Shown piece by piece: positions 1-61,675 of a stretch of DNA of 61,675 nucleotides. The DNA comes from an uncultured Bacteroidales bacterium (GTDB lineage: Bacteria > Bacteroidota > Bacteroidia > Bacteroidales > JAFGXI01). Where the stretch lies: contig CAMZKE010000006.1 of the NCBI GenBank assembly GCA_947311115.1, positions 1-61,675 on the forward strand. The letters run 5' to 3'. The notes under the pieces are model-generated. The model saw nothing but the letters and a program-made list of their open reading frames with translations, made no database searches and was not told the origin of the DNA. The stretch's first letter is position 1; every line of letters starts with the position of its first letter. Made by a program: the position numbers and the translations under genes.

Positions 1-258
1 CGTAAACTATGGCGTGTAGATAATTTATCGGAAGAGGAACAAAAAAAATACCAGAAACACCTCGAAAATTTGCATTATCAAGCAAGTATGGAATGGACTT
101 TAAAAATTGAAGCAGAAGATAGAATAAAACAACAAGGAAAGATTGAAGGAAAGATTGAAGTTGCTAAGAATCTTCTAAAAAATGGAATTGATATAGAAAT
201 AATAAAAATTACTACAGGTTTAACAGAAAAAGAAATTAACGAATTAAAAAATAAATAA
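1..258 (+). CDS. C-terminal part of Rpn/PD-(D/E)XK transposase-family protein (cut by window edge)
   Basis: The frame is open from base 1, so only the last 85 codons are visible and the start lies outside the window. The visible part is a charged helical segment followed by a short tail reading KIEGKIEVAKNLL and ITTGLTEKEINELK. That layout (repeated G-K-I-E-G/E, then 'NLLKNGIDIEIIKITTGLT') is typical of the C-terminus of the Rpn family of PD-(D/E)XK recombination-promoting nucleases, often annotated as transposases in Bacteroidota. The catalytic N-terminal nuclease domain would lie upstream and cannot be checked. The family call is by recognition of the tail only; activity cannot be judged. 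Confidence 0.7.
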   Translation, partial: RKLWRVDNLSEEEQKKYQKHLENLHYQASMEWTLKIEAEDRIKQQGKIEGKIEVAKNLLKNGIDIEIIKITTGLTEKEINELKNK

Positions 259-619
259 CAAATGCTAACAAAGTGTATAAAAAATAGCGATTTAAGTGGG
301 TATTTAGCAATATAGCTCATACTCCGCCCCGCCAAATCTGCGATTTGACTACTTTGAAAGCTTGCAAATTTGGCTACTTTGACAATCTGACTGAATTCGC
401 TTTGTTTTCCGATACATTTTCATACACTCACCGTTAAAATAATTAGATTAATAAGCTATTATTAATGATTAATTAGCATTTTCACATTATTAGTATGGTT
501 TTGCATTAAAAAATTATGATACACTCTACTCTGCCTCGTAATCATAAAAACAAACAAAAGTATAATAAGAATTAAAAAAAATAATCTTAATTAAAATTTC
601 GGCTTTCTACATATTGATA
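259..619. other. AT-rich intergenic region, no gene seen
   Basis: No convincing reading frame. It holds a small perfect hairpin (CAAATC-TGC-GATTTG, 333-347) and two imperfect copies of an ACTACTTTGA/GCTACTTTGA motif at about 348-382. The remainder (about 420-600) is A/T-rich spacer leading into the mnmA promoter. The left half may be degenerate flank of the Rpn-type element, but no terminal inverted repeat was found. Confidence 0.5.
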
Positions 620-627
620 TATCTTTG
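620..627 (+). promoter_or_regulatory. -7 box TATCTTTG of the mnmA promoter
   Basis: An exact match to the Bacteroidota sigma-ABfA -7 consensus TAnnTTTG. Transcription would begin around 632-635, leaving a leader of roughly 15 nt before the GTG at 649. No clear -33 TTG was seen at the right distance. The box covers the upstream in-frame TTG (625), which therefore cannot be the translation start. Confidence 0.65.
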
Positions 628-648
628 CAAAACAAAATTTTTGACGTG

Positions 649-1824
649 GTGAGTAAAACAGTTGTTGTAGGTTTGTCGGGTGGAGTTGATTCCAGTGTAG
701 CGGCATACTTGTTAAAAGAGCAGGGCTATAAAGTTATAGGTATTTACATGATAAATTGGCACGATACAACAGGCTTACTTGAAGGCGATTGCCCAACAAA
801 CGACGATATAATTTTCGCAAAGCTTGTAGCTCGCAAGTTAAATATCGAGTTTCATACAGTAGATTTAAGCGACGAATACAAAAAACGAGTTGTCGATTAT
901 ATGTTTTCTGAATATCAACAAGGCAGAACACCAAACCCTGATGTACTATGTAATAGAGAAGTAAAATTCGATATTTTTGTTGATGTAGCAAAAAAATATA
1001 ATGCCGATTTTGTGGCAACAGGTCATTATGCACAAAAAGAAATAGTTGAAAATCCTGATGGAACAAAAATATACCGACTTTTAGCCGGAGCCGACAAAAA
1101 CAAAGACCAAAGTTATTTTCTTTGCCAGCTTTCGCAAAAGCAACTTAGTATTGCAATGTTTCCTATTGGTCATATGCAAAAACCAGAATTGCGTGAACTT
1201 GCCAAAAAAGTTGAGCTGGCTACTGCCGATAAAAAAGACTCGCAAGGAATATGTTTTGTAGGCAAGGTTGATTTACCAACATTTTTGCAACAAAAATTAG
1301 AACCCAAACAAGGCGATGTAGTTGAAATAGCTAAAGAATTTTACGATACAATTGAGCAAAGCAACGATTATAAAGAATTTTGCAAACCAATTTTTTACTA
1401 CAAACGAAACGGTAAAAAAATAGGTAAACATAATGGTGCACATTACTATACAGTTGGTCAACGTAGAGGTTTAAATATTGGCGGAAAACCCGAGCCACTT
1501 TTTGTAATTGCCACAAATACATATAATAATACAATTTATGTTGGACAAGGTAAAAACCACCCGGGACTTTATCGTAAAGCCCTATTTATAAAGCTAGAAG
1601 AACTACATTGGGTAAATCCCTCATTAAAGAAAAATGTAGGAGAAAGCGAAAATTACCTTGTCAGGATTTTATACCGACAGCCTTTACAAAAAGCTACAAT
1701 ACATTTTCATGAAGAAGGTGCATATATTGTTTTCAATGAATTACAGCGAGGTATCACTTCAGGTCAATTTGCAGCTTGGTATATTGGCGAAGAACTTGTT
1801 GGTAGTGGAGTAATTAATGGGTAA
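649..1824 (+). CDS. mnmA: tRNA-specific 2-thiouridylase MnmA
   Basis: Catalyses ATP-dependent 2-thiolation of U34 in tRNA-Lys, -Glu and -Gln, taking sulfur from a relay protein. The N-terminus has the PP-loop ATP-binding motif GLSGGVDSS right after a short beta strand. The two catalytic cysteines are visible as PNPDVLC (Cys101 in this numbering) and SQGICFVG (Cys202), followed by the usual beta-barrel C-terminal domains with YTVGQRRGL. The frame is open upstream to a TTG at 625, but that codon lies inside a -7 promoter box, so GTG 649 (reading MSKTVVVGLSGG, as in the family) was chosen; GTG 646 is equally possible. The resulting 391 residues are slightly longer than usual for MnmA, mostly because of a lysine-rich segment near residues 215-265. 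A monocistronic unit is likely. Confidence 0.95.
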   Translation: MSKTVVVGLSGGVDSSVAAYLLKEQGYKVIGIYMINWHDTTGLLEGDCPTNDDIIFAKLVARKLNIEFHTVDLSDEYKKRVVDYMFSEYQQGRTPNPDVLCNREVKFDIFVDVAKKYNADFVATGHYAQKEIVENPDGTKIYRLLAGADKNKDQSYFLCQLSQKQLSIAMFPIGHMQKPELRELAKKVELATADKKDSQGICFVGKVDLPTFLQQKLEPKQGDVVEIAKEFYDTIEQSNDYKEFCKPIFYYKRNGKKIGKHNGAHYYTVGQRRGLNIGGKPEPLFVIATNTYNNTIYVGQGKNHPGLYRKALFIKLEELHWVNPSLKKNVGESENYLVRILYRQPLQKATIHFHEEGAYIVFNELQRGITSGQFAAWYIGEELVGSGVING

Positions 1825-1830
1825 TTAGAT

Positions 1831-1963
1831 GCCACGAATGCACGAATGAATTTTAATATATAGGTTCTTTAGATAGTTAGGTTCACTATTGGAGAAGAGG
1901 AAAAGAGTGATTGAAAATAAATAAAAATGCTACGAATACACGAATAAAAAATTAAAATATATA
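1831..1963. repeat. Pair of degenerate direct repeats (CACGAAT..CACGAAT type)
   Basis: Two imperfect copies of a roughly 33-nt unit start at 1831 (GCCACGAATGCACGAATGAA) and 1929 (GCTACGAATACACGAATAAA). Both are followed by an A/T tract ending in ATATATA. They flank about 65 bp and lie just before the methyltransferase start. Similar 'CACGAATgCACGAAT' strings recur between genes in many Bacteroidota. Function is unknown. Confidence 0.55.
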
Positions 1964-3166
1964 ATGATACACAAATTAAAAGCAAATACATTATTTGGCT
2001 TAGAAAATATTCTTGCCAAAGAGATTGAAAGTATTGGTGGTAAAGACATAAAAATAGGACTTCGCCATGTAAGTTTTACCGGCGACAACGAAGTCTTATA
2101 CCGTGCTAATATACAGTTACGAACAGCATTAAATATACTTAAAGAAATAACAAAATTTGAACTAAACTCAAAATCTGATTTATATGAAGGAATAAAATCT
2201 TTCGATTGGACAAAAATATTTAAAATAACACAATCTTTTTCTATTAAAACAGAGGTTTCAACTCGTTTTATGAAAAATATGGATGACATTGCATTGGATA
2301 TTAGAGAAGATATTACTCGACAATTTAAAGCTAAACTTGGTCAACGACCAAATGGTGAAAAATTTGACCCTAATATTATTTTTTTTATAAAAATTACCGA
2401 TGATATATGTGAAATATATCTTAATAGTTCAGGCAAAGACTTGAACAAACGAATATATTTTGAAGAATCAGGTTTCGACCCATTAAATTCTGTTTTAGCC
2501 GCAGGAATTATATTACACACAAACTGGAAAGCCGATACAAATTTTGTTGACCCAATGTGTGGCTCTGGCACACTTTTAGCCGAAGCAGGTATGATTGCAC
2601 GAAATATAATGCCAAATATTCAGCGTGCAAATTTTGCTTTTAAGCAGTGGAAAACTTATGATGCTAATTTATTCAATAAAATTATCGATGAATTAAAATC
2701 TAAAGAAATTCAATCACCAATAAAAATTGAAGGTGGCGACAAATCAGAACGTGCAGTAAAAGTAACTCGTAGAGCATTAAACCGCTTAGGATTAAGTAGA
2801 GTTGTAAAATTACAAGAATGTGAAATACAAGAATTTGAGCCAACAAAAGAACCCGGAATTTTAATCATAAACCCTCCTCATTTTACAAAACTAAAATTAG
2901 TTTTACAAGAAGGCGAAGAGTTAGAACCGGAAGAGTTAGACGCAAAGCAAAAGCATATAGATAAAGAAAACGACGCTAAATTTGAGGACGAATCTGAGTT
3001 TTACAAAATGATTGGCGAAACATTAAAAAATAATTTCAAACAATATGATTGTTGGATTTTATCGGGAAACCCGGAATATTTTTATAATTTAGGGGGCGAA
3101 ATAACAAAATCTATTCAATTATTTAACACAAGTATTGAATCAGAATTAATTAATGTGAAATTTTAA
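1964..3166 (+). CDS. THUMP-domain class I RNA methyltransferase (RlmL/Trm14-like)
   Basis: Expected to methylate a guanine N2 in 23S rRNA (RlmL N-terminal-half family). Residues 1-160 carry a ferredoxin-like/THUMP region (TLFGLENILAKEIESIGG, then LYRANIQLRTALNILKEI). Residues 165-400 form the Rossmann methyltransferase domain, with the SAM motif DPMCGSGTLLAEA beginning at Asp196. The catalytic motif IV is unusual: NPPH (Asn303-His306) rather than NPPY. The short loop that normally follows (GERL-like) is replaced by an acidic/lysine-rich stretch of about 35 residues before the conserved FYKMIGETLK. The C-terminus (LFNTSIESELINVKF) matches the family. It starts at ATG 1964 and is followed 17 nt later by hutU, so co-transcription is likely. 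The general function is well supported, the exact target base is not. Confidence 0.85.
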   Translation: MIHKLKANTLFGLENILAKEIESIGGKDIKIGLRHVSFTGDNEVLYRANIQLRTALNILKEITKFELNSKSDLYEGIKSFDWTKIFKITQSFSIKTEVSTRFMKNMDDIALDIREDITRQFKAKLGQRPNGEKFDPNIIFFIKITDDICEIYLNSSGKDLNKRIYFEESGFDPLNSVLAAGIILHTNWKADTNFVDPMCGSGTLLAEAGMIARNIMPNIQRANFAFKQWKTYDANLFNKIIDELKSKEIQSPIKIEGGDKSERAVKVTRRALNRLGLSRVVKLQECEIQEFEPTKEPGILIINPPHFTKLKLVLQEGEELEPEELDAKQKHIDKENDAKFEDESEFYKMIGETLKNNFKQYDCWILSGNPEYFYNLGGEITKSIQLFNTSIESELINVKF

Positions 3167-3183
3167 CACCAAATAACAATAAA

Positions 3184-5184
3184 ATGAACTTTAAAGAACA
3201 AATATTGCAAGGTATTCCAAGCGAATTACCACAAAAAAAGGAGTTCGATACAAGTATAAGTCATGCTCCAATAAGAAAAGATATTTTAAACGAAGACGAA
3301 AAAAAATTAGCATTAAAAAATGCACTTCGTTATTTCGACAAAAAACATCATGCCGAATTAGCTGTTGAATTTAAACAAGAATTAGACACTTACGGCAGAA
3401 TTTACATGTATAGGTTTCGCCCTGATTATAAGATAACTGCAAGAAGCATTGAAGATTTTCCATACAAATCGAAACAAGCTGCAGCAATAATGCTTATGAT
3501 TAGCAACAACTTAGACTATGCTATTGCTCAACACCCACACGAACTAATTACTTATGGTGGAAATGGTGCTGTTTTTCAAAATTGGGCTCAGTATTTACTA
3601 ACAATGAAATATTTAGCTAACATGACTGACGAGCAAACACTTACAATGTATTCAGGACACCCTATGGGAGTGTATCCTTCGCATAAAGATGCTCCAAGAG
3701 TTGTAGTTACAAACGGAATGGTAATACCAAACTACTCAAAACCCGACCATTGGGAAAAATTTAACGCACTTGGCGTTTCACAATATGGACAGATGACTGC
3801 CGGCTCGTTTATGTATATTGGCCCACAAGGAATTGTACACGGTACTACAATTACAGTACTTAATGCCGGTCGTATGATTTCTAAAAACGGCGAAGGACTT
3901 GAAGGTAAATTATTTGTAACCGCCGGACTTGGCGGAATGAGTGGTGCTCAGCCAAAAGCGGCTAATATTGCAGGTGTAGTATCTGTAACAGCCGAAATTA
4001 ACGAAACCGCTGCAATAAAACGCCATAAGCAGGGCTGGGTTGATGTTTTAGTTTACAACATTAACGAACTTATTGAAAAAGTTAAACAATCGAAAGCAAA
4101 TAAAGAAGTTGTTTCTTATGCCTATGTTGGCAATATTGTTGATGTATGGGAAGCTTTCGACAAAGCAAATTTATATATCGATTTAGGCTCAGACCAAACA
4201 TCGTTACATAACCCTTGGGCAGGTGGTTACTACCCTGTAGGCATAAGTTATGAAGAGTCTAACGAAATGATGGCTAAAAATCCTGATGAATTTAAAAAAC
4301 AGGTTCAAGAATCGCTTCGTCGCCAAACAAATGCAATAAATAAACACACAGCAAAAGGCACCTACTTTTTCGATTACGGAAATGCTTTTTTACTAGAAGC
4401 ATCGCGTGCCGGAGCCGATATAATGAGCAAAGACGGTAAAAATTTCCGTTACCCATCTTATGTTCAAGACATAATGGGACCAATGTGTTTCGATTATGGT
4501 TTTGGGCCTTTCCGTTGGGTTTGTACATCGTCGTTACCCGAAGATTTAGCACTAACCGATAAAATTGCGACCGATGTTTTAGAAGAAATTATGCAACACT
4601 CTCCTACCGAAATTCAACAACAAATGTCCGATAATATTCAATGGATAAAAGGGGCTCAAGAAAACAAACTTGTTGTTGGTTCGCAAGCACGTATTTTATA
4701 TGCCGATGCCGAAGGACGTATAAAAATTGCCGAAGCTTTTAATAAAGCTGTTGCAGATGGCAGATTAAAAGCTCCCGTAGTACTTGGTCGCGACCATCAC
4801 GATGTATCGGGAACCGATTCTCCTTTTAGAGAAACCTCTAATATTTATGATGGCTCAAGCTTTACAGCTGATATGGCTATACAAAATGTAATTGGCGACT
4901 CTTTCCGTGGTGCTACTTGGGTATCAATTCACAATGGCGGTGGTGTTGGCTGGGGCGAAGTAATTAACGGTGGTTTTGGTATGGTTTTAGATGGCTCTGA
5001 TGATGCAAACCGCAGACTAAAATCAATGCTTTTTTGGGACGTTAATAACGGTATTTCTCGCCGTGCTTGGGCAAGAAACGATGGAGCTTTATTTGCAATT
5101 AAACGTGAAATAGAACGCTCACAAGGTTTACAAGTAACAGTACCTAATATTGCTGATGATAAATTAATTAACAACTTATTTTAA
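3184..5184 (+). CDS. hutU: Urocanate hydratase (urocanase)
   Basis: Converts urocanate to 4-imidazolone-5-propionate, step two of histidine degradation, with tightly bound NAD+. Recognisable landmarks are LITYGGNGAVFQNWAQYL, the MYSGHPMG segment, GPQGIVHGTTITVLNAGR, the nucleotide-binding VTAGLGGMSGAQPKAA and, towards the C-terminus, LGRDHHDVSGTDSPFRET. At 666 residues it is of the longer Bacteroidota type rather than the roughly 555-residue E. coli/Bacillus form. It sits between the RNA methyltransferase (17 nt) and a secreted peptidase (10 nt). The other hut genes (hutH, hutI, ftcD) are not in the window, so the pathway genes must be split if present. Confidence 0.95.
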   Translation: MNFKEQILQGIPSELPQKKEFDTSISHAPIRKDILNEDEKKLALKNALRYFDKKHHAELAVEFKQELDTYGRIYMYRFRPDYKITARSIEDFPYKSKQAAAIMLMISNNLDYAIAQHPHELITYGGNGAVFQNWAQYLLTMKYLANMTDEQTLTMYSGHPMGVYPSHKDAPRVVVTNGMVIPNYSKPDHWEKFNALGVSQYGQMTAGSFMYIGPQGIVHGTTITVLNAGRMISKNGEGLEGKLFVTAGLGGMSGAQPKAANIAGVVSVTAEINETAAIKRHKQGWVDVLVYNINELIEKVKQSKANKEVVSYAYVGNIVDVWEAFDKANLYIDLGSDQTSLHNPWAGGYYPVGISYEESNEMMAKNPDEFKKQVQESLRRQTNAINKHTAKGTYFFDYGNAFLLEASRAGADIMSKDGKNFRYPSYVQDIMGPMCFDYGFGPFRWVCTSSLPEDLALTDKIATDVLEEIMQHSPTEIQQQMSDNIQWIKGAQENKLVVGSQARILYADAEGRIKIAEAFNKAVADGRLKAPVVLGRDHHDVSGTDSPFRETSNIYDGSSFTADMAIQNVIGDSFRGATWVSIHNGGGVGWGEVINGGFGMVLDGSDDANRRLKSMLFWDVNNGISRRAWARNDGALFAIKREIERSQGLQVTVPNIADDKLINNLF

Positions 5185-5194
5185 ATAAATAAAA

Positions 5195-6442
5195 ATGAAA
5201 AAAAGTATAATTTTAGGAGTTGCATTATTAAGCATAAGCTCAATATTTGCACAAAACAAAGACAAAGCTACATTTCAGGTGTACGATAAAGGAGAAAGCT
5301 ATTATTATAGCACAATTTTAAAAGATATAAACTCGGTTGAGGCAACAAAGCAAAAATCGAAAGCATATAAACGCTTTAAAGTTGATGCAACAGGTAAAAA
5401 TTATCCTGCAAAAGTTAATATGTATAAATCTCAATGGCACAACCCAACAATTTCGCAAGGAAGCACCGGTACTTGCTGGGATTTTTCAACCACATCGTTC
5501 TACGAAAGTGAAGAAAAAAGACTCTATAATAAAGAGGTTAAAATTTCGGAAGCGTTTACATTTTATTGCGAATATGTATTAAAAGCCGAAGGTTTTGTTG
5601 AAAGCAGAGGTAAAACAATTTTTGAAGAAGGCTCTGAAGGAAATGCTGTTGCAAGAGTTTACAAACGGTTTGGGGCAATGCCATGGAGTGTTTACAATGG
5701 TTTAAATGGGCAAAAATTTCATTCGCACGATAAAATGTATGCCGAAATGCACAACTATTTAAAGTCGGTTAAAAATACGAATGCGTGGGATAAGGAAGTG
5801 GTTATTTCTACAATAAAATCTATTATGAATCATTATGTTGGCACACCTCCAACAAATTTTAAAGTTGATGGTAAGGAATATACACCTAAAACATATCTCA
5901 AAGATTATCTTAAAATAAATCCTGATGATTATGTTGAAATATTATCGTACAAACAAGCACCTTATTACAAACAATGTTCGTACGATGTTCCTGATAATTG
6001 GTGGAACTCAAAAGAATACTATAATATTCCGCTTGATGAGTTTATGGGTGCAATAAAAAACGCAATAAAAAATGGATATACAATGAGTATTGGTGGCGAT
6101 GTTTCTGAGGCAGGTTTTTTAAATTCTAAGGGCGAACCTAACGTGGCAATAATACCTGACTTTGATATTCCATCAGCATATATTAACGAAGATGCTCGTC
6201 AGTTTCGTTTTTCAAATAAAACCACTACTGACGACCACGGAATGCACCTTGTTGGCTATTACGAGAAAGACGGAAAAACTTGGTATTTAATAAAAGACAG
6301 TAGCTCAGGTTCAAGAAACAACAATATTAATGCTCCTGAATTTGGTTATTATTTCTTTTCAGAAGATTATATAAAACTTAAAATGATGGGCTTTACTGTA
6401 CATAAAGATGCTGTAAAAGATATATTAAAGAAGTTTAACTAA
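5195..6442 (+). CDS. Secreted C1-family cysteine peptidase (PepC/bleomycin-hydrolase-like)
   Basis: A papain-like peptidase expected in the periplasm or at the outer surface. A cleavable signal peptide (about residues 1-19, ending ISSIFAQ) precedes the domain. The oxyanion Gln and nucleophile are in SQGSTGTCWDFST (Cys94). The catalytic His lies in TDDHGMHLVGYY (His348). The third catalytic position reads LIKDSSSG, with Asp368 where papain-like enzymes have Asn (KNSWG). An Asp here may be normal for this Bacteroidota subgroup or may lower activity; a family alignment would decide. At 415 residues it is shorter than cytosolic PepC (about 450). Last gene of the methyltransferase-hutU-peptidase run, followed by a strong terminator. 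Confidence 0.88.
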   Translation: MKKSIILGVALLSISSIFAQNKDKATFQVYDKGESYYYSTILKDINSVEATKQKSKAYKRFKVDATGKNYPAKVNMYKSQWHNPTISQGSTGTCWDFSTTSFYESEEKRLYNKEVKISEAFTFYCEYVLKAEGFVESRGKTIFEEGSEGNAVARVYKRFGAMPWSVYNGLNGQKFHSHDKMYAEMHNYLKSVKNTNAWDKEVVISTIKSIMNHYVGTPPTNFKVDGKEYTPKTYLKDYLKINPDDYVEILSYKQAPYYKQCSYDVPDNWWNSKEYYNIPLDEFMGAIKNAIKNGYTMSIGGDVSEAGFLNSKGEPNVAIIPDFDIPSAYINEDARQFRFSNKTTTDDHGMHLVGYYEKDGKTWYLIKDSSSGSRNNNINAPEFGYYFFSEDYIKLKMMGFTVHKDAVKDILKKFN

Positions 6443-6454
6443 AATAATACTTTA

Positions 6455-6492
6455 CAAAAAAGAGGATACAAATATTTATATCCTCTTTTTTT
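6455..6492 (+). terminator. Rho-independent terminator after the peptidase gene
   Basis: The inverted repeat AAAAAAGAGGATA / TATCCTCTTTTTTT around an 11-nt loop, ending in a T run, lies 12 nt after the stop codon. It closes the methyltransferase-hutU-peptidase unit. Confidence 0.9.
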
Positions 6493-6501
6493 ATTTATTT
6501 T

Positions 6502-6592
6502 AGATTTTTCACTTCGTTCAAAATGACAAATGCCTGAATTTTATTGTGTAAGCTATCACCAACACTGTCATACTAAGCAAAGCGAAGCATCT
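6502..6592. repeat. 91-bp inverted-repeat element with AGCGAAGCATCT-type ends
   Basis: The left arm (AGATTTTTCACTTCGTTCAA, then AATGACA to 6528) is the imperfect reverse complement of the right arm (TGTCATACTAAGCAAAGCGA, then AGCATCT, 6566-6592). The right arm belongs to the widely distributed 'TGTCATTCTGAGC..AGCGAAGAATCT' intergenic repeat type found in many bacterial phyla. No coding sequence inside. Probably a non-autonomous element or decayed REP-like unit. Confidence 0.6.
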
Positions 6593-6670
6593 AATTTATT
6601 ACGATCAATTTACGTCATTTTAATAATAATACAGCATTTAAAGCTTTAGCAATTAACCTAAGACGCAAAT

Positions 6671-6809
6671 CCCACAATTTGGTTAATTTATTCTATGCAT
6701 TTGTCTTTTCCTGACTCTTTGTTGCAAGCCATTTGCAGTATCATTATACAGCTTCATTGTTCAACGCCTCGCTTCATAAAAAGAAAAAAGCATGAATAAT
6801 GTGGGTTAA
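6671..6809 (+). repeat. Partial copy of dispersed intergenic element (family A)
   Basis: Clearly homologous to 55318-55472. Shared blocks are CTTTTCC (6705-6711), TTTGTTGCAAGCCATTTGCA (6718-6737), ATACAGCTTCAT, GCCTCG and the terminal TGAATAATGTGGGTTAA (6793-6809). By eye, about 36 of 40 bases match over the best block. The right terminal motif is present, but the left terminal inverted repeat seen in the 55-kb copy is not recognisable, so this copy looks truncated. It abuts the end of the META-domain lipoprotein gene on the other strand. Confidence 0.75.
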
Positions 6810-6814
6810 AATAC

Positions 6815-7261
6815 TTATTCTTTTACAAAAACCATTTCGCCGCTACCATCTTTTAATGAAATATGAAGTTCTTTATTTACCATAAATAATTCATAAGCTT
6901 GCTTAAGCTCTTTAAAATATTCTTTTTCTGTAGATTCTCCACCACAATACATTTTTGTTGACATAACCGGACTAATCTCAATTATATTCTTTTTTAATTT
7001 ATAGAAAGCAGAGCCTTTATTACAGTCGCTACCTACTCCTAATTTATCATCTTCAGAAAACGAAATAAACGATTTGTGTTTTTTATCTATTATTTTTGTT
7101 TTATCAGCCAAAATAGTTTCTTTCCACAACCATTTATTACCAACTAAATTCTCTTTAGCTGGAACCACCACCCCTTCTTTTGTGTTACTACTATTATTGT
7201 TAAAAATACTACAACTACTTATAAAAAAAATAGGAATAATCAGTATTAATAGTTTTTTCAT
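6815..7261 (-). CDS. META-domain (HslJ-like) lipoprotein
   Basis: 148 residues starting with a lipoprotein signal: hydrophobic stretch then FISSC, with Cys17 the predicted lipidated residue. The following linker is Asn/Ser rich. Residues 38-146 fit the META/HslJ fold: NKWLWKE, the SDCNKGSAFYKL turn, and a late Cys in STKMYCGGEST. META-domain lipoproteins are common envelope proteins; HslJ in E. coli is linked to heat-shock and novobiocin resistance, but no biochemical role is proven for this type. It stands alone between an intergenic element and the end of the five-gene operon on the same strand. A TAAATTTG -7 box lies just upstream. Confidence 0.8.
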   Translation of the reverse strand: MKKLLILIIPIFFISSCSIFNNNSSNTKEGVVVPAKENLVGNKWLWKETILADKTKIIDKKHKSFISFSEDDKLGVGSDCNKGSAFYKLKKNIIEISPVMSTKMYCGGESTEKEYFKELKQAYELFMVNKELHISLKDGSGEMVFVKE

Positions 7262-7286
7262 GTTGTTTATTTTAATTTATGCAATA

Positions 7287-7294
7287 CAAATTTA
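7287..7294 (-). promoter_or_regulatory. -7 box TAAATTTG before the META lipoprotein gene
   Basis: On the minus strand this reads TAAATTTG, matching TAnnTTTG, about 25 nt before the ATG at 7261. No -33 TTG at the ideal spacing. Confidence 0.45.
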
Positions 7295-7359
7295 CACAAA
7301 AAAATATTTTATATATATGAAATAAGATTATTTTTCAAAAAAAAAACACATAAATTAAT

Positions 7360-9297
7360 TCATTTAGTAGTTTGAGATTGAATGCCTACTGCTATTTTTA
7401 TGCCTAAATCGGCACATAATTTCAAAATTTCTTTAATTGCTTTGTGCCTACTTTCCAGTTCCTCTTTTCTTGTATCAACATTAAAGGAAATACTTATAAA
7501 TATTTCTATACCATAAACGCCAAAATCATTCATGTATATTCTCGTTACATCATCTTTTGTTGAATCAATCTTATTAATTTTTTCAGTTGCTTTTAATATT
7601 AATTCGTCAAGTTTCTCAATAGGAGTATCATAGGCAACTGATAATTTTGATTTATATCGCCTAAACTTTCTTCTACCTAAGTTATCAATATTATTATCGG
7701 CAAGCCTTCCGTTAGGTATTGTTGCAACAGAATTTAATGGAGTTCTTATTTTTGTTGTTCTTAGCCCAACTTCTTCAACTGTACCTCTTATTTCGTTATT
7801 AACAATATAATCGCCTACAGAAAAAGGTCTATCTGTAAAAATCATTATTGAACCAAAAAAGTTTTTTATAGTGTCTTGAGCTCCAAGAGCAAGAGCAAAT
7901 CCGCCAATAGAAAGACCGGCTAAAACATTCATTAAGTTATACTCTAGCGTCTTTAAAATAAACAGAAAACCTATTATAATTATTATTGTTTTTAGTATTA
8001 ATGAAATAAAAACAAACATTCCAACCTTACTATTTACTTCATCACGTCTGGTAGAAATAAATTTTATTAAATTTACAATATTTATACTTATTAGTGTGGC
8101 ATATATTATTACAATTATTGAAAATACTTTATGAATTATTTGAGTTATATCTATATTAAGTCTAACCGATGGTACATACTCTTGAATTACAATAAAAAAC
8201 AAAATAAAGATACTATAACTAAATAACTTAACAGTTATTTTTAATATTGAATTTTGCTTAAAATATTTTTTAATTACTAATTTAACTATAAAATTTAATG
8301 TCAATAAAAATATCCAAATAGATATAAAAAATATCATCATATATTCTTGCCAAAGTTGTAAATTGGGAATATATTTTGATTTTCCATTACCTGCATATGC
8401 CTTAAATTTGTCTGAGAAACTAAAAATATCATCAGCTGCATCAGAATAAATTCTCTTATGCACACTATATATAAGTTTCGATGTAGCTCTAGAATACAGC
8501 CATTTATCTCCAATTTTAACAAGATAAAGTTCCTTAAATTTGGGGTTGGGGATATATATATGCTTATGAGTAATTGTGTCAATATAATTAGAATCTTTTG
8601 ATAGTGTAGTAAAATCAAAAACCTGTACCGGCGACCCCAAGTATATTTGATTTAACTTAATTGCTAAATCAGCTGCATTAGCTGTATCTTTTTCTCCAAA
8701 ATTAATTGTTTTAGCAGCTATCTCAGGATTAAACAACGAATCGCTTAAAAACATTAAATGACTCATTATAGTATTATAGGGGGTTGAGAGGTTTAATTCC
8801 GGTTTTAATGTGTCAATTATATCAGTTACTTCACTAACAAATTCCTCAATTTCTTTATTAGTATTTTCTGCTCTTAACTTAGCAGGTATAAAAAGAGTGT
8901 TATAAATACTATCAATTTTACTTACTGTTTCTGGTGAATATGCCCATACTTTATTTTTTTTAATTAAATATATTTCAGGTATTTTACTAGACAAAACATA
9001 TTTCTTTTTCGAAAAAATAGTTCCTCGTTTATCAAGTAAATTTTCTGTATTAATTTTTAGCTTTAATAATATATCTTTTAATTTTATTATTAAAGCTTTT
9101 TTATGTGCTTGTGAATATTTAACATCACCTAAAGTATAGACAGCAATATTAGGGTTATAGTTTCCTTGTTTTAAGAAATTTAAATGAGATTCAACTGTTT
9201 CTTTGGGTGTTGAATTTTTAAATTCGATTTTTTCTTGTGAATTTCCAATTAATGAAAATCCAAGAAAAAAAATTGTAATAATTAATTTATTTCTCAT
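7360..9297 (-). CDS. MscS-family mechanosensitive channel with periplasmic domain
   Basis: 645 residues. A signal peptide (residues 1-20, LIGNSQ) leads a roughly 300-residue extracytoplasmic region containing two similar segments (NPNIAVYTLGDVKYSQA and NPEIAAKTINFGEKDTANAA, each followed by a segment rich in KxxYLIKxxxKWAYS / KELYLVKIGDKWLYS). Four or five transmembrane helices follow (about 320-470). The MscS core begins with the pore-lining LAGLSIGGFALALGAQDT, then IKNFFGSIMIFTDRPFSVGD and a cytoplasmic beta domain (RTPLNSVATIPNGRLADN). Such channels release solutes on membrane tension. Last gene of the five-gene operon; 1 nt after the K+ channel gene. The large duplicated N-terminal domain is not one I can name. 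Confidence 0.88.
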   Translation of the reverse strand: MRNKLIITIFFLGFSLIGNSQEKIEFKNSTPKETVESHLNFLKQGNYNPNIAVYTLGDVKYSQAHKKALIIKLKDILLKLKINTENLLDKRGTIFSKKKYVLSSKIPEIYLIKKNKVWAYSPETVSKIDSIYNTLFIPAKLRAENTNKEIEEFVSEVTDIIDTLKPELNLSTPYNTIMSHLMFLSDSLFNPEIAAKTINFGEKDTANAADLAIKLNQIYLGSPVQVFDFTTLSKDSNYIDTITHKHIYIPNPKFKELYLVKIGDKWLYSRATSKLIYSVHKRIYSDAADDIFSFSDKFKAYAGNGKSKYIPNLQLWQEYMMIFFISIWIFLLTLNFIVKLVIKKYFKQNSILKITVKLFSYSIFILFFIVIQEYVPSVRLNIDITQIIHKVFSIIVIIYATLISINIVNLIKFISTRRDEVNSKVGMFVFISLILKTIIIIIGFLFILKTLEYNLMNVLAGLSIGGFALALGAQDTIKNFFGSIMIFTDRPFSVGDYIVNNEIRGTVEEVGLRTTKIRTPLNSVATIPNGRLADNNIDNLGRRKFRRYKSKLSVAYDTPIEKLDELILKATEKINKIDSTKDDVTRIYMNDFGVYGIEIFISISFNVDTRKEELESRHKAIKEILKLCADLGIKIAVGIQSQTTK

Positions 9298-9298
9298 A

Positions 9299-9943
9299 TT
9301 ACTTATTCGTTTTATTTATAAATTTACCAAGAATAAATGCTATTATTAAAGCCAAATATAATTGAGACATAACACCAAAAAATATACTCAGCGAACGTGC
9401 AACAGGGCTTACCGGTAAAACATCGCCATACCCAATTGTTGAAATAGTTATATAGCTATAATACATAATTTCACTTACTTTTTCGGTATTAAGGTCATTG
9501 CCAAAAGAAATTGCATTCGGATTATTTGCAATTACTATTAAATTTAAAAAAAATAATATTACACCTATAAGTAAATAGCCACATATAGTTTCAATAATAA
9601 CTCTTGAATTTATAAATTTACTTCTTACAATTTGCCTTATCATTACACCAGTAACAATTAATAACACAACAGTGGAAAATGCATATGTGAAATATTTTAT
9701 TATACCTATATTAACAAAATGCGTAAGCCATATTGTTGATATAGAAACAAGAAGTAAATACCTAAGAAATTTTGTTTTCTTATCAATTATTGAAAAAATT
9801 GAAAATAACATAACTGAATATGATATTTCAAAAAGTGCTGAATATATATTATGCCCATAAAGAATAGGTACAATAAAAGCAAAAATAAATATACTTATTA
9901 GTAAATAAATACTTTTTGGTATTTTCCTGATTATTCTTAGCAT
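9299..9943 (-). CDS. Potassium channel family protein (TIGYGD selectivity filter)
   Basis: 214 residues, almost entirely membrane. About five hydrophobic segments (near 13-30, 35-52, 62-80, 84-104, 117-140) precede a pore loop TISTIGYGDVLPVSP (about 165-180) and a final helix (182-205). TIGYGD is a K+ selectivity filter, so each chain contributes one filter and a tetramer is expected. No RCK/TrkA regulatory domain is attached. It lies 1 nt from both neighbours (FadL-type barrel gene upstream, MscS gene downstream), so these gene products are almost certainly made together. Coupling of ion flux and turgor response with the MscS channel is inference. Confidence 0.88.
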   Translation of the reverse strand: MLRIIRKIPKSIYLLISIFIFAFIVPILYGHNIYSALFEISYSVMLFSIFSIIDKKTKFLRYLLLVSISTIWLTHFVNIGIIKYFTYAFSTVVLLIVTGVMIRQIVRSKFINSRVIIETICGYLLIGVILFFLNLIVIANNPNAISFGNDLNTEKVSEIMYYSYITISTIGYGDVLPVSPVARSLSIFFGVMSQLYLALIIAFILGKFINKTNK

Positions 9944-9944
9944 A

Positions 9945-11357
9945 TTAAAAATTTATTGAAAAACCTAAAAACAAACCTAATGAATTTATTGTATAAATCA
10001 TATTTTTATTATTTATTCCAACTATATTATACATGCTTTTATTTTCTGTTGTATTATCTTTTTTACCATAAGAATACTGAAACCCAAGAATAAACTTAGA
10101 CCTTTTGTATTTAAAATTAGACCCTAAAGTAAAATGATACAAGCTGTTATGTATGTTTTGTATTTCTTTAATATTTTTAAATTCTCCGGTACTTGACACA
10201 TTATACGCATTAAAATCGGTTCTAAACCCAAGTATTAAATCAAAATTATCATTCAATATTTTTTTATAGCCAACAGCATAATTTACAATAGTTTTTGCAC
10301 CGTATTTATACGATGTTAAATGCGTTCCACCGGGATAATTATCCTCTTCACTTTTGACCACTTTAGTACCATCAATCATCAAATAAGTTGGTGTTTTATA
10401 AAAATATTCAAAAGTAAAATATAATTGTGATTTATGCTCATTCATATACACTACACCTCCAATTGCAATAGAAAAAGGATGTTTTGCCTTAACCTCTCTA
10501 AATTTAGAGTCTTCGCTAACACTAAAATTGTTAACAATTAAATTAGTATCGGTATTATTACTTACACTTTGCCTATACTTTACATCGCTATTACCAAATA
10601 ACTTTAATGATGGAGTGCTTATATTAACCCCAAAAGAAAAATTTTTCACTTTATATCTAAACCCGAATTTACCCAATATTCTTACATCGTATAATGCTAT
10701 ACGTTCAGATCTATCTGTTATTATTTGATAATTATTCGTATCTGATAATGAGTAATCATCAGAACCAATAATTGAATATTGATAAATAGAGTATAATAAA
10801 TTTTTAACTGATATAAATCCACTAACCCCTATACTTAGTCTATTGTTTATTTGATATGAAATACCCTCACCACCCCAATAATCGTTGTATTCATTATAAT
10901 AATCGTAACTAGTTTTTGTAGTTTCCTCTGTATTATTATTAAAAAAATTAGAAGATTTCTCATCAAATGCACTAAGCGATTTATAGTTTGAACTTTTAGT
11001 AAAAATTGCAAGCTGAAAACTCAAATTTCTGTTTTTTTTAGAGCGATATATATATGAAACAAACCTAGGCTGAACCCTAAAGCTTGATTTAGTTACATCG
11101 TTTTTCTCTCCAATAATATTCTTAAATGATTCACTATTTAATTGAAAAAGGTTAACATTTAACATAATTTTTTTTTCTTCAATTTCAGATATTCCGGCCG
11201 GATTATAATAAATTGAAGTAATATTTGAGTTTCCTCCAACAACAGCTCCTGCCAATAACGATGCTTCAGTATTAAAACTAGTTGACCAATACCTATCTTC
11301 TTGTGCATAAATTACAAGTGACACTACTACTAATAATATTATAAAAAAATGCTTCAT
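9945..11357 (-). CDS. Outer-membrane FadL/OMPP1-type barrel protein
   Basis: 470 residues with a signal peptide (LVIYAQ, about 1-18). The mature N-terminus fits FadL/TodX (OMPP1) transporters: EASLLAGAVVGGNSNITSIYYNPAGIS, the Asn-Pro-Ala-Gly motif following the plug region. Alternating aromatic strands fill the rest and the chain ends in GLFLGFSINF, an outer-membrane C-terminal signature. Members import hydrophobic molecules; the substrate here is unknown. Third gene of the five-gene operon (6 nt after the BamA-like gene, 1 nt before the K+ channel gene). Confidence 0.82.
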   Translation of the reverse strand: MKHFFIILLVVVSLVIYAQEDRYWSTSFNTEASLLAGAVVGGNSNITSIYYNPAGISEIEEKKIMLNVNLFQLNSESFKNIIGEKNDVTKSSFRVQPRFVSYIYRSKKNRNLSFQLAIFTKSSNYKSLSAFDEKSSNFFNNNTEETTKTSYDYYNEYNDYWGGEGISYQINNRLSIGVSGFISVKNLLYSIYQYSIIGSDDYSLSDTNNYQIITDRSERIALYDVRILGKFGFRYKVKNFSFGVNISTPSLKLFGNSDVKYRQSVSNNTDTNLIVNNFSVSEDSKFREVKAKHPFSIAIGGVVYMNEHKSQLYFTFEYFYKTPTYLMIDGTKVVKSEEDNYPGGTHLTSYKYGAKTIVNYAVGYKKILNDNFDLILGFRTDFNAYNVSSTGEFKNIKEIQNIHNSLYHFTLGSNFKYKRSKFILGFQYSYGKKDNTTENKSMYNIVGINNKNMIYTINSLGLFLGFSINF

Positions 11358-11363
11358 GAATAA

Positions 11364-12467
11364 TTAAAATGCTTCATTAAAATTAATATAAAAACCTGAC
11401 GTATTATTACCAAAACCTAAATCAAAACGAACATTCATTCTTTCTTGCACCTCTATTCTATATCCTACTCCCCAATTTGGTATAGCATATTTTATATCGG
11501 TATAATCTTTAGCTATTGTTCCAACTCCTGCCCATAAAACTATTCCATCAGTCATTTTCAACAACTTAAGTTTTCTATTAAACATATGCCTGTACTCTAA
11601 AATATTATACAACATCATATTATCTCTATATTGTCCCCAAGTATAACCACGCAAATCAAACGGAGTACCTATTTGTGATAGTTCGGAGTAAGGAGCATCT
11701 TTTGTTACGTGCCTATACCTTGTTTGAAAAGCAAAAACACCTTTAAACAAATTAATATATTTATACATTCTTATATCAATATCACCTAAAAAATATTTGT
11801 TATCGCCACTCATTAAATTACTAAAATATATTGCAGTATAACTAATATAAACGCCTTTATATGCATTAACAGGCACATCTCTACTATCGTACTGCCCGGT
11901 TAAGCCAATACCAATATTAGTATTATTCTCACCAAATTTTATTATGTACTCATCGTTTTTCATCATTTCTGAGGCATCAGAAACAATTGTTTGATTAAAA
12001 TCGATAGCTAAACCAGTATAAAAATTACGAACAATACGATATAAAATTTTAGGATTTATTTGCCACCATAAACGATGATATGCTGTACTATCACCTTTTT
12101 CTGTTTCAGATGCTTTTAGGTAACCTACGCCCCAATAATTATCGGGCATATCTTTAAAATATAAATTTGAATATATTCTAATTTTATCTTGTTTCCAAAA
12201 AGAAGTAAGAATACCACTAGCAACTATTGAACCTTTAGTTGAATACCCAATAGATACTGGAAATGAAGATTTTTGAATTAAATAATCATTTTTTTGGGTT
12301 TTAAAACCAAATATACCACTTAATGAAATCATTCCTCCAAGTTCAGGTGTATATGCAGGGGCAATTATCCAATTAAATTTTACATTTTTTAAAGTATCAG
12401 TATTGTTTTGAGCAATAATATTTACTGACAAAAATAATATTAGTAATATGTTTATTATATTTTTCAT
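11364..12467 (-). CDS. BamA/TamA-family (surface antigen D15) outer-membrane protein
   Basis: 367 residues: a signal peptide (NIIAQ, about 1-19) and then a barrel domain of the Omp85 type with no visible POTRA domains. Recognisable points are PAYTPELGGMISLSG near the N-terminus, GLTGQYDSRDVPVNAYKGVY (the Omp85 'DtRd' region), and QIGTPFDLRGYTWGQYRDNM, which contains the conserved RGY-type loop motif. The end YINFNEAF closes in Phe. POTRA-less Omp85 proteins are common in Bacteroidota and their role is poorly known (secretion or anchoring of a partner). Spaced 6 nt from both neighbours in the operon. Confidence 0.8.
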   Translation of the reverse strand: MKNIINILLILFLSVNIIAQNNTDTLKNVKFNWIIAPAYTPELGGMISLSGIFGFKTQKNDYLIQKSSFPVSIGYSTKGSIVASGILTSFWKQDKIRIYSNLYFKDMPDNYWGVGYLKASETEKGDSTAYHRLWWQINPKILYRIVRNFYTGLAIDFNQTIVSDASEMMKNDEYIIKFGENNTNIGIGLTGQYDSRDVPVNAYKGVYISYTAIYFSNLMSGDNKYFLGDIDIRMYKYINLFKGVFAFQTRYRHVTKDAPYSELSQIGTPFDLRGYTWGQYRDNMMLYNILEYRHMFNRKLKLLKMTDGIVLWAGVGTIAKDYTDIKYAIPNWGVGYRIEVQERMNVRFDLGFGNNTSGFYINFNEAF

Positions 12468-12473
12468 TTATTT

Positions 12474-12740
12474 TTAAAACCTATAGCCTATTTGAATTAA
12501 ATAACTAAAACCAACATAATTGAAAGCTAATTTACCTGAAGCATTTATTTCTTGACCATCTAAAATTAAACTACCTCCAGGAATATACTTTTCTAACATT
12601 TTTGCCCCCATAACAAACATTGGGGTAATATTCCACCTAATAGTATTTTTTATATTTGAATGAGCTAAGCGATCTATTTCTTGTCCATAAATAATAGTAC
12701 TCATTAAAGAAAAAGCAATAAAAAATATAATATACTTCAT
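12474..12740 (-). CDS. Small exported protein, unknown function
   Basis: 88 residues. A clear signal peptide (MSTIIYGQ, cleavage near residue 20) leaves a mature chain of about 68 residues. The chain ends GFSYLIQIGYRF, an amphipathic strand with terminal Phe like the last strand of an outer-membrane barrel; 68 residues is too short for a barrel on its own. It could oligomerise, complement the downstream Omp85-type barrel, or be the remnant of a longer barrel. First gene of the five-gene operon. I do not recognise the family. Confidence 0.6.
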   Translation of the reverse strand: MKYIIFFIAFSLMSTIIYGQEIDRLAHSNIKNTIRWNITPMFVMGAKMLEKYIPGGSLILDGQEINASGKLAFNYVGFSYLIQIGYRF

Positions 12741-12759
12741 ATTAACATAATATATATTA

Positions 12760-12767
12760 CAAAAATA
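12760..12767 (-). promoter_or_regulatory. -7 box TATTTTTG for the five-gene envelope operon
   Basis: Minus-strand TATTTTTG, 19 nt before the ATG of the 88-residue gene at 12740. No obvious -33 TTG. This is the only promoter-like site seen for the compact operon 12740-7360. Confidence 0.5.
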
Positions 12768-12820
12768 GTATTTATTTACTTAAGTAATATTAAGATTTTA
12801 GTTTTATGGTATTGTTTTTG

Positions 12821-12828
12821 TATTTTTG
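12821..12828 (+). promoter_or_regulatory. -7 box TATTTTTG before the His/Tyr-rich secreted protein gene
   Basis: Matches TAnnTTTG, 16 nt before ATG 12845, giving a very short leader. It argues for ATG 12845 over the TTG at 12839. It lies about 55 bp from the divergent operon promoter at 12760. Confidence 0.45.
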
Positions 12829-12844
12829 AAGAAAAATATTGAAT

Positions 12845-14038
12845 ATGAAGACAAGACTATTTTTATTATTTACAATTGTATTTCTATTAAATGGAAATAT
12901 ATCATTCTCGCAAAATGGGAAAACAACCGCAATAGCTCCAGCAACTGAACAAGGTAACAATTTAGACTTATCGGCAGTTTTAGATGTATTTCAAGAATCA
13001 AAAGATTTAGAAGATTTCGAAAAACGTTTAAATGATGAAGATGTTGGGGTTAACAATATTGATTTAAATGGTGATAGCTTAATAGATTACATTAGAGTTG
13101 TTGAGCAACAAGATGATAAATATAGAGTTATTATTTTACAAGCAGTTATAGATGAAAATGAATTTCAAGATGTTGCAACAATTAATGTTGAAAAAAATTC
13201 TGACGAAGATGTAAAAGTACAAATTCAAGGAGACGAAGAAATATATGGCAACGATTATTACGTAAGTCCTCCGCCTACAGTACAAGTACATATTTGGCCA
13301 ATTTGGGCAATAATGTTCTCTCCGGTATATGTTGCTTATCATTCACATTATTATTGGCATTATTACCCACCATATTACCGCCCATTTAGACCTGTTTCAA
13401 TACATGTTTACCATTCAAGAAGCGTTGTAGTTATTGGCAGAGGACATTATCATCACTCTTCGGTTGTGGTTGTACGTCGTCCACCGGTTTATCACAGACA
13501 TCATTCTTCTACAGTAATTGTTAATAAGAACAGCGGAAGAAACAACTATAACCGTCAACCATCAAACGGAGGCAACTCAGGAAGAAACCCAAGTAATGGG
13601 GGTAATTCAGGTAGAAATCCTAATAATGGCGGTAATTCCGGACGCAATCCAAATACAGGTAATACAGGCAATCGAAATCCAAGTACAGGTAGCAGAGATG
13701 TAAATAACGCAAAGCAAAAAAACAATGTTAGTACACAAGCTACCAATAGAAATAATGGTAATAACAAAGTAACCACAAAACCTACTCAAAACAGAAGTAA
13801 TAATAATGTAAATAAGCCGAAAACAAATAACAGAACAACTTCGCCTAACAATAAAACCAAACCGTCAAATCAAGGAAGTAGAAATAATCGTTCAAATACT
13901 AGTCAGGGAAGCAGACATTCATCTCCAAAAGCGACTCAAGGAAGTAGAAGTAACCGTTCAAATGCAACTCAAGCAAGACCACAAAGTAGACCATCAGGAA
14001 ATAGAAGTGGCGGCGGAGCCGGAAGAGGAAGAAGATAG
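12845..14038 (+). CDS. Secreted protein with His/Tyr-rich core and Asn/Gly/Arg-rich repeat tail
   Basis: 397 residues from ATG 12845 (MKTRLFLLFTIV...), with a signal peptide ending near NISFSQ. Residues about 40-130 form a folded domain with alternating acidic positions (DLNGDSLIDYIRVVEQ resembles a Ca-binding or FG-GAP-like turn). Residues about 140-225 are very rich in His, Tyr, Pro and Val (HSHYYWHYYPPYYRPFRP). From about 225 the chain is low complexity: four consecutive NGGNSGRNP-like decapeptides, then Asn/Ser/Arg/Lys runs to a GGGAGRGRR end. The tail is strongly basic and likely disordered. Probably an envelope or surface protein; no function can be assigned. A strong terminator follows. 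Confidence 0.7.
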   Translation: MKTRLFLLFTIVFLLNGNISFSQNGKTTAIAPATEQGNNLDLSAVLDVFQESKDLEDFEKRLNDEDVGVNNIDLNGDSLIDYIRVVEQQDDKYRVIILQAVIDENEFQDVATINVEKNSDEDVKVQIQGDEEIYGNDYYVSPPPTVQVHIWPIWAIMFSPVYVAYHSHYYWHYYPPYYRPFRPVSIHVYHSRSVVVIGRGHYHHSSVVVVRRPPVYHRHHSSTVIVNKNSGRNNYNRQPSNGGNSGRNPSNGGNSGRNPNNGGNSGRNPNTGNTGNRNPSTGSRDVNNAKQKNNVSTQATNRNNGNNKVTTKPTQNRSNNNVNKPKTNNRTTSPNNKTKPSNQGSRNNRSNTSQGSRHSSPKATQGSRSNRSNATQARPQSRPSGNRSGGGAGRGRR

Positions 14039-14049
14039 CAATATACTAT

Positions 14050-14088
14050 ATCAAGAGTTTCGATTAATGCGAAACTCTTGATTATTTT
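14050..14088 (+). terminator. Rho-independent terminator embedded in the convergent CPBP protease gene
   Basis: A perfect 13-bp stem ATCAAGAGTTTCG / CGAAACTCTTGAT around a 7-nt loop (14063-14069), followed by TATTTTTT. It terminates the + strand gene ending at 14038. The same bases encode the last ten codons of the minus-strand protease gene. On the minus strand no T run follows, so it acts in one direction only. Confidence 0.88.
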
Positions 14089-14995
14089 TTGTAAAATAGT
14101 AAATAAAATAAACCAAACTTACTGTTATTATTATACTCGAAATTAAATACATATAATAATTATCACCTTCAGAAAACGTTGAAGTATCTGTAGCTATACC
14201 CTCCACCCCATAAACATATGCTAATACAACTGCAGAGCCATTATTTACAAAGTGAGCAAAAATTGTAAGCCATAAATTACCACTCCAATAAAAAACATAG
14301 CCAAAAAACACTCCCATTAAAAACCTAGGTAAAAAACCGAAAAATTGAAAGTGTATAAAACTAAAAATAAATGCAGAAATAAATATTGCAATATGAATAT
14401 TCATTTTTTTACTAAGAGATTTTTGTATTAACCCACGAAACATTAACTCCTCTCCTATTGCAGGTATTAATGCCATCATAATTAAATTTATAATTAATCC
14501 GGAAACAGAGTTTATATTTAAAAATATTTTTGTTATATGTTCTGCATTTTGTTCCGAATCTCGCATTATTTGTTCTAACCAACTCAAAGAATCAGGTAAA
14601 ACTAATGCTTGGTTAATTTCTGCTGTAAAATTTATAAATGGTAAAGCTATTAACATTACTGTACCGGATAATAACAAAGCTAACAGGTTTATATTACTTG
14701 AAAAGCCAAGATAATTAAATATTTTGTTACTAAACAAAAATGCCAAAATAAAAGGTGGAAAAACAAACAAACCAATTGATTGAAATATTTGCGTTATTTT
14801 TAAAAATGAAATTGTAGTAGGATTTGAAAAATCTGACATTAAAACTTGATAGTTTGTAAATACTGAGCTATCAATAAAAACCGCAAATAATATTGTACCT
14901 AAAAATGTAAATATTAATGTTGATAATATAATTACAATTATAGATATTACAAACTTAAGACTACTTGACGAATTTTTAAATAATATATTTCTCAT
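14051..14995 (-). CDS. CPBP-family intramembrane glutamic/metallo-protease
   Basis: 314 residues with about eight hydrophobic segments. The family motifs are in place: EELMFRG (motif 1, Glu-Glu-x3-Arg, about residues 190-196), FSFIHFQFFGFLPRFL (His motif 2) and WLTIFAHFVNN (His-x3-Asn motif 3). CPBP (CAAX and bacteriocin-processing) proteases act within membranes; in bacteria the substrates are mostly unknown. The start ATG is 16 nt after the stop of the TSP3-repeat protein gene, so the two are probably co-transcribed. Its last codons coincide with a terminator for the opposite gene. Confidence 0.88.
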   Translation of the reverse strand: MRNILFKNSSSSLKFVISIIVIILSTLIFTFLGTILFAVFIDSSVFTNYQVLMSDFSNPTTISFLKITQIFQSIGLFVFPPFILAFLFSNKIFNYLGFSSNINLLALLLSGTVMLIALPFINFTAEINQALVLPDSLSWLEQIMRDSEQNAEHITKIFLNINSVSGLIINLIMMALIPAIGEELMFRGLIQKSLSKKMNIHIAIFISAFIFSFIHFQFFGFLPRFLMGVFFGYVFYWSGNLWLTIFAHFVNNGSAVVLAYVYGVEGIATDTSTFSEGDNYYMYLISSIIITVSLVYFIYYFTKNNQEFRINRNS

Positions 14996-15011
14996 TTATT
15001 GTTTTGAAAGT

Positions 15012-16457
15012 TTATTGCCCAAAGAAGAACTCTGTTAGCTCATAAATATCGTCAATAGTAAGGTCTGACTTCATATCAAAGAATGTATCAATAGCTTTAC
15101 TAACCTCATCTATCGAAATATAATTATCGCCATCTTCGTCTAAGAATACAAATTTATCAGGTATATCGTCCATTGATAAACGATGTAAATCTAATCCACA
15201 CATACTTGGATAATATGCACAAATTTCGTCATAATTTATTGCTTCTGTAGAATCAGACAATGCTAGTATTTCTTCTTCTGATAACTGAACACCTCTAAGG
15301 TTTGTAATAGAATCTTTAGGTGTATTTAATTCATCATCACGATAATTAGCAAAGCCATCTTTATCATCATCATAAGGACAACCGGAAGTATCAACCTCTA
15401 CGCCTTTTGGTGTAAAATAGCATAGGTCGTGCAAATCATCTACGCCATCTCCATCTTCATCTCCCATAACAATTGCATCCATATCTTTGCTATTGGTATC
15501 AAATGCTAAAATGTCTTGCTGTATTTCTTTTTCAGATGAGAATATATCAAACTTAAACGTAAAATATGTATATAGATAGCTGTCAGTCTTGCCATTACCT
15601 GCTCTTACGCCTGTTCCGGCATCAGAAACATCGTCAACTAAATCGCTTAAATTGTAGTGATATGTTGCTCCTAATCGCAGTTGAACCCTTTCGTGTATTT
15701 GTAGTTCAAGTGCAACATCTATGGGTATTGCAAAAGCTTGTAAATCATACTTACCTAATCCATCATTATCCATCTCACGCAAATCAGTTTCATACTCATA
15801 ATCACGAGTAAGAATTATGCTTCTTTCTTCTACATCAGAACCTTCAGCAATATTTCTGATTGTACCATCTTTCCAATAATTATATGTATTTCCGTTTGCA
15901 TCTTTTAGGTCTGCTTTAGAGTTGTAACTAAAAGTTTCGAAACCAATACTTACATAAGGTATAAGTTTTCTTTGCTTTTTATAATCAAGTAATAAATCTT
16001 CTTTTTTTAATAGATGTTCAAAATTATATGATAAAGAAACGCCACCACTTAAAAAATTAGTTTTAAAGTTCAGGTTACGCTCTGGAGTTCGCTCATTACC
16101 GGTAAGTTTACCCATTAGCACTCTAAACTCTACATCTAAAAATGAGCGTAAACCTTTAGCGACACTAATATTTACTGCTTTTAAGCCTACAATTGGATTT
16201 GCGTAATATACATCTCGTACATCGCCATAATAACTAATAACACCAGCACCAAGACCTAAAATTGGTTTAAAATTCAAAAATTTACTTTCTTCTTCTTCTG
16301 TATAGAAAAAATCGAAAGAGTCGCTAGTATCTGGTGGTGTAATTGAGGAATCAGGAGGTGTAATATCTGTATTTGAGGGACTTTCATTATTATTTTGAGA
16401 AAATAATAAATTAGTACCAAATAAAAATATTAATAAAATAATATAAATTCGCATCAA
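15012..16457 (-). CDS. Outer-membrane barrel-like protein with TSP3 Ca-binding repeats and EF-hand-like end
   Basis: 481 residues. A signal peptide (residues 1-20, NLLFSQ) is followed by a Pro/Ser/Asp-rich linker (TPPDSSITPPDT). Residues about 60-305 look like an eight-stranded outer-membrane barrel (GLGAGVISYYGDVRD ... LRLGATYHYNLSD). Residues 330-375 carry thrombospondin type 3 calcium motifs (DEDGDGVDDLHDLCYF, DDDKDGFANYRD). Near the C-terminus LDEDGDNYISIDEV is a canonical EF-hand loop. The layout resembles OmpA-like Bacteroidota proteins, but the expected peptidoglycan-binding OmpA domain is missing and replaced by the acidic EF-hand region. It precedes the CPBP protease gene by 16 nt. 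Confidence 0.75.
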   Translation of the reverse strand: MMRIYIILLIFLFGTNLLFSQNNNESPSNTDITPPDSSITPPDTSDSFDFFYTEEEESKFLNFKPILGLGAGVISYYGDVRDVYYANPIVGLKAVNISVAKGLRSFLDVEFRVLMGKLTGNERTPERNLNFKTNFLSGGVSLSYNFEHLLKKEDLLLDYKKQRKLIPYVSIGFETFSYNSKADLKDANGNTYNYWKDGTIRNIAEGSDVEERSIILTRDYEYETDLREMDNDGLGKYDLQAFAIPIDVALELQIHERVQLRLGATYHYNLSDLVDDVSDAGTGVRAGNGKTDSYLYTYFTFKFDIFSSEKEIQQDILAFDTNSKDMDAIVMGDEDGDGVDDLHDLCYFTPKGVEVDTSGCPYDDDKDGFANYRDDELNTPKDSITNLRGVQLSEEEILALSDSTEAINYDEICAYYPSMCGLDLHRLSMDDIPDKFVFLDEDGDNYISIDEVSKAIDTFFDMKSDLTIDDIYELTEFFFGQ

Positions 16458-16591
16458 CTATAGAGTTATAATTAATTATTACGTAAATGTATATAAAATG
16501 TTTTTATTTACCTCAATTACGATTAAAAATTTACCGATAAATGCTTTTTTTTTACGTAGCTTGTTAATTTTTAGATTACTTAGAATAATTA

Positions 16592-17791
16592 TTATTGATA
16601 CCAACTCTGATTTGCAATCATTAAAGCTTCTTGCACTGTAATTCTTTGCCCATTATTATAAGCCGAGACAAAAGCATCATTTATTTTTGTATTATTCCAT
16701 ACTTCAACCCTATGATCTCGAGCTTCTTTGTATAAATTATATTTCCCTACTGTATATTTTCTCCAACCTTCGTGCATTTCAACCGATACATTTTCGTTCA
16801 TTTTAAGTTTACGAAAATATCTTTTTATACTTTTTAAACGCTTATGCCCGGCTGCAATTTGTACTTTATATGAAACGGTTTTAGCTTTCGCTACCTCTTT
16901 ATTGGCATTATCTTGTTCTGTATCTTGAGCTATATCACCTGCATTATTCGGCTCATTAGCAGCTAAATACTCACTTGTTTCTACAACATCAACAGTTTGA
17001 GTTACTCCATCTTTTATATATGAGAACGAACCATTTAAAGCTAAATCGCTTGATGCTTTACCTGAGTTTGGTACTAATTTATAACTAATTAAAAATTCCT
17101 GTTTGGCAGGTAAAGTCATCCATAAAAATTTAACTTCATTATTCTTGTATGTAAATATCGCATCTTCAGTTTCAATACTTTCTGCTTGATATCCTGCAGG
17201 AACCTTTTCTTGCACTTTTGCAAATTGATCGGCAGGCAAATCACCTTTGTTAACAAGCAGGTTAATAATAACTTCTCCTTTTGAATTCACAAAAGGTTCT
17301 TGTCGTTTAACAGAAATACCTTGTTTATTCTCAGAATTATTATTTTCCTCATTACTAACAACTTCATCGGAAGGTATTACTTTTATATTGAATGGCTCTA
17401 AATCTGTAGATTTTTTTTCTCCATCAATATAAGAAAACAACCCTTTTATTGTAAAATCGCCTGAAACAGTGTTATCAACTTTCACGTTGTATTTTAACTT
17501 AATTTCTTCGTTAGACGGCAGAATAAGCCAAAAGAATTTTATTTTTTGCATTTCAAACGAAAAGTCAGCTCCACCATTATCAATTGCTTCGGCAGTAAAA
17601 CCTGTAGGCAACTCTTGTTGAAAACGTGCAAAACCTTCTATTGCATTTTTTTCAATTGTAATCTCTACAACAAACTCAGAGCCTGCATTTACTTCGTTAG
17701 GAGCATCCATTTTGAGGGTTACATCACCACCAAAAAGAGTCATTATTAATACTCCAAGCAAATTAAAAATGTAAATCATGTACTTTATCAT
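16592..17791 (-). CDS. Exported SPOR-domain protein with two tandem beta domains
   Basis: 399 residues. A hydrophobic N-terminal segment (about 4-20) serves as signal or anchor. Two homologous beta-rich domains follow (about 25-135 and 160-270): FARFQQELPTGFTAEAID...KIKFFWLILP in the first matches FAKVQEKVPAGYQAESIE...EVKFLWMTLP in the second. An acidic Asn/Glu linker separates them. The C-terminal 85 residues (YKVQIAAGHKRLKSIKRYF to ITVQEAL) form a SPOR domain, which binds denuded peptidoglycan glycan strands at sites of cell division or remodelling. A TACTTTCG box lies upstream. The protein probably tethers a surface or periplasmic assembly to the cell wall. Confidence 0.78.
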   Translation of the reverse strand: MIKYMIYIFNLLGVLIMTLFGGDVTLKMDAPNEVNAGSEFVVEITIEKNAIEGFARFQQELPTGFTAEAIDNGGADFSFEMQKIKFFWLILPSNEEIKLKYNVKVDNTVSGDFTIKGLFSYIDGEKKSTDLEPFNIKVIPSDEVVSNEENNNSENKQGISVKRQEPFVNSKGEVIINLLVNKGDLPADQFAKVQEKVPAGYQAESIETEDAIFTYKNNEVKFLWMTLPAKQEFLISYKLVPNSGKASSDLALNGSFSYIKDGVTQTVDVVETSEYLAANEPNNAGDIAQDTEQDNANKEVAKAKTVSYKVQIAAGHKRLKSIKRYFRKLKMNENVSVEMHEGWRKYTVGKYNLYKEARDHRVEVWNNTKINDAFVSAYNNGQRITVQEALMIANQSWYQ

Positions 17792-17817
17792 ACTATAATA
17801 ATTACGTTTAACAAAAC

Positions 17818-17825
17818 GAAAGTAC
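17818..17825 (-). promoter_or_regulatory. Variant -7 box TACTTTCG before the SPOR gene
   Basis: Minus-strand TACTTTCG differs from TAnnTTTG by one base. It is 26 nt before the ATG at 17791. The same variant precedes the DUF2795 gene (42437). Confidence 0.35.
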
Positions 17826-17938
17826 TAAATAATATGGAAAAATAAAAATTATCAACATTTGTTAATAACTTTTGTTATAAACTTTCATAACACATATTAT
17901 AATTAGCCTGCATGATTTTTCAACATTTGTTAGTAAGA

Positions 17939-19093
17939 TTACAGCTTTTTACCTAAAACAATTCTAAATGTTGTTCCCTTACTAAGCTCTGAACGTTTAA
18001 CAAATATTTTCCCATTATGGTATTCTTCAATTATTCGTTTTGTAAGGGATAAACCTAAGCCCCAACCTCGCTTTTTAGTTGTAAAACCCGGACTAAATAC
18101 TGTTTTAAATTTTGTTTTTGGGATTCCTTTCCCTGTATCTTTTACATCAACATAAACAAACTGATTATTATCGACAACATTAATTGTTAATACCCCTTCG
18201 CTTTCCATTGCATCAACGGCATTTTTACATAAATTTTCAAGAACCCACTCAAAAAGAGGTTCGTTAATTTTTGCATAAATTTCATTTTGCGAAAAATCTT
18301 TTTTTACTATTATTTTTTTCGAAATTCTACGCTCAATATAATCTAAAGCATAATTAACGGTATCAACAATATTAGATGATTCTAACACAGGCATAGAACC
18401 AATTTTTGAGAACCTTTCTGTAATTAGCTCTAAGCGTTTAACATCTTTTTCTACTTCTTTAGCTATTTCATTAGACTCAGGGTTGGTTTTTAGCAACTCA
18501 ACCCAGGCTAAAAGCGAAGAGGTTGGAGTTCCTAACTGATGTGCCGTTTCTTTCGACAAGCCAACCCAAACTTGATTTTGCTCTGCTTTACGAGATGCAC
18601 TAAATGCCAAATATGAAACTAAAATAAATAGAAATATTACTCCTATTTGAATGAATGGATAATAAAATAATTTTTTTAGCAACAATGAGTTTTCATAATA
18701 TACATATTGTGTAATTTCATCAGTTACATTTATTATTATTGGCTTATTCTCTTCTTTCATTACAGCCAATTCTTTTTTCATATATTTATCGTCGCTAACA
18801 CGCAATGAATCTAAATTTCTAAAAAACAATATTTTCCCTGTAGTATCGGTAACAATTACAGGCACTGTTTCGTTATTCTCAATTACCTTAAAAACAAAGC
18901 CTACGTTTTGATTTAAATCGGTTACGTCTGCAAGTTGCTTCATTCCCTCTGCCCAAAGCTCAACTTTTTTACGTTCTTCGTGAGATAGCTTATTTACTAA
19001 TGTTGTGGTATAATATATAGATATTAAACCAATTATTACTGCAACAATGAACAGTAAAAGCTTCCATTTCTTCTTATTACTATATATATTCAA
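17939..19093 (-). CDS. Membrane sensor histidine kinase
   Basis: 384 residues. Transmembrane helices near 11-31 and 143-163 bracket a periplasmic sensing region of about 110 residues. The phosphoacceptor motif is KETAHQLGTPTSSLLAW with His185, the Bacteroidota variant of HisKA that has Gln-Leu after the His rather than Glu-Ile/Leu-Arg. N-box (LCKNAVDAME), G1 (DTGKGIP) and G2 (KRGWGLGLSL) of the HATPase domain are intact. No response regulator gene is adjacent, so it is an orphan kinase or signals to a regulator elsewhere. Confidence 0.9.
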   Translation of the reverse strand: MNIYSNKKKWKLLLFIVAVIIGLISIYYTTTLVNKLSHEERKKVELWAEGMKQLADVTDLNQNVGFVFKVIENNETVPVIVTDTTGKILFFRNLDSLRVSDDKYMKKELAVMKEENKPIIINVTDEITQYVYYENSLLLKKLFYYPFIQIGVIFLFILVSYLAFSASRKAEQNQVWVGLSKETAHQLGTPTSSLLAWVELLKTNPESNEIAKEVEKDVKRLELITERFSKIGSMPVLESSNIVDTVNYALDYIERRISKKIIVKKDFSQNEIYAKINEPLFEWVLENLCKNAVDAMESEGVLTINVVDNNQFVYVDVKDTGKGIPKTKFKTVFSPGFTTKKRGWGLGLSLTKRIIEEYHNGKIFVKRSELSKGTTFRIVLGKKL

Positions 19094-19201
19094 AATTTTA
19101 TTGAGATTTTATTTTTATTAAAATAAATATAAAAACTTAGTTTACATCATTATAAGTTATTGTAATACAACAGGCATATAATTCTATAAATATAAAATAA
19201 T

Positions 19202-21973
19202 TTATTTAAATATCTTACTTATTTTGGTAAGCAGTATATTACTACGTATAGGTTTTGTAATAAAATCGACACAACCTATTTTAATAGCTTTTTCTTTTTC
19301 ACCAGCCATAGCGTATGCTGTTTGTGCAATTATTTTTTGTTGCGGATTATTTTCAAGAATTATTGAAGTAGCTGTAAAGCCGTCCATAACCGGCATTTTA
19401 ACATCCATTAATACTAAATCAAAAAATGTTTGTTTGCAAAGTTCAACCGCTTCTTTTCCATTTTTGCTTCTGTAAATAGTAGCTTTTGTATCTAGCAATA
19501 TTTCGTTAAGCAATTCAAAATTAAGCTCTTCATCATCTACAATTAGTATTTTTTTATCTACCCAATTTGTATTTAAATCTTGCTTTTTTATTATTGTTTT
19601 ATGCGTTTCTTTTTTTACTATTGGTATTTTCAAATAAAAAGCAGAACCTTTGTTTTCTTCAGAAACTAATTTAAACTCCCCTCCCATCAATTCGGTAAGT
19701 TGTTTAGAGATTGATAAACCAAGTCCATTACCTTGTATTTTTGTTGCATCACCTCTATTAAATCTGAAAAAAACGGATTCTTGTAATCGTGTTGATATGC
19801 CCTGCCCTGTATCTATTACAAAAAATTTAATATTACCCGATTCAATATCGAAACCAAACTCTACCTTTCCTTTATGCGTAAACTTTAAAGCATTTGTTAT
19901 TAAATTAGTTATTATTTGTTTTAATCTATATTTGTCGGTATATATTAGTGTATTTCTAATGTTTGTTGGAACAACAAGTCTAAACTTTATTGTTACTTTT
20001 TTAAAATCGGGTTTAAATATGTCATATAATTCTTTTAAAACATCATAAGGCAAAAACGAAGTATTTGTAAGTTTTAATTCGCCTGCTTCAATTTTTGTTA
20101 TATCAATAATATCATCTATTAAATTCAATAAAACTTTACCCGAATTATCAATAAAATTGAAATATTTTTTTCTTTGAGTTTCTGATATATTCTCTTTTGC
20201 TAACATTTCTGCGAAACCAATAATTGAATTCATTGGTGTACGAATTTCGTGGCTCATATTAGCTAAAAATGCTGTTTTAAGTTTATCGGCACCTTGAGCT
20301 AATTCCTTTTCAATAACTAATTTACGTTCTAAATTCATTTTTTGGATAGCAATTCCGGCTTGTGTTGCAAATGTTTCTATTAAATCTTTGTTAATAACTG
20401 TATCTTCATCTTTTACAAATATTGAAATATTCCCTAAAATCTCATCATTATTAGTTATTAATATTGAATAATGCGATTTTACATTCGCTACCTTTCTAAC
20501 AGTATTATATATATCCTCAGAATATGCTCCAAATCCCTTTCCCGAAGAAAACTCGTCAAGATTAACCAAGCCCATATTATTTGATTCGGTTCTAAAATTC
20601 ATTATATTTACTTCAGCCCCAATAATTGGTTTTGGAAAAACTTTAAGTATGTTTTTTGCATTTTTTCCTAATCCTGAAATATTTTTTATTATTAATTTTG
20701 AGTTAACATACGAAGCTGTTAAAATATAACTTTTTGGAATAACCTCTAATAAGCTTTCTCCAATAAACTTAAATACATCATCTTTTGATGTGATTTTCAA
20801 GAAATATTGTGCTGTTTTTGAAAGAAATCTAAGTTCTGAATTAATCTGTTTCTCGCGCTGTTCTTTTTTTATAACCTTTGAATAATCAAAAATTGATAAT
20901 TGATAATTATTGTTTTCGTAAAACTCGATATATGAGGCTGCAATTTTTACAGGTTTCTCATCTATATAAAAAAGTTTGTTACTTAATTTTTTCTTTTGTT
21001 TAATTAACTGAAAAACAGAGTCGGTATTTTCTGATTTTAATATTTCATCAATTTTCAAATTAATAAGTTCAGATGTTTTTTTACCTATAAGTTTTGCCGA
21101 TGCATTATTTGCCTCAAAAACTCTTCCTTTTTCACTATCAAACAATAATAGAGCAGACTGCGATTTCTGAAAAATTAGTTTATATTGCTGCTCTGAACGT
21201 TCAAATTTATTTTTTAATTCAGTAAATTGAGATAAATCAGTAAAAATAAATTTATACCCAACAAGCAAGTCTTTCTCATATTTTGGAATAATATTTAAAT
21301 AAACCTTTAATACCTGATTACCAAATATTTTAACACTTAATATATCTTTAAAAATAGCATCATTATTTTTGATAAATGAGTCTATTTTTGTTTTATATTT
21401 CAAGTCAACTACATCAAATAAACTTTTATGTTTATAGAATTTATGACCTTTAATATTTAAAAAATTAAGTCCATTTTTCTCTATATTTTCTACATTTAAT
21501 TTAGTATTGGTGGTAATTATTGTTTGCGATAAAAAATCAGTAAAATTATGTAATTCAGAGCCGTTTTCATCAAGTAACCTATTATCTGAAACATTAATAA
21601 ATAAACCTATACTTCCAACAAGATTGCCTTTTTTATATAAAGGAGATGTATTTATAATAAAATTTACACTTTCTTGATATTTTGATTTTATTGTGAGTTT
21701 ATATAAATCACTTACGCCATTTTTTCTTAATTTAGCTTTATCATTAAAAAAATCTACATCTTGGTTTTCATTATGGTCTTTTAAGTTAGAACCAAGTAGC
21801 TCGTTATTAGAATAACCTAAAAAGCCACACAATGTGTCGTTTACTAAAACAATATTATCATTAATATCAACAATTAAAACTCCTATATCTTTGTTTGTTA
21901 AAACCAATTCAAAATCAACTTCAAACTTAGATAGAACTTCTTGTTGCGTTAAACTTTTTTTAGATTTAATCAT
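19202..21973 (-). CDS. Hybrid sensor histidine kinase/response regulator with PAS and GAF domains
   Basis: 923 residues, no transmembrane helices, so cytosolic. Order: PAS (about 20-135, IVLVNDTLCGFLGYSNNELLG), a degenerate PAS (about 140-260), a third PAS (about 268-370, KSQSALLLFDSEKGRVFEAN), a GAF-like domain (about 390-550), a coiled linker, HisKA (NMSHEIRTPMNSIIGFAEML, His575), HATPase (N-box LITNALKFTHKG, DTGQGIS, GNGLGLSISKQL) and a receiver domain (KILIVDDEELN ... LVLMDVKMPVMDG, Asp857 phosphoacceptor, then KPI). No output domain or Hpt domain is attached. It is divergent from priA with facing TACCTTTG boxes. Confidence 0.92.
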   Translation of the reverse strand: MIKSKKSLTQQEVLSKFEVDFELVLTNKDIGVLIVDINDNIVLVNDTLCGFLGYSNNELLGSNLKDHNENQDVDFFNDKAKLRKNGVSDLYKLTIKSKYQESVNFIINTSPLYKKGNLVGSIGLFINVSDNRLLDENGSELHNFTDFLSQTIITTNTKLNVENIEKNGLNFLNIKGHKFYKHKSLFDVVDLKYKTKIDSFIKNNDAIFKDILSVKIFGNQVLKVYLNIIPKYEKDLLVGYKFIFTDLSQFTELKNKFERSEQQYKLIFQKSQSALLLFDSEKGRVFEANNASAKLIGKKTSELINLKIDEILKSENTDSVFQLIKQKKKLSNKLFYIDEKPVKIAASYIEFYENNNYQLSIFDYSKVIKKEQREKQINSELRFLSKTAQYFLKITSKDDVFKFIGESLLEVIPKSYILTASYVNSKLIIKNISGLGKNAKNILKVFPKPIIGAEVNIMNFRTESNNMGLVNLDEFSSGKGFGAYSEDIYNTVRKVANVKSHYSILITNNDEILGNISIFVKDEDTVINKDLIETFATQAGIAIQKMNLERKLVIEKELAQGADKLKTAFLANMSHEIRTPMNSIIGFAEMLAKENISETQRKKYFNFIDNSGKVLLNLIDDIIDITKIEAGELKLTNTSFLPYDVLKELYDIFKPDFKKVTIKFRLVVPTNIRNTLIYTDKYRLKQIITNLITNALKFTHKGKVEFGFDIESGNIKFFVIDTGQGISTRLQESVFFRFNRGDATKIQGNGLGLSISKQLTELMGGEFKLVSEENKGSAFYLKIPIVKKETHKTIIKKQDLNTNWVDKKILIVDDEELNFELLNEILLDTKATIYRSKNGKEAVELCKQTFFDLVLMDVKMPVMDGFTATSIILENNPQQKIIAQTAYAMAGEKEKAIKIGCVDFITKPIRSNILLTKISKIFK

Positions 21974-21998
21974 TTTAAAATTTACTTATTGTTTTTAC

Positions 21999-22006
21999 CA
22001 AAGGTA
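21999..22006 (-). promoter_or_regulatory. -7 box TACCTTTG for the hybrid kinase gene
   Basis: Minus-strand TACCTTTG, 25 nt before ATG 21973. A TTG on the same strand lies at 22024-22026 (17-nt spacer, slightly short). It shares the 94-bp divergent region with the priA promoter. Confidence 0.5.
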
Positions 22007-22051
22007 ATAAATAAAAATAATAACAATAGTTTTTTTAATATAATAGTTTTT

Positions 22052-22059
22052 TACCTTTG
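22052..22059 (+). promoter_or_regulatory. -7 box TACCTTTG for priA
   Basis: TAnnTTTG match ending only 8 nt before ATG 22068. Transcription would start within a few bases of the ATG, so the priA mRNA is probably leaderless or nearly so. Confidence 0.6.
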
Positions 22060-22067
22060 ACATTTGT

Positions 22068-24533
22068 ATGGCAAATGAGAAAATAAAATATGTAAATTTA
22101 ATTTTACCGGTACCTTTACCCAATTTATATACTTACAAAATACCAAAACAATTTGAAGAAAGTATAGAAATAGGCATGGCTGTTATTGTTCAGTTTGGAC
22201 GAAAAAAACTTTATTCAGGAATAATAAGACACATACATACAGATAAACCAAGTTATAATACAAAAGATATTATCGACATTGTAAGTCCAAAACTAATTAT
22301 TACAGATAAACAATTAAAACTTTGGGACTGGATATCAGAATATTATATGGCCTTTATTGGCGATATTTATAATGCCGCTGTACCGTCCGGATTAAAATTA
22401 GAAAGCGAAACACTTATTTCGTTAACCGAAGATATTGAAGAACTTGAATTAACCGAAGATGAAAAAATTATTGTAAACAATTTAAAAAACTCAAAAAAAC
22501 CGCTTTTACTGAAAGACATATCTGAACTTTTAGAAAAAACTAATATAATAAATATTATAAATAAGTTATTAGACAAAAATATTATTACAATAAACGAAAA
22601 ATTAAAAACTAAATATAAACCAAAAACTATCGACTTTGTTATCTTAAACCCTAAATTAAATAATGAAAAATCGTTAAATGAGGTTTTCGACAGTTTAACT
22701 CGTGCACCCAAACAATATGATATTCTGACTGCATACATTTCAATATCAGGACTTTTAAGCAACAAAAACAATGAGGTTACTAAAAATGAATTAATACTGA
22801 AATCGAAAGCAAATACAGAATCGCTAAAGGCATTAGTAAAAAAAGAAATTTTTAGTATTGAAACTGTAAATATCGATAGAATTGCCATATCAAATGAAAA
22901 CAAAAACTCTTTTAAAACCTTAAACGAATTTCAACAAGAAGCTATTAATAATATAAAAGAACAATTTGACAACAAAGACGTGGTACTTCTTCACGGAATA
23001 ACAGGAAGTGGTAAAACAGAAATTTATATTGAACTAATAAACGAGCAAATAAATAAAGGTAAACAAGTTTTATATTTATTACCGGAAATTGCTATAACAA
23101 GTCAGATAATTAACCGTTTACGTATAGCTTTTGGCGATGTTGTTGGTGTTTATCATTCAAAATTTAGCAATAACGAACGTGTTGAAATATATCGTAACAC
23201 ATTTAATAATAATAAATACAAAATAATATTAGGAGTACGTTCGTCAATATTTTTACCTTTTACTAATTTAGGACTTATTATTATTGATGAAGAACACGAA
23301 ACAACTTACAAGCAATTCCACCCTGCTCCACGATATAATGCAAGAGATACAGCAATGGTTTTAGCCAATATGCACAACGCAAAAGTACTATTAGGAACCG
23401 CTACCCCATCGGTAGAAACATACTACAACGCTATGTCTGGCAAATATGGCTTTGTTGAACTAAAAAATAGATTTGGCGAATCGGTATTACCAAAAATTAC
23501 CGTTTACGACATAAAAGATGCTCGGAAAAAGAATAAAATGAAATCACTTTTTTCGCCTCTTTTGGTAGATAAAATATCCACAGCATTAGAAAATAAAAAA
23601 CAGGTTATTTTATTTCAAAACCGTAGAGGATTTGCACCGTATATTGAGTGTAAAGAATGCGGTTGGGTACCCTATTGCGAAAACTGCGATGTAAGTTTAA
23701 CATACCATAAACACAGTAACAAACTAACTTGCCACTACTGCGGATTTACCCTTGGTGCAATTAATAAATGTAACGCTTGCGGCGATACAAATATTATTAC
23801 AAAAGGCTTTGGTACCGAAAAAATTGAAGACGAGATTTCAATATTATTTCCAAATGCTAAAATTGCACGTATGGATTTAGATACTACAAGTAAAAAAAAT
23901 GCACATGAAGAAATTATTAAAGATTTTGAAGATGGTAAAATAGACATACTTACAGGTACACAAATGGTTTCAAAAGGTCTTGATTTTGAAAATGTATCGA
24001 TAGTTGGTGTAATAAATGCCGATGACATGTTAAATTTTCCTGATTTTAGAGCCTTTGAAAAATCATTTCAATTATTAACACAAGTAGCAGGTAGAGCAGG
24101 TAGAAGCAAGGAACAAGGCGAAGTAATAATACAAACATCAACACCTGCTCATAAAATATTAAATTTTGTAATAAACAATAACTATGAGGCTTTTTTTAAT
24201 GATGAACTTGCCGACAGAAATGAATTTAATTACCCTCCGTATTACAAACTTTTGAAACTAACTATAAAACATAAACGACAAGATATTCTTAATGTTGGCT
24301 CAAATTTATTAGCTATAGAACTTAAAAATGTTTTTGGAGATTTAGTTCTTGGACCGGAAGACTCATTAATTAGCAGAGTCCAAAACTATTACATTAAAGA
24401 AATACTTATAAAAATAAAAAAAGGAAAATCTTTAAAACAATCAAAAACAGTAATTTTCAACATAATAGAAAAAATAAAATCAGATTTCAGGTTTAAATAT
24501 TTAAATATTATTCCTGATGTTGATAATTATTAA
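22068..24533 (+). CDS. priA: Primosomal protein N' (replication restart helicase PriA)
   Basis: An ATP-dependent 3'-5' DNA helicase that reloads the replisome at stalled forks. 821 residues with the family order: an N-terminal 3'-DNA-end binding domain (about 1-105), a winged-helix linker, the helicase lobe with Walker A GITGSGKTEIY (Lys316) and DEEH box (IIIDEEHETTYKQ), a zinc-binding region with eight Cys (CKECGWVPYCENC and CHYCGF, CNACGD), then motifs V/VI (GTQMVSKGLDF, QVAGRAGR). All core motifs are intact. Start ATG 22068 is fixed by the promoter box just upstream. Transcribed divergently from the hybrid kinase gene. Confidence 0.97.
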   Translation: MANEKIKYVNLILPVPLPNLYTYKIPKQFEESIEIGMAVIVQFGRKKLYSGIIRHIHTDKPSYNTKDIIDIVSPKLIITDKQLKLWDWISEYYMAFIGDIYNAAVPSGLKLESETLISLTEDIEELELTEDEKIIVNNLKNSKKPLLLKDISELLEKTNIINIINKLLDKNIITINEKLKTKYKPKTIDFVILNPKLNNEKSLNEVFDSLTRAPKQYDILTAYISISGLLSNKNNEVTKNELILKSKANTESLKALVKKEIFSIETVNIDRIAISNENKNSFKTLNEFQQEAINNIKEQFDNKDVVLLHGITGSGKTEIYIELINEQINKGKQVLYLLPEIAITSQIINRLRIAFGDVVGVYHSKFSNNERVEIYRNTFNNNKYKIILGVRSSIFLPFTNLGLIIIDEEHETTYKQFHPAPRYNARDTAMVLANMHNAKVLLGTATPSVETYYNAMSGKYGFVELKNRFGESVLPKITVYDIKDARKKNKMKSLFSPLLVDKISTALENKKQVILFQNRRGFAPYIECKECGWVPYCENCDVSLTYHKHSNKLTCHYCGFTLGAINKCNACGDTNIITKGFGTEKIEDEISILFPNAKIARMDLDTTSKKNAHEEIIKDFEDGKIDILTGTQMVSKGLDFENVSIVGVINADDMLNFPDFRAFEKSFQLLTQVAGRAGRSKEQGEVIIQTSTPAHKILNFVINNNYEAFFNDELADRNEFNYPPYYKLLKLTIKHKRQDILNVGSNLLAIELKNVFGDLVLGPEDSLISRVQNYYIKEILIKIKKGKSLKQSKTVIFNIIEKIKSDFRFKYLNIIPDVDNY

Positions 24534-24653
24534 ATATACAGTTTTCGTACAACCACTAAATATGCTTGTTTTGAAAAAAAACACAGAAATGTTAATTACT
24601 ATTTTATAATTTTAAAATAATTTCATTAAATTTACAAAATAATACAAATAACT

Positions 24654-25067
24654 ATGAGATATATCGCTACTTTACTTTTAACTTTTACAATTTTCCTATC
24701 GTTTTCTCAAAAAACTGAAAAGTATGAAAATTTAGAGGCTCGAAATGGTTTAATGTATTTAAAAAGCGAATCGAAACCATTTACAGGTAAATGCTACACT
24801 ACTTACGATAATGGCAAATTAGGAATGGGTGGCTACTACGTAAACGGCAAAATGAATGGCGATTGGATATGGTGGTACTCTAACGGAAAGAAGAAAAGAT
24901 ATACTCAATATAAAAACGGCATGAAGCACGGAAAGAGTATATATTACTACAAAAATGGTGTAAAAAAGTCAGAGATAATATATAATAACAATCATAATAT
25001 TAGACAAATATCATACGATAAAAAGGGTAAAAAGAAAGCAAACCCCTCGATGAGTAAGTTTAGATAA
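24654..25067 (+). CDS. Exported MORN-repeat (YwqK-like) protein
   Basis: 137 residues with a signal peptide (FLSFSQ, about 1-19). From about residue 45 there are three to four MORN/YwqK-type repeats with the G-x-x-x-x-Y/W-Y-x-x-G-x-x pattern: GKCYTTYDNGKLGMGGYYVN, GDWIWWYSNGKKKRYTQY, GKSIYYYKNGVKKSEIIY. The tail is Lys rich. Similar Bacteroidota proteins are annotated 'toxin-antitoxin YwqK family antitoxin', but here it is secreted and has no toxin partner, so that label should not be read as a function. An AT-rich gap of 120 bp separates it from priA. Confidence 0.75.
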   Translation: MRYIATLLLTFTIFLSFSQKTEKYENLEARNGLMYLKSESKPFTGKCYTTYDNGKLGMGGYYVNGKMNGDWIWWYSNGKKKRYTQYKNGMKHGKSIYYYKNGVKKSEIIYNNNHNIRQISYDKKGKKKANPSMSKFR

Positions 25068-25087
25068 ACAAATACAACTAAAATAAC

Positions 25088-25480
25088 ATGATAAATAATA
25101 AAAAAAGTAGTACCCCAAAATATTCGCAAATTTTAATATCAATAATAAAAGAATTTAAAGATCAAATTCCTGATAACTTATCTTTTGATGAAACTATAAA
25201 TATTGTTATTGATGCATGGAACCTAGCTAATAATTTTGATGTTTTACCTGATAACAATTTGTTACTAAAAGAATTGGAATCATATAAATTTAAAGATTTT
25301 ACTAAAAAAATTGTTACGCACAAAATAAATTACTACAAAAATTTAACAAATATAATTATAGGGTATGAAATTAGAGAAAACAACATCTTTCAAATAAAAA
25401 CACAAACTAGAGAAGAACATTTCAATGATATTGCAAGGATATTAGTAAACTCAAATACTCCTAATATAACAACAAATTAA
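25088..25480 (+). CDS. Hypothetical cytosolic protein
   Basis: 130 residues, no signal peptide or transmembrane segment, helical and acidic in the first half (DETINIVIDAWNLANNFD), Lys rich in the middle. I do not recognise the family. It starts 20 nt after the MORN gene and may be co-transcribed with it. Its 3' end overlaps the convergent TSUP permease gene by 20 bp (25461-25480). Codon use is like its neighbours. Confidence 0.6.
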   Translation: MINNKKSSTPKYSQILISIIKEFKDQIPDNLSFDETINIVIDAWNLANNFDVLPDNNLLLKELESYKFKDFTKKIVTHKINYYKNLTNIIIGYEIRENNIFQIKTQTREEHFNDIARILVNSNTPNITTN

Positions 25481-26258
25481 ACAGCCCAAACATTTTAGCT
25501 GCAAAAAATGTAAGCACTATAATTAAAATAACTCTAATAGCACCTGCACCTTTGGTTAATGCAAACCTAGATGCTACAATACCTCCTAAAAGATTTCCTA
25601 ACGCAGCAATACTTCCCATAATATAAGCAACTTGGTCGTTATAAATATAAATTGCTAAGGCAAATGGGCTGTATAAAAGTACAATAAAAACTTTGAGAGC
25701 ATTAGCTTTAACTAAGTCGTAGCCAGCGTTTAGCACAAGCCCTGAAAGTAAAAATATACCAACTCCAATATGAATAAACCCACCATAAATACCTATTAAA
25801 AAAAATATAAATACTTGCAAATATGTAGGTTTTGGCTTTACCTTATCAGCTTGTCCTTTTATCCATTTATCAGGTTTAAAAAAAACAGTAATAAGCATTA
25901 TAATTACAGCAACTCCAACTAATATTTCAAACAAATTTTTATCGATACTTACCGCAATTTGTGCACCGGTTAACGAGCCAATAACAGTTGGCACACCTAA
26001 AAACAAACCTTTTTTAACATCAAGAATATTTCCTTTTTTAAAAGTAAACGATGCAGCTAATGTTTGCATAACAACACCCAAACGCAGCGTTCCGTTTGCC
26101 GCACCTGAAGGCAAACCCAACAGCATAAACAACGAATAAGTTATTGCAGAACCACTTCCTGCAAATGTGTTTATTATCCCCACAACAAAACCTGCAGAAA
26201 TAAGTATTATTATTCCAACAGGCGAAGTAATATCTATATTTGTAAAAAACTCAATCAT
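25461..26258 (-). CDS. TSUP/TauE-SafE family membrane permease
   Basis: 265 residues with about eight hydrophobic segments arranged in two similar halves. Characteristic glycine motifs are present: GFVVGIINTFAGSGSAITY at the first helix and GIYGGFIHIGVGIFLL at the start of the second half. TSUP proteins export or import sulfite, sulfoacetate and related organosulfur anions; the substrate cannot be predicted here. It has its own TACTTTTG box 8 nt before the ATG and overlaps the convergent orphan gene at the 3' end by 20 bp. Confidence 0.88.
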   Translation of the reverse strand: MIEFFTNIDITSPVGIIILISAGFVVGIINTFAGSGSAITYSLFMLLGLPSGAANGTLRLGVVMQTLAASFTFKKGNILDVKKGLFLGVPTVIGSLTGAQIAVSIDKNLFEILVGVAVIIMLITVFFKPDKWIKGQADKVKPKPTYLQVFIFFLIGIYGGFIHIGVGIFLLSGLVLNAGYDLVKANALKVFIVLLYSPFALAIYIYNDQVAYIMGSIAALGNLLGGIVASRFALTKGAGAIRVILIIVLTFFAAKMFGLFNLLLY

Positions 26259-26265
26259 TCAAAAA

Positions 26266-26273
26266 CAAAAGTA
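26266..26273 (-). promoter_or_regulatory. -7 box TACTTTTG of the TSUP gene
   Basis: Minus-strand TACTTTTG ends 7 nt before ATG 26258, predicting a leaderless transcript. It sits directly behind the terminator of the upstream barrel gene, so the two genes are transcriptionally separated. Confidence 0.55.
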
Positions 26274-26276
26274 TAT

Positions 26277-26305
26277 AAAAAAAGCTACCCAAATAGAGTA
26301 GCTTT
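26277..26305 (-). terminator. Terminator of the small outer-membrane protein gene
   Basis: On the minus strand AAAGCTAC / GTAGCTTT with a 9-nt loop followed by a T run (bases 26277-26283). It ends transcription of the gene 26896-26327 just before the TSUP promoter. Confidence 0.8.
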
Positions 26306-26326
26306 AATTTTATAAATATTTACTTA

Positions 26327-26896
26327 TTACATTTTAAAAGTTAATCCTATTTTAGCATAAGAAATTGCATTATAACCACCACCAAGTTCTGCAAAAAAAC
26401 CAAAATTATCAGATGTCATTATTCTTGCTCCGGCAAATACTGTTTGATAAATACCTACATAATTTGAATAATCAGAATAATACCCCTTTTCAGAACTCCA
26501 GTCAATCCAATTACTGTCGTGAGAAATCATTCTAAAACCACCGCTAACACCTGCATATAAATCATATTTAGGGTTGCCAAAAACATGTAAATGCCAAGCA
26601 GCTCTAAATCCTACAGATAAATGATTTTTTATTCCTGCATCCGAATACCAATAATTAGACATCGCCCAAGTACCTAACTTATACTCTGCTTCACCACCAA
26701 AGGATACAATACCAACTTCGCCTGTAGGTATAACCCCAACTTCACCACTAAAATTTATTGAAGGAATAAAACCATAACTAGATACCAATCCTAATCCTAA
26801 ATTAAACATTTTATCACCTTTGTTTAATACTTCTTGTCCTTTTACAGAAAAAAAAGTAAACATTGCTATCGCAATTAATAAAACAGTTTTTCTCAT
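26327..26896 (-). CDS. Small outer-membrane beta-barrel protein
   Basis: 189 residues. A signal peptide (residues 1-20, FFSVKGQ) is followed by alternating amphipathic strands (FNLGLGLVSSYGFIPSINFSGE, VGFRAAWHLHVFG, YAGVSGGFRMI) typical of an eight-stranded porin-like barrel. It ends AKIGLTFKM, a penultimate-aromatic outer-membrane end. Eight-strand barrels in this phylum rarely have known functions. Bordered by its own promoter (26931) and terminator (26277), so monocistronic. Confidence 0.75.
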   Translation of the reverse strand: MRKTVLLIAIAMFTFFSVKGQEVLNKGDKMFNLGLGLVSSYGFIPSINFSGEVGVIPTGEVGIVSFGGEAEYKLGTWAMSNYWYSDAGIKNHLSVGFRAAWHLHVFGNPKYDLYAGVSGGFRMISHDSNWIDWSSEKGYYSDYSNYVGIYQTVFAGARIMTSDNFGFFAELGGGYNAISYAKIGLTFKM

Positions 26897-26930
26897 TTTT
26901 TATACTTTTTAATGTTTATATTATTTTTAG

Positions 26931-26938
26931 CAAAAGTA
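26931..26938 (-). promoter_or_regulatory. -7 box TACTTTTG of the small barrel gene
   Basis: Minus-strand TACTTTTG, 34 nt before ATG 26896; no -33 TTG at the ideal distance. Confidence 0.5.
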
Positions 26939-27078
26939 TTTAAACTTTTATTGTATTTGTTTTAGTATTTTTAATAGTTGTTAACAATATTGTGTTAAGA
27001 TTAACAAAAGAAAAAAAAGTTGTGATGTGCTTAATATTTTTGCACAAAGACTAATTCGTAATTACATAAGCTGTTTAG

Positions 27079-27086
27079 TATATTTG
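27079..27086 (+). promoter_or_regulatory. -7 box TATATTTG upstream of tamB
   Basis: TAnnTTTG match. A second candidate TATTTTTG is at 27035-27042. Transcription from either would include the in-frame codons upstream of the TTG at 27170 that encode the missing part of the membrane anchor. Confidence 0.4.
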
Positions 27087-27169
27087 TAAATTATATAAAT
27101 AGAATTATAAAAAAGACATTTAACATATTACTTAAATTTTTAAAATGGAGTGTTATTAGCATTTTATTA

Positions 27170-30100
27170 TTGCTTTTAATATTTATTTCTGTAATACTAT
27201 ATTCAGGTACACAAACCGCTGTTGTCAAATATATTTTATCGGATATTAGCAAAAAAACTAATCACGAACTCACTATAGATAAAATAGATATAAGTATAAC
27301 AAAAGGATTAATAATTAATAATATTTTTATAGAAGATGTAAACAACGACACACTTTTATACGCAAATAAATTAAAAGTAAATTTTAATTTACTCAATTAT
27401 TTTTCAGATAAACTAAGTATAACAAAACTAGAATTAAGTAATGCCAATGTTAAAATAACAAGCAATAACGATAGTATTTTCAACTTTCAATACCTTATTA
27501 ATGAATTTCCGGATACTAATGCAATATTAGCACCTAAAAAAGATACAACAAATACAGAAATACCAATAAATTTGAACAATGTTGATATAACTTTAGATAA
27601 TGTAAATTTTATTTTTTCGAGTATAACAAGTGGTATTGATTTACAAGTTAGAAATTTTGATTTACTATTAAATACTGACTCAATAGATATTTTAAAAATG
27701 AAATATTTCGCCGATAACATTAATATAAAAAATGCAAATATTGATATAAATTTATTTGACACCCCACCCTCCGAATACGTATCTGATTCATCAAAATTAA
27801 TTTTAAATGTTGGTGCAAACAAAATTGATTTAGCTAATATTAAATTCACTTTAAATGATGTAACCGACAGTATGCACATTTATACTAAAGTTGATAACGG
27901 AAAAATTTACCCAAAATTAGTTGACATTCCAAATCAAAAAATTACTGCTAACAGTATTTTTATTGATAATGCTAAAACTACAATTACTTTTAATAAAAAA
28001 GGACATGCTCAGGACACAACAGATATTACCAATAATGATGTATTGAGAATAATACCTCAAATTGATTGGTACTTTGCTTGCAATAGAATAGATTTTAAAG
28101 ACTCGTACTTCTCGTTAGATGACAAGTTTACAAAAGATACAAATAGTGTTTTTGATTATAATCATTTTTTTGCGTCAAAAATAAATGCATCTATTAAAAA
28201 TGCAAAAATGAATAACGATACAATAACAGGAGAAATAAATAACTTATCCACAATAACAAATAATAACTACCAACTAAAACAATTTAAAGGAGAAGCTATA
28301 ATAAAAAAGAACAGTATCAATCTAAACAACTTCTATATTTCTGCAAACAATACAAATACAAATGGGAACATAGACATACATTATAAATCTTTTAATAATT
28401 TTATTAATAATAATTTTGAAATAGATACAGCAAATATTCTAATAAACGAGAGCCAATTTAGCTTAAATGATATTAACTATTTTTATAAAATTGACACAAT
28501 AGAATACCTGAAAAATAGTATTTCAAATGATATTTTTCTTGCAACAAACATAAGCGGCAATAAAAATAAATTAATTTTAAGAAACACAAATATCAATTTC
28601 CTTTCGAATAGTTCTTTATTTTTTAACGGAGAAATATTTAATTACACAAATACTGATAGTATTAAATTTAATTCAGATATTAAACTATTTAAAACAACTA
28701 AAGATGATTTACTTATATTTTTTAGCGACTCAGTAAAATTACCGGAATACGTACTTGCTACCGGAAAGTTATTTTACTCTAACGATAGTATAGGGAGTAA
28801 GTTTAATATTAAATCAGAAATTGGCGAAAGCAATTTAAGTGCTAATATTATAAACAACAGATATAATATCAATTTAGAATTAATAAATAATAATTTTACC
28901 AACTTATTAGATTCTGCATCTGTAAAAAATGTAAATCTAACAGCTAAGCTAACAGGAAACGGATTTAATATTAATAACGAATTATTAATTAATATGGTTA
29001 TTGATAGTATTAATATAAACAATGATGATTTAAAAGATATTAAATTAAAAGCAACAGGTTCTGAAAAAGGATATAATTTAACATTAACATCTAATAATAA
29101 GGATTTTGATTTAAGTTTAGAATCAAATATACTTTACAAAGATTCAATTTTAATTGCAAACATTAACTCTAAAATAAATAATATTTCGCTAAACAAATTA
29201 GGTTTTATTAAAGAAAGAAACAATATTTCTTTAAACTTAAAAGCCGATATTTTAGCTAATAACGATTCAAATTTAACAACAAATATAAACATTAGTGATT
29301 TTACTAATATTGGCAACCAAAACATTTCTCATATTAGTTTTATTAATTCAGAAATAGAAGTTTCTGATTCAATTTCTAAAATAAATATAAACTCTGATAT
29401 AATAAACTGTAGAATTAACAGCAATTACAATTTAATTAAATCGAAGGATATATTTACATCAATATTCAATAATTACTTTGCAAATACAGACACGAATTTT
29501 ATTAACAAAGAACTTAACTACGATATCAGAATTAATGATAAAAACCTTGTAAAATCTAATTTAATAGATGGCTTAAAATTTATTGACAGCTCTCCTACAA
29601 CAGGTAATATTTCATCTACAAATAACGAGATAAACCTTAATAGCAAAATAAACCGTTTAATTTACGAAGACTATCAGCTTGATACATTTACAATAAAAAT
29701 AGAAAGCATAGATTCTCTAATTAAATATAATTTAAATTTAAAATCATTAACACTTTACGATAGTTTAAAAGTTGATTTACTTTCGGCTAAAGGAATAATA
29801 TCAAACGACACAGCAACATTTATTTTCACGAATAAAGAAAAAGAAGAAATTAAATATAATATAGGACTTTATTATAGCTCTATAAACGATACATTATCGT
29901 ATTTTGGCACATTACCCAATTTAATTATAGATTCCTTGCGTTTTGACACAAAAAGAGAAAATAGAGTTTTAATAGGTAAGGATTATTTCAAAATAGAACA
30001 CTTCGAGCTAAAAAACAAAGAGCAAATGGTATATATAGCACCATCAAAAAGCATAAACGAATTAAAAATAGATATCAAAAATATAAACCTGCATCAATTT

Positions 30101-32014
30101 TCAGGAAAATACATTTATAAACGAGATTTAATTTCGGGATTATTAAATGGTAATATTACATACAATACAAATGGATTATTTTCGAGTAATTTAGTTTTTT
30201 CAAACTTGAGTATTTTTGAAGAAAAACAAGGAAAGCTTAATATTAAACTAAACTCAACTAAAAGTGATAAAAATTTTGAAATAAATCTTGCAGACAATAA
30301 CAGTTTAATAAACATAGTAGGTAAATTAGTTACTATAAATAAAAATATTAGCCCATCGTTTAATTTAGAACTTAAAAACTTTGAGATTAATAAATTTCAT
30401 TTTTTCTTAAAAAACACTTTTAAAACACTTGAAGGAAAGCTTAATGGTAATTTAGCATATAACACAAATTCAAAAAATAAAAAACTATCAGGTATAATTG
30501 GTTTTAACAATGTTAAATTCAGGTCAAAACTTAGAAATAGCATATTATACATAAACAATCAAACAATAAAAGTGAGCAACAACAACCTAAGCTTAAATAA
30601 TTTTTCAATTCGAGATTCATTAAACAACACATTTATTGTTTCGGGTAAAATTAAAAATCTATCGTTAAACAACTACAACTTAGATTTAAAAATGGATATT
30701 AAGGATTTTTTAATTTTTGATATTATTGATAACGGAGAAACACCCTTATACGGAAAACTAATTCTTGATAATAAATCGACAATAACAGGAAACAAGAATA
30801 AAATAATAATTGATTCTTATATAAAATTAAAAAATGGTTCTGAACTTACCTATGTATATCCTCAAAACAAATTAGCCGACGAAATTAGTACCGATGGTAT
30901 TGTTGAATTTAACACCGAAGACATTGACAACTACATAGAACAAAGCCTTGATACAATAGCTAAAGATTGGATATCGTTATTTGAAGTAAATTCAACAATA
31001 AAAATTGATAAAAACACAAAATTTAATTTAATATTTGATAAAAACTCAGGCGAAGGGCTTAATATTGAAGGTGGTGCTAACCTAAAATTAAACATAAGTG
31101 ATAACGGTATTATTAATTTAGCAGGTAATTATATTGTTGAAAAAGGCTCTTATGATATTTCTTACTATAATATTGTAGGCCGTAAATTTAAAATTTTAAA
31201 AGGCTCCAAAATAATATGGAGTGGCAACCCTTATAATCCGGTATCAGATTTAACTGCCGAATACAAAGTTAAAGCTCACCCATATCCTTTAATGTTAAAT
31301 ACAACCAACAGTTCAACTGCCGAATTAAATAAATACAAAACAGCAGAAACTTTTTATGTTTCACTAAATATATCAAAAGAACTCTTAAATCCGGAAATGA
31401 GATTTAAAATAATATATCCCAGACTAAGCGAAAACACAAATAACCCTGAAGTTAGGGCTAGAATAAACCAAATAAACGAAGACGAAGCACAAGTTAATAA
31501 ACAAGCACTTTCTTTACTTGTAATAGGTGGTTTTGTTACCGATGACGGAAACTATGTAGATGGTGGAAATACTATTGTTAATAGTAGCGTTAGCAGCATA
31601 CTAACAGGACAATTAAATAGTATATCAGATAAATATTTAAAGAATATTGATTTTGATGTTGATGTAAACAGTAGGTCAAATTACAATTCGGCAGGTAATA
31701 TTGACAATACTCAAACAGACGTAAAATTAAAAGTGAAAAAATATTTATTTAAAAACAGAGTTGTATTAGAAGTTGCAGGAGGTGTAACAGTAAACGAAAA
31801 CAATTCAAATGCAACTAATAACGCTGGTTTACAAGATGCAGCAGTAGAATATTTAATAACTGAAGATGGCAAATACAAAATACGTGCATTTAGCCAAAAA
31901 GACTACAGTACAATAAATCATGATGTACAACAAACCGGTGTTTCTTTTGTTTTTACTACCGATTTTGATAGAGTAAAAGATTTATTCAAGAAAACTAATA
32001 TTGAAGAAGAATAA
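27170..32014 (+). CDS. tamB: TamB-like translocation and assembly module protein
   Basis: 1614 residues from TTG 27170. TamB spans the periplasm as a long hydrophobic beta groove and is thought to move phospholipid or help barrel insertion between inner and outer membranes. Seen here: an N-terminal hydrophobic anchor, about 1100 residues of beta-rich, Asn-rich repeats, then the conserved C-terminal TamB domain (KIDKNTKFNLIFDKNSGEG, IVEKGSYDISYYNIVGRKF, then EARA-like NPEVRARINQ and LSLLVIGGFV). The chosen start clips the anchor: the frame continues upstream without a stop to 27062 and encodes KKTFNILLKFLKWS plus the rest of the helix, but contains no ATG, GTG or TTG there. The true start may be a non-standard ATT (27104) or ATA (27107). 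It is followed 12 nt later by a lasso-B2-like gene. Confidence 0.88.
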   Translation: MLLIFISVILYSGTQTAVVKYILSDISKKTNHELTIDKIDISITKGLIINNIFIEDVNNDTLLYANKLKVNFNLLNYFSDKLSITKLELSNANVKITSNNDSIFNFQYLINEFPDTNAILAPKKDTTNTEIPINLNNVDITLDNVNFIFSSITSGIDLQVRNFDLLLNTDSIDILKMKYFADNINIKNANIDINLFDTPPSEYVSDSSKLILNVGANKIDLANIKFTLNDVTDSMHIYTKVDNGKIYPKLVDIPNQKITANSIFIDNAKTTITFNKKGHAQDTTDITNNDVLRIIPQIDWYFACNRIDFKDSYFSLDDKFTKDTNSVFDYNHFFASKINASIKNAKMNNDTITGEINNLSTITNNNYQLKQFKGEAIIKKNSINLNNFYISANNTNTNGNIDIHYKSFNNFINNNFEIDTANILINESQFSLNDINYFYKIDTIEYLKNSISNDIFLATNISGNKNKLILRNTNINFLSNSSLFFNGEIFNYTNTDSIKFNSDIKLFKTTKDDLLIFFSDSVKLPEYVLATGKLFYSNDSIGSKFNIKSEIGESNLSANIINNRYNINLELINNNFTNLLDSASVKNVNLTAKLTGNGFNINNELLINMVIDSININNDDLKDIKLKATGSEKGYNLTLTSNNKDFDLSLESNILYKDSILIANINSKINNISLNKLGFIKERNNISLNLKADILANNDSNLTTNINISDFTNIGNQNISHISFINSEIEVSDSISKININSDIINCRINSNYNLIKSKDIFTSIFNNYFANTDTNFINKELNYDIRINDKNLVKSNLIDGLKFIDSSPTTGNISSTNNEINLNSKINRLIYEDYQLDTFTIKIESIDSLIKYNLNLKSLTLYDSLKVDLLSAKGIISNDTATFIFTNKEKEEIKYNIGLYYSSINDTLSYFGTLPNLIIDSLRFDTKRENRVLIGKDYFKIEHFELKNKEQMVYIAPSKSINELKIDIKNINLHQFSGKYIYKRDLISGLLNGNITYNTNGLFSSNLVFSNLSIFEEKQGKLNIKLNSTKSDKNFEINLADNNSLINIVGKLVTINKNISPSFNLELKNFEINKFHFFLKNTFKTLEGKLNGNLAYNTNSKNKKLSGIIGFNNVKFRSKLRNSILYINNQTIKVSNNNLSLNNFSIRDSLNNTFIVSGKIKNLSLNNYNLDLKMDIKDFLIFDIIDNGETPLYGKLILDNKSTITGNKNKIIIDSYIKLKNGSELTYVYPQNKLADEISTDGIVEFNTEDIDNYIEQSLDTIAKDWISLFEVNSTIKIDKNTKFNLIFDKNSGEGLNIEGGANLKLNISDNGIINLAGNYIVEKGSYDISYYNIVGRKFKILKGSKIIWSGNPYNPVSDLTAEYKVKAHPYPLMLNTTNSSTAELNKYKTAETFYVSLNISKELLNPEMRFKIIYPRLSENTNNPEVRARINQINEDEAQVNKQALSLLVIGGFVTDDGNYVDGGNTIVNSSVSSILTGQLNSISDKYLKNIDFDVDVNSRSNYNSAGNIDNTQTDVKLKVKKYLFKNRVVLEVAGGVTVNENNSNATNNAGLQDAAVEYLITEDGKYKIRAFSQKDYSTINHDVQQTGVSFVFTTDFDRVKDLFKKTNIEEE

Positions 32015-32026
32015 CAAAAATAAATA

Positions 32027-32458
32027 ATGATATCTTTATTAAAAAAATACCGACTACTTTCAAAAGCCGATAAAAAGCTTTTAATTAAAACATACATAAC
32101 ATCTATAAAAGTACGATTTTATATAAAATTTTATAAAATGCCTAGTTATATTCATCTACTTGGGAAAAAATCAGAAAAAACCACCTCAAATAAATTTGAT
32201 GACGAAAAAGTAAAACTAATAATAAAAAATGTAAAAATTGTTAGTAGAAACTCTTTTTGGCGTACTAAATGCTTTGAAGAAGCATTAAATACAAAATTGC
32301 AATTAAAAAATCAAAATATTGAATCAACAATATATTTTGGTGTTAAAAAGAATAAAGAAAATAATCTTGACGCACACGCTTGGTTAAAAATTGGTGATGT
32401 TTGTATTATTGGTTGTAATAATATCGATAAATATACAATTACCGAATACTTTACTTAA
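32027..32458 (+). CDS. Stand-alone lasso-peptide B2-like transglutaminase-fold protein
   Basis: 143 residues matching the family annotated 'lasso peptide biosynthesis B2 protein' (McjB C-terminal, transglutaminase-like core). The N-terminal helical part (1-65) matches the extension of such proteins. Catalytic candidates are Cys82 (TKCFEEALN) and His117 (DAHAWLKIG), with Asp124 a possible third residue. In true lasso clusters this cysteine protease removes the leader peptide and works with an asparagine synthetase-like C protein and a leader-binding B1/RRE. None of those, nor a precursor peptide, is visible near. It follows tamB by 12 nt, so it is co-transcribed, and probably does something other than lasso maturation. 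Confidence 0.72.
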   Translation: MISLLKKYRLLSKADKKLLIKTYITSIKVRFYIKFYKMPSYIHLLGKKSEKTTSNKFDDEKVKLIIKNVKIVSRNSFWRTKCFEEALNTKLQLKNQNIESTIYFGVKKNKENNLDAHAWLKIGDVCIIGCNNIDKYTITEYFT

Positions 32459-32480
32459 CAAAAAACTTTTGGAAATAAAA

Positions 32481-32580
32481 GAGGGTAAGCTACTTACATC
32501 GCACCGCTACAACCACCTACCCTTGCTACCTTCCGGTCCTGGGGGAATTCAGTAGGAGCTGGTCGTATAAGACTTACCCA
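32481..32580 (-). ncRNA. ffs: Signal recognition particle RNA (4.5S-type, small)
   Basis: On the minus strand the sequence holds the universal SRP Alu-less hairpin: CCAGGACCGGAAGGTAGCAA, i.e. the GGAA tetraloop with the conserved asymmetric loops that bind Ffh. The ends GGGTAAG and CTTACCC pair to close a rod of about 100 nt, the expected bacterial size. A full promoter (-33 TTG, 19-nt spacer, TATTTTTG) starts just upstream, and a T-rich stretch follows the closing stem. It lies antisense in the gap between the lasso-B2-like and OmpA-family genes. Confidence 0.95.
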
Positions 32581-32584
32581 GCCA

Positions 32585-32614
32585 CAAAAATATAGAATAA
32601 ACACATATATCCAA
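32585..32614 (-). promoter_or_regulatory. Promoter of SRP RNA (-33 TTG, -7 TATTTTTG)
   Basis: Minus strand: TTG (32612-32614), 19-nt spacer, TATTTTTG (32585-32592), then transcription from about 32580. This is the textbook Bacteroidota promoter layout and one of the cleanest in the window. Confidence 0.8.
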
Positions 32615-32764
32615 AAAAAAATACATCTATTTATAAAATAAAATTACAAGGCTTACACACACCTGATTTACTACACATTACAAAACAAAAAAATAATATT
32701 TTTTATTTTCCCAAAGTATTTTAGATAAAAAAAATGTAAATTAGTGGCTTTAAAACAAAGCAAA

Positions 32765-33451
32765 ATGAAAAAAACAATAAGCTTATTTTTAATATTATTA
32801 TCTTTTTTAGGATATAGTCAGGCATTAAAACCTACCGAAACAAAAGCATTGTTAAACTTTTTAGTAACCGATTTAGACGGTTTCCCCAGAAACAAAGAAA
32901 CAGTTATTGCCGAAGATATAACATCGCATATCGAATATACTGCAATAACAAACGAAAATGGCAAATGCGGAGTTTTAGTTCCAAAAGGGAAAAAATATAA
33001 AATTAAATACCTCGATTTAATAGAAAAAACAAATTACTCCAATTTTTCAGTACCAAATAAATTTGGACTAATGAGTTTTAATATTCAGATAAAATTTGAG
33101 CCATCGAAAAAAATAGATGTAAAAGCTATTGAATTTAAAAAAGGGACAGCTAATTTAACCATGAAAGCAACCGATTATTTAGATTCAATATCTGATATTT
33201 TAAAAAACAATAAACTAAAAATAGAAATTGTTTCGCATACCGATAATCTTTTAAGCAAAGAAGAAGCCTTAAAACTAACACAAAACAGAGTTAAAACAAT
33301 AAAAAACTACCTAATAGAAAAAGGTGTACCTCAAACTAAACTACAAACAAAAGGTCTTGGCTCATCAGAACCTATTACAGACAATAAAACACCCGAAGCA
33401 CGAAAGAAAAACAACAGAATTGAGTTTAGAATAAAGCAACAATATTATTAA
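32765..33451 (+). CDS. OmpA-family peptidoglycan-binding protein
   Basis: 228 residues from ATG 32765, whose next residues are a good signal peptide (LILLSFLGYSQ); the upstream in-frame GTG at 32744 adds seven residues that do not fit one. Residues about 25-110 look like a small beta-sandwich (carboxypeptidase-regulatory type: LNFLVTDLDGFPRNKETV). The C-terminal OmpA/MotB domain (about 120-226) has KIDVKAIEFKKGTANLT, IEIVSHTDN, NRVKTIKNYLIEKG and KNNRIEFRI, the residues that bind diaminopimelate in peptidoglycan. Anchors the outer membrane or an envelope complex to the wall. Stands alone ahead of the polysaccharide export genes. Confidence 0.88.
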   Translation: MKKTISLFLILLSFLGYSQALKPTETKALLNFLVTDLDGFPRNKETVIAEDITSHIEYTAITNENGKCGVLVPKGKKYKIKYLDLIEKTNYSNFSVPNKFGLMSFNIQIKFEPSKKIDVKAIEFKKGTANLTMKATDYLDSISDILKNNKLKIEIVSHTDNLLSKEEALKLTQNRVKTIKNYLIEKGVPQTKLQTKGLGSSEPITDNKTPEARKKNNRIEFRIKQQYY

Positions 33452-33487
33452 TAGACCCTCAATACCCTTACTATTAAGTTTATTTGG

Positions 33488-33517
33488 TTGTAAATTATCA
33501 ATTATTAATTATCTTTG
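33488..33517 (+). promoter_or_regulatory. Promoter of the Wza/Wzc unit (-33 TTG, -7 TATCTTTG)
   Basis: TTG at 33488-33490, 19-nt spacer, TATCTTTG at 33510-33517, then ATG 33526 only 8 nt later. Near-leaderless transcript. It fixes the start of the lipoprotein gene at 33526 and excludes the upstream in-frame TTG at 33484. Confidence 0.75.
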
Positions 33518-33525
33518 TTAATAAT

Positions 33526-34260
33526 ATGAGAAAAATACTTTTTTACATTATAATTATTTTAGCCTTTGCATCGTGCAAAACATTAGATTCTAGCAGAATG
33601 TTTGACACTCCAAACAGTTATAATTATAGCGAATTCAAGCCTCTTGTTAAAGAATATACTATAAAACCTTTTGATGAACTAGATGTAAAAGTATATACAA
33701 ATAATGGTGATAAACTTATAGATTTTGAAAATACAAGTACACAACAAGTTAAATCAGTAATAACATATAATGTTGAGTACGATGGAAAAGTAAAACTCCC
33801 TACATTAAGCAGAATTAACCTTTCCGGATTAACCATTCGCGAAGCAGAACAAAAATTAGAAACCGAATATAAAAAGTATTTTAGAGACCCTTTTGTTGTT
33901 CTATCAGTAGTAAATCGACGGGTAATTGTATTTTCATCGGGAAGTACTAAAGGTTCGGTTATTTATATGAAAAACGACAACTACACATTAATTGAAGCAT
34001 TAGCTGATGCAGGAGGTATTTCAGGTTTTAGCAAAGCATACAAAATAAAATTATTACGTGGCGATTTAAACAACCCTGAAGTTTTCCTTTTTAAACTAAG
34101 AAAATTGGAGGATATGAAAAATGTTAATTTTTTATTACGTTCAAACGATATTATATACGTTGAAGCAAGACCAAGATATGCATCTAAATTTTTAATTGAA
34201 ATAGCACCTTATTTAACTCTATTTACTACAATGTTAACTATTTACGCTTTAGTAAAATAA
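33526..34260 (+). CDS. Polysaccharide export lipoprotein (Wza-like, SLBB)
   Basis: 244 residues starting with a lipoprotein signal peptide (FASCK, Cys17 lipidated). Residues about 45-130 form the poly-export domain (IKPFDELDVKVYTNNGD ... SGLTIREAEQKLETEYKKYF), followed by an SLBB domain (VVNRRVIVFSSG, NYTLIEALADAGGISGFSKAYKI). A C-terminal helix (about 221-241) is the transmembrane segment used in outer-membrane Wza rings. Forms the outer-membrane pore for capsule or exopolysaccharide. The Wzc gene starts 1 nt after its stop, so the two are translationally coupled. Confidence 0.9.
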   Translation: MRKILFYIIIILAFASCKTLDSSRMFDTPNSYNYSEFKPLVKEYTIKPFDELDVKVYTNNGDKLIDFENTSTQQVKSVITYNVEYDGKVKLPTLSRINLSGLTIREAEQKLETEYKKYFRDPFVVLSVVNRRVIVFSSGSTKGSVIYMKNDNYTLIEALADAGGISGFSKAYKIKLLRGDLNNPEVFLFKLRKLEDMKNVNFLLRSNDIIYVEARPRYASKFLIEIAPYLTLFTTMLTIYALVK

Positions 34261-34261
34261 T

Positions 34262-36664
34262 ATGGAACAACCAAAGATACCTCTAATAAACGAAAAATTT
34301 GAAATTACTATTTTCTTACATCTACTTAGAAAAACTAAATGGTTTATTGCATTTATTATTATTGCAATTATTGCTATTACGGCTATTTATTTAAGGTATA
34401 AAAAACAAGTTTTTGAGTCAACCGCCATAATACAACTTAACGAAGATAATAACCCTAACTCACGTATTTTACAAATTGAAGATATTAATGAGACCTCAAA
34501 TTCAGCAAGTATAATAGAACTATTAAAATCAAAAGAATTTTTAAATCGTGTTTTTGCAAAATTACCATTAGATATAAGTTATTACAACGAAGGAACATTT
34601 TTAAGCGAAGAGTTATTTGAAACATCAGCATTTAATGTAGATGTTAATGTTAACGATGCATCAATATATGATATACCTATTTATGTTTCGTTTAAAAATA
34701 AAAAAAAATACACCCTTAAATATATTGATAATAATACCGAAAAAATTATTGATTGCTCCATTGGCAAAAAATGCAAGACCGATAAATTTTCATTAATAAT
34801 AAATGTACCTGATTACAATTCAATAAATCAAAAACAAGAAAATATTAACTCTAATTCCAATTATTTTATAATAAATAATAAATCGAAAATTTACGATAAA
34901 ATTTCACGCAACTTAACCGTATCATTACTAAATCCGTCTGCTCAAACAATTAGCATTTCGCTTAAAGACCATAACGGAAGAAAAACAACTGCTATTGTTA
35001 ATCAAATAGCAAAAGAATTTATTAAATACGATATTGAAAAAAAACAAAAAAGTGCTAAAAAAATACTTGCATTTATTGATAACCAAACAAAATCTGTTTA
35101 TCAAAAATTAGTAGAAACAGAAAATAATATTCATAACTTTAAAGAAAAGAATAATATTAAAGAAAATTTACAAACAGCAGAATATAATCCATTTCCAATA
35201 TTTACTGCAAAAATTGATGAATTTAACGACGAAATATCAAATATTGAATTAGAACTTATAACCCTTGAACACATAAAAAAAGAGTTTGATGAAAAGCAAG
35301 ACATCAATCTTTACGATGTAATATCAACATTATCAAACACAAAGTCTGAAGCTGTAATGGTAAGTATTATAAATAATATTCAGGCACTAATTAATCAGAA
35401 AAACCAATTACTAAACGACATAACCGAAAATAATAGAAAAATAAAAATTGTTGAAAGTCAAATAAATAACCAAAAAAATATTCTAATTGATTTTATAAAA
35501 TCTACAATTATAAGATTAACAGACCAAAAAAATAAATACACAAAAAAAATAGCCGATTACGAAAACAAAATTTTCAGCAACTCAAGTTATAACGAAATTG
35601 AACTTGCCAGATTAAATAGGCTATATTCAATAAACGAAGAATTTTACAATAAATTAATAAGTAAAAAAGCCGAATATTTAATCTCTCAGGCGGGTTTTGT
35701 ATCAAAAAATGAAATTTTAGAATTAGCTCAAACACCTACTTCACCAATAGCTCCCATAAAAAGTAAAGTAATATTTATTTTTACACTTGCAGGTTTTTTT
35801 ATTTTAATAATAATCATTATAATTAAATATTTGTTATATAATAATATTACCTCAGAAATGGATATCCAGAATTACACTTCTGCTCCAATAATTGGCTCAA
35901 TTCCTATTTACACTGAAAAAATACCTGTTTCGCAAATGCTTATTCATAACAAAATAAACTCACGTTTTGCCGAAGCATTTAGGAAAATACGTTCAAATAT
36001 GGATTTTCTTGGAGATACAAGTAAAAAATATAGTATTGCCATTTCATCAACAGTATCCGGCGAAGGAAAAACTTTTGTTGCACTAAATTTAGGTGGTATT
36101 TTATCAATATCAGGTAAAAAAGTTATTGTTATTGATATGGATTTACGTAAACCACGTATCCATTTAGGATTTAAAGTTGATAACGATAGAGGTATGAGTA
36201 CAATACTCTCAGAAAAAACAAATATAGACGAATGTATTAGACATACCGAAAATAAAAACATTGATTACATTACTGCCGGACCGGTACCTCCTAATCCATC
36301 AGAGCTAACTATGAGCAATAAAATGGATGCAATTCTATTAGAATTAAAAGAAAGATACGATATAATTATAATTGACACCTCCCCTATTGGACTGGTAACA
36401 GACGCACTTAATATTTTTAACAAATCCGATTTCCCTATTTATGTTATCAAAGCAGGCTACTCAAAACGAGCATATCTTCATAATATAAACCATTTATTAC
36501 ACGACAAAGGCATTTCTAAACTATCGGTAGTTTTAAATGGAGCCGAAATGTACACATCAAAATATGGTTATGGATATGGTTATGGTTACGGATATGGTGC
36601 AGGTTATTACCAAGACGACAAACACAAGAAGAAAAAGAGTATTTTTAAACGATTTTTATCATAA
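34262..36664 (+). CDS. Wzc-like polysaccharide co-polymerase / tyrosine autokinase
   Basis: 800 residues. A Wzz domain with transmembrane helices near 30-46 and 508-528 brackets a long periplasmic coiled-coil region (about 250-470). The cytosolic BY-kinase has Walker A SGEGKT (Lys603), Walker A' VIVIDMDLRKPRIH and Walker B IIIDTSPIGLVTDA. The C-terminus carries a tyrosine cluster: from Tyr766 on, alternating Tyr-Gly for about 20 residues (KYGYGYGYGYGYGAGYY), the sites of trans-autophosphorylation that set polymer export length. It is directly downstream of the Wza-like gene. No glycosyltransferases, Wzx or Wzy follow, so sugar assembly genes must be elsewhere. Confidence 0.92.
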   Translation: MEQPKIPLINEKFEITIFLHLLRKTKWFIAFIIIAIIAITAIYLRYKKQVFESTAIIQLNEDNNPNSRILQIEDINETSNSASIIELLKSKEFLNRVFAKLPLDISYYNEGTFLSEELFETSAFNVDVNVNDASIYDIPIYVSFKNKKKYTLKYIDNNTEKIIDCSIGKKCKTDKFSLIINVPDYNSINQKQENINSNSNYFIINNKSKIYDKISRNLTVSLLNPSAQTISISLKDHNGRKTTAIVNQIAKEFIKYDIEKKQKSAKKILAFIDNQTKSVYQKLVETENNIHNFKEKNNIKENLQTAEYNPFPIFTAKIDEFNDEISNIELELITLEHIKKEFDEKQDINLYDVISTLSNTKSEAVMVSIINNIQALINQKNQLLNDITENNRKIKIVESQINNQKNILIDFIKSTIIRLTDQKNKYTKKIADYENKIFSNSSYNEIELARLNRLYSINEEFYNKLISKKAEYLISQAGFVSKNEILELAQTPTSPIAPIKSKVIFIFTLAGFFILIIIIIIKYLLYNNITSEMDIQNYTSAPIIGSIPIYTEKIPVSQMLIHNKINSRFAEAFRKIRSNMDFLGDTSKKYSIAISSTVSGEGKTFVALNLGGILSISGKKVIVIDMDLRKPRIHLGFKVDNDRGMSTILSEKTNIDECIRHTENKNIDYITAGPVPPNPSELTMSNKMDAILLELKERYDIIIIDTSPIGLVTDALNIFNKSDFPIYVIKAGYSKRAYLHNINHLLHDKGISKLSVVLNGAEMYTSKYGYGYGYGYGYGAGYYQDDKHKKKKSIFKRFLS

Positions 36665-36774
36665 AAATTAGTGAATTTACCATAGGTATAAATACTTAAT
36701 CTACATTTTACACTTTTTAATCAATTCTTTAGTTGTTAAAGACAAAATAATTAAAAATATATACGTAAAATAGT

Positions 36775-36782
36775 TATCTTTG
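36775..36782 (+). promoter_or_regulatory. -7 box TATCTTTG before the phosphoglycosyltransferase gene
   Basis: TAnnTTTG match 19 nt before ATG 36802. The separate promoter suggests the gene is not simply a read-through part of the Wza/Wzc unit. Confidence 0.55.
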
Positions 36783-36801
36783 CACTGAAACATAAACAAG
36801 T

Positions 36802-37908
36802 ATGATATACAACTACATTATTCTATTCATTATTTGGGGAATTTTAGCATATTTTTTAAGTTGGGGCTTAAATAAATATTTAATAAATAACAAAAGTGGA
36901 ATCCTTATAAAAAAATCAAACGAATCTGCCACTAGATTTGCCAGTCAAACAAAACCAATTTATGGTGGTATAACTTTTTACACCGTATTTTTAATTTTCA
37001 CAATTATGTATATATTTTTTCTAGATGAAAATTTATATGCTGATAAACAAACTTTTGGAATCGGGTTTGCCGTAACTGTTGCCTTTTTTATGGGACTTGC
37101 TGACGACACACTTTCAACACCTCCACTTTTTAAATTTATTGTTCAATTTGTTGTAGCCTTACTTTTAATCTATTTTAATGTCTACATAACAATATTTTCA
37201 AATATTTATTTAAACTATATATTCACAATTATTTGGATTGTAGGTATAATGAACTCAATAAATATGCTTGATAATATGGATGCTATTACATCGGTAATTA
37301 CACTAACTATACTTACAGGTATATTTTTTAATATTGGATTAAGCCACGATTACACCAAGTTACCATTTATGTTTGGAATTGTTGTTGTTTTTGCGTCTAT
37401 CCTAGGTTTTTTACGATTTAATTGGTCTCCTTCTAAAATATATATGGGCGATAATGGTTCACAATTTTTAGGTGCATTACTTGCTGCATTAAGCATATTG
37501 TTTATTTGGAACCCTACAACAAATGTAGCAACAGGTTTTGTACTAAAACCTATACTAATTACCCTATTAGCTTTTATTATTCCTATTGTTGATACAACAA
37601 CAGTAACCATAAATAGATTATTACAGGGAAAATCGCCATTTGTGGGTGGTAGAGACCATACAACACACCATTTGTCATACTTAGGATTTAAAGATAAAAA
37701 TGTTGTTATTGTTTTAGGAATAATTTCATTAATTTCAGTATCATTATCAAGTTATATTGTTAACTTTGTAAATAATTGGAACACTTTTTACTCATTAATG
37801 TTTGGCAGTATAGCTACATTTATTTTTATTATTCTTTATGCAAATACAAAAGTCTCAAAAACAAAAACAAGAAAATTCGTTAAAACGGTTATTCGCAAAA
37901 ATATCTAA
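36802..37908 (+). CDS. WecA/TagO/MraY-family undecaprenyl-phosphate sugar-1-phosphate transferase
   Basis: 368 residues with about ten transmembrane helices. Family motifs present: LADDTLSTPP (Asp-Asp of the Mg/nucleotide site), NMLDNMDAIT, GDNGSQFLGALL and the UDP-sugar-binding HIH-like loop GGRDHTTHHLS. It would load a sugar phosphate (commonly GlcNAc-1-P) on undecaprenyl phosphate, the first step of O-antigen, capsule or teichoic-like polymer synthesis. This agrees with the Wza/Wzc pair just upstream. Its final 71 bp overlap the start of the lytic transglycosylase gene in another frame. Confidence 0.9.
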   Translation: MIYNYIILFIIWGILAYFLSWGLNKYLINNKSGILIKKSNESATRFASQTKPIYGGITFYTVFLIFTIMYIFFLDENLYADKQTFGIGFAVTVAFFMGLADDTLSTPPLFKFIVQFVVALLLIYFNVYITIFSNIYLNYIFTIIWIVGIMNSINMLDNMDAITSVITLTILTGIFFNIGLSHDYTKLPFMFGIVVVFASILGFLRFNWSPSKIYMGDNGSQFLGALLAALSILFIWNPTTNVATGFVLKPILITLLAFIIPIVDTTTVTINRLLQGKSPFVGGRDHTTHHLSYLGFKDKNVVIVLGIISLISVSLSSYIVNFVNNWNTFYSLMFGSIATFIFIILYANTKVSKTKTRKFVKTVIRKNI

Positions 37909-38872
37909 GTTACTTTTATTTATAGTAGTTCCTGTTTCAGTAGTATTTATTTCAATATATTTTTTCACTTTTTCGCAAACCGAAGAAGGCGAAAACAAAC
38001 AATATAACGAAGAATTTAGAAACAGCTACTCTATTTTTTCTGTTGACATTCCAAAAGAACTAAATTTTGCATCAGAGAAAATACCTTTAAACAACTACGA
38101 TGTTTTAGAAACTATTGACCGCGAATTTTTGGTAAATACATACTGGCAATCGCAAACAATTTTATTTTTAAAACGTGCAAATAAATATTTTCCAATAATT
38201 GAACCTATTTTAAAAAAGAATAATATTCCTGATGATTTTAAATATCTGGCTGTTGCCGAAAGTGGATTAACAAATACTGTATCACCTTCAGGAGCAAAAG
38301 GTTTCTGGCAATTTTTAAAATCTACAGGCAAAGAATATAATTTAGAAATAAACAAAGAGGTTGACGAAAGGTACAACTTGGAAAAATCAACTCAAGCAGC
38401 TTGCGATTTCTTTAACAAATCATATAAAAAATTTAGTAATTGGACACTTGTTGCAGCATCGTACAATATGGGTATGGGAGGATTAAACAAGCAACTTAAA
38501 AGACAATACACAAATAACTACTGGGACTTATTATTAAACTCTGAAACATCGAGATATGTAAACCGAATTGTTGCTATTAAAACTATTTTAAGCAACCCCG
38601 ATAAATTTGGTTTTCATGTTAGGCAAAAAGACCTATACCCTTTTATAGAAACAAACAGCATTGAAATAGATTCAACAGTTTCTGATTTTGGCTTATTTGC
38701 TTATAAACATGGTATGAATTACAAAATTCTAAAAATGCTAAACCCTTGGTTACGTAATAATAAATTAACAAATAAAAACCGCAAAAAGTACAATATTTTA
38801 ATTCCTAAAAATAATACACGTAATTTTTACATACCTGACTCTCTAAAAATAACAAAAGATTCGTTGTATTAA
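37838..38872 (+). CDS. Membrane-anchored lytic transglycosylase (SLT family)
   Basis: 344 residues beginning MQIQKSQKQKQENSL, then an N-terminal transmembrane anchor (about 22-44). The SLT domain (about 125-245) has the catalytic Glu in VAESGLTNTVSPSGAKGFWQFLK and the closing AASYNMGMGG motif. It cuts peptidoglycan glycan strands to form anhydromuropeptides. A C-terminal segment (about 275-335) resembles a LysM-like end (LGLFAYKHGMNYKILKMLNPWL), though incomplete. The start is inside the upstream gene by 71 bp; ATG 37838 is the only start that keeps the basic N-terminus and the helix. The stop overlaps the convergent lgt stop by 4 bp. Confidence 0.88.
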   Translation: MQIQKSQKQKQENSLKRLFAKISKLLLFIVVPVSVVFISIYFFTFSQTEEGENKQYNEEFRNSYSIFSVDIPKELNFASEKIPLNNYDVLETIDREFLVNTYWQSQTILFLKRANKYFPIIEPILKKNNIPDDFKYLAVAESGLTNTVSPSGAKGFWQFLKSTGKEYNLEINKEVDERYNLEKSTQAACDFFNKSYKKFSNWTLVAASYNMGMGGLNKQLKRQYTNNYWDLLLNSETSRYVNRIVAIKTILSNPDKFGFHVRQKDLYPFIETNSIEIDSTVSDFGLFAYKHGMNYKILKMLNPWLRNNKLTNKNRKKYNILIPKNNTRNFYIPDSLKITKDSLY

Positions 38873-39657
38873 TTCCCCCCTCTTTTAGTTGCTCTAAAAA
38901 TGAGAAATACACCTATCAATATTGCCGGAATACTAAGTATTTGTCCCATATCAAGAATCATATTCTTTTCAAAAGCTGACTGTATTTGTTTTATAAATTC
39001 AATAAAAAATCTATCAGTAAAAATAGTAACTAAAAAAATACCAAAAGCTAACCCCTGTTTTGAATACATTTTTGTTTTGTAATAACCATAGTATAAAAAA
39101 ACAAATAATAACAACGCTATACCTCCCTCATACAACTGAGTTGGGTGCTTTGGCACAATTTCATGATTATAAGCAAATATAAAACCCCATGGCAAATTAG
39201 TAGCAACTCCATATATTTCAGAATTCATTAAATTACCCATTCTAATAAAAAAACCGGCAATAGCAACTATCATTGCCACCCTATCAGCAGTCCATAAAAA
39301 ACTTCTATTTAACTTTTTAGACACTAAATATAACGAAATGGCAATACCAATACCAGCTCCATGACTGGCTAAACCACCTTTCCATATTTGTAATATTTCT
39401 ATAGGGTTATCTAAATACCTACCCGGTTCGTAAAAAATTACATGCCCTAATCTTGCTCCAACAACAGTTCCTACAAATACATAGGTACTCAGTTTATCCA
39501 AAAGCTCGACAGTTAATCCTTCTTTTAAAAATATTTTTTTCATTATTAAATATCCAACTATAAAGGACGAAGCAAATAAAACCCCGTAATACCTAATTGA
39601 TATAGAGCCTATTGAGAAGATTTCAGGATTAACATCCCATGTAATAAAATTTAACAT
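38869..39657 (-). CDS. lgt: Prolipoprotein diacylglyceryl transferase Lgt
   Basis: 262 residues, about seven transmembrane helices. Transfers diacylglyceryl from phosphatidylglycerol to the lipobox Cys of prolipoproteins, the first step of lipoprotein maturation. Signature residues: VGARLGHVIFYEP, KGGLASHGAGIGI (His of the catalytic site), MGNLMNSEIYG with PWGFIF, and HPTQLYEGG. It has its own TATCTTTG box (39692). The 3' end overlaps the convergent transglycosylase gene by 4 bp. Confidence 0.95.
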   Translation of the reverse strand: MLNFITWDVNPEIFSIGSISIRYYGVLFASSFIVGYLIMKKIFLKEGLTVELLDKLSTYVFVGTVVGARLGHVIFYEPGRYLDNPIEILQIWKGGLASHGAGIGIAISLYLVSKKLNRSFLWTADRVAMIVAIAGFFIRMGNLMNSEIYGVATNLPWGFIFAYNHEIVPKHPTQLYEGGIALLLFVFLYYGYYKTKMYSKQGLAFGIFLVTIFTDRFFIEFIKQIQSAFEKNMILDMGQILSIPAILIGVFLIFRATKRGGN

Positions 39658-39691
39658 TAATATTTTTTTATTATTTAATTAAACCTTTTTG

Positions 39692-39699
39692 CAAAGATA
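39692..39699 (-). promoter_or_regulatory. -7 box TATCTTTG of lgt
   Basis: Minus-strand TATCTTTG, 34 nt before ATG 39657. Confidence 0.55.
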
Positions 39700-39751
39700 A
39701 CATCTAAGCACTAAACAAAATAATAATTTAATAACTTTAAAATTTTTCAAG

Positions 39752-40255
39752 ATGAAAGTAATGAGTAGATTTTTAACAATTGCAATGGTAAGTTTAATGC
39801 TGATAAGCATAAACAGCTTTGCTCAAAATGGTAACGGCCAAGGCAAAGGACAAAACATGGGTAAAGCCGACTGTTCAGGTATTGAGAATAAAATTCCGGA
39901 CTTAACAGACAAGCAAAAAGCCGATATTGAAAGAATACACCTTGACGGCAAAAAAGAAATGTTACCTATAACAAACTCGTTAAAAGTTAAACGTGCAGAA
40001 CTACAAACATTACGTTCATCTGAAAAAATTGACCAAAAAGCTATTGATGCTAAAGTTAAAGAAATTGGAGATTTGAGAACTCAAATGATGACTTTGAGAG
40101 AAAATAGAATTCAAAAAATAAGAAATCTGTTAACCGATGACCAAAAAATTGTATTTGATTCAAATAAATCAAAAGGATACAACGGTCATAAAGGTCATGG
40201 ACAAAAAGCAAACTGTGAACATCATAAAGGCAATTGCAACGGGTGTAAACATTAA
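39752..40255 (+). CDS. Spy/CpxP-like periplasmic protein with His/Cys-rich tail
   Basis: 167 residues. A signal peptide (about 1-24, NSFAQ) precedes an all-helical region (about 45-135) with LTDKQKADIERIHLDGKKEM and LRTQMMTLRENRIQKIRNLLTDDQK, the repeated LTxxQ motif of Spy/CpxP/ZraP chaperones. The linker is Gly/Gln/Lys rich, and the tail (about 140-167) is His and Cys rich (GHKGHGQKANCEHHKGNCNG), which suggests metal binding as in ZraP. No two-component or efflux genes are adjacent, so regulation is unknown. A terminator follows. Confidence 0.75.
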   Translation: MKVMSRFLTIAMVSLMLISINSFAQNGNGQGKGQNMGKADCSGIENKIPDLTDKQKADIERIHLDGKKEMLPITNSLKVKRAELQTLRSSEKIDQKAIDAKVKEIGDLRTQMMTLRENRIQKIRNLLTDDQKIVFDSNKSKGYNGHKGHGQKANCEHHKGNCNGCKH

Positions 40256-40290
40256 TATTAAATAATAGAGATACCCCATACATTATAATA

Positions 40291-40318
40291 AGGCTACCAT
40301 TGTGGTAGCTTTTTTTAT
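40291..40318 (+). terminator. Terminator of the Spy-like gene
   Basis: AGGCTACC-ATTGT-GGTAGCT stem-loop followed by TTTTTTT. It overlaps the last codon region of the convergent AcpH-like gene by 4 bp. Confidence 0.85.
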
Positions 40319-40890
40319 TTCAAAAAATTATCAGCTTCACTCTTCGCATTTATAAAAAAGTTATTGAAAACATCATTAATAAATTTATAATTATCATTAA
40401 TAACATCAATGGCAAACTTACTTTCATTAGGAATACCACGATATTTAGACATTAAATCCAAAACCCTTGCAATACCTGAAGTATTTTTATAATAAGCAGT
40501 TAAATTATTAAAAACCACAAGTTTCAAAAATCGTTTCATTCGTTTCGGAAAAATATTATAATTAACTATTGCATTTATAATGAATTTAAACATAAATAAC
40601 TGTAGCGAAATATTTTGATATTTGTTCCAATTTTTAAGTAAAAAATAATCAAAAACTATATCTGTTACAACTCCTGCATATTTTCCATATTTTGGACGAA
40701 AAAGGATTGTTATTTGTGCAACATTTTTATCCTTATCAATTAACGAATCAATCATTCGGTGCTGTAAAATCCCTAGCTGAATGCTTTTATTGTACAGTTT
40801 ATACTTATTACCTTTTACAGCATCAGCAATAAATGATCCTATTTGCATTTTACCTGATTTAGCAAGAACAATATGTGATAAATAGTTCAA
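40315..40890 (-). CDS. AcpH-like (DUF479) acyl-carrier-protein phosphodiesterase family
   Basis: 191 residues, helical. Begins MNYLSHIVLAKSGKMQIGSF, then IQLGILQHRMIDSLIDKD and TDIVFDYFLLKNW, the three metal-binding motifs of the AcpH/HD-like family (usual forms FLxHLLLA, GI-x-HRxID, DxxxDHFLxxxW). The His of the last motif is Tyr here (DYFLLKNW). The enzyme would remove 4'-phosphopantetheine from acyl carrier protein; many Bacteroidota homologues lack biochemical proof. It follows the UspA-like gene by 11 nt on the same strand and is probably co-transcribed with it. Confidence 0.72.
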   Translation of the reverse strand: MNYLSHIVLAKSGKMQIGSFIADAVKGNKYKLYNKSIQLGILQHRMIDSLIDKDKNVAQITILFRPKYGKYAGVVTDIVFDYFLLKNWNKYQNISLQLFMFKFIINAIVNYNIFPKRMKRFLKLVVFNNLTAYYKNTSGIARVLDLMSKYRGIPNESKFAIDVINDNYKFINDVFNNFFINAKSEADNFLK

Positions 40891-40901
40891 CTAACTATTT
40901 C

Positions 40902-41741
40902 TTATTCAGGATTTATAGTTAATACGGGAATATCAGAATCAAATATAATTTGTTTAGCTTTTGACCCAATAAAAAATTTCTTAAACTCATTTTCTTGCTG
41001 TGTCATTATTGTAATTAAATCAGCATCAACACTATGAGCATGTCCTATTAACTTAATTGCCATTAGTTCAGGGTCTTTACTAGAACGCAAAAGTTCGGTT
41101 TCACACTCAATATTATCAATAATAACATCTTTTTTTACCTGTAACAAAAGTAATTCTGCTTCGCCTATAGCATTAGCAACTTTACTTGTTATTATGGAAA
41201 CAACATAAATTTTAGCCCCAAATAATTTTGCAATTTTTTTTGTTAATTCTACTTTTTGCTTTGTTTCTTTTGTTAAATCTAAAGGCAAAACTATATTTTC
41301 GCAACCGTCTCTATGATGTTTTCCCTTAATTGATAATACAGGACACGGAGTTTCTTTAATCCAGCGTAAAGCTCTAGTTCCAATAATTTTTCTTCTTATA
41401 TTTGTATCGCCGGTAGTTCCAACAACCATAAATACAGGTTTAATTTCGTTTGAATATTTTATAACCGATTCTACTACTTTACCTTTTAATATTTTGTAAT
41501 TTACTTTTATACCTTGCTGTTCTTCAACTTCGTCAGCAATCATTTTAAGGTTTGAAACAATCTTAGCTTCAATACCTTCTTTTTCTTCTTTACCAAAAAC
41601 GCCCCATAACGAGCCGTGTGTTCTAATAACATTAACCAATGTTATACTTGCATTAAACAGTTTTGCAATATTATAAGATTGCTCCAAAGCTATAAGCGAT
41701 TGGTCAGAAAAATCTGTAGGAACTAAAATTGTGTTTGCCAT
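40902..41741 (-). CDS. Universal stress protein, tandem UspA domains
   Basis: 279 residues with two UspA folds. The first (about 1-140) has NTILVPTDFSDQSLIALEQS and the phosphate-loop VVGTTGDTNIRRKIIGT. The second (about 150-279) has NIVLPLDLTKETKQKVELTK and a weaker loop (MTQQENEFKKFFIGSKAKQI). Such proteins bind ATP or AMP and respond to starvation or stress. The C-terminal copy lacks the classic G-2x-G-9x-G motif. Probably upstream partner of the AcpH-like gene (11 nt). Confidence 0.88.
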   Translation of the reverse strand: MANTILVPTDFSDQSLIALEQSYNIAKLFNASITLVNVIRTHGSLWGVFGKEEKEGIEAKIVSNLKMIADEVEEQQGIKVNYKILKGKVVESVIKYSNEIKPVFMVVGTTGDTNIRRKIIGTRALRWIKETPCPVLSIKGKHHRDGCENIVLPLDLTKETKQKVELTKKIAKLFGAKIYVVSIITSKVANAIGEAELLLLQVKKDVIIDNIECETELLRSSKDPELMAIKLIGHAHSVDADLITIMTQQENEFKKFFIGSKAKQIIFDSDIPVLTINPE

Positions 41742-41856
41742 ATCATAAACTTTAATCTCAAAATAAGAATTATTGGTTGTCGATAAATATTTACTGCAAA
41801 ATTACAATATATTTATTAAAAACAAGTTAATTTTACACAAACAAATATTTTTTTTA

Positions 41857-42387
41857 ATGAGCTATCTATTAAGCATTTCAGCTATATTTATTATTCTTTT
41901 ACTTTCTTTCCTTTATCTTAAAATTAAACTTAAACAATATCTAATTAATAAAAAGATAAAAAAACAACTTAAAAAAGGTATAAAAAAAGAAAATGAGGCA
42001 CGAAAAGTTTTAATACAAAAAAATTATAAAATAATATCTCACAATCAAAAGTTTAGTTATTATATAAAACAAGATAATTCTAAAATAAAAATTTCTATTG
42101 AAACCGATTATATGGTGTTTAAGAATAATAAAAAATACATTGTTGAAGTAAAATCAGGCAACGAATCGCCAAAAATAACTAACCGAAATACAAGGAGACA
42201 AATACTTGAATATTATTCATTTATTGAAAACGATGGTATTTTGCTATTAAACATGGAAAATAAAACTATTTCTGAAATAAAATTCCCAAAAAAAATAGCG
42301 TCAAAAAGTTTTAATACACTTATATTAACAACAATTACACTGCTATTAATCATAACAATATTAACCATTTACATTTTTTCTTTATAA
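41857..42387 (+). CDS. Membrane-anchored PD-(D/E)XK nuclease-like protein
   Basis: 176 residues from ATG 41857 (reading MSYLLSISAIFI); an in-frame TTG at 41773 would add 28 residues ahead of the helix and looks less natural. Helices at about 6-22 and 153-174 enclose a basic cytosolic domain. That domain shows the order of a PD-(D/E)XK fold: Glu47 in a KENEARKVL helix, Asp84 in ETDYMVFKN, then Glu97-Val-Lys99 in IVEVKSG, and NTRRQILEYYS. This resembles Holliday-junction-resolvase-like or NERD domains. Flanking membrane helices on both sides are uncommon. Activity and substrate are unknown; it is not part of a visible restriction or defence cluster. Confidence 0.65.
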   Translation: MSYLLSISAIFIILLLSFLYLKIKLKQYLINKKIKKQLKKGIKKENEARKVLIQKNYKIISHNQKFSYYIKQDNSKIKISIETDYMVFKNNKKYIVEVKSGNESPKITNRNTRRQILEYYSFIENDGILLLNMENKTISEIKFPKKIASKSFNTLILTTITLLLIITILTIYIFSL

Positions 42388-42436
42388 GTATTTATTTTTT
42401 TTATTTTAAAAAAATAGGAAGTTTAAATTATTTTAT

Positions 42437-42444
42437 TACTTTCG
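42437..42444 (+). promoter_or_regulatory. Variant -7 box TACTTTCG of the DUF2795 gene
   Basis: One mismatch to TAnnTTTG; 31 nt before ATG 42476. Same variant as before the SPOR gene at 17818. Confidence 0.4.
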
Positions 42445-42475
42445 CACGAAATTAAAAACTAACAAAATTAAGGTT

Positions 42476-42697
42476 ATGTATTGGACACTTGAATTAGCTT
42501 CAAAATTAGAGGATGCTCCTTGGCCGGCAACAAAAGAAGAATTAATTGATTTTGCAATTAGATCGGGAGCACCAATGGAGGTTATTGAAAACCTACAAGA
42601 AATTGAAGACGAGGGCGAAAGCTATGATAGTATTGAGGATATTTGGCCGGATTATCCTAGTAAAGATGATTTCTTTTTTAATGAAGATGAATATTAA
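42476..42697 (+). CDS. DUF2795-family protein
   Basis: 73 residues, acidic, with APWPATKEELIDFAIRSGAP and LQEIEDEGESYDSIEDIWPDYP, the conserved pattern of DUF2795 small proteins. Widespread in Bacteroidota, function unknown. It is flanked by its own promoter-like box and a strong terminator, so it is a stand-alone gene. An overlapping +1-frame reading of similar length is spurious. Confidence 0.85.
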   Translation: MYWTLELASKLEDAPWPATKEELIDFAIRSGAPMEVIENLQEIEDEGESYDSIEDIWPDYPSKDDFFFNEDEY

Positions 42698-42727
42698 AAA
42701 AAGAGAAGCTAATGCTTCTCTTTTTTA
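42696..42727 (+). terminator. Terminator of the DUF2795 gene
   Basis: A perfect AAAAAAAGAGAAGC-TAAT-GCTTCTCTTTTTT hairpin beginning at the stop codon. Confidence 0.92.
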
Positions 42728-42741
42728 TTTATACAAATAGA

Positions 42742-42878
42742 GTTTGTCTATAAAGTCCGATTTCTGCGTTGTTGTTCAAAATCCAAATCCTCAAATACAT
42801 TAGTATTCTGCGGTTTGAATTTCTCACACGCCTTGAACTCGAACTTTCTATTTCAAACTCTCTACTTTATAGACAGAC
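42742..42878. repeat. 137-bp inverted-repeat element (GTTTGTCTATAAAGT ends)
   Basis: The left end GTTTGTCTATAAAGT (42742-42756) and the right end ACTTTATAGACAGAC (42864-42878) are reverse complements apart from one base. The interior has no reading frame. It looks like a MITE-like or transposon-derived short element. It sits between the DUF2795 terminator and the end of rlmH. Confidence 0.65.
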
Positions 42879-42914
42879 ACTAAATATTATGATTGTCCGT
42901 ACTTTAAAAACAGT

Positions 42915-43388
42915 TTATTTATGATGATAAGGCTCATTATTTAAAATTGTAAACGCTCTATACACTTGCTCTATAAAAATTAACCTAACCATTTGGTGCG
43001 AAAATGTCATTTCCGACAAAGCAATTTTCTGATTGGCAACATTATAAACCTCATTCGAAAATCCATACGGACCACCAATAATAAAAACTAAATTCTTAAT
43101 TCCTGATATCATTTTTTTATTTATAAAATCGGAAAACTTTTCAGAAGTATATTGCTTAGCTTTTTCATCAAGTAAAATAATAAAATCTTCTTTTTTTATA
43201 TTTTTTAAAATTAAGTTACCCTCCTCTTTTTTTTGTTGCTCAAAACTTAAATTTTTCTTTTTCTTAATATCAGGAATAACAATTGTATTAAAATTTACAT
43301 AATGTTTTAATCTATTTAAATATATATCGACACCTGTTTTTAAATAATCTGTATCGGTTTTACCAATAAGAATTAAAGTAATATTCAT
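42915..43388 (-). CDS. rlmH: 23S rRNA pseudouridine-1915 N3-methyltransferase RlmH
   Basis: 157 residues, SPOUT-class methyltransferase. Key features: the N-terminal ITLILIGKTDTDYLKTGVDIY, LLDEKAKQYTSEKFSDFI, the knot-region IGGPYGFSNEVYNVANQKIALSEMTFSHQMVRLIFIEQVYRAF and the C-terminal NEPYHHK. It modifies Psi1915 in helix 69 of 23S rRNA. Monocistronic, oriented toward the inverted-repeat element. Confidence 0.96.
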   Translation of the reverse strand: MNITLILIGKTDTDYLKTGVDIYLNRLKHYVNFNTIVIPDIKKKKNLSFEQQKKEEGNLILKNIKKEDFIILLDEKAKQYTSEKFSDFINKKMISGIKNLVFIIGGPYGFSNEVYNVANQKIALSEMTFSHQMVRLIFIEQVYRAFTILNNEPYHHK

Positions 43389-43491
43389 TTTTATAATTTT
43401 ATAGCAATTCCAAAATTAAATATATTATTTTTGTTTATACAATAAAATTAATCTTTTTAGGTTAATAGTTAAATAATTAAATATAAATTAA

Positions 43492-45804
43492 ATGGGTAAA
43501 AAAATATTATTTTTTTCGATTATAATATTGCTTACAATTAGTATAAGTGCTCAAATAGCAATAGGTGATTGGCGAATACACTCATCTTACATTAACGCAA
43601 CAAAAGTTATTGACGCTGATAATAGCGTATATTGTATAACTGATGGCGGTATATTTAAATACAACTTATATGACAACAGCACCGAAAATTTCTCGAGAAT
43701 TGATGGCCTTTCTGATGTAAATGTAACAGCAGGAGAATATTTTGACGGTACATTAATTCTTGGATACGATAATGGGAATATTGATATTATTACTAATAAC
43801 ACTATTTACAACCTACCCGATATAAAAAGAAAAGAAATATACGGCGAAAAAACTATTAATAATATCTTCTTCTACAATTCATTTGCATACCTGTCATGTG
43901 GTTTTGGAATTGTAAAATTAGATTACAAAAGAAACGAAATAAAAGACACCTATTTTATTGGCGAAAACAGTACACAAAAAAATATTAATTCTTTCACTGC
44001 TTCATCAAACAGTTTTTACGCAGCAACAGAAGATGGTATTTACCGTGCTGATATTGATAGCCCAAATCTGGCATTTTACGAAAATTGGGAGCAAATAACA
44101 GATATTCCTAACTACAACAGTAATTTTACAATCATTAATTATTTCAACAATTCAATATACGCAGTACAACAAGTTGGCGAAAACAACGATAATTTATATC
44201 GTAGCGTAGGAAATACATGGCAATTATTCAACCCTGATACTGCAAAAAAATATTATAGTGTTAAAACTTATAACGAACAACTTTTAATATGTAACGATGG
44301 TTATTATACCCAAATAGATAAAAACGACAACATAACAAAAAAAGTTTATGAATACAATTTTAGTTGGGGAAACGAAAAAACAAATATTAGAGATATAGTA
44401 TTAAAAAACACAAGTTATTTTTTTGCAGATAAAAACAAAGGCATTGTAAAGTTAAAAGGAAGTTCATATGACTTTATTAAACCTAATGGTCCTGCCACTT
44501 CAAATTTTCATAAAACTTGCATAAAAAATGGTAAATTATGGGGTGTACAAGGCGGTGTTACAGGAATATGGACACCTCAAGGAAAAACCCCCTACGCAAT
44601 GAACTTTGAAAATAATACATGGACAAATTACAAACCTCATGGAAATTGGATGAGTGATTTAGTAGATGTTACTTTCGATAATAACGATTCACGAAAAATA
44701 TTTATTGCATCATACAGCGGAGGTGTAATTCAACTAACAAATGGGCATCAAGATACTGTTTATACTGATTTTGACATACAGTATCCGGGTTCAGTAAGAA
44801 AACAAATTGCAAGTATTTCAACCGATAGTAAAAATAATATATGGGTATCAGTTAGAGCAATGAATAATCAATTTGCAGTAAAAACACCTGATAACAAATG
44901 GCATCAATTAAATTATAGCAGCAGAACAACTATTGACTGGATTGACGATATGATTATTACTCAAGACGATTATAAGTGGGTTATACTACCTCGTGTTGGT
45001 CTATTCGCTTTTAACGATAAAGGAACCTTCGATAATATTGACGATGATGATTATAATATTTTCTATATTCTTGATGAAAATGGAGATATAGTTTCAAACG
45101 AACCACTTTGTATTGCAGAAGATAAAGACGGTACAATATGGGCAGGAACCTCAAAAGGTGTTGTTACATATTTTTATGCCAAAGATGTTTTCTTAGACAA
45201 ATATAAAAACACAAATATTTCAAATAATAAATTTAGAGGACAGCGTGTAATTATTGAACAAAATGGCATAGCACAATACCTATTAGAAACAGAGGAAGTT
45301 ACAGCAATAGCTGTAGCCGGCAATAATACCAAATGGTTTGGCACAAAATACTCAGGTATTTATCATATATCTGAAGATGGAACAGAAGAATTAGGACATT
45401 TTAACACCGAAAACAGCCCGTTATTATCAAACAATATTTTAAGCATAGGTATTGACGACCTTTCCGGAGAAATTTATATTGGTACAGAAAAAGGGCTTAT
45501 ATCTTACAAAGGAACTTCTACCGAAGGTAATGATATTTTTAAAGATGTTTACACATACCCAAACCCTGTTCCTCATAATTACACTGGACTAATTGCTATA
45601 AAAGGTTTAGTTACAAATGCAAATGTTAAAATTACTGACATTAGCGGAAACTTAGTTTACGAAACTAAAGCTGAGGGCGGGCAAGCAACATGGAATGGCA
45701 AAAATTTTAATGGCGAAAAAGTCAGTACCGGCGTTTATCTTGCATTTTGCTCTGATGAAGAAGGTGAAAAAACATTTGTTACAAAAATTCTTTTTATTAA
45801 CTAA
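43492..45804 (+). CDS. porZ: PorZ-like T9SS attachment-complex beta-propeller protein
   Basis: 770 residues with a signal peptide (residues 1-20, ISISAQ). Two or more seven-bladed beta-propeller domains of the two-component-regulator (Reg_prop) kind fill about 30-665 (ITDGGIFKYNLYDN, YAATEDGIYRADID, IWAGTSKGVV, IYIGTEKGLISYKG). The last 80 residues are a T9SS type A sorting domain (VYTYPNPVPHNYTG ... VSTGVYLAFCSDEEGEKTFVTKILFIN). In Porphyromonas PorZ belongs to the attachment complex with PorU and delivers A-LPS to the sortase; the same order and length are seen here. The gene stands alone between rlmH (divergent) and a broken ATPase gene. Confidence 0.88.
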   Translation: MGKKILFFSIIILLTISISAQIAIGDWRIHSSYINATKVIDADNSVYCITDGGIFKYNLYDNSTENFSRIDGLSDVNVTAGEYFDGTLILGYDNGNIDIITNNTIYNLPDIKRKEIYGEKTINNIFFYNSFAYLSCGFGIVKLDYKRNEIKDTYFIGENSTQKNINSFTASSNSFYAATEDGIYRADIDSPNLAFYENWEQITDIPNYNSNFTIINYFNNSIYAVQQVGENNDNLYRSVGNTWQLFNPDTAKKYYSVKTYNEQLLICNDGYYTQIDKNDNITKKVYEYNFSWGNEKTNIRDIVLKNTSYFFADKNKGIVKLKGSSYDFIKPNGPATSNFHKTCIKNGKLWGVQGGVTGIWTPQGKTPYAMNFENNTWTNYKPHGNWMSDLVDVTFDNNDSRKIFIASYSGGVIQLTNGHQDTVYTDFDIQYPGSVRKQIASISTDSKNNIWVSVRAMNNQFAVKTPDNKWHQLNYSSRTTIDWIDDMIITQDDYKWVILPRVGLFAFNDKGTFDNIDDDDYNIFYILDENGDIVSNEPLCIAEDKDGTIWAGTSKGVVTYFYAKDVFLDKYKNTNISNNKFRGQRVIIEQNGIAQYLLETEEVTAIAVAGNNTKWFGTKYSGIYHISEDGTEELGHFNTENSPLLSNNILSIGIDDLSGEIYIGTEKGLISYKGTSTEGNDIFKDVYTYPNPVPHNYTGLIAIKGLVTNANVKITDISGNLVYETKAEGGQATWNGKNFNGEKVSTGVYLAFCSDEEGEKTFVTKILFIN

Positions 45805-45956
45805 AAATACAGTAATAATAAAATAGAAAAAAAACAACTAAAAAAGCTAGAACAATTGAAACCGTATGAATGATAAATAATCTTTATGTTACAAAATTAA
45901 CATAAATACTCTAATAATGAGAAAAACAAGCATCAGCTTTTAACGATAAATTACCG

Positions 45957-47261
45957 TTATACTAATAACTTCATGAGGTTACCAATAGCATACAAAGGGA
46001 TATTAATAAAATTACCTTTTTCAATAAAATTTCTGGGTGATATTCTAAATTGTTTTTTAGGATAATACTTTTCAACATAACTATTCAAACTTTTCATACT
46101 AAGACTAGTGCCACTTTTAACTTCAATAGGATAAATATTATCATCTTCCTGAATTATAAAATCAACCTCTGCCTGTCCTTTAGATGTCCAATAATACAAA
46201 TTATCTTTTCTCAACCTAAGCTCTTGAGCAACGTAATTCTCTACAAAAGCTCCATTATATTTTTTAAATATCATAGTAGGGTCTATAATTAATTTTGAAC
46301 TAAGATTTAACATAGCACTTAACAATCCTGTATCTAACAAATAGATTTTAAATTTAGATTGGTCAGCATAACCTGATATAGGCATTTCTGGTTTTGAAAT
46401 TTGATAGGTAATATTTATTAATCCTGCATTTTTTAGCCAATCAATACTTAATTCAAACATACTTGCTCGCCCTCTTTTAACAACATCGCTATATTTAAAC
46501 TTTTTATTTTCTTTAGCCAATTGGTATGGTATAGAATCCCATACTTCAACATTTTTTATAGCTTGTTGTTTTGTTGTATATTTCGAGAAATCAAGTCTAT
46601 ACGCTTTTAATATTTCATTTTATATTTCTCTAACCTCTTCAATATCTTTATTAATAACAAAACTATTAACAACTTCGGGCATTCCTCCAACAAATAAATA
46701 CTGCTTATATATATCTATCAATTTGTTATGAATAATTTCCGGTAAACTCTCAAAATTATCTTTTTCTTTTAAAGTTTCCAATAGGTACGATTCACCTAAA
46801 GCAACTAAAAATTCATCAAAACTTAAAGGATGCATTTCTAAAAAATTAAGTTTACCTACAGGAAAACTACTTTTTTTACCAATACTAACACCTAATAATG
46901 AACCTGCTCCAATAATATGATATTTTGGAGTTTCTTCGCTAAAATATTTTAGAGATGTTAATGCTTCTGGTGATTCCTGAATTTCATCAAAAAATATAAG
47001 TGTATTATTTTCTGATATTTTTTTACCAAAATATAAGCCTATATTCTCAATAATTTTTTTGGGCGATAAATTAGCTTTAAATAAAATTTTAAACTCATTA
47101 TTTTTTTCAAAATTTAAGTATATTAAATTTTCATATTCCTGCTCTCCAAAATATTTTACCAAATATGTTTTTCCAACTTGCCTGGCTCCTTGTAATAAAA
47201 GAGGTTTCCTTTCTTTATTTAATTTCCATTTTAATAAATTATTATAGATATATCGCTCCAT
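45957..47261 (-). pseudogene. AAA ATPase with DUF4143, interrupted by one in-frame stop
   Basis: A single 434-codon frame broken only by TAA at codon 214 (46620-46622, minus). Before it: P-loop LLLQGARQVGKTYLVKYFG, Walker B FFDEIQESPEALTSLKYF, HIIGAGSLLGVSI and LSFDEFLVALGE (AAA_14). After it the same frame resumes NEILKAYRLDFSKY and continues into DUF4143 (GADQ-like YADQSKFKIYLLDTGLLSAML, VENYVAQELRLRKDNLYYWTSKGQAEVDFII, YPIEVKSG). In intact family members the stop position is commonly Gln (..IQNEIL..), so a CAA-to-TAA change explains it. The promoter and all remaining sequence are intact, so the loss is recent, or the stop is suppressed or a sequencing error. Confidence 0.85.
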
Positions 47262-47280
47262 ATTATCATTATTTATTTAG

Positions 47281-47311
47281 CAAAAGTATATTTATCTTTG
47301 TAAAAATGCAA
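47281..47311 (-). promoter_or_regulatory. Promoter of the broken ATPase gene
   Basis: Minus strand: TTG (47309-47311), 20-nt spacer, TACTTTTG (47281-47288), then ATG 47261 about 19 nt later. Complete Bacteroidota-type promoter. Confidence 0.65.
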
Positions 47312-47587
47312 ATATTAAGCATATTCACCTTGATAAAAGTGTAAATAATACTGTTTTTTATATTACAAAAAGTGTATAATTATGTATTTTTTAATATTAG
47401 CATCAAATTGATACATATAAACAACAGTTAAAAATATTTAAAATATAAGTATGCTAATTAAAAAAAAATTGAAAAATAATTTACATTATATATAACTTAC
47501 AACATAAATAAAAATATTAGAAATAGATAATAATATATCTTTTAAGTTAACCTTAAAATGTATGTGATTTTGTTAGTGATTTTAAAA
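47312..47587. other. Intergenic, very AT-rich, nothing seen
   Basis: About 275 bp of A/T-rich sequence between the ATPase promoter and the tRNA-His terminator. No reading frame, hairpin or repeat that I could support. Confidence 0.5.
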
Positions 47588-47618
47588 ACAAAAAAGACTT
47601 ACATTTCTGTAAGTCTTT
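47588..47618 (-). terminator. Terminator of tRNA-His
   Basis: On the minus strand AAAGACTTAC-AGAAAT-GTAAGTCTTT followed by T's (47588-47594). It starts 11 nt after the tRNA end. Confidence 0.85.
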
Positions 47619-47628
47619 CATTTGCAAG

Positions 47629-47703
47629 GGTGGAAGATGGGATTTGAACCCACGACCTCCTGAACCACAATCAGGCGTTCTAACCAACTGAACTACAACC
47701 ACC
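47629..47703 (-). tRNA. tRNA-His (anticodon GUG)
   Basis: On the minus strand a cloverleaf of 75 nt including the encoded extra G(-1). D-stem GTTC/GAAC, anticodon arm CCTGA-TTGTGGT-TCAGG (anticodon GTG), T-arm GTGGG-TTCAAAT-CCCAT. Discriminator C73 pairs with G(-1), the tRNA-His identity element. CCA is not encoded. The acceptor stem GTGGTTG / CTTCCAC has two consecutive T-T mismatches (positions 5-68 and 6-67); all other stems pair. It has a perfect promoter and its own terminator, so it is very likely expressed. Confidence 0.92.
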
Positions 47704-47714
47704 GTTTCGGAGTG

Positions 47715-47744
47715 CAAAAATATACAATCTTTTCTAATTTGCAA
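47715..47744 (-). promoter_or_regulatory. Promoter of tRNA-His (-33 TTG, -7 TATTTTTG)
   Basis: Minus strand: TTG (47742-47744), 19-nt spacer, TATTTTTG (47715-47722), 11 nt before the tRNA 5' end. Same geometry as the SRP RNA promoter. Confidence 0.8.
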
Positions 47745-47844
47745 TAAAAAATTATTATTATTTAAAATATTTTTTTATACTCGTTAAACTCAATAAAATA
47801 CAGTAATAACATTATAAAAATTTTTAAAATACCAAGTAAAAAAC

Positions 47845-47852
47845 TACATTTG
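47845..47852 (+). promoter_or_regulatory. -7 box TACATTTG before the MoxR gene
   Basis: TAnnTTTG match, 21 nt before ATG 47874. No -33 TTG at ideal spacing. Confidence 0.5.
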
Positions 47853-47873
47853 AGAAAATAAGACTTACTTTTT

Positions 47874-48854
47874 ATGGAAAACGAAAAATTATTTAAAAAT
47901 AGAATTGATTTATCACAATTAAACAAAGCAATAAACGATATAAAACAAGAACTTTCAAAAGTAATTGTTGGACAAAACAATTTTATTGAGTTAATTATTA
48001 CAGCAATTTTAGCCAACGGACATGTGCTAATAGAAGGTGTTCCGGGTGTTGCAAAAACATTAACTGCACGTCTCATTTCAAAAGTTATCGACTCTAATTT
48101 TTCGAGAATACAATTTACACCGGATTTAATGCCATCTGACATTACCGGTACAACAATTTTCAACAATAATACTAGTGAATTTGAATTTCGTGAAGGGCCT
48201 GTTTTTGCTGATATTGTTTTAATTGATGAAATTAACCGCTCGCCTGCTAAAACACAAGCAGCACTTTTTGAAGTTATGGAAGAACGAAAAATTACAATAG
48301 ATGGTAAAACATATATACCGGGAAATCCATTTATTGTACTAGCAACACAGAACCCTATTGAACATGAAGGCACGTACCGTTTACCCGAAGCACAACTAGA
48401 CCGGTTTTTATTTAAAATAAATGTAGATTACCCAAATAAAGAAGATGAGATAAACATACTTTTAAATCATCATAAAGCATTAAATAATAAATTAATTGAT
48501 ACTGTTAGCTCTATAATAAACAAATCTGAAATAATTAAATTCCAAGAAACCATAAAACAAATACATATAGAAGAAAAATTATTTAAATATATTGTTGAAA
48601 TTGTTCAAAACACCAGAAAAAACAGCAGTATATTTTTAGGAGCATCGCCACGTGCCTCTGTAAACATAATGAATGCAGCAAAAGCTACTGCAGCAATTAA
48701 TGCACGCGATTTTGTTTCTCCTGAAGATATTAAAAATGTTATTTATCCGGTACTTAACCATAGAATAATCCTTACATCAGAAAAAGAAATGGATGGAACC
48801 GAAATAAAAGATGTTATAAATAATATAATTTCTACGGTAGAAATTCCTCGTTAA
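47874..48854 (+). CDS. MoxR-family AAA+ ATPase
   Basis: 326 residues. Walker A GVPGVAKTLTARL (about 60-72), Walker B VLIDEINRSPAKTQAAL, sensor FIVLATQNPIEHEGTYRLPEAQLDRFLF and a C-terminal lid with GASPRASVNI. MoxR proteins act as chaperone ATPases with von Willebrand factor A partners to mature or activate enzyme complexes. Here the DUF58 gene begins 11 nt downstream, the usual MoxR-DUF58 pair of Bacteroidota Bat-type operons. The batA-batE genes that often follow are absent. Confidence 0.94.
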   Translation: MENEKLFKNRIDLSQLNKAINDIKQELSKVIVGQNNFIELIITAILANGHVLIEGVPGVAKTLTARLISKVIDSNFSRIQFTPDLMPSDITGTTIFNNNTSEFEFREGPVFADIVLIDEINRSPAKTQAALFEVMEERKITIDGKTYIPGNPFIVLATQNPIEHEGTYRLPEAQLDRFLFKINVDYPNKEDEINILLNHHKALNNKLIDTVSSIINKSEIIKFQETIKQIHIEEKLFKYIVEIVQNTRKNSSIFLGASPRASVNIMNAAKATAAINARDFVSPEDIKNVIYPVLNHRIILTSEKEMDGTEIKDVINNIISTVEIPR

Positions 48855-48865
48855 TTAAAGTATTT

Positions 48866-50197
48866 GTGAAAGTTCTTAAACAAATATATATTAACAATAT
48901 TAGCTTTTATATTCTTATTGGCTTAATTGTATTATCAGTTTTTGGTAATTACTTTTCAATAGTTTATACAATTGCTGTTATTTTATTTTATTTTTTTACA
49001 GCAGCAATTTTTATCGATTTGCTAATGCTTTTTACAAACAAAACAGGTATAACATCAAAACGTATTGTTCCTGAAAAGTTATCTAATGGCGATAAAAACA
49101 CTATTAGCATTGAAATAAAAAACAACTATGGTATATATATTAGTATTAAAATTATTGATGAAATACCTATCATTTTTCAAAAACGCAATTTTGAAATAAA
49201 TTCAAAAATAAAATCAGGAGAAACAAAATTATTTAAGTATAATTTAACGCCCAAAGAACGTGGAGAATACAATTTTGGAATAACAAATATATATGCAAAA
49301 GCAAGTATCGGGTTATTTTCAAAACGATATAAGTTAAACCATAATCAAACAGCAAAAGTATATCCATCGTTTATACAAATGAGAAAATACGAATTGCTTG
49401 CGATTACACATAACAAAACATCGTTAGGTATAAAAAGAACACGAAGAATTGGAAACAGAACAGAATTTGAACAAATAAAAGAATATGTAAAAGGCGATGA
49501 TTTTAGAACTATAAATTGGCGTGCGACAGCACGTAAAAACCAGTTAATGGTAAATCAATATCAAGAAGAAAAAGCACAAGAAATATATAATATAATTGAT
49601 TTAAGCCGCACAATGAAAATGCCTTTTAATCAAATGCGACTTATTGATTATGCGATTAACACTTCGTTGGTATTATCAAACACATCATTAATTAAAGAAG
49701 ATAAAGCCGGCATAATAACATTCTCAAATACAATACATTCGATTAAAAAAGCTGAACGTCGTAATCTCACTATGAAAAACATTTTAGAACTGCTTTACAA
49801 AGAAAACACTAACTTTAATGAAGCTGATTTTGAAAAACTATACATTACAATAAAAAGAAATATCACCCAACGTAGTTTACTATTTTTATACACTAACTTT
49901 GAAGGTTTCACATCCTTAAAAAGACAAATAAATATTTTACGAAAAATTAATAAATCACATTTACTTGTGGTCGTGTTTTTCGAAAATTATGAGATAAGCA
50001 ATATAGCAAGACAAAAAGCTAGTACTATTGAAGATATTTATATTTCAACAACGGCTGAAACAAATATATTTGAAAAAAATAAAATTGTAAAAGAGCTTAG
50101 GAAATATGGTATTTTAAGTATTTTAACAAAACCCGAAAACATTACAGTAAATACAATCAACAAATACTTAGAAATTAAAGACAGTGGGCTTATATAA
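48866..50197 (+). CDS. DUF58 (vWA-like) protein, MoxR partner
   Basis: 443 residues from GTG 48866. Two hydrophobic helices near the N-terminus (about 10-30 and 33-55) anchor the protein. The conserved DUF58 block is RIGNRTEFEQIKEYVKGDDF followed by RTINWRATARKNQLMVNQYQEE. Next comes the vWA-like part with an altered MIDAS start (NIIDLSRTMKMP, Asp-x-Ser retained). The region ends about 30 bp before a convergent gene. It forms an operon with the MoxR gene (11-nt gap). Confidence 0.9.
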   Translation: MKVLKQIYINNISFYILIGLIVLSVFGNYFSIVYTIAVILFYFFTAAIFIDLLMLFTNKTGITSKRIVPEKLSNGDKNTISIEIKNNYGIYISIKIIDEIPIIFQKRNFEINSKIKSGETKLFKYNLTPKERGEYNFGITNIYAKASIGLFSKRYKLNHNQTAKVYPSFIQMRKYELLAITHNKTSLGIKRTRRIGNRTEFEQIKEYVKGDDFRTINWRATARKNQLMVNQYQEEKAQEIYNIIDLSRTMKMPFNQMRLIDYAINTSLVLSNTSLIKEDKAGIITFSNTIHSIKKAERRNLTMKNILELLYKENTNFNEADFEKLYITIKRNITQRSLLFLYTNFEGFTSLKRQINILRKINKSHLLVVVFFENYEISNIARQKASTIEDIYISTTAETNIFEKNKIVKELRKYGILSILTKPENITVNTINKYLEIKDSGLI

Positions 50198-50220
50198 TCT
50201 TTGCATAAAAACAAAAGATA

Positions 50221-51615
50221 CTATTTTGATTCTCTATAAAAAATAGCTTTACTAATATTTTTATCATTTTTAAAATAATATTTACCACCCCAATTCCACT
50301 CAACTTTTTTATAAATATTAACTTCTTTACCTGTAAGTTTTGTTATAATAGTTATTTTTTTTGCTTTATCAGTTTTATACTCAACAGTTCTATCCTCCTT
50401 ATATTTAGCCAAAAATGCGGCTCGTCTAGCCTCTTCTTCGGCTTTTGCAATTTGCTTTTTTCGCTCACGTTCTTCTGCTGCAGCTTTCATTTTACGATCG
50501 CGTTCTAATTTTGCTGCAAGAGCTGCTGCTTGTGCTTTTTTTCTTTTTTCGGCAAGTTCGGCTTGCTTAATAGAATCTGCTTCTGCTTTCAACTTAGCTG
50601 CTTCTTCAGCTGCTTTTTTAATCTCTGCATCTTTTTTGGCTTTCTCAGCAAGAGCTATTTGCCTTTCAGCTTCTTTCTTAGCGGCCAATTCGGCGGCTTT
50701 CTTTTCTTCCTCAGCTTTTTGTGCAGCAAGTGCAGCTGCAGCTTCTTTTCGTTGTTTTTCTCTTAAAGCATCTTCTTCAGCTTTCTTTTTTGCGGCAGCT
50801 TCTTTTGCTGCTAAAGCTTTTGCAGCTTGCTCTGCTTTAAGTTTTTCTGCTTCAATTCTTTTCCTTTCCTTTTCCTCTTCTCTTGCTTTTTTTTCTGCTA
50901 AAGCTTTTGCTTCAGCCTCTGCTTTTATTCTTGCAGCTTCTTCTTTTTGCCTTTTAATTTCAGCTTGTCTTTTTGCTTCTGCTTCTGCGGCTGCTTTTTC
51001 AGCGGCCAAACGCTTTGCTTCTTGTGCTGCTTTTAATTTTGCAGCTGCCTCTTCCCTCTTCTTTTGTTCTGCGGCTAATTTTTCTTCTTCTTCTTTTTTC
51101 TTTTTTTCCTCTTCTTTTCTTATTATTTCTTCTTCACAATCTTTTAATGCTGCTACTTGCGATGTTAATTCCGCCATTACTTGACTCGTGTAGCCTTTAT
51201 TCTCAACAATTTTCTTTTTCCGTTTATCGAAACTTATTTTTTTCAATATTTTGTTAAAAACAGACACATTAACATTACCACAACTTTTAAATAAACCGGT
51301 TAAATCATTTATCCATTTATATTCTAACTCATCATTATACAAATCAGGAGGTATTGTTGTATTTATTTCAATCTTTTTTGGTAAATAACCTTCCTTTTCA
51401 AACGATATTTGATATAGATTATTAAAATCCAACTCAATTCTGTACTTACCACTCTCGTTTGTTGCAACTGTTTTGTATGGTGAATTATTCTTAGTAATTA
51501 CAAGTTTCACTCCCTTTAAATCGCTCTTACCTTTTAGCAAAAACTTATTATCTTGCGAAAAAGAGACAAGAGAAATATAAAGTAATAAATATAATATTGT
51601 TGTTTTAATTTTCAT
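50221..51615 (-). CDS. Exported Ala/Lys/Glu-rich (TolA-like) helical protein
   Basis: 464 residues. A signal peptide (residues 1-20, LVSFSQ) precedes a small beta domain (about 25-90, GKSDLKGVKLVITKNNSPYK ... YRIELDFNNLYQISFEKEGY) like a carboxypeptidase regulatory domain, then a short Cys-containing spacer (SCGNVN, ALKDCEE). Residues about 165-410 are an uninterrupted Lys/Glu/Ala-rich helix of the TolA type (EAKRLAAEKAAAEAEAKRQA). A C-terminal domain (about 410-464, EYKTDKAKKITIITKLTGKE) returns to beta structure. A long stalk across the periplasm is the likely role. Its ATG overlaps the stop of the upstream gene (TAATG). Confidence 0.75.
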   Translation of the reverse strand: MKIKTTILYLLLYISLVSFSQDNKFLLKGKSDLKGVKLVITKNNSPYKTVATNESGKYRIELDFNNLYQISFEKEGYLPKKIEINTTIPPDLYNDELEYKWINDLTGLFKSCGNVNVSVFNKILKKISFDKRKKKIVENKGYTSQVMAELTSQVAALKDCEEEIIRKEEEKKKKEEEEKLAAEQKKREEAAAKLKAAQEAKRLAAEKAAAEAEAKRQAEIKRQKEEAARIKAEAEAKALAEKKAREEEKERKRIEAEKLKAEQAAKALAAKEAAAKKKAEEDALREKQRKEAAAALAAQKAEEEKKAAELAAKKEAERQIALAEKAKKDAEIKKAAEEAAKLKAEADSIKQAELAEKRKKAQAAALAAKLERDRKMKAAAEERERKKQIAKAEEEARRAAFLAKYKEDRTVEYKTDKAKKITIITKLTGKEVNIYKKVEWNWGGKYYFKNDKNISKAIFYRESK

Positions 51616-52238
51616 TATTTTACATTAACATAAATAATACTTGCCAAAATACCCAAAGTTAAACCTATTAAACCGCCTTTTATAGCAGCTCCCGTACGTT
51701 TACCTCTTGCCGACTCTCTATATCCCAAAATATAATGTTCATCATTGGCTCTGTCAGGATGCAATTTAATAACTTTAGATTTCTTTGGTTTTGTTAGACC
51801 TACAGCAACACTATTTGTTAACGGAACAATTGGCGACCAAAATACCAAACCTCCGGAAAAAATAACCGGTCCTCCAAAACCTGCAACTATTCCCGAAGCA
51901 AATGCTAATCTTGCTTTATGCTCATTATCAGCATCAAATTCACCTTGAACAAAACTACGCATTTGTTCAACGTTAAAAGTATCAGAATCTTCTTCAAGAC
52001 GTACAGGCAAATAAAACACCTCTTCTTTACCTGTTGAGTCAGTTAACGAAAAAACATTATCAATATTAATAAATTTTTCTTTATTTCGTTTATTCTTATA
52101 TGATATTAATAAATTTGTTGTATCAACAGAAAAGTTGCCGATATTCATTTTATCGCCATTTAAAAACCAAACTGTATTTTGAGATTTTACAAAAAAACTT
52201 AAAAAAAGTAATAATAAAATGAATCGAAATCTAATCAT
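51615..52238 (-). CDS. Exported protein with two Gly-rich membrane segments
   Basis: 207 residues. A signal peptide (FFVKSQ, about 1-20). The first part (25-75) is beta rich (TVWFLNGDKMNIGNFSVD). Two hydrophobic, Gly-rich helices follow: LAFASGIVAGFGGPVIFSGG (about 110-129) and a C-terminal GAAIKGGLIGLTLGILASII (about 182-201), glycine-zipper-like. I do not recognise the family. Stop and start overlap (TAATG) with the KEA-rich gene downstream, so the two are translationally coupled and probably form one complex. Confidence 0.65.
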   Translation of the reverse strand: MIRFRFILLLLFLSFFVKSQNTVWFLNGDKMNIGNFSVDTTNLLISYKNKRNKEKFINIDNVFSLTDSTGKEEVFYLPVRLEEDSDTFNVEQMRSFVQGEFDADNEHKARLAFASGIVAGFGGPVIFSGGLVFWSPIVPLTNSVAVGLTKPKKSKVIKLHPDRANDEHYILGYRESARGKRTGAAIKGGLIGLTLGILASIIYVNVK

Positions 52239-52345
52239 AATAAGTTAAGTATATTAATGTTGCATTTTATATTTTGTAAAAATATAAAATAAAAACTATT
52301 TATGTTAAATAACTGATAAAAGTTATTAATATTTTATGGTTTAAA

Positions 52346-52361
52346 AGTGTACTTTTACACT
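52346..52361. promoter_or_regulatory. Palindrome AGTGTA-CTTT-TACACT upstream of gcvP
   Basis: A perfect 6-bp palindrome with 4-nt loop lies 31 nt before ATG 52393. It also contains a TACTTTTA resembling a -7 box with one mismatch. It could be an operator or simply part of the promoter. No glycine riboswitch was recognised. Confidence 0.35.
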
Positions 52362-52392
52362 CGTAAAAAAATATTTTAAAAAATAAACTATA

Positions 52393-55251
52393 ATGGATAC
52401 TACAAAATTTATTAATCGCCATTTGGGACCAAGAGATAATGAAATAGCTACAATGCTTGAAACTATTGGTGTTAATTCTATTGATGAGTTAATTGACCAA
52501 ACAGTTCCATCACATATTAGATTAGCAAAACCTCTTAATTTACCTAACGGAATTAGTGAAGCAGAATATTTAAGACATATAAAAAATATTGCTTCAAAAA
52601 ATAAAATATTTAAAAACTACATTGGTTTAGGGTATTACGACACCTTTTCACCTTCGGTAATTATTCGTAATATTCTTGAAAACCCTGCATGGTACACATC
52701 ATACACTCCTTATCAAGCAGAAATTTCACAAGGTAGATTAGAAGCACTTTTAAATTACCAAACTGTTATTTCTGAGCTTACAGGTATGGAACTTGCTAAC
52801 GCATCGTTACTTGACGAAGCTACAGCAGCTGCCGAAGCAATGATTATGATGTTTAATACTCGTTCTCGTAAAGCTGTAAAAGCCGGTAAAAATAAATTTT
52901 TTATAGATGAAAATATTTTCCCTCAAACATTAGATGTTTTAATTGTTAGAGCAGAACCTTTAGGAATTGAACTTACAATTGGAAAATACAACGAGTTTAA
53001 TTTTACTGATGAATATTTTGGAGCATTATTGCAATATCCAACATCTGATGGTAAAATATTAGATTACGCACAATTTGTTGAAGCTGCACATACTTCCGAA
53101 TGTCTAGTAGGAGTTGCAGCCGACTTAATGAGTCTTGTAAAACTAACACCTCCGGGCGAATGGGGAGCTGACATTGTTTTTGGCTCAACTCAACGATTTG
53201 GTATTCCTATTGGATATGGTGGACCTCATGCTGCATATTTTGCTACTCAAGAAAAATATAAGCGTACAATGCCTGGTAGAATAATTGGTATTTCGGTTGA
53301 TAAACATGGAAATAGAGCACTACGAATGGCATTACAAACTCGCGAGCAACACATTAAGCGAGAACGCGCAACATCAAATATTTGTACAGCTCAAGCATTA
53401 CTTGCTACAATGGCTGGTATGTATGCTGTTTTTCATGGTGCCGATGGTTTAAAAGATATTGCAAACCGTATTCACTCTCATGCAGGTTTTGTTGCTGAAG
53501 AATTAATTAAACTTGGTTATACTCAAGAAAATGAGAATTATTTTGACACATTAAAAGTTGGTTTACCAAATAATATTACTTCTAAAGATATTAAAAAACT
53601 TGCTCTAAACGAAAAAATAAACTTCAATTATATTGACGATAAAACAATTGGTATTTCTATTGATGAAGCTACAACAGTTTCAGATGTTAACACATTATTA
53701 AAAGTATTTGCTTTGGCAAATAATAAAGAAGCTGATAAGTTTAACGAAATACCTAGTGATATTTATTTCGACCGAAAATTTGAACGCAAATCAGACTTTT
53801 TAGATATTGATACATTTAAGCTGTATCATTCAGAAACAGAGATGATGCGTTATATTAAAAAACTTGAACGTAAAGATTTTTCGCTAACTCATTCAATGAT
53901 TTCACTTGGCTCGTGTACAATGAAACTTAATCCTGCAACATCAATGTTTGCACTAAGTTGGCCTGAATTTGGAAATATCCACCCATTTGTACCAAAAGAC
54001 CAAGCGGAAGGCTATTATCAGCTTATTGATGAAATGGAAGACTACTTAAAAGTTGTTACCGGTTTCGATGCTGTTACTTTTCAGCCAAACTCAGGTGCAG
54101 CAGGCGAATATACCGGTTTAATGGTTATTCGGGAATATCATAAAGCAAACGGAAACGGACATAAAAATGTTGTATTAATTCCATCGTCAGCACATGGTAC
54201 AAACCCTGCAAGTGGTGTAATGGCAGGAATGAAAGTTGTTGTTGTTGCTTGCGACGAACGTGGTAATATTGATGTAGAAGATTTAAAAGCTAAAGCTGAA
54301 GAACATAAAGATAATTTAGCTGCATTTATGGTTACTTACCCATCAACTCATGGAGTTTTTGAGAGTGCAATAATGGATATGACTGAAATTATTCACTCTT
54401 ATGGCGGACAAGTATATATGGACGGTGCAAATATGAACGCACAAGTAGGATTAACAAATCCGGCTACAATTGGTGCCGATGTTTGCCACTTAAATTTACA
54501 CAAAACATTTGCAATACCTCACGGTGGTGGTGGTCCCGGAGTTGGACCTATTGCAGTAGCAAAACATTTGGTTGAATATTTACCATCGAATAATTTTGTA
54601 AAAACAGGTGGTAAAAATGCAATTAAAGCGGTATCTGCAGCTCCTTTCGGAAGTGCAAGTGTGCTTACTATTTCTCACGCATATTTACTTATGTCTGGTA
54701 GCGAAGGATTAACACAGGCTACAAAATATGCTATTTTAAATGCTAATTATTTGGCATCTGCTCTAAGCAATTTCGAAATTCTTTACCGTGGCGAAAACAA
54801 TCGTGTTGCTCACGAAATGATTCTTGAAGCTCGTAATTTTAAAGATGCAGGTATTACAGAGTCTGATATTGCAAAACGATTAATGGATTATGGCTTTCAC
54901 GCTCCTACTCTATCTTTCCCTGTACATGGTACACTTATGATTGAACCAACTGAAAGCGAAAGCTTACAAGAACTTGACCGTTTTATTGAAGCAATGAACT
55001 CTATTTTTGCTGAAATAACAGAAATTAGAGAAGGTAAAGCTGATATGGTTAATAATGTATTACATAATGCACCTCATACCGACCAAATTGTCACTTCAGA
55101 TAATTGGGATTATCCTTATGGTAGAGAAAAAGCAGCGTTCCCTCTTGAATGGATTCGTGAAAATAAATTTTATCCTACTGTTGGTAGAATTGATGATGGT
55201 TATGGAGATAGAAACTTAGTTTGTAATTGCAAACCTATTGAAGATTATTAA
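52393..55251 (+). CDS. gcvP: Glycine dehydrogenase (decarboxylating), P protein
   Basis: 952 residues, the fused single-chain P protein of the glycine cleavage system, which decarboxylates glycine and passes aminomethyl to the H protein. N-half: FINRHLGPRDNEIATMLETIG and YQAEISQGRLEALLNYQT; C-half: SLGSCTMKLNPATSM and the PLP-binding HLNLHKTFAIPHGGGGPG with Lys704. The chain ends RIDDGYGDRNLVCNC. All motifs intact. gcvT and gcvH are not in the window. The last bases (TTAA at the stop) coincide with the left end of a terminal-inverted-repeat element. Confidence 0.98.
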   Translation: MDTTKFINRHLGPRDNEIATMLETIGVNSIDELIDQTVPSHIRLAKPLNLPNGISEAEYLRHIKNIASKNKIFKNYIGLGYYDTFSPSVIIRNILENPAWYTSYTPYQAEISQGRLEALLNYQTVISELTGMELANASLLDEATAAAEAMIMMFNTRSRKAVKAGKNKFFIDENIFPQTLDVLIVRAEPLGIELTIGKYNEFNFTDEYFGALLQYPTSDGKILDYAQFVEAAHTSECLVGVAADLMSLVKLTPPGEWGADIVFGSTQRFGIPIGYGGPHAAYFATQEKYKRTMPGRIIGISVDKHGNRALRMALQTREQHIKRERATSNICTAQALLATMAGMYAVFHGADGLKDIANRIHSHAGFVAEELIKLGYTQENENYFDTLKVGLPNNITSKDIKKLALNEKINFNYIDDKTIGISIDEATTVSDVNTLLKVFALANNKEADKFNEIPSDIYFDRKFERKSDFLDIDTFKLYHSETEMMRYIKKLERKDFSLTHSMISLGSCTMKLNPATSMFALSWPEFGNIHPFVPKDQAEGYYQLIDEMEDYLKVVTGFDAVTFQPNSGAAGEYTGLMVIREYHKANGNGHKNVVLIPSSAHGTNPASGVMAGMKVVVVACDERGNIDVEDLKAKAEEHKDNLAAFMVTYPSTHGVFESAIMDMTEIIHSYGGQVYMDGANMNAQVGLTNPATIGADVCHLNLHKTFAIPHGGGGPGVGPIAVAKHLVEYLPSNNFVKTGGKNAIKAVSAAPFGSASVLTISHAYLLMSGSEGLTQATKYAILNANYLASALSNFEILYRGENNRVAHEMILEARNFKDAGITESDIAKRLMDYGFHAPTLSFPVHGTLMIEPTESESLQELDRFIEAMNSIFAEITEIREGKADMVNNVLHNAPHTDQIVTSDNWDYPYGREKAAFPLEWIRENKFYPTVGRIDDGYGDRNLVCNCKPIEDY

Positions 55252-55472
55252 CCCACATTATTCATGTAATTTAACAAAAATTAAGTTAATCTATTTAAAA
55301 CCATGCAAATAACACGGAATACTAATTGCCCAAATTTGGGTAATTAGTATTTTTGATATACATTTTTCTTTTCCTTATACTTTGTTGCAAACCATTTGCA
55401 GTATTCATATACAGCTTCATGGTTCGTCGCCTCGTCTAAGAAAAAGAAAAACGTATGAATAATGCGGGTTAA
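55248..55472. repeat. 225-bp intergenic element with 18-bp terminal inverted repeats (family A, full copy)
   Basis: The left end TTAACCCACATTATTCAT (55248-55265) is the inverted repeat of the right end ATGAATAATGCGGGTTAA (55455-55472), one mismatch in 18. The interior contains the conserved block TTTGTTGCAAACCATTTGCA (55381-55400) and TACAGCTTCAT shared with 6671-6809. No reading frame. It begins exactly in the gcvP stop codon. Confidence 0.75.
55318..55351 (+). terminator. Long palindrome inside the element, probable gcvP terminator
   Basis: AATACTAATTGCCCAAA / TTTGGGTAATTAGTATT, a 17-bp inverted repeat with one G-T pair and essentially no loop (four bases unpaired at most), followed by TTTT. 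It could stop transcription from gcvP. Confidence 0.55.
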
Positions 55473-55685
55473 ATGAGCTCAAGCAAATTAATAAATACAG
55501 GTAAATACATATAATTACCTATTTGTCAACACTTAAACTATTATGTTTGCGATATATTTTTTACATTACAGTACAATTTTACGAATCAATACAACAAGTT
55601 TATTATGTAGCACTATGTTCAAGGTGGTTTTAGGCAACTCTTTATTAATTTTGATGTCATCAATAAAAGAATAAAACTTTGCACC
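55473..55685. other. Intergenic, no gene seen
   Basis: AT-rich spacer ahead of the giant surface protein. Just upstream of ATG 55686 is ACTTTGCACC, which resembles the TTTGCA end of a -7 box but lacks the TA at the correct distance. Confidence 0.45.
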
Positions 55686-58600
55686 ATGAAAAAAATATTA
55701 TTTACACTATTTTTATTACCTTTTATTGCTTTTAGTCAGAGCGAATGGGTACACAATTTTGCGAACGATAAAGCCTTTATCGAAAACAAAGGACAGTTTA
55801 ACGGCAGAAACTGGGACACAAATTCTGATATAAAGTTTGCTATTGAAGAATCAAATAATTATGTTTTCTTTACAAACAGCGGATTAACATATCGTTTTGA
55901 TAAAATGATTAAAAATCCTGAATTAAAAGGCGAACATGATTTTGAAGCAGAAGAAGGAGAATCTGAAAGAGTTAACAAGGCAGAACTTATTAAAATAAAA
56001 TGGCTAAATGCCAACAGCGATGTTAAAATAATTCCTGAAGATGAACTTAGTGCATATTATTCATACGCAATTTATGAAGATGCTGAACATAATGAAGTGA
56101 AAAATATAAACCATATAAAAGGATATAAAAAACTTACTTATAAAAATTTATATAATAATATTGATGTTGTTTACACATTTCATCCTAAAGGTGGATTTGA
56201 ATACAGCTTTATTTTACATCCTGGAGCCGATGTTTCTCAAATAAAAATGAAATACTCATCAGCTCATACAAATATTAAAGATGAATATGTAAAATATTAT
56301 CAAACTGAAAATGGAGAGATTAAAATAGAAACATCTAAAAGCAAATTAACAGAACACACACCAAAAAGTTTTTACGCTGAAGATAATAATAACATTATCA
56401 GTTCTTACACAAAATTTGAAGACGATATATTGACTTTTCACTTAGATTATTATGACAACACAAAAGAAATAATAATTGACCCTTGGGTTGTTTCAGAAAC
56501 GGCTAATTCGGCTAACTCCTCATCTGCAGTATGGGAAGTAGAAACTGATGCTACAGGTAATATTTTTACAATTTCTAATGAAGACCACATGCAACTTAAA
56601 AAATATAATAGTAGTGGTAATTCTTTATGGACTTACAACACCCCTTGGGATACTGCATCAGTCTGGATTGGAACTCTTGCCACAAATGGAACAGGAACAA
56701 GTTTTGTAACATCCGGAACAACACCGGAAATGGAAAGAATTGATAATGCTGGAAATATGATTTGGCATGTTAGCGGAGGAGGTGGCTTAAGTGCTTCTGC
56801 TGAGTGGTGGTCTATTACTTTTAACTGCGACAAAACAAAACTTATTGTTGGAGGAACATATGTGGCAAGTGCTTTAGGATCTGATTATTATGCGGCAATT
56901 TTTGATATTGATATTACGAATGGTGATATACTCAACTATGTTACGCTTGCATATACAAATGTATTTGGACAAATAGGAGCTATGCCCGTAGAAGTTCGTT
57001 CTATTGCCCCAACTGATAATTCAAAATATGTATTTTTAACACATGAAGACGTTGGAGTAATTAATCAAAATATTGGCTCTTGTCCAAATAATGTACCCGA
57101 TTTTCAAGTCCCTAACGACGAATGGTTAGGGTATAAATGTGAAAATTATTTACCTAAATCACAAAATGGAGGAGGGTTAAAAGCATTAGTTGCAGGTTCA
57201 AATTACTTTTATACAAATACAGGAAATAAAGTTAGACAATGGGATGTAACTAACGGAACATTAATAAATACAGTAACATTGCCCGGAGGTGGTTTAACTG
57301 GTGCTAGTTCGTTCCCTATTCCTTATGGAGCAATTGTTCATAATAGTGGTATAGACGTTGACAATTCCGGTAATGTTTATGCAGGGTCCGGTGGACAGGT
57401 AGTTAAATTTGATGCAAATTTAAATGTTATACAAACAGCTACTGTTGGTTTTACAGTTTATGATGTAAGTGTAAACTCAAATGGGGAAGTTATTGCTTGT
57501 GGTGCTCAATCGGATAATAGTGCAACTAATAGAAACGGTCAAATACAAGCTGTTAATCTAAGCTCTGCAGGACAGTTTTTACCAACATGTTGTGATGTAA
57601 ATATTTGTCATCCCGATACACTTTGCCAAACCGACCCTGCTTTTGATATTACAGTATCAGTTCCAGGCGGAACATTTTCAGGACCGGGTATTACAGATGC
57701 AACTAATGGAACATTCGATCCTTCAGTTGCAGGTGTTGGTACACATACAATTACATATACTAAGCCATGTGGTTCGGAATCTGTAGATATAATAGTTTTA
57801 TCATGTTTACCGATAGATGTTTGCGATGATGGTACAGATTATGTTGCTTCTGGTGGCTCTGCCAGTTTTACTTGGTATGACTGGGAAGCAGTTAGTTATA
57901 GCATTAATTCAGAACAAGAATGTATTGATTGTCCTTCAACTACCCCCGAATATGCACCAGTTATTGGAATGTATACAGGATGTAGTTCAAATACCTGTTC
58001 AGGTAATGATTGGGTTCAAATAGGAACTGGAACTACTCTTAATCCTTCTGCAATTAATTCATGGCCAATAATGGTTACAGATGGAACAATGCAAGTAACC
58101 TATAATAGTGCTTCTGAAATACCTGCATGTTCGCCATGTACAAACCCTACATTAGCTGAAACTCATATTGATGAAACATGTGCCGGTGATAATACAGGTT
58201 CAATAGATTTAACAATTACACCGGGTTCCGGTAGTTCTTACACAACATCGTGGACAGGACCTAGCTTTACATCAAGCAATGAAGATATTTCAGGTTTAGC
58301 AGCAGGTACATATAATGTAACAGTTACTGATGCTGCTAACTCAGCTTGCGATGCTACACTAACTGTTACTATTGGTTCAGGTGCAGCAACTGATGACGCA
58401 TCGTTTACATTAACAGATTATTGTGAAGGAACTTCAAATTCTGCCACAATTACAGGTACAACCGGAGGAACATTTGCATTTAATCCAGCTACTTCAAATG
58501 GCGAGACTATAAATGCAACTACCGGAGCTATCAGTGGTGGTATTGGTGGCAACTCATATACTGTTGAATATACAACTAATGGCACTTGTCCGGCAAGTTC

Positions 58601-61361
58601 TACCCAAACAGTTACTGTAAATGCTAATCCTTCGCCTACAATAACGGGTTCTTTAACTTTCTGTACAGGATTAACCACTACTTTAGATGCCGGTTCATAC
58701 TCTGGTTATTTATGGAATCCTAATGGAGAAATAACTCAAACAATTACTGTTGGTACAGCAGGAACATATATTGTAACTGTTACTGATGGAAATGGTTGCC
58801 AAGGTTCAACTCAGGTTGATGTTGTTGAAGCTTCTAGTTTATCGCCAACAATTACAGGTGTTTTATCTATTTGTTCAGGAGCATCAACAACATTAGATGC
58901 GGGTACAGGATATACAGGATACACTTGGGACCCTAACGGAGAAAACAGCCAAACAATTACTGTAAGTTCAGCTGGCACATATTCTGTAACTGTTGTTGAT
59001 GCCGGTGGTTGTTCCGGTTCAACACAAGTTAATGTTGTAGCAAACACAAATCCTACACCAACAATAACAGGTTCGTTATCGTTCTGTACAGGTGGTTCTA
59101 CAACTTTAGATGCAGGAGCAGGATATACAGAATATGCATGGACACCTACAGCAACAACCCAAACAATATCTGCAACAACAGCAGGTAATTATGCTGTTAC
59201 TGTTACCGATAATAACGGTTGTACGGGTACTGATAACGTAGATGTAACTGTTGCAGCCGGCTTAACACCAACTATAACTGGTGTATTAACAATATGTTCG
59301 GGTAATTCTACAACTCTTGATGCAGGAGCAGGGTACGCAAGCTATAATTGGAATCCAACAAATGCGACATCACAAACTATTGATGTTACATCATCAGGTA
59401 CATATGCGGTAACTGTTACAGATGCTAGCGGTTGTTCAGGCTCAGACCAAGTTGATGTAAATGTGGATAATAATCCTGTTCCAAATATTACAGGTACACT
59501 TGCTATATGCTCAGGAGCATCTACAACTCTCGATGCAGGTGCAGGTTTCACATCATATCTGTGGAGCCCTAACGGAGAAACAACCCAGACAATTAACGTA
59601 ACAACAGGAGGTAATTATTCTGTTGAAGTTAGTAATTCGAACGGTTGTACAGGAACTGACCAAGTAACAGTAACTGAAAATCAGAATCCTACGCCATCAA
59701 TATCAGGAAACTTAACAATTTGTCAAGGTAACTCAACAATACTTGATGCAGGTGGCGGATATGCAGGTTATTCTTGGACACCAAATGGCGAAACTACTCA
59801 AACAATTAATGTTACTACAGCCGGAACATATACTGTTTCAGTTACTACAGCAGCGGGTTGTTCAGGAACAACTTCTGTTGATGTAAATGTAGTTGCCAGC
59901 TTATCTGTTTCAATAACAGGAAACTTAAATATTTGTGGAGGTACAACTACAACATTAGATGCAGGCAGTGGTTTCCCTCATTATATTTGGAATACAAATG
60001 ATGCTACACAAACAATCACAACAGGAACTCCAGGCACCTATTCAGTAACAGTTAGTGATGATAACGGTTGCTCTGCCTCTGATGCTGTAACTGTTAATGT
60101 AAGTAATTTAACACTTGTTACAAGTGGCGACGATGAAATTTGTAAAGGAGCAAGTACTACAATAGCTGCTGCATTATCAGGTGGTGGCACTCCACCATTT
60201 ACATATACATGGGATAATGGCGAAACTACAGCAGATATTACAGTTAGCCCTGCCACAGAAACCACCTATACAGTTTATGCTACTGATGCAATGGGCTGTG
60301 TAAGTAACACTCAAACAGTAACAATAAGCGTTGTTCCGGGAGTCGATTTAACAATTAGTGCAAATAAAGATACAGTTTGCCCAGGAGACCCTGTATTAAT
60401 TACAAGCTTAGTTACAAGAGGTAAACCTCCATATACAATAATCGACCAAAGTGGCAATGTGGTATCTGTTAACAATATTATCTATCCATATCAATCGCAA
60501 ACATATACTTACACAGCTACCGATGCGTGTAATTCTACCGATGTTGATATGGTTGAAATAGGTACTTTTGATATTCCACCATTAAATATCCAAGCAGATG
60601 TATTACAAGGTTGTGAACCATTGGCTGTTCATTTTATGGTGCCTGATTACACCGAAGGTTTTATATATCAATGGTCGTTTATAAATGGAAGTACAAACGA
60701 TATTGCTACAGGTGCTAATGTTTTACATATTTTCAACCATTTTGGGACTTATGATGTTGGAGTTAATGTAGTAACTGACGATGGTTGTAAAAATTCATTA
60801 TTGATAAATAATCTTATCGATGTTTATAGAAAGCCAAAAGCTCACTTTATTACAAACCCTCAAACAGTTTCAATAATAAATCCTCAAGTTAATTTCACAA
60901 ATTTAAGTCAATGGGCTGATAGTTATGTTTGGTCGTTTGGCGATGGCGACTCATCTAACATAGCTAATCCATATCACGCATATTCTAATATTGATACATA
61001 TTCGGTAATGTTAATTGCTGTAACGAATAAAGGTTGTTTAGATTCTGCAAAACAATCAATTGTTGTTGTTGAAGAACCCACTATATATGTTCCTACAGCT
61101 TTTTCTCCTGATGGAGATGGTATAAATGACCTCTTTGTTGTACAGGCTAACGGAATGGATTTAGATAATTATAAAATTAAAATTTACGACCGTTGGGGTG
61201 AAGTTATTTTTGAAAGTAATGACTTGTATAGAAGCTGGGATGGTAGAGCTAAAGACAAAACAAAATATGTTAAAAATGGTAGTTATGTTTGGCTAGTTAC
61301 TATAAAAGATGTTAATGGCATAGAAATTCAGAAATCAGGTACTGTTACTGTAATAAGGTAA
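55686..61361 (+). CDS. Giant T9SS-exported surface protein with Ig-like repeats, PKD domains and gliding-type C-terminus
   Basis: 1891 residues. A signal peptide (residues 1-17, PFIAFSQ) leads a DUF7948-like N-terminal domain (about 20-265, NDKAFIENKGQFNGRNWD ... GVHTITYTK-type beta regions follow later). A beta-propeller-like region comes next (about 270-640). Ig-like and SprB-type modules follow: GTFSGPGITDATNGTFDPSVAG, then ETHIDETCAGDNTGSIDLTI (SprB repeat). Seven near-identical repeats fill about 982-1474. Two PKD domains lie near 1640-1800 (YVWSFGDGDSSNIANPYHAYS). The end is a T9SS type B sorting domain (PTAFSPDGDGINDLFVVQAN ... YDRWGEVIFE). Expected to be secreted by the T9SS and anchored on the cell surface, as an adhesin or gliding-related protein. 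Confidence 0.9.
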   Translation: MKKILFTLFLLPFIAFSQSEWVHNFANDKAFIENKGQFNGRNWDTNSDIKFAIEESNNYVFFTNSGLTYRFDKMIKNPELKGEHDFEAEEGESERVNKAELIKIKWLNANSDVKIIPEDELSAYYSYAIYEDAEHNEVKNINHIKGYKKLTYKNLYNNIDVVYTFHPKGGFEYSFILHPGADVSQIKMKYSSAHTNIKDEYVKYYQTENGEIKIETSKSKLTEHTPKSFYAEDNNNIISSYTKFEDDILTFHLDYYDNTKEIIIDPWVVSETANSANSSSAVWEVETDATGNIFTISNEDHMQLKKYNSSGNSLWTYNTPWDTASVWIGTLATNGTGTSFVTSGTTPEMERIDNAGNMIWHVSGGGGLSASAEWWSITFNCDKTKLIVGGTYVASALGSDYYAAIFDIDITNGDILNYVTLAYTNVFGQIGAMPVEVRSIAPTDNSKYVFLTHEDVGVINQNIGSCPNNVPDFQVPNDEWLGYKCENYLPKSQNGGGLKALVAGSNYFYTNTGNKVRQWDVTNGTLINTVTLPGGGLTGASSFPIPYGAIVHNSGIDVDNSGNVYAGSGGQVVKFDANLNVIQTATVGFTVYDVSVNSNGEVIACGAQSDNSATNRNGQIQAVNLSSAGQFLPTCCDVNICHPDTLCQTDPAFDITVSVPGGTFSGPGITDATNGTFDPSVAGVGTHTITYTKPCGSESVDIIVLSCLPIDVCDDGTDYVASGGSASFTWYDWEAVSYSINSEQECIDCPSTTPEYAPVIGMYTGCSSNTCSGNDWVQIGTGTTLNPSAINSWPIMVTDGTMQVTYNSASEIPACSPCTNPTLAETHIDETCAGDNTGSIDLTITPGSGSSYTTSWTGPSFTSSNEDISGLAAGTYNVTVTDAANSACDATLTVTIGSGAATDDASFTLTDYCEGTSNSATITGTTGGTFAFNPATSNGETINATTGAISGGIGGNSYTVEYTTNGTCPASSTQTVTVNANPSPTITGSLTFCTGLTTTLDAGSYSGYLWNPNGEITQTITVGTAGTYIVTVTDGNGCQGSTQVDVVEASSLSPTITGVLSICSGASTTLDAGTGYTGYTWDPNGENSQTITVSSAGTYSVTVVDAGGCSGSTQVNVVANTNPTPTITGSLSFCTGGSTTLDAGAGYTEYAWTPTATTQTISATTAGNYAVTVTDNNGCTGTDNVDVTVAAGLTPTITGVLTICSGNSTTLDAGAGYASYNWNPTNATSQTIDVTSSGTYAVTVTDASGCSGSDQVDVNVDNNPVPNITGTLAICSGASTTLDAGAGFTSYLWSPNGETTQTINVTTGGNYSVEVSNSNGCTGTDQVTVTENQNPTPSISGNLTICQGNSTILDAGGGYAGYSWTPNGETTQTINVTTAGTYTVSVTTAAGCSGTTSVDVNVVASLSVSITGNLNICGGTTTTLDAGSGFPHYIWNTNDATQTITTGTPGTYSVTVSDDNGCSASDAVTVNVSNLTLVTSGDDEICKGASTTIAAALSGGGTPPFTYTWDNGETTADITVSPATETTYTVYATDAMGCVSNTQTVTISVVPGVDLTISANKDTVCPGDPVLITSLVTRGKPPYTIIDQSGNVVSVNNIIYPYQSQTYTYTATDACNSTDVDMVEIGTFDIPPLNIQADVLQGCEPLAVHFMVPDYTEGFIYQWSFINGSTNDIATGANVLHIFNHFGTYDVGVNVVTDDGCKNSLLINNLIDVYRKPKAHFITNPQTVSIINPQVNFTNLSQWADSYVWSFGDGDSSNIANPYHAYSNIDTYSVMLIAVTNKGCLDSAKQSIVVVEEPTIYVPTAFSPDGDGINDLFVVQANGMDLDNYKIKIYDRWGEVIFESNDLYRSWDGRAKDKTKYVKNGSYVWLVTIKDVNGIEIQKSGTVTVIR
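58629..60108 (+). repeat. Seven tandem ~70-residue Ig-like repeats within the surface protein
   Basis: Each unit reads (P/T)xPxITGxLxICSGxSTTLDAG, GYxxYxWxPNGEtTQTI, then TAGTYxVTVTDxxGCSG and a DxVxV spacer. Spacing is about 210 bp. Two Cys per unit (in I/FCSG and GCsG) could form an intradomain disulfide. The first unit starts at 58629 (PSPTITG), the seventh ends near 60108. The next module (from LTLVTSGDDEICKG) is a more diverged relative. Confidence 0.9.
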
Positions 61362-61380
61362 CTTACAACTCGAAATATAT

Positions 61381-61418
61381 AAAAAGCGTTAAACAATTAT
61401 GTTTAACGCTTTTTTTTA
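61381..61418 (+). terminator. Terminator of the giant surface protein gene
   Basis: AAAAAGCGTTAAACA / TGTTTAACGCTTTTT around a 4-nt loop, then TTT. The 15-bp stem is one of the strongest in the window. Confidence 0.92.
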
Positions 61419-61629
61419 AATACACATATTATATATTTCAATAAGCGTACATACAGACATTCATAAACTATTATGATTCATACTATTTGGTGTGGGTTTA
61501 TTAAACTAAATAAAATGTCTTTGTTTAACCCGAATTACAAGACTTTAGAAAAAGTAGCAAAAAATATCTAACTAAATTTTAATAAACACCATATTGGTGA
61601 TATTCAGAATTTTACTAATTTAGTTAGAT

Positions 61630-61675
61630 GGAATTATTCATACATTTTCTGTTTCTTATCCCGCATTATTCATAG
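61630..61675 (-). repeat. Inverted, truncated copy of the family A element at the window edge
   Basis: The last bases TTATCCCGCATTATTCATAG (61656-61675) match the reverse complement of the 55-kb right end (TTAACCCGCATTATTCATAC). Just before, GAATTATTCATACATTTTCT and GTTTCTTAT match the reverse complement of the sequence flanking that end (CATTATTCATACGTTTTTCT). The copy runs off the window. The preceding 61420-61629 is AT-rich with no gene seen. Confidence 0.65.

Follow-up and report, generated by a model that had tools for sequence, protein, structure and literature searches.

Five open reading frames for envelope proteins are packed on the minus strand between positions 7360 and 12740 of the window, the whole 61,675-nucleotide stretch of DNA from an uncultured Bacteroidales bacterium analysed here. 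Read from 12740 down to 7360, they encode products of 88, 367, 470, 214 and 645 residues, with gaps of 6, 6, 1 and 1 nt between them. The ORFs and gaps of the compact five-gene envelope operon proposed in the preliminary description were thus all reproduced. A simple mapping gives 44 ORFs in the window, and gaps of 10 nt or less occur in 8 of the 26 same-strand neighbour pairs; four of these pairs are consecutive and are formed by the five genes, and no other tight run in the window is as long. Since the spacing is tight, co-transcription of the five genes is likely, a step below the near certainty first assigned to it. The single promoter-like site described earlier does not stand out, as a sigma-70 scan gives 68 sites versus 63.1 expected by shuffling. 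No full TTTG-N17-23-TAnnTTTG promoter site was found between positions 5000 and 16500, apart from a lone TATTTTTG at 12767-12760, spotted by eye. A META lipoprotein gene at 6815-7261, a candidate sixth member, is separated by a gap of 98 nt and is not claimed here as part of the operon; a TAAATTTG element, also read by eye, lies shortly ahead of its start.

The first ORF (88 residues, 12474..12740, minus strand like all features below) is what remains of a DUF3575-type outer-membrane barrel after an internal deletion, as is evident from its alignment to a related protein of 249 residues (L206:79-825), which matches PF12099 with 25.7 bits against a cut-off of 21.1. Residues 1-49, which hold the signal peptide and the first segment (12594..12740, containing KNTIRWNITPM; 50% over 42 aa), are fused to the last approximately 35 residues (residues 54-88, 12477..12581, ending in GYRF; 37% over 35 aa), and the middle is gone, so that of the approximately 250 residues of a complete barrel both ends alone remain. 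The two parts align with the respective ends of the relative at scores of 99 (shuffle maximum 39) and 69 (shuffle maximum 42). The independent small exported protein reported previously is therefore ruled out. The genome to which the window belongs yielded no DUF3575 paralogue of full length.

The two genes that follow encode outer-membrane barrels. The 367-residue product (11364..12467) is a probable member of the Omp85 superfamily, to judge by PF01103 and by its family alignment and profile, and the earlier Omp85 call holds, with a PF01103 match of E = 4e-5 whose 23.7 bits lie slightly below the 24-bit cut-off. A profile of 19 sequences matches residues 484-675 of 9ccg, a POTRA domain-containing protein (E = 1.3e-7). 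The product itself has no Pfam POTRA match, and the approximately 30 residues ahead of the barrel leave no room for such a domain. An LRGY motif (11643..11654), whose RGY is invariant in the 19-sequence alignment, occupies the place of the L6 motif (V/L)RG(F/Y) of Omp85 proteins. The 470-residue product (9945..11357) is a probable FadL/OmpP1-type barrel. This assignment stands at the level of the family, in which 6 of 14 members match PF03349, but the window protein itself has no Pfam match. Against the solved, FadL-like outer membrane protein 3dwo the score is only E = 0.065.

The 214-residue product (9299..9943) is a K+ channel, predicted from sequence, with about six hydrophobic segments and without a cytoplasmic regulatory domain. 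Its Ion_trans_2 match (PF07885, E = 2e-9, 37.7 bits against a cut-off of 22.5) bears out the previous call, and a TxGYGD selectivity filter is found in the form TIGYGD at residues 169-174 (9422..9439).

The last gene (7360..9297) encodes a YnaI-like MscS channel of 645 residues, as indicated by Pfam, PDB profile and fold model. The channel call is confirmed by MS_channel_2nd (E = 2.5e-21), and the MS_channel beta domain (PF00924) scores 76 bits against a cut-off of 20.2. None of the NCBIfam MscS equivalogs reaches its cut-off (best 76.2 bits versus 400). YnaI is the best PDB match of the MscS profile (E = 2e-56), and YnaI chains are the top fold matches of the model (Z 14.6-16), the longest of them spanning residues 313-645. 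YnaI has five membrane helices; the model places helices at residues 315-345, 350-378, 382-418, 422-450 and 455-489. In the pore-helix segment SIGGFALALGAQD (residues 463-475, 7873..7911), YnaI M158 and K161 have L471 and Q474 as their aligned counterparts. Position 471 is L in 50 of 50 aligned sequences, and the methionine ring at the YnaI constriction (M158), described as a filter ring in PMC6019658, has no equivalent here. Because L471 replaces this methionine, we class the protein as a YnaI-like scaffold and not as YnaI; YnaI-type cation selectivity is ruled out on sequence, as there is no methionine at the filter position.

Ahead of the channel core lies a periplasmic extension (residues 22-306, 8380..9234), predicted from the sequence and the model and unnamed in Pfam. 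It contains an internal duplication, as previously noticed, with a local self-alignment score of 141, whereas 500 shuffles reach 55 at most. Repeat 1 covers residues 23-139 (8881..9231) and repeat 2 residues 165-287 (8437..8805), and the latter is the copy matched by single-copy homologues. Single-copy versions are frequent in the phylum, at 26 of 168 genomes. Within the window's own genome the extension is present at one locus; a further 25 of the genomes sampled from the phylum carry it, on open frames of 535-625 residues, and it spreads over several families and beyond the class, inside this one phylum. Searches of Pfam and PDB sequences gave no match to the extension; stray Pfam hits (E of 0.009 or worse, one or two members each) were treated as noise, and Foldseek returned nothing under E 0.9. 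The best candidate fold (4qan, Z 5.0, rmsd 21.6) was rejected as below the stated noise level of the tool, and comparisons with BB0238 and YbjP (Z 4.1-4.5) also fall below that level. An NTF2/cystatin-like fold is only a lead.

We then compared the neighbourhoods of these genes in relatives. In L054 (Bacteroidetes bacterium 4572_112) the K+ channel adjoins the MscS with a gap of 12 nt. Both proteins are 42% identical to those of the window, and for the MscS this identity runs the full length, both repeats included. Among the 87 other mscS loci this is the only such adjacency, the K+ channel being absent at the remaining 86; likewise, this MscS is missing from 19 of the 20 K+ channel loci that were inspected, and no second genome with both genes was found among 393 genomes. 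After L054, the nearest relative of the MscS is that of G390 (47% over the extension), and no K+ channel lies upstream of it. A profile scan revealed no Omp85-like or FadL-like barrel at the 87 loci, relatives of both barrels are mostly at unrelated loci, and in L054 the FadL relative is on a different contig from the channel pair. The complete five-gene order was not seen at any other locus examined. A neighbourhood check across relatives had been set beforehand as the way to refute the original proposal, and for the barrels its outcome goes against it.

These observations leave room for incidental packing, in which the stretch is simply compact and A+T-rich and its five envelope genes, unrelated to one another, are co-transcribed without a shared task and the L054 pair is a chance or phylogenetic relic. 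Gene by gene the relatives are mostly scattered, the first ORF has decayed, and K+ channel relatives favour other partners, namely RND pumps at 5 of 20 loci and, at 4 of 20, a gene of the metallo-beta-lactamase fold (Pfam was run on 2 of the 5 RND genes and 1 of the 4 others, the remainder being recognised by eye). However, no other tight run in the window equals that of the five genes in length, and the two channel genes are still adjacent at only 42% identity, so we consider such packing possible but rather doubtful.

It is also evident that the K+ channel and FadL families occur together more frequently than expected (17 genomes versus 3.5; 10 families versus 2.0), in figures uncorrected for genome size or lifestyle. 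The co-occurrence may reflect a shared lifestyle. On contig C21 of the distant genome G380, weak relatives of the K+ channel, Omp85 and FadL lie within approximately 12 kb, and the K+ channel, a cyclase, a small barrel and the Omp85 form one tight operon. Because this operon joins the K+ channel with Omp85 and a small barrel, the linkage to barrels may be other than pure accident. One explanation would be a regulon in which the same osmotic or envelope stress induces all five genes for separate jobs with no physical contact, namely solute release inside and lipid or hydrophobic uptake and a barrel-linked function outside. The tight spacing, the co-occurrence and the G380 cluster are consistent with it, but fadL and kch relatives are on one contig in only 1 of the 17 genomes that have both and the co-occurrence is uncorrected, and we regard a regulon of this kind as unlikely.

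The trans-envelope osmotic or ion-sensing assembly suggested at the outset would have the MscS repeats bind an outer-membrane barrel, coupling tension or ions across both membranes. The extension is secreted and duplicated, one repeat resembles the TolC-bound lipoprotein YbjP (Z 4.1-4.2, under the tool's stated noise level), and the G380 operon unites a K+ channel with a small barrel and Omp85. Against this, the 87 other mscS loci are without a barrel, L054 has the duplicated MscS with no linked barrel, and the proposed 88-residue partner is a broken barrel. Gene order thus gives the assembly no support, and we think it very improbable. Just as remote is its elaboration as an osmosensor, with the duplicated domain as a dock to the outer membrane or cell wall, the neighbouring barrel as anchor and the K+ channel as electrical partner; if true, the duplicated domain would make the MscS a tethered sensor.

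What survives of the earlier interpretation is the osmotic or ion role of the K+ channel and MscS, which gains support because the pair is adjacent in L054. We propose, with about an even chance of being right, that the functional core is a bicistron for osmotic release of K+ and solutes, a small K+ channel followed by the YnaI-like tension-gated MscS, to which barrel genes were added in this lineage. The unit would most likely relieve turgor after osmotic downshift. The five-helix paddle, under membrane tension, would open the MscS pore to small solutes, and the K+ channel would let K+ through the same membrane. The repeats, which would number 14 in a heptameric channel, may build a cap that adjusts gating and either senses the cell wall or is in contact with it. 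The Omp85-like and FadL-like genes would have joined upstream, probably co-transcribed with the channel pair, and their products may act on their own in the outer membrane; the first ORF is the wreck of another barrel gene. In place of a five-part machine this puts a simpler hypothesis that can be tested, the pairing of a K+ channel with a mechanosensitive one.

Among the open-access papers searched we recognised none on an operon of a K+ channel with an MscS or on this MscS extension. Several known systems are partly similar. YnaI of Escherichia coli is the best match by profile and fold, and five membrane helices appear in the model, but YnaI lacks the signal peptide and the 285-residue extension, and it has the M158 ring where the window MscS has L471 (PMC6019658). 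MscK of E. coli, a K+-dependent member of the MscS family (PMC9653487), likewise ties K+ to mechanosensing on an MscS core, whereas the K+ element in the window is a separate channel gene; its match to the window MscS reaches only E = 1.3e-7 over the core. Omp85 proteins without an N-terminal domain form a noNterm class, as described in PMC4104836, and the window Omp85 fits this class, with its LRGY motif and no room for POTRA, although it shares an operon with a FadL-type barrel and two channels. The FadL/OmpP1/TodX family (PF03349) is similar in that 6 of 14 family members match it, but the window member remains below threshold. Finally, MscS homologues with periplasmic domains are discussed in PMC4005912, where the reason for such domains is an open question. 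Those cases are alike in having a secreted domain of restricted taxonomy before the MscS core; they come from close species, whereas the window domain is duplicated and found in several families, and beyond the class, of one phylum. An unnamed periplasmic domain on the MscS of many phylum members bears on the question raised there.

The five minus-strand ORFs encode, from the first gene, an 88-aa protein (12474-12740), a 367-aa Omp85-type barrel (11364-12467), a 470-aa FadL-type barrel (9945-11357), a 214-aa K+ channel (9299-9943) and a 645-aa MscS channel (7360-9297), with gaps of 6, 6, 1 and 1 nt, as in the preliminary description. Among the 44 ORFs of a simple window map, 8 of the 26 same-strand neighbor pairs are spaced by ≤10 nt, and the four junctions of the operon form the longest run of such tight spacing. 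The promoter proposed earlier finds no support: sigma-70 sites number 68 versus 63.1 in shuffles, no full Bacteroidota-type promoter was found near the operon, and an isolated TATTTTTG sits some 20 nt upstream of the first ORF. A META-domain lipoprotein-like gene (6815-7261, minus) follows mscS in the same orientation after 98 nt and may have its own promoter element. Positions 5195-6442 (plus) encode a peptidase-like protein of the papain family (C1) that carries a signal peptide; a gene for a relative (37% identity) occurs near another MscS gene in the same genome (L005).

The 88-aa ORF has matches in two genomes besides its own among the 178 genomes searched. The stronger hit, in G054 (E 8e-7), falls at the beginning of a full-length 249-aa barrel protein matching DUF3575, and the second, in G036 (E 0.009), is marginal. 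Residues 1-49 align to the N-terminal end of the 249-aa protein (50% over 42 aa) and the last 35 residues to its C-terminal end (37% over 35 aa), with local scores of 99 and 69, where 1000 shuffles per end reach at most 39 and 42. About 160 middle residues are absent, by a deletion that is in frame. Judging from these alignments, the 88-aa ORF cannot make a complete barrel of the DUF3575 family and would most simply be a decayed gene, although it may have taken on some new small function instead.

The ORFs around mscS at 87 other loci were scanned with profiles of the K+ channel, Omp85 and FadL relatives; 80 of these loci are the best of 226 from one search, 7 come from another, and some are truncated at contig ends. 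A K+ channel lies near mscS at one of the 87 loci (L054, Bacteroidetes bacterium 4572_112), and this profile scan found Omp85 or FadL relatives at none. At L054, the K+ channel and MscS genes are 12 nt apart and each product is 42% identical to the window's; on other contigs, that genome carries a FadL relative (35%) as well as a weakly matching Omp85 relative. The next closest MscS, in genome G390, is 47% identical over the unnamed periplasmic N-terminal extension; its gene is cut by a contig end, and the gene upstream of it is divergent and encodes no K+ channel. The window's K+ channel (PF07885, 37.7 bits; filter TIGYGD; about six hydrophobic segments) has relatives in 50 of 393 genomes, the window's counted, many matching over the pore only. 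Window-type MscS adjoins the K+ channel in one of the 20 loci viewed (12 + 8), again L054. RND efflux genes adjoin it in five of the 20 (ACR_tran by Pfam in L176 and L177; by eye in L178, L188 and L225), and a metallo-beta-lactamase-fold gene in four (Pfam check on L180; by eye in L181, L187 and L189), the channels of these four belonging to one family, f67.

The barrel genes are also found in varied settings. FadL-type relatives occur in 29 of 393 genomes (window's counted), in unrelated places among those viewed; no Pfam family matched the window's own protein, and PF03349 is matched by 6 of 14 family members (best E 2e-7). Within the order, 107 of 393 genomes (window's counted) hold Omp85-type relatives, whose surroundings vary. 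Directly upstream on the same strand, 2 of the 12 relatives with a listed upstream neighbor (L176 and L182) have a small exported protein, neither related to the 88-aa ORF by BLAST; that of L176 has a weak Pfam barrel match (E 0.001, under the cut-off) and that of L182 none.

On contig C21 of genome G380 (L176:5690-9209), genes for a K+ channel, an adenylate/guanylate cyclase-domain protein, a small barrel-like protein and an Omp85 form a nearly gapless cluster after an RND operon, with a distant FadL relative some 7 kb off on the opposite strand. Because the matches are weak (Omp85 23%, FadL 24%) and the MscS is absent, this is a similar gene mix rather than the window's operon. At two further K+ channel loci (L174 and L175), an Omp85 relative lies within 5 kb, though outside a shared run. 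K+ channel and FadL occur together in 17 genomes versus 3.5 expected, and in 10 families versus 2.0 expected (118 families in total, inferred from the highest label; stricter K+ channel hits); lifestyle and genome size are not corrected for in either figure. Only in G380, one of the 17 genomes, are both genes on one contig. The G380 cluster and this co-occurrence speak for the trans-envelope osmotic or ion-sensing assembly suggested in the preliminary description, whereas gene order and fold comparison do not support it. The most economical explanation is an osmotic-relief bicistron with added barrel genes: K+ channel and MscS would serve osmotic relief as a bicistron, and the barrel genes would have joined onto it, one of them now being broken.

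The periplasmic extension of MscS (residues 22-306) consists of two repeats (local score 141 versus a shuffle maximum of 55), the unit being modeled as helices and a small sheet (mean pLDDT 87.1, pTM 0.52). It has no trusted Pfam or PDB sequence match and, in the window protein, no NCBIfam match, and fold searches gave weak matches only. The extension is present in 26 of 168 genomes of the phylum sample, the window's counted, and the open frames in the other 25 are 535-625 aa long, the size of a single-copy channel. Five of 86 homologous ORFs (L054, L073, L077, L106 and L126) are longer than 640 aa, and their alignments cover all or most of the two copies; the duplication is therefore not unique to the window. 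Single-copy mscS is preceded at position -1 on the same strand by the gene of an exported protein of about 900 aa in 62 of 79 mapped loci, mostly from Cytophagales, a setting different from the window's. A malate-dehydrogenase-like gene (by eye) is at -2 in 40 of the 79 loci (L054-L133). The unnamed domain and its duplication are the part worth further work.

The Omp85-type protein scores 23.7 bits with PF01103, slightly below the cut-off, and 60 bits of 200 with NCBIfam Omp85_fam; in an alignment of 19 sequences, RGY is invariant and there is no space ahead of the barrel to fit a POTRA domain. It agrees with the 'noNterm' class of PMC4104836, Omp85 proteins that lack an N-terminal domain. The MscS core matches MS_channel_2nd (Pfam), and a 50-sequence profile places YnaI on top (MscS/YnaI chimera, E 1e-56; YnaI, E 2e-56). 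The folds closest to the AlphaFold model (mean pLDDT 83.1, pTM 0.57) are YnaI chains (Z 14.6-16, with large rmsd, 9.8-13.8), in alignments some of which span 313-645 and others the C-terminal half only. M158, given as the filter methionine of YnaI in PMC6019658, aligns to L471 of the window protein, and K161 to Q474. Because L and Q occupy these positions in all 50 aligned sequences, the window's MscS shares a like scaffold with YnaI but lacks its methionine filter.
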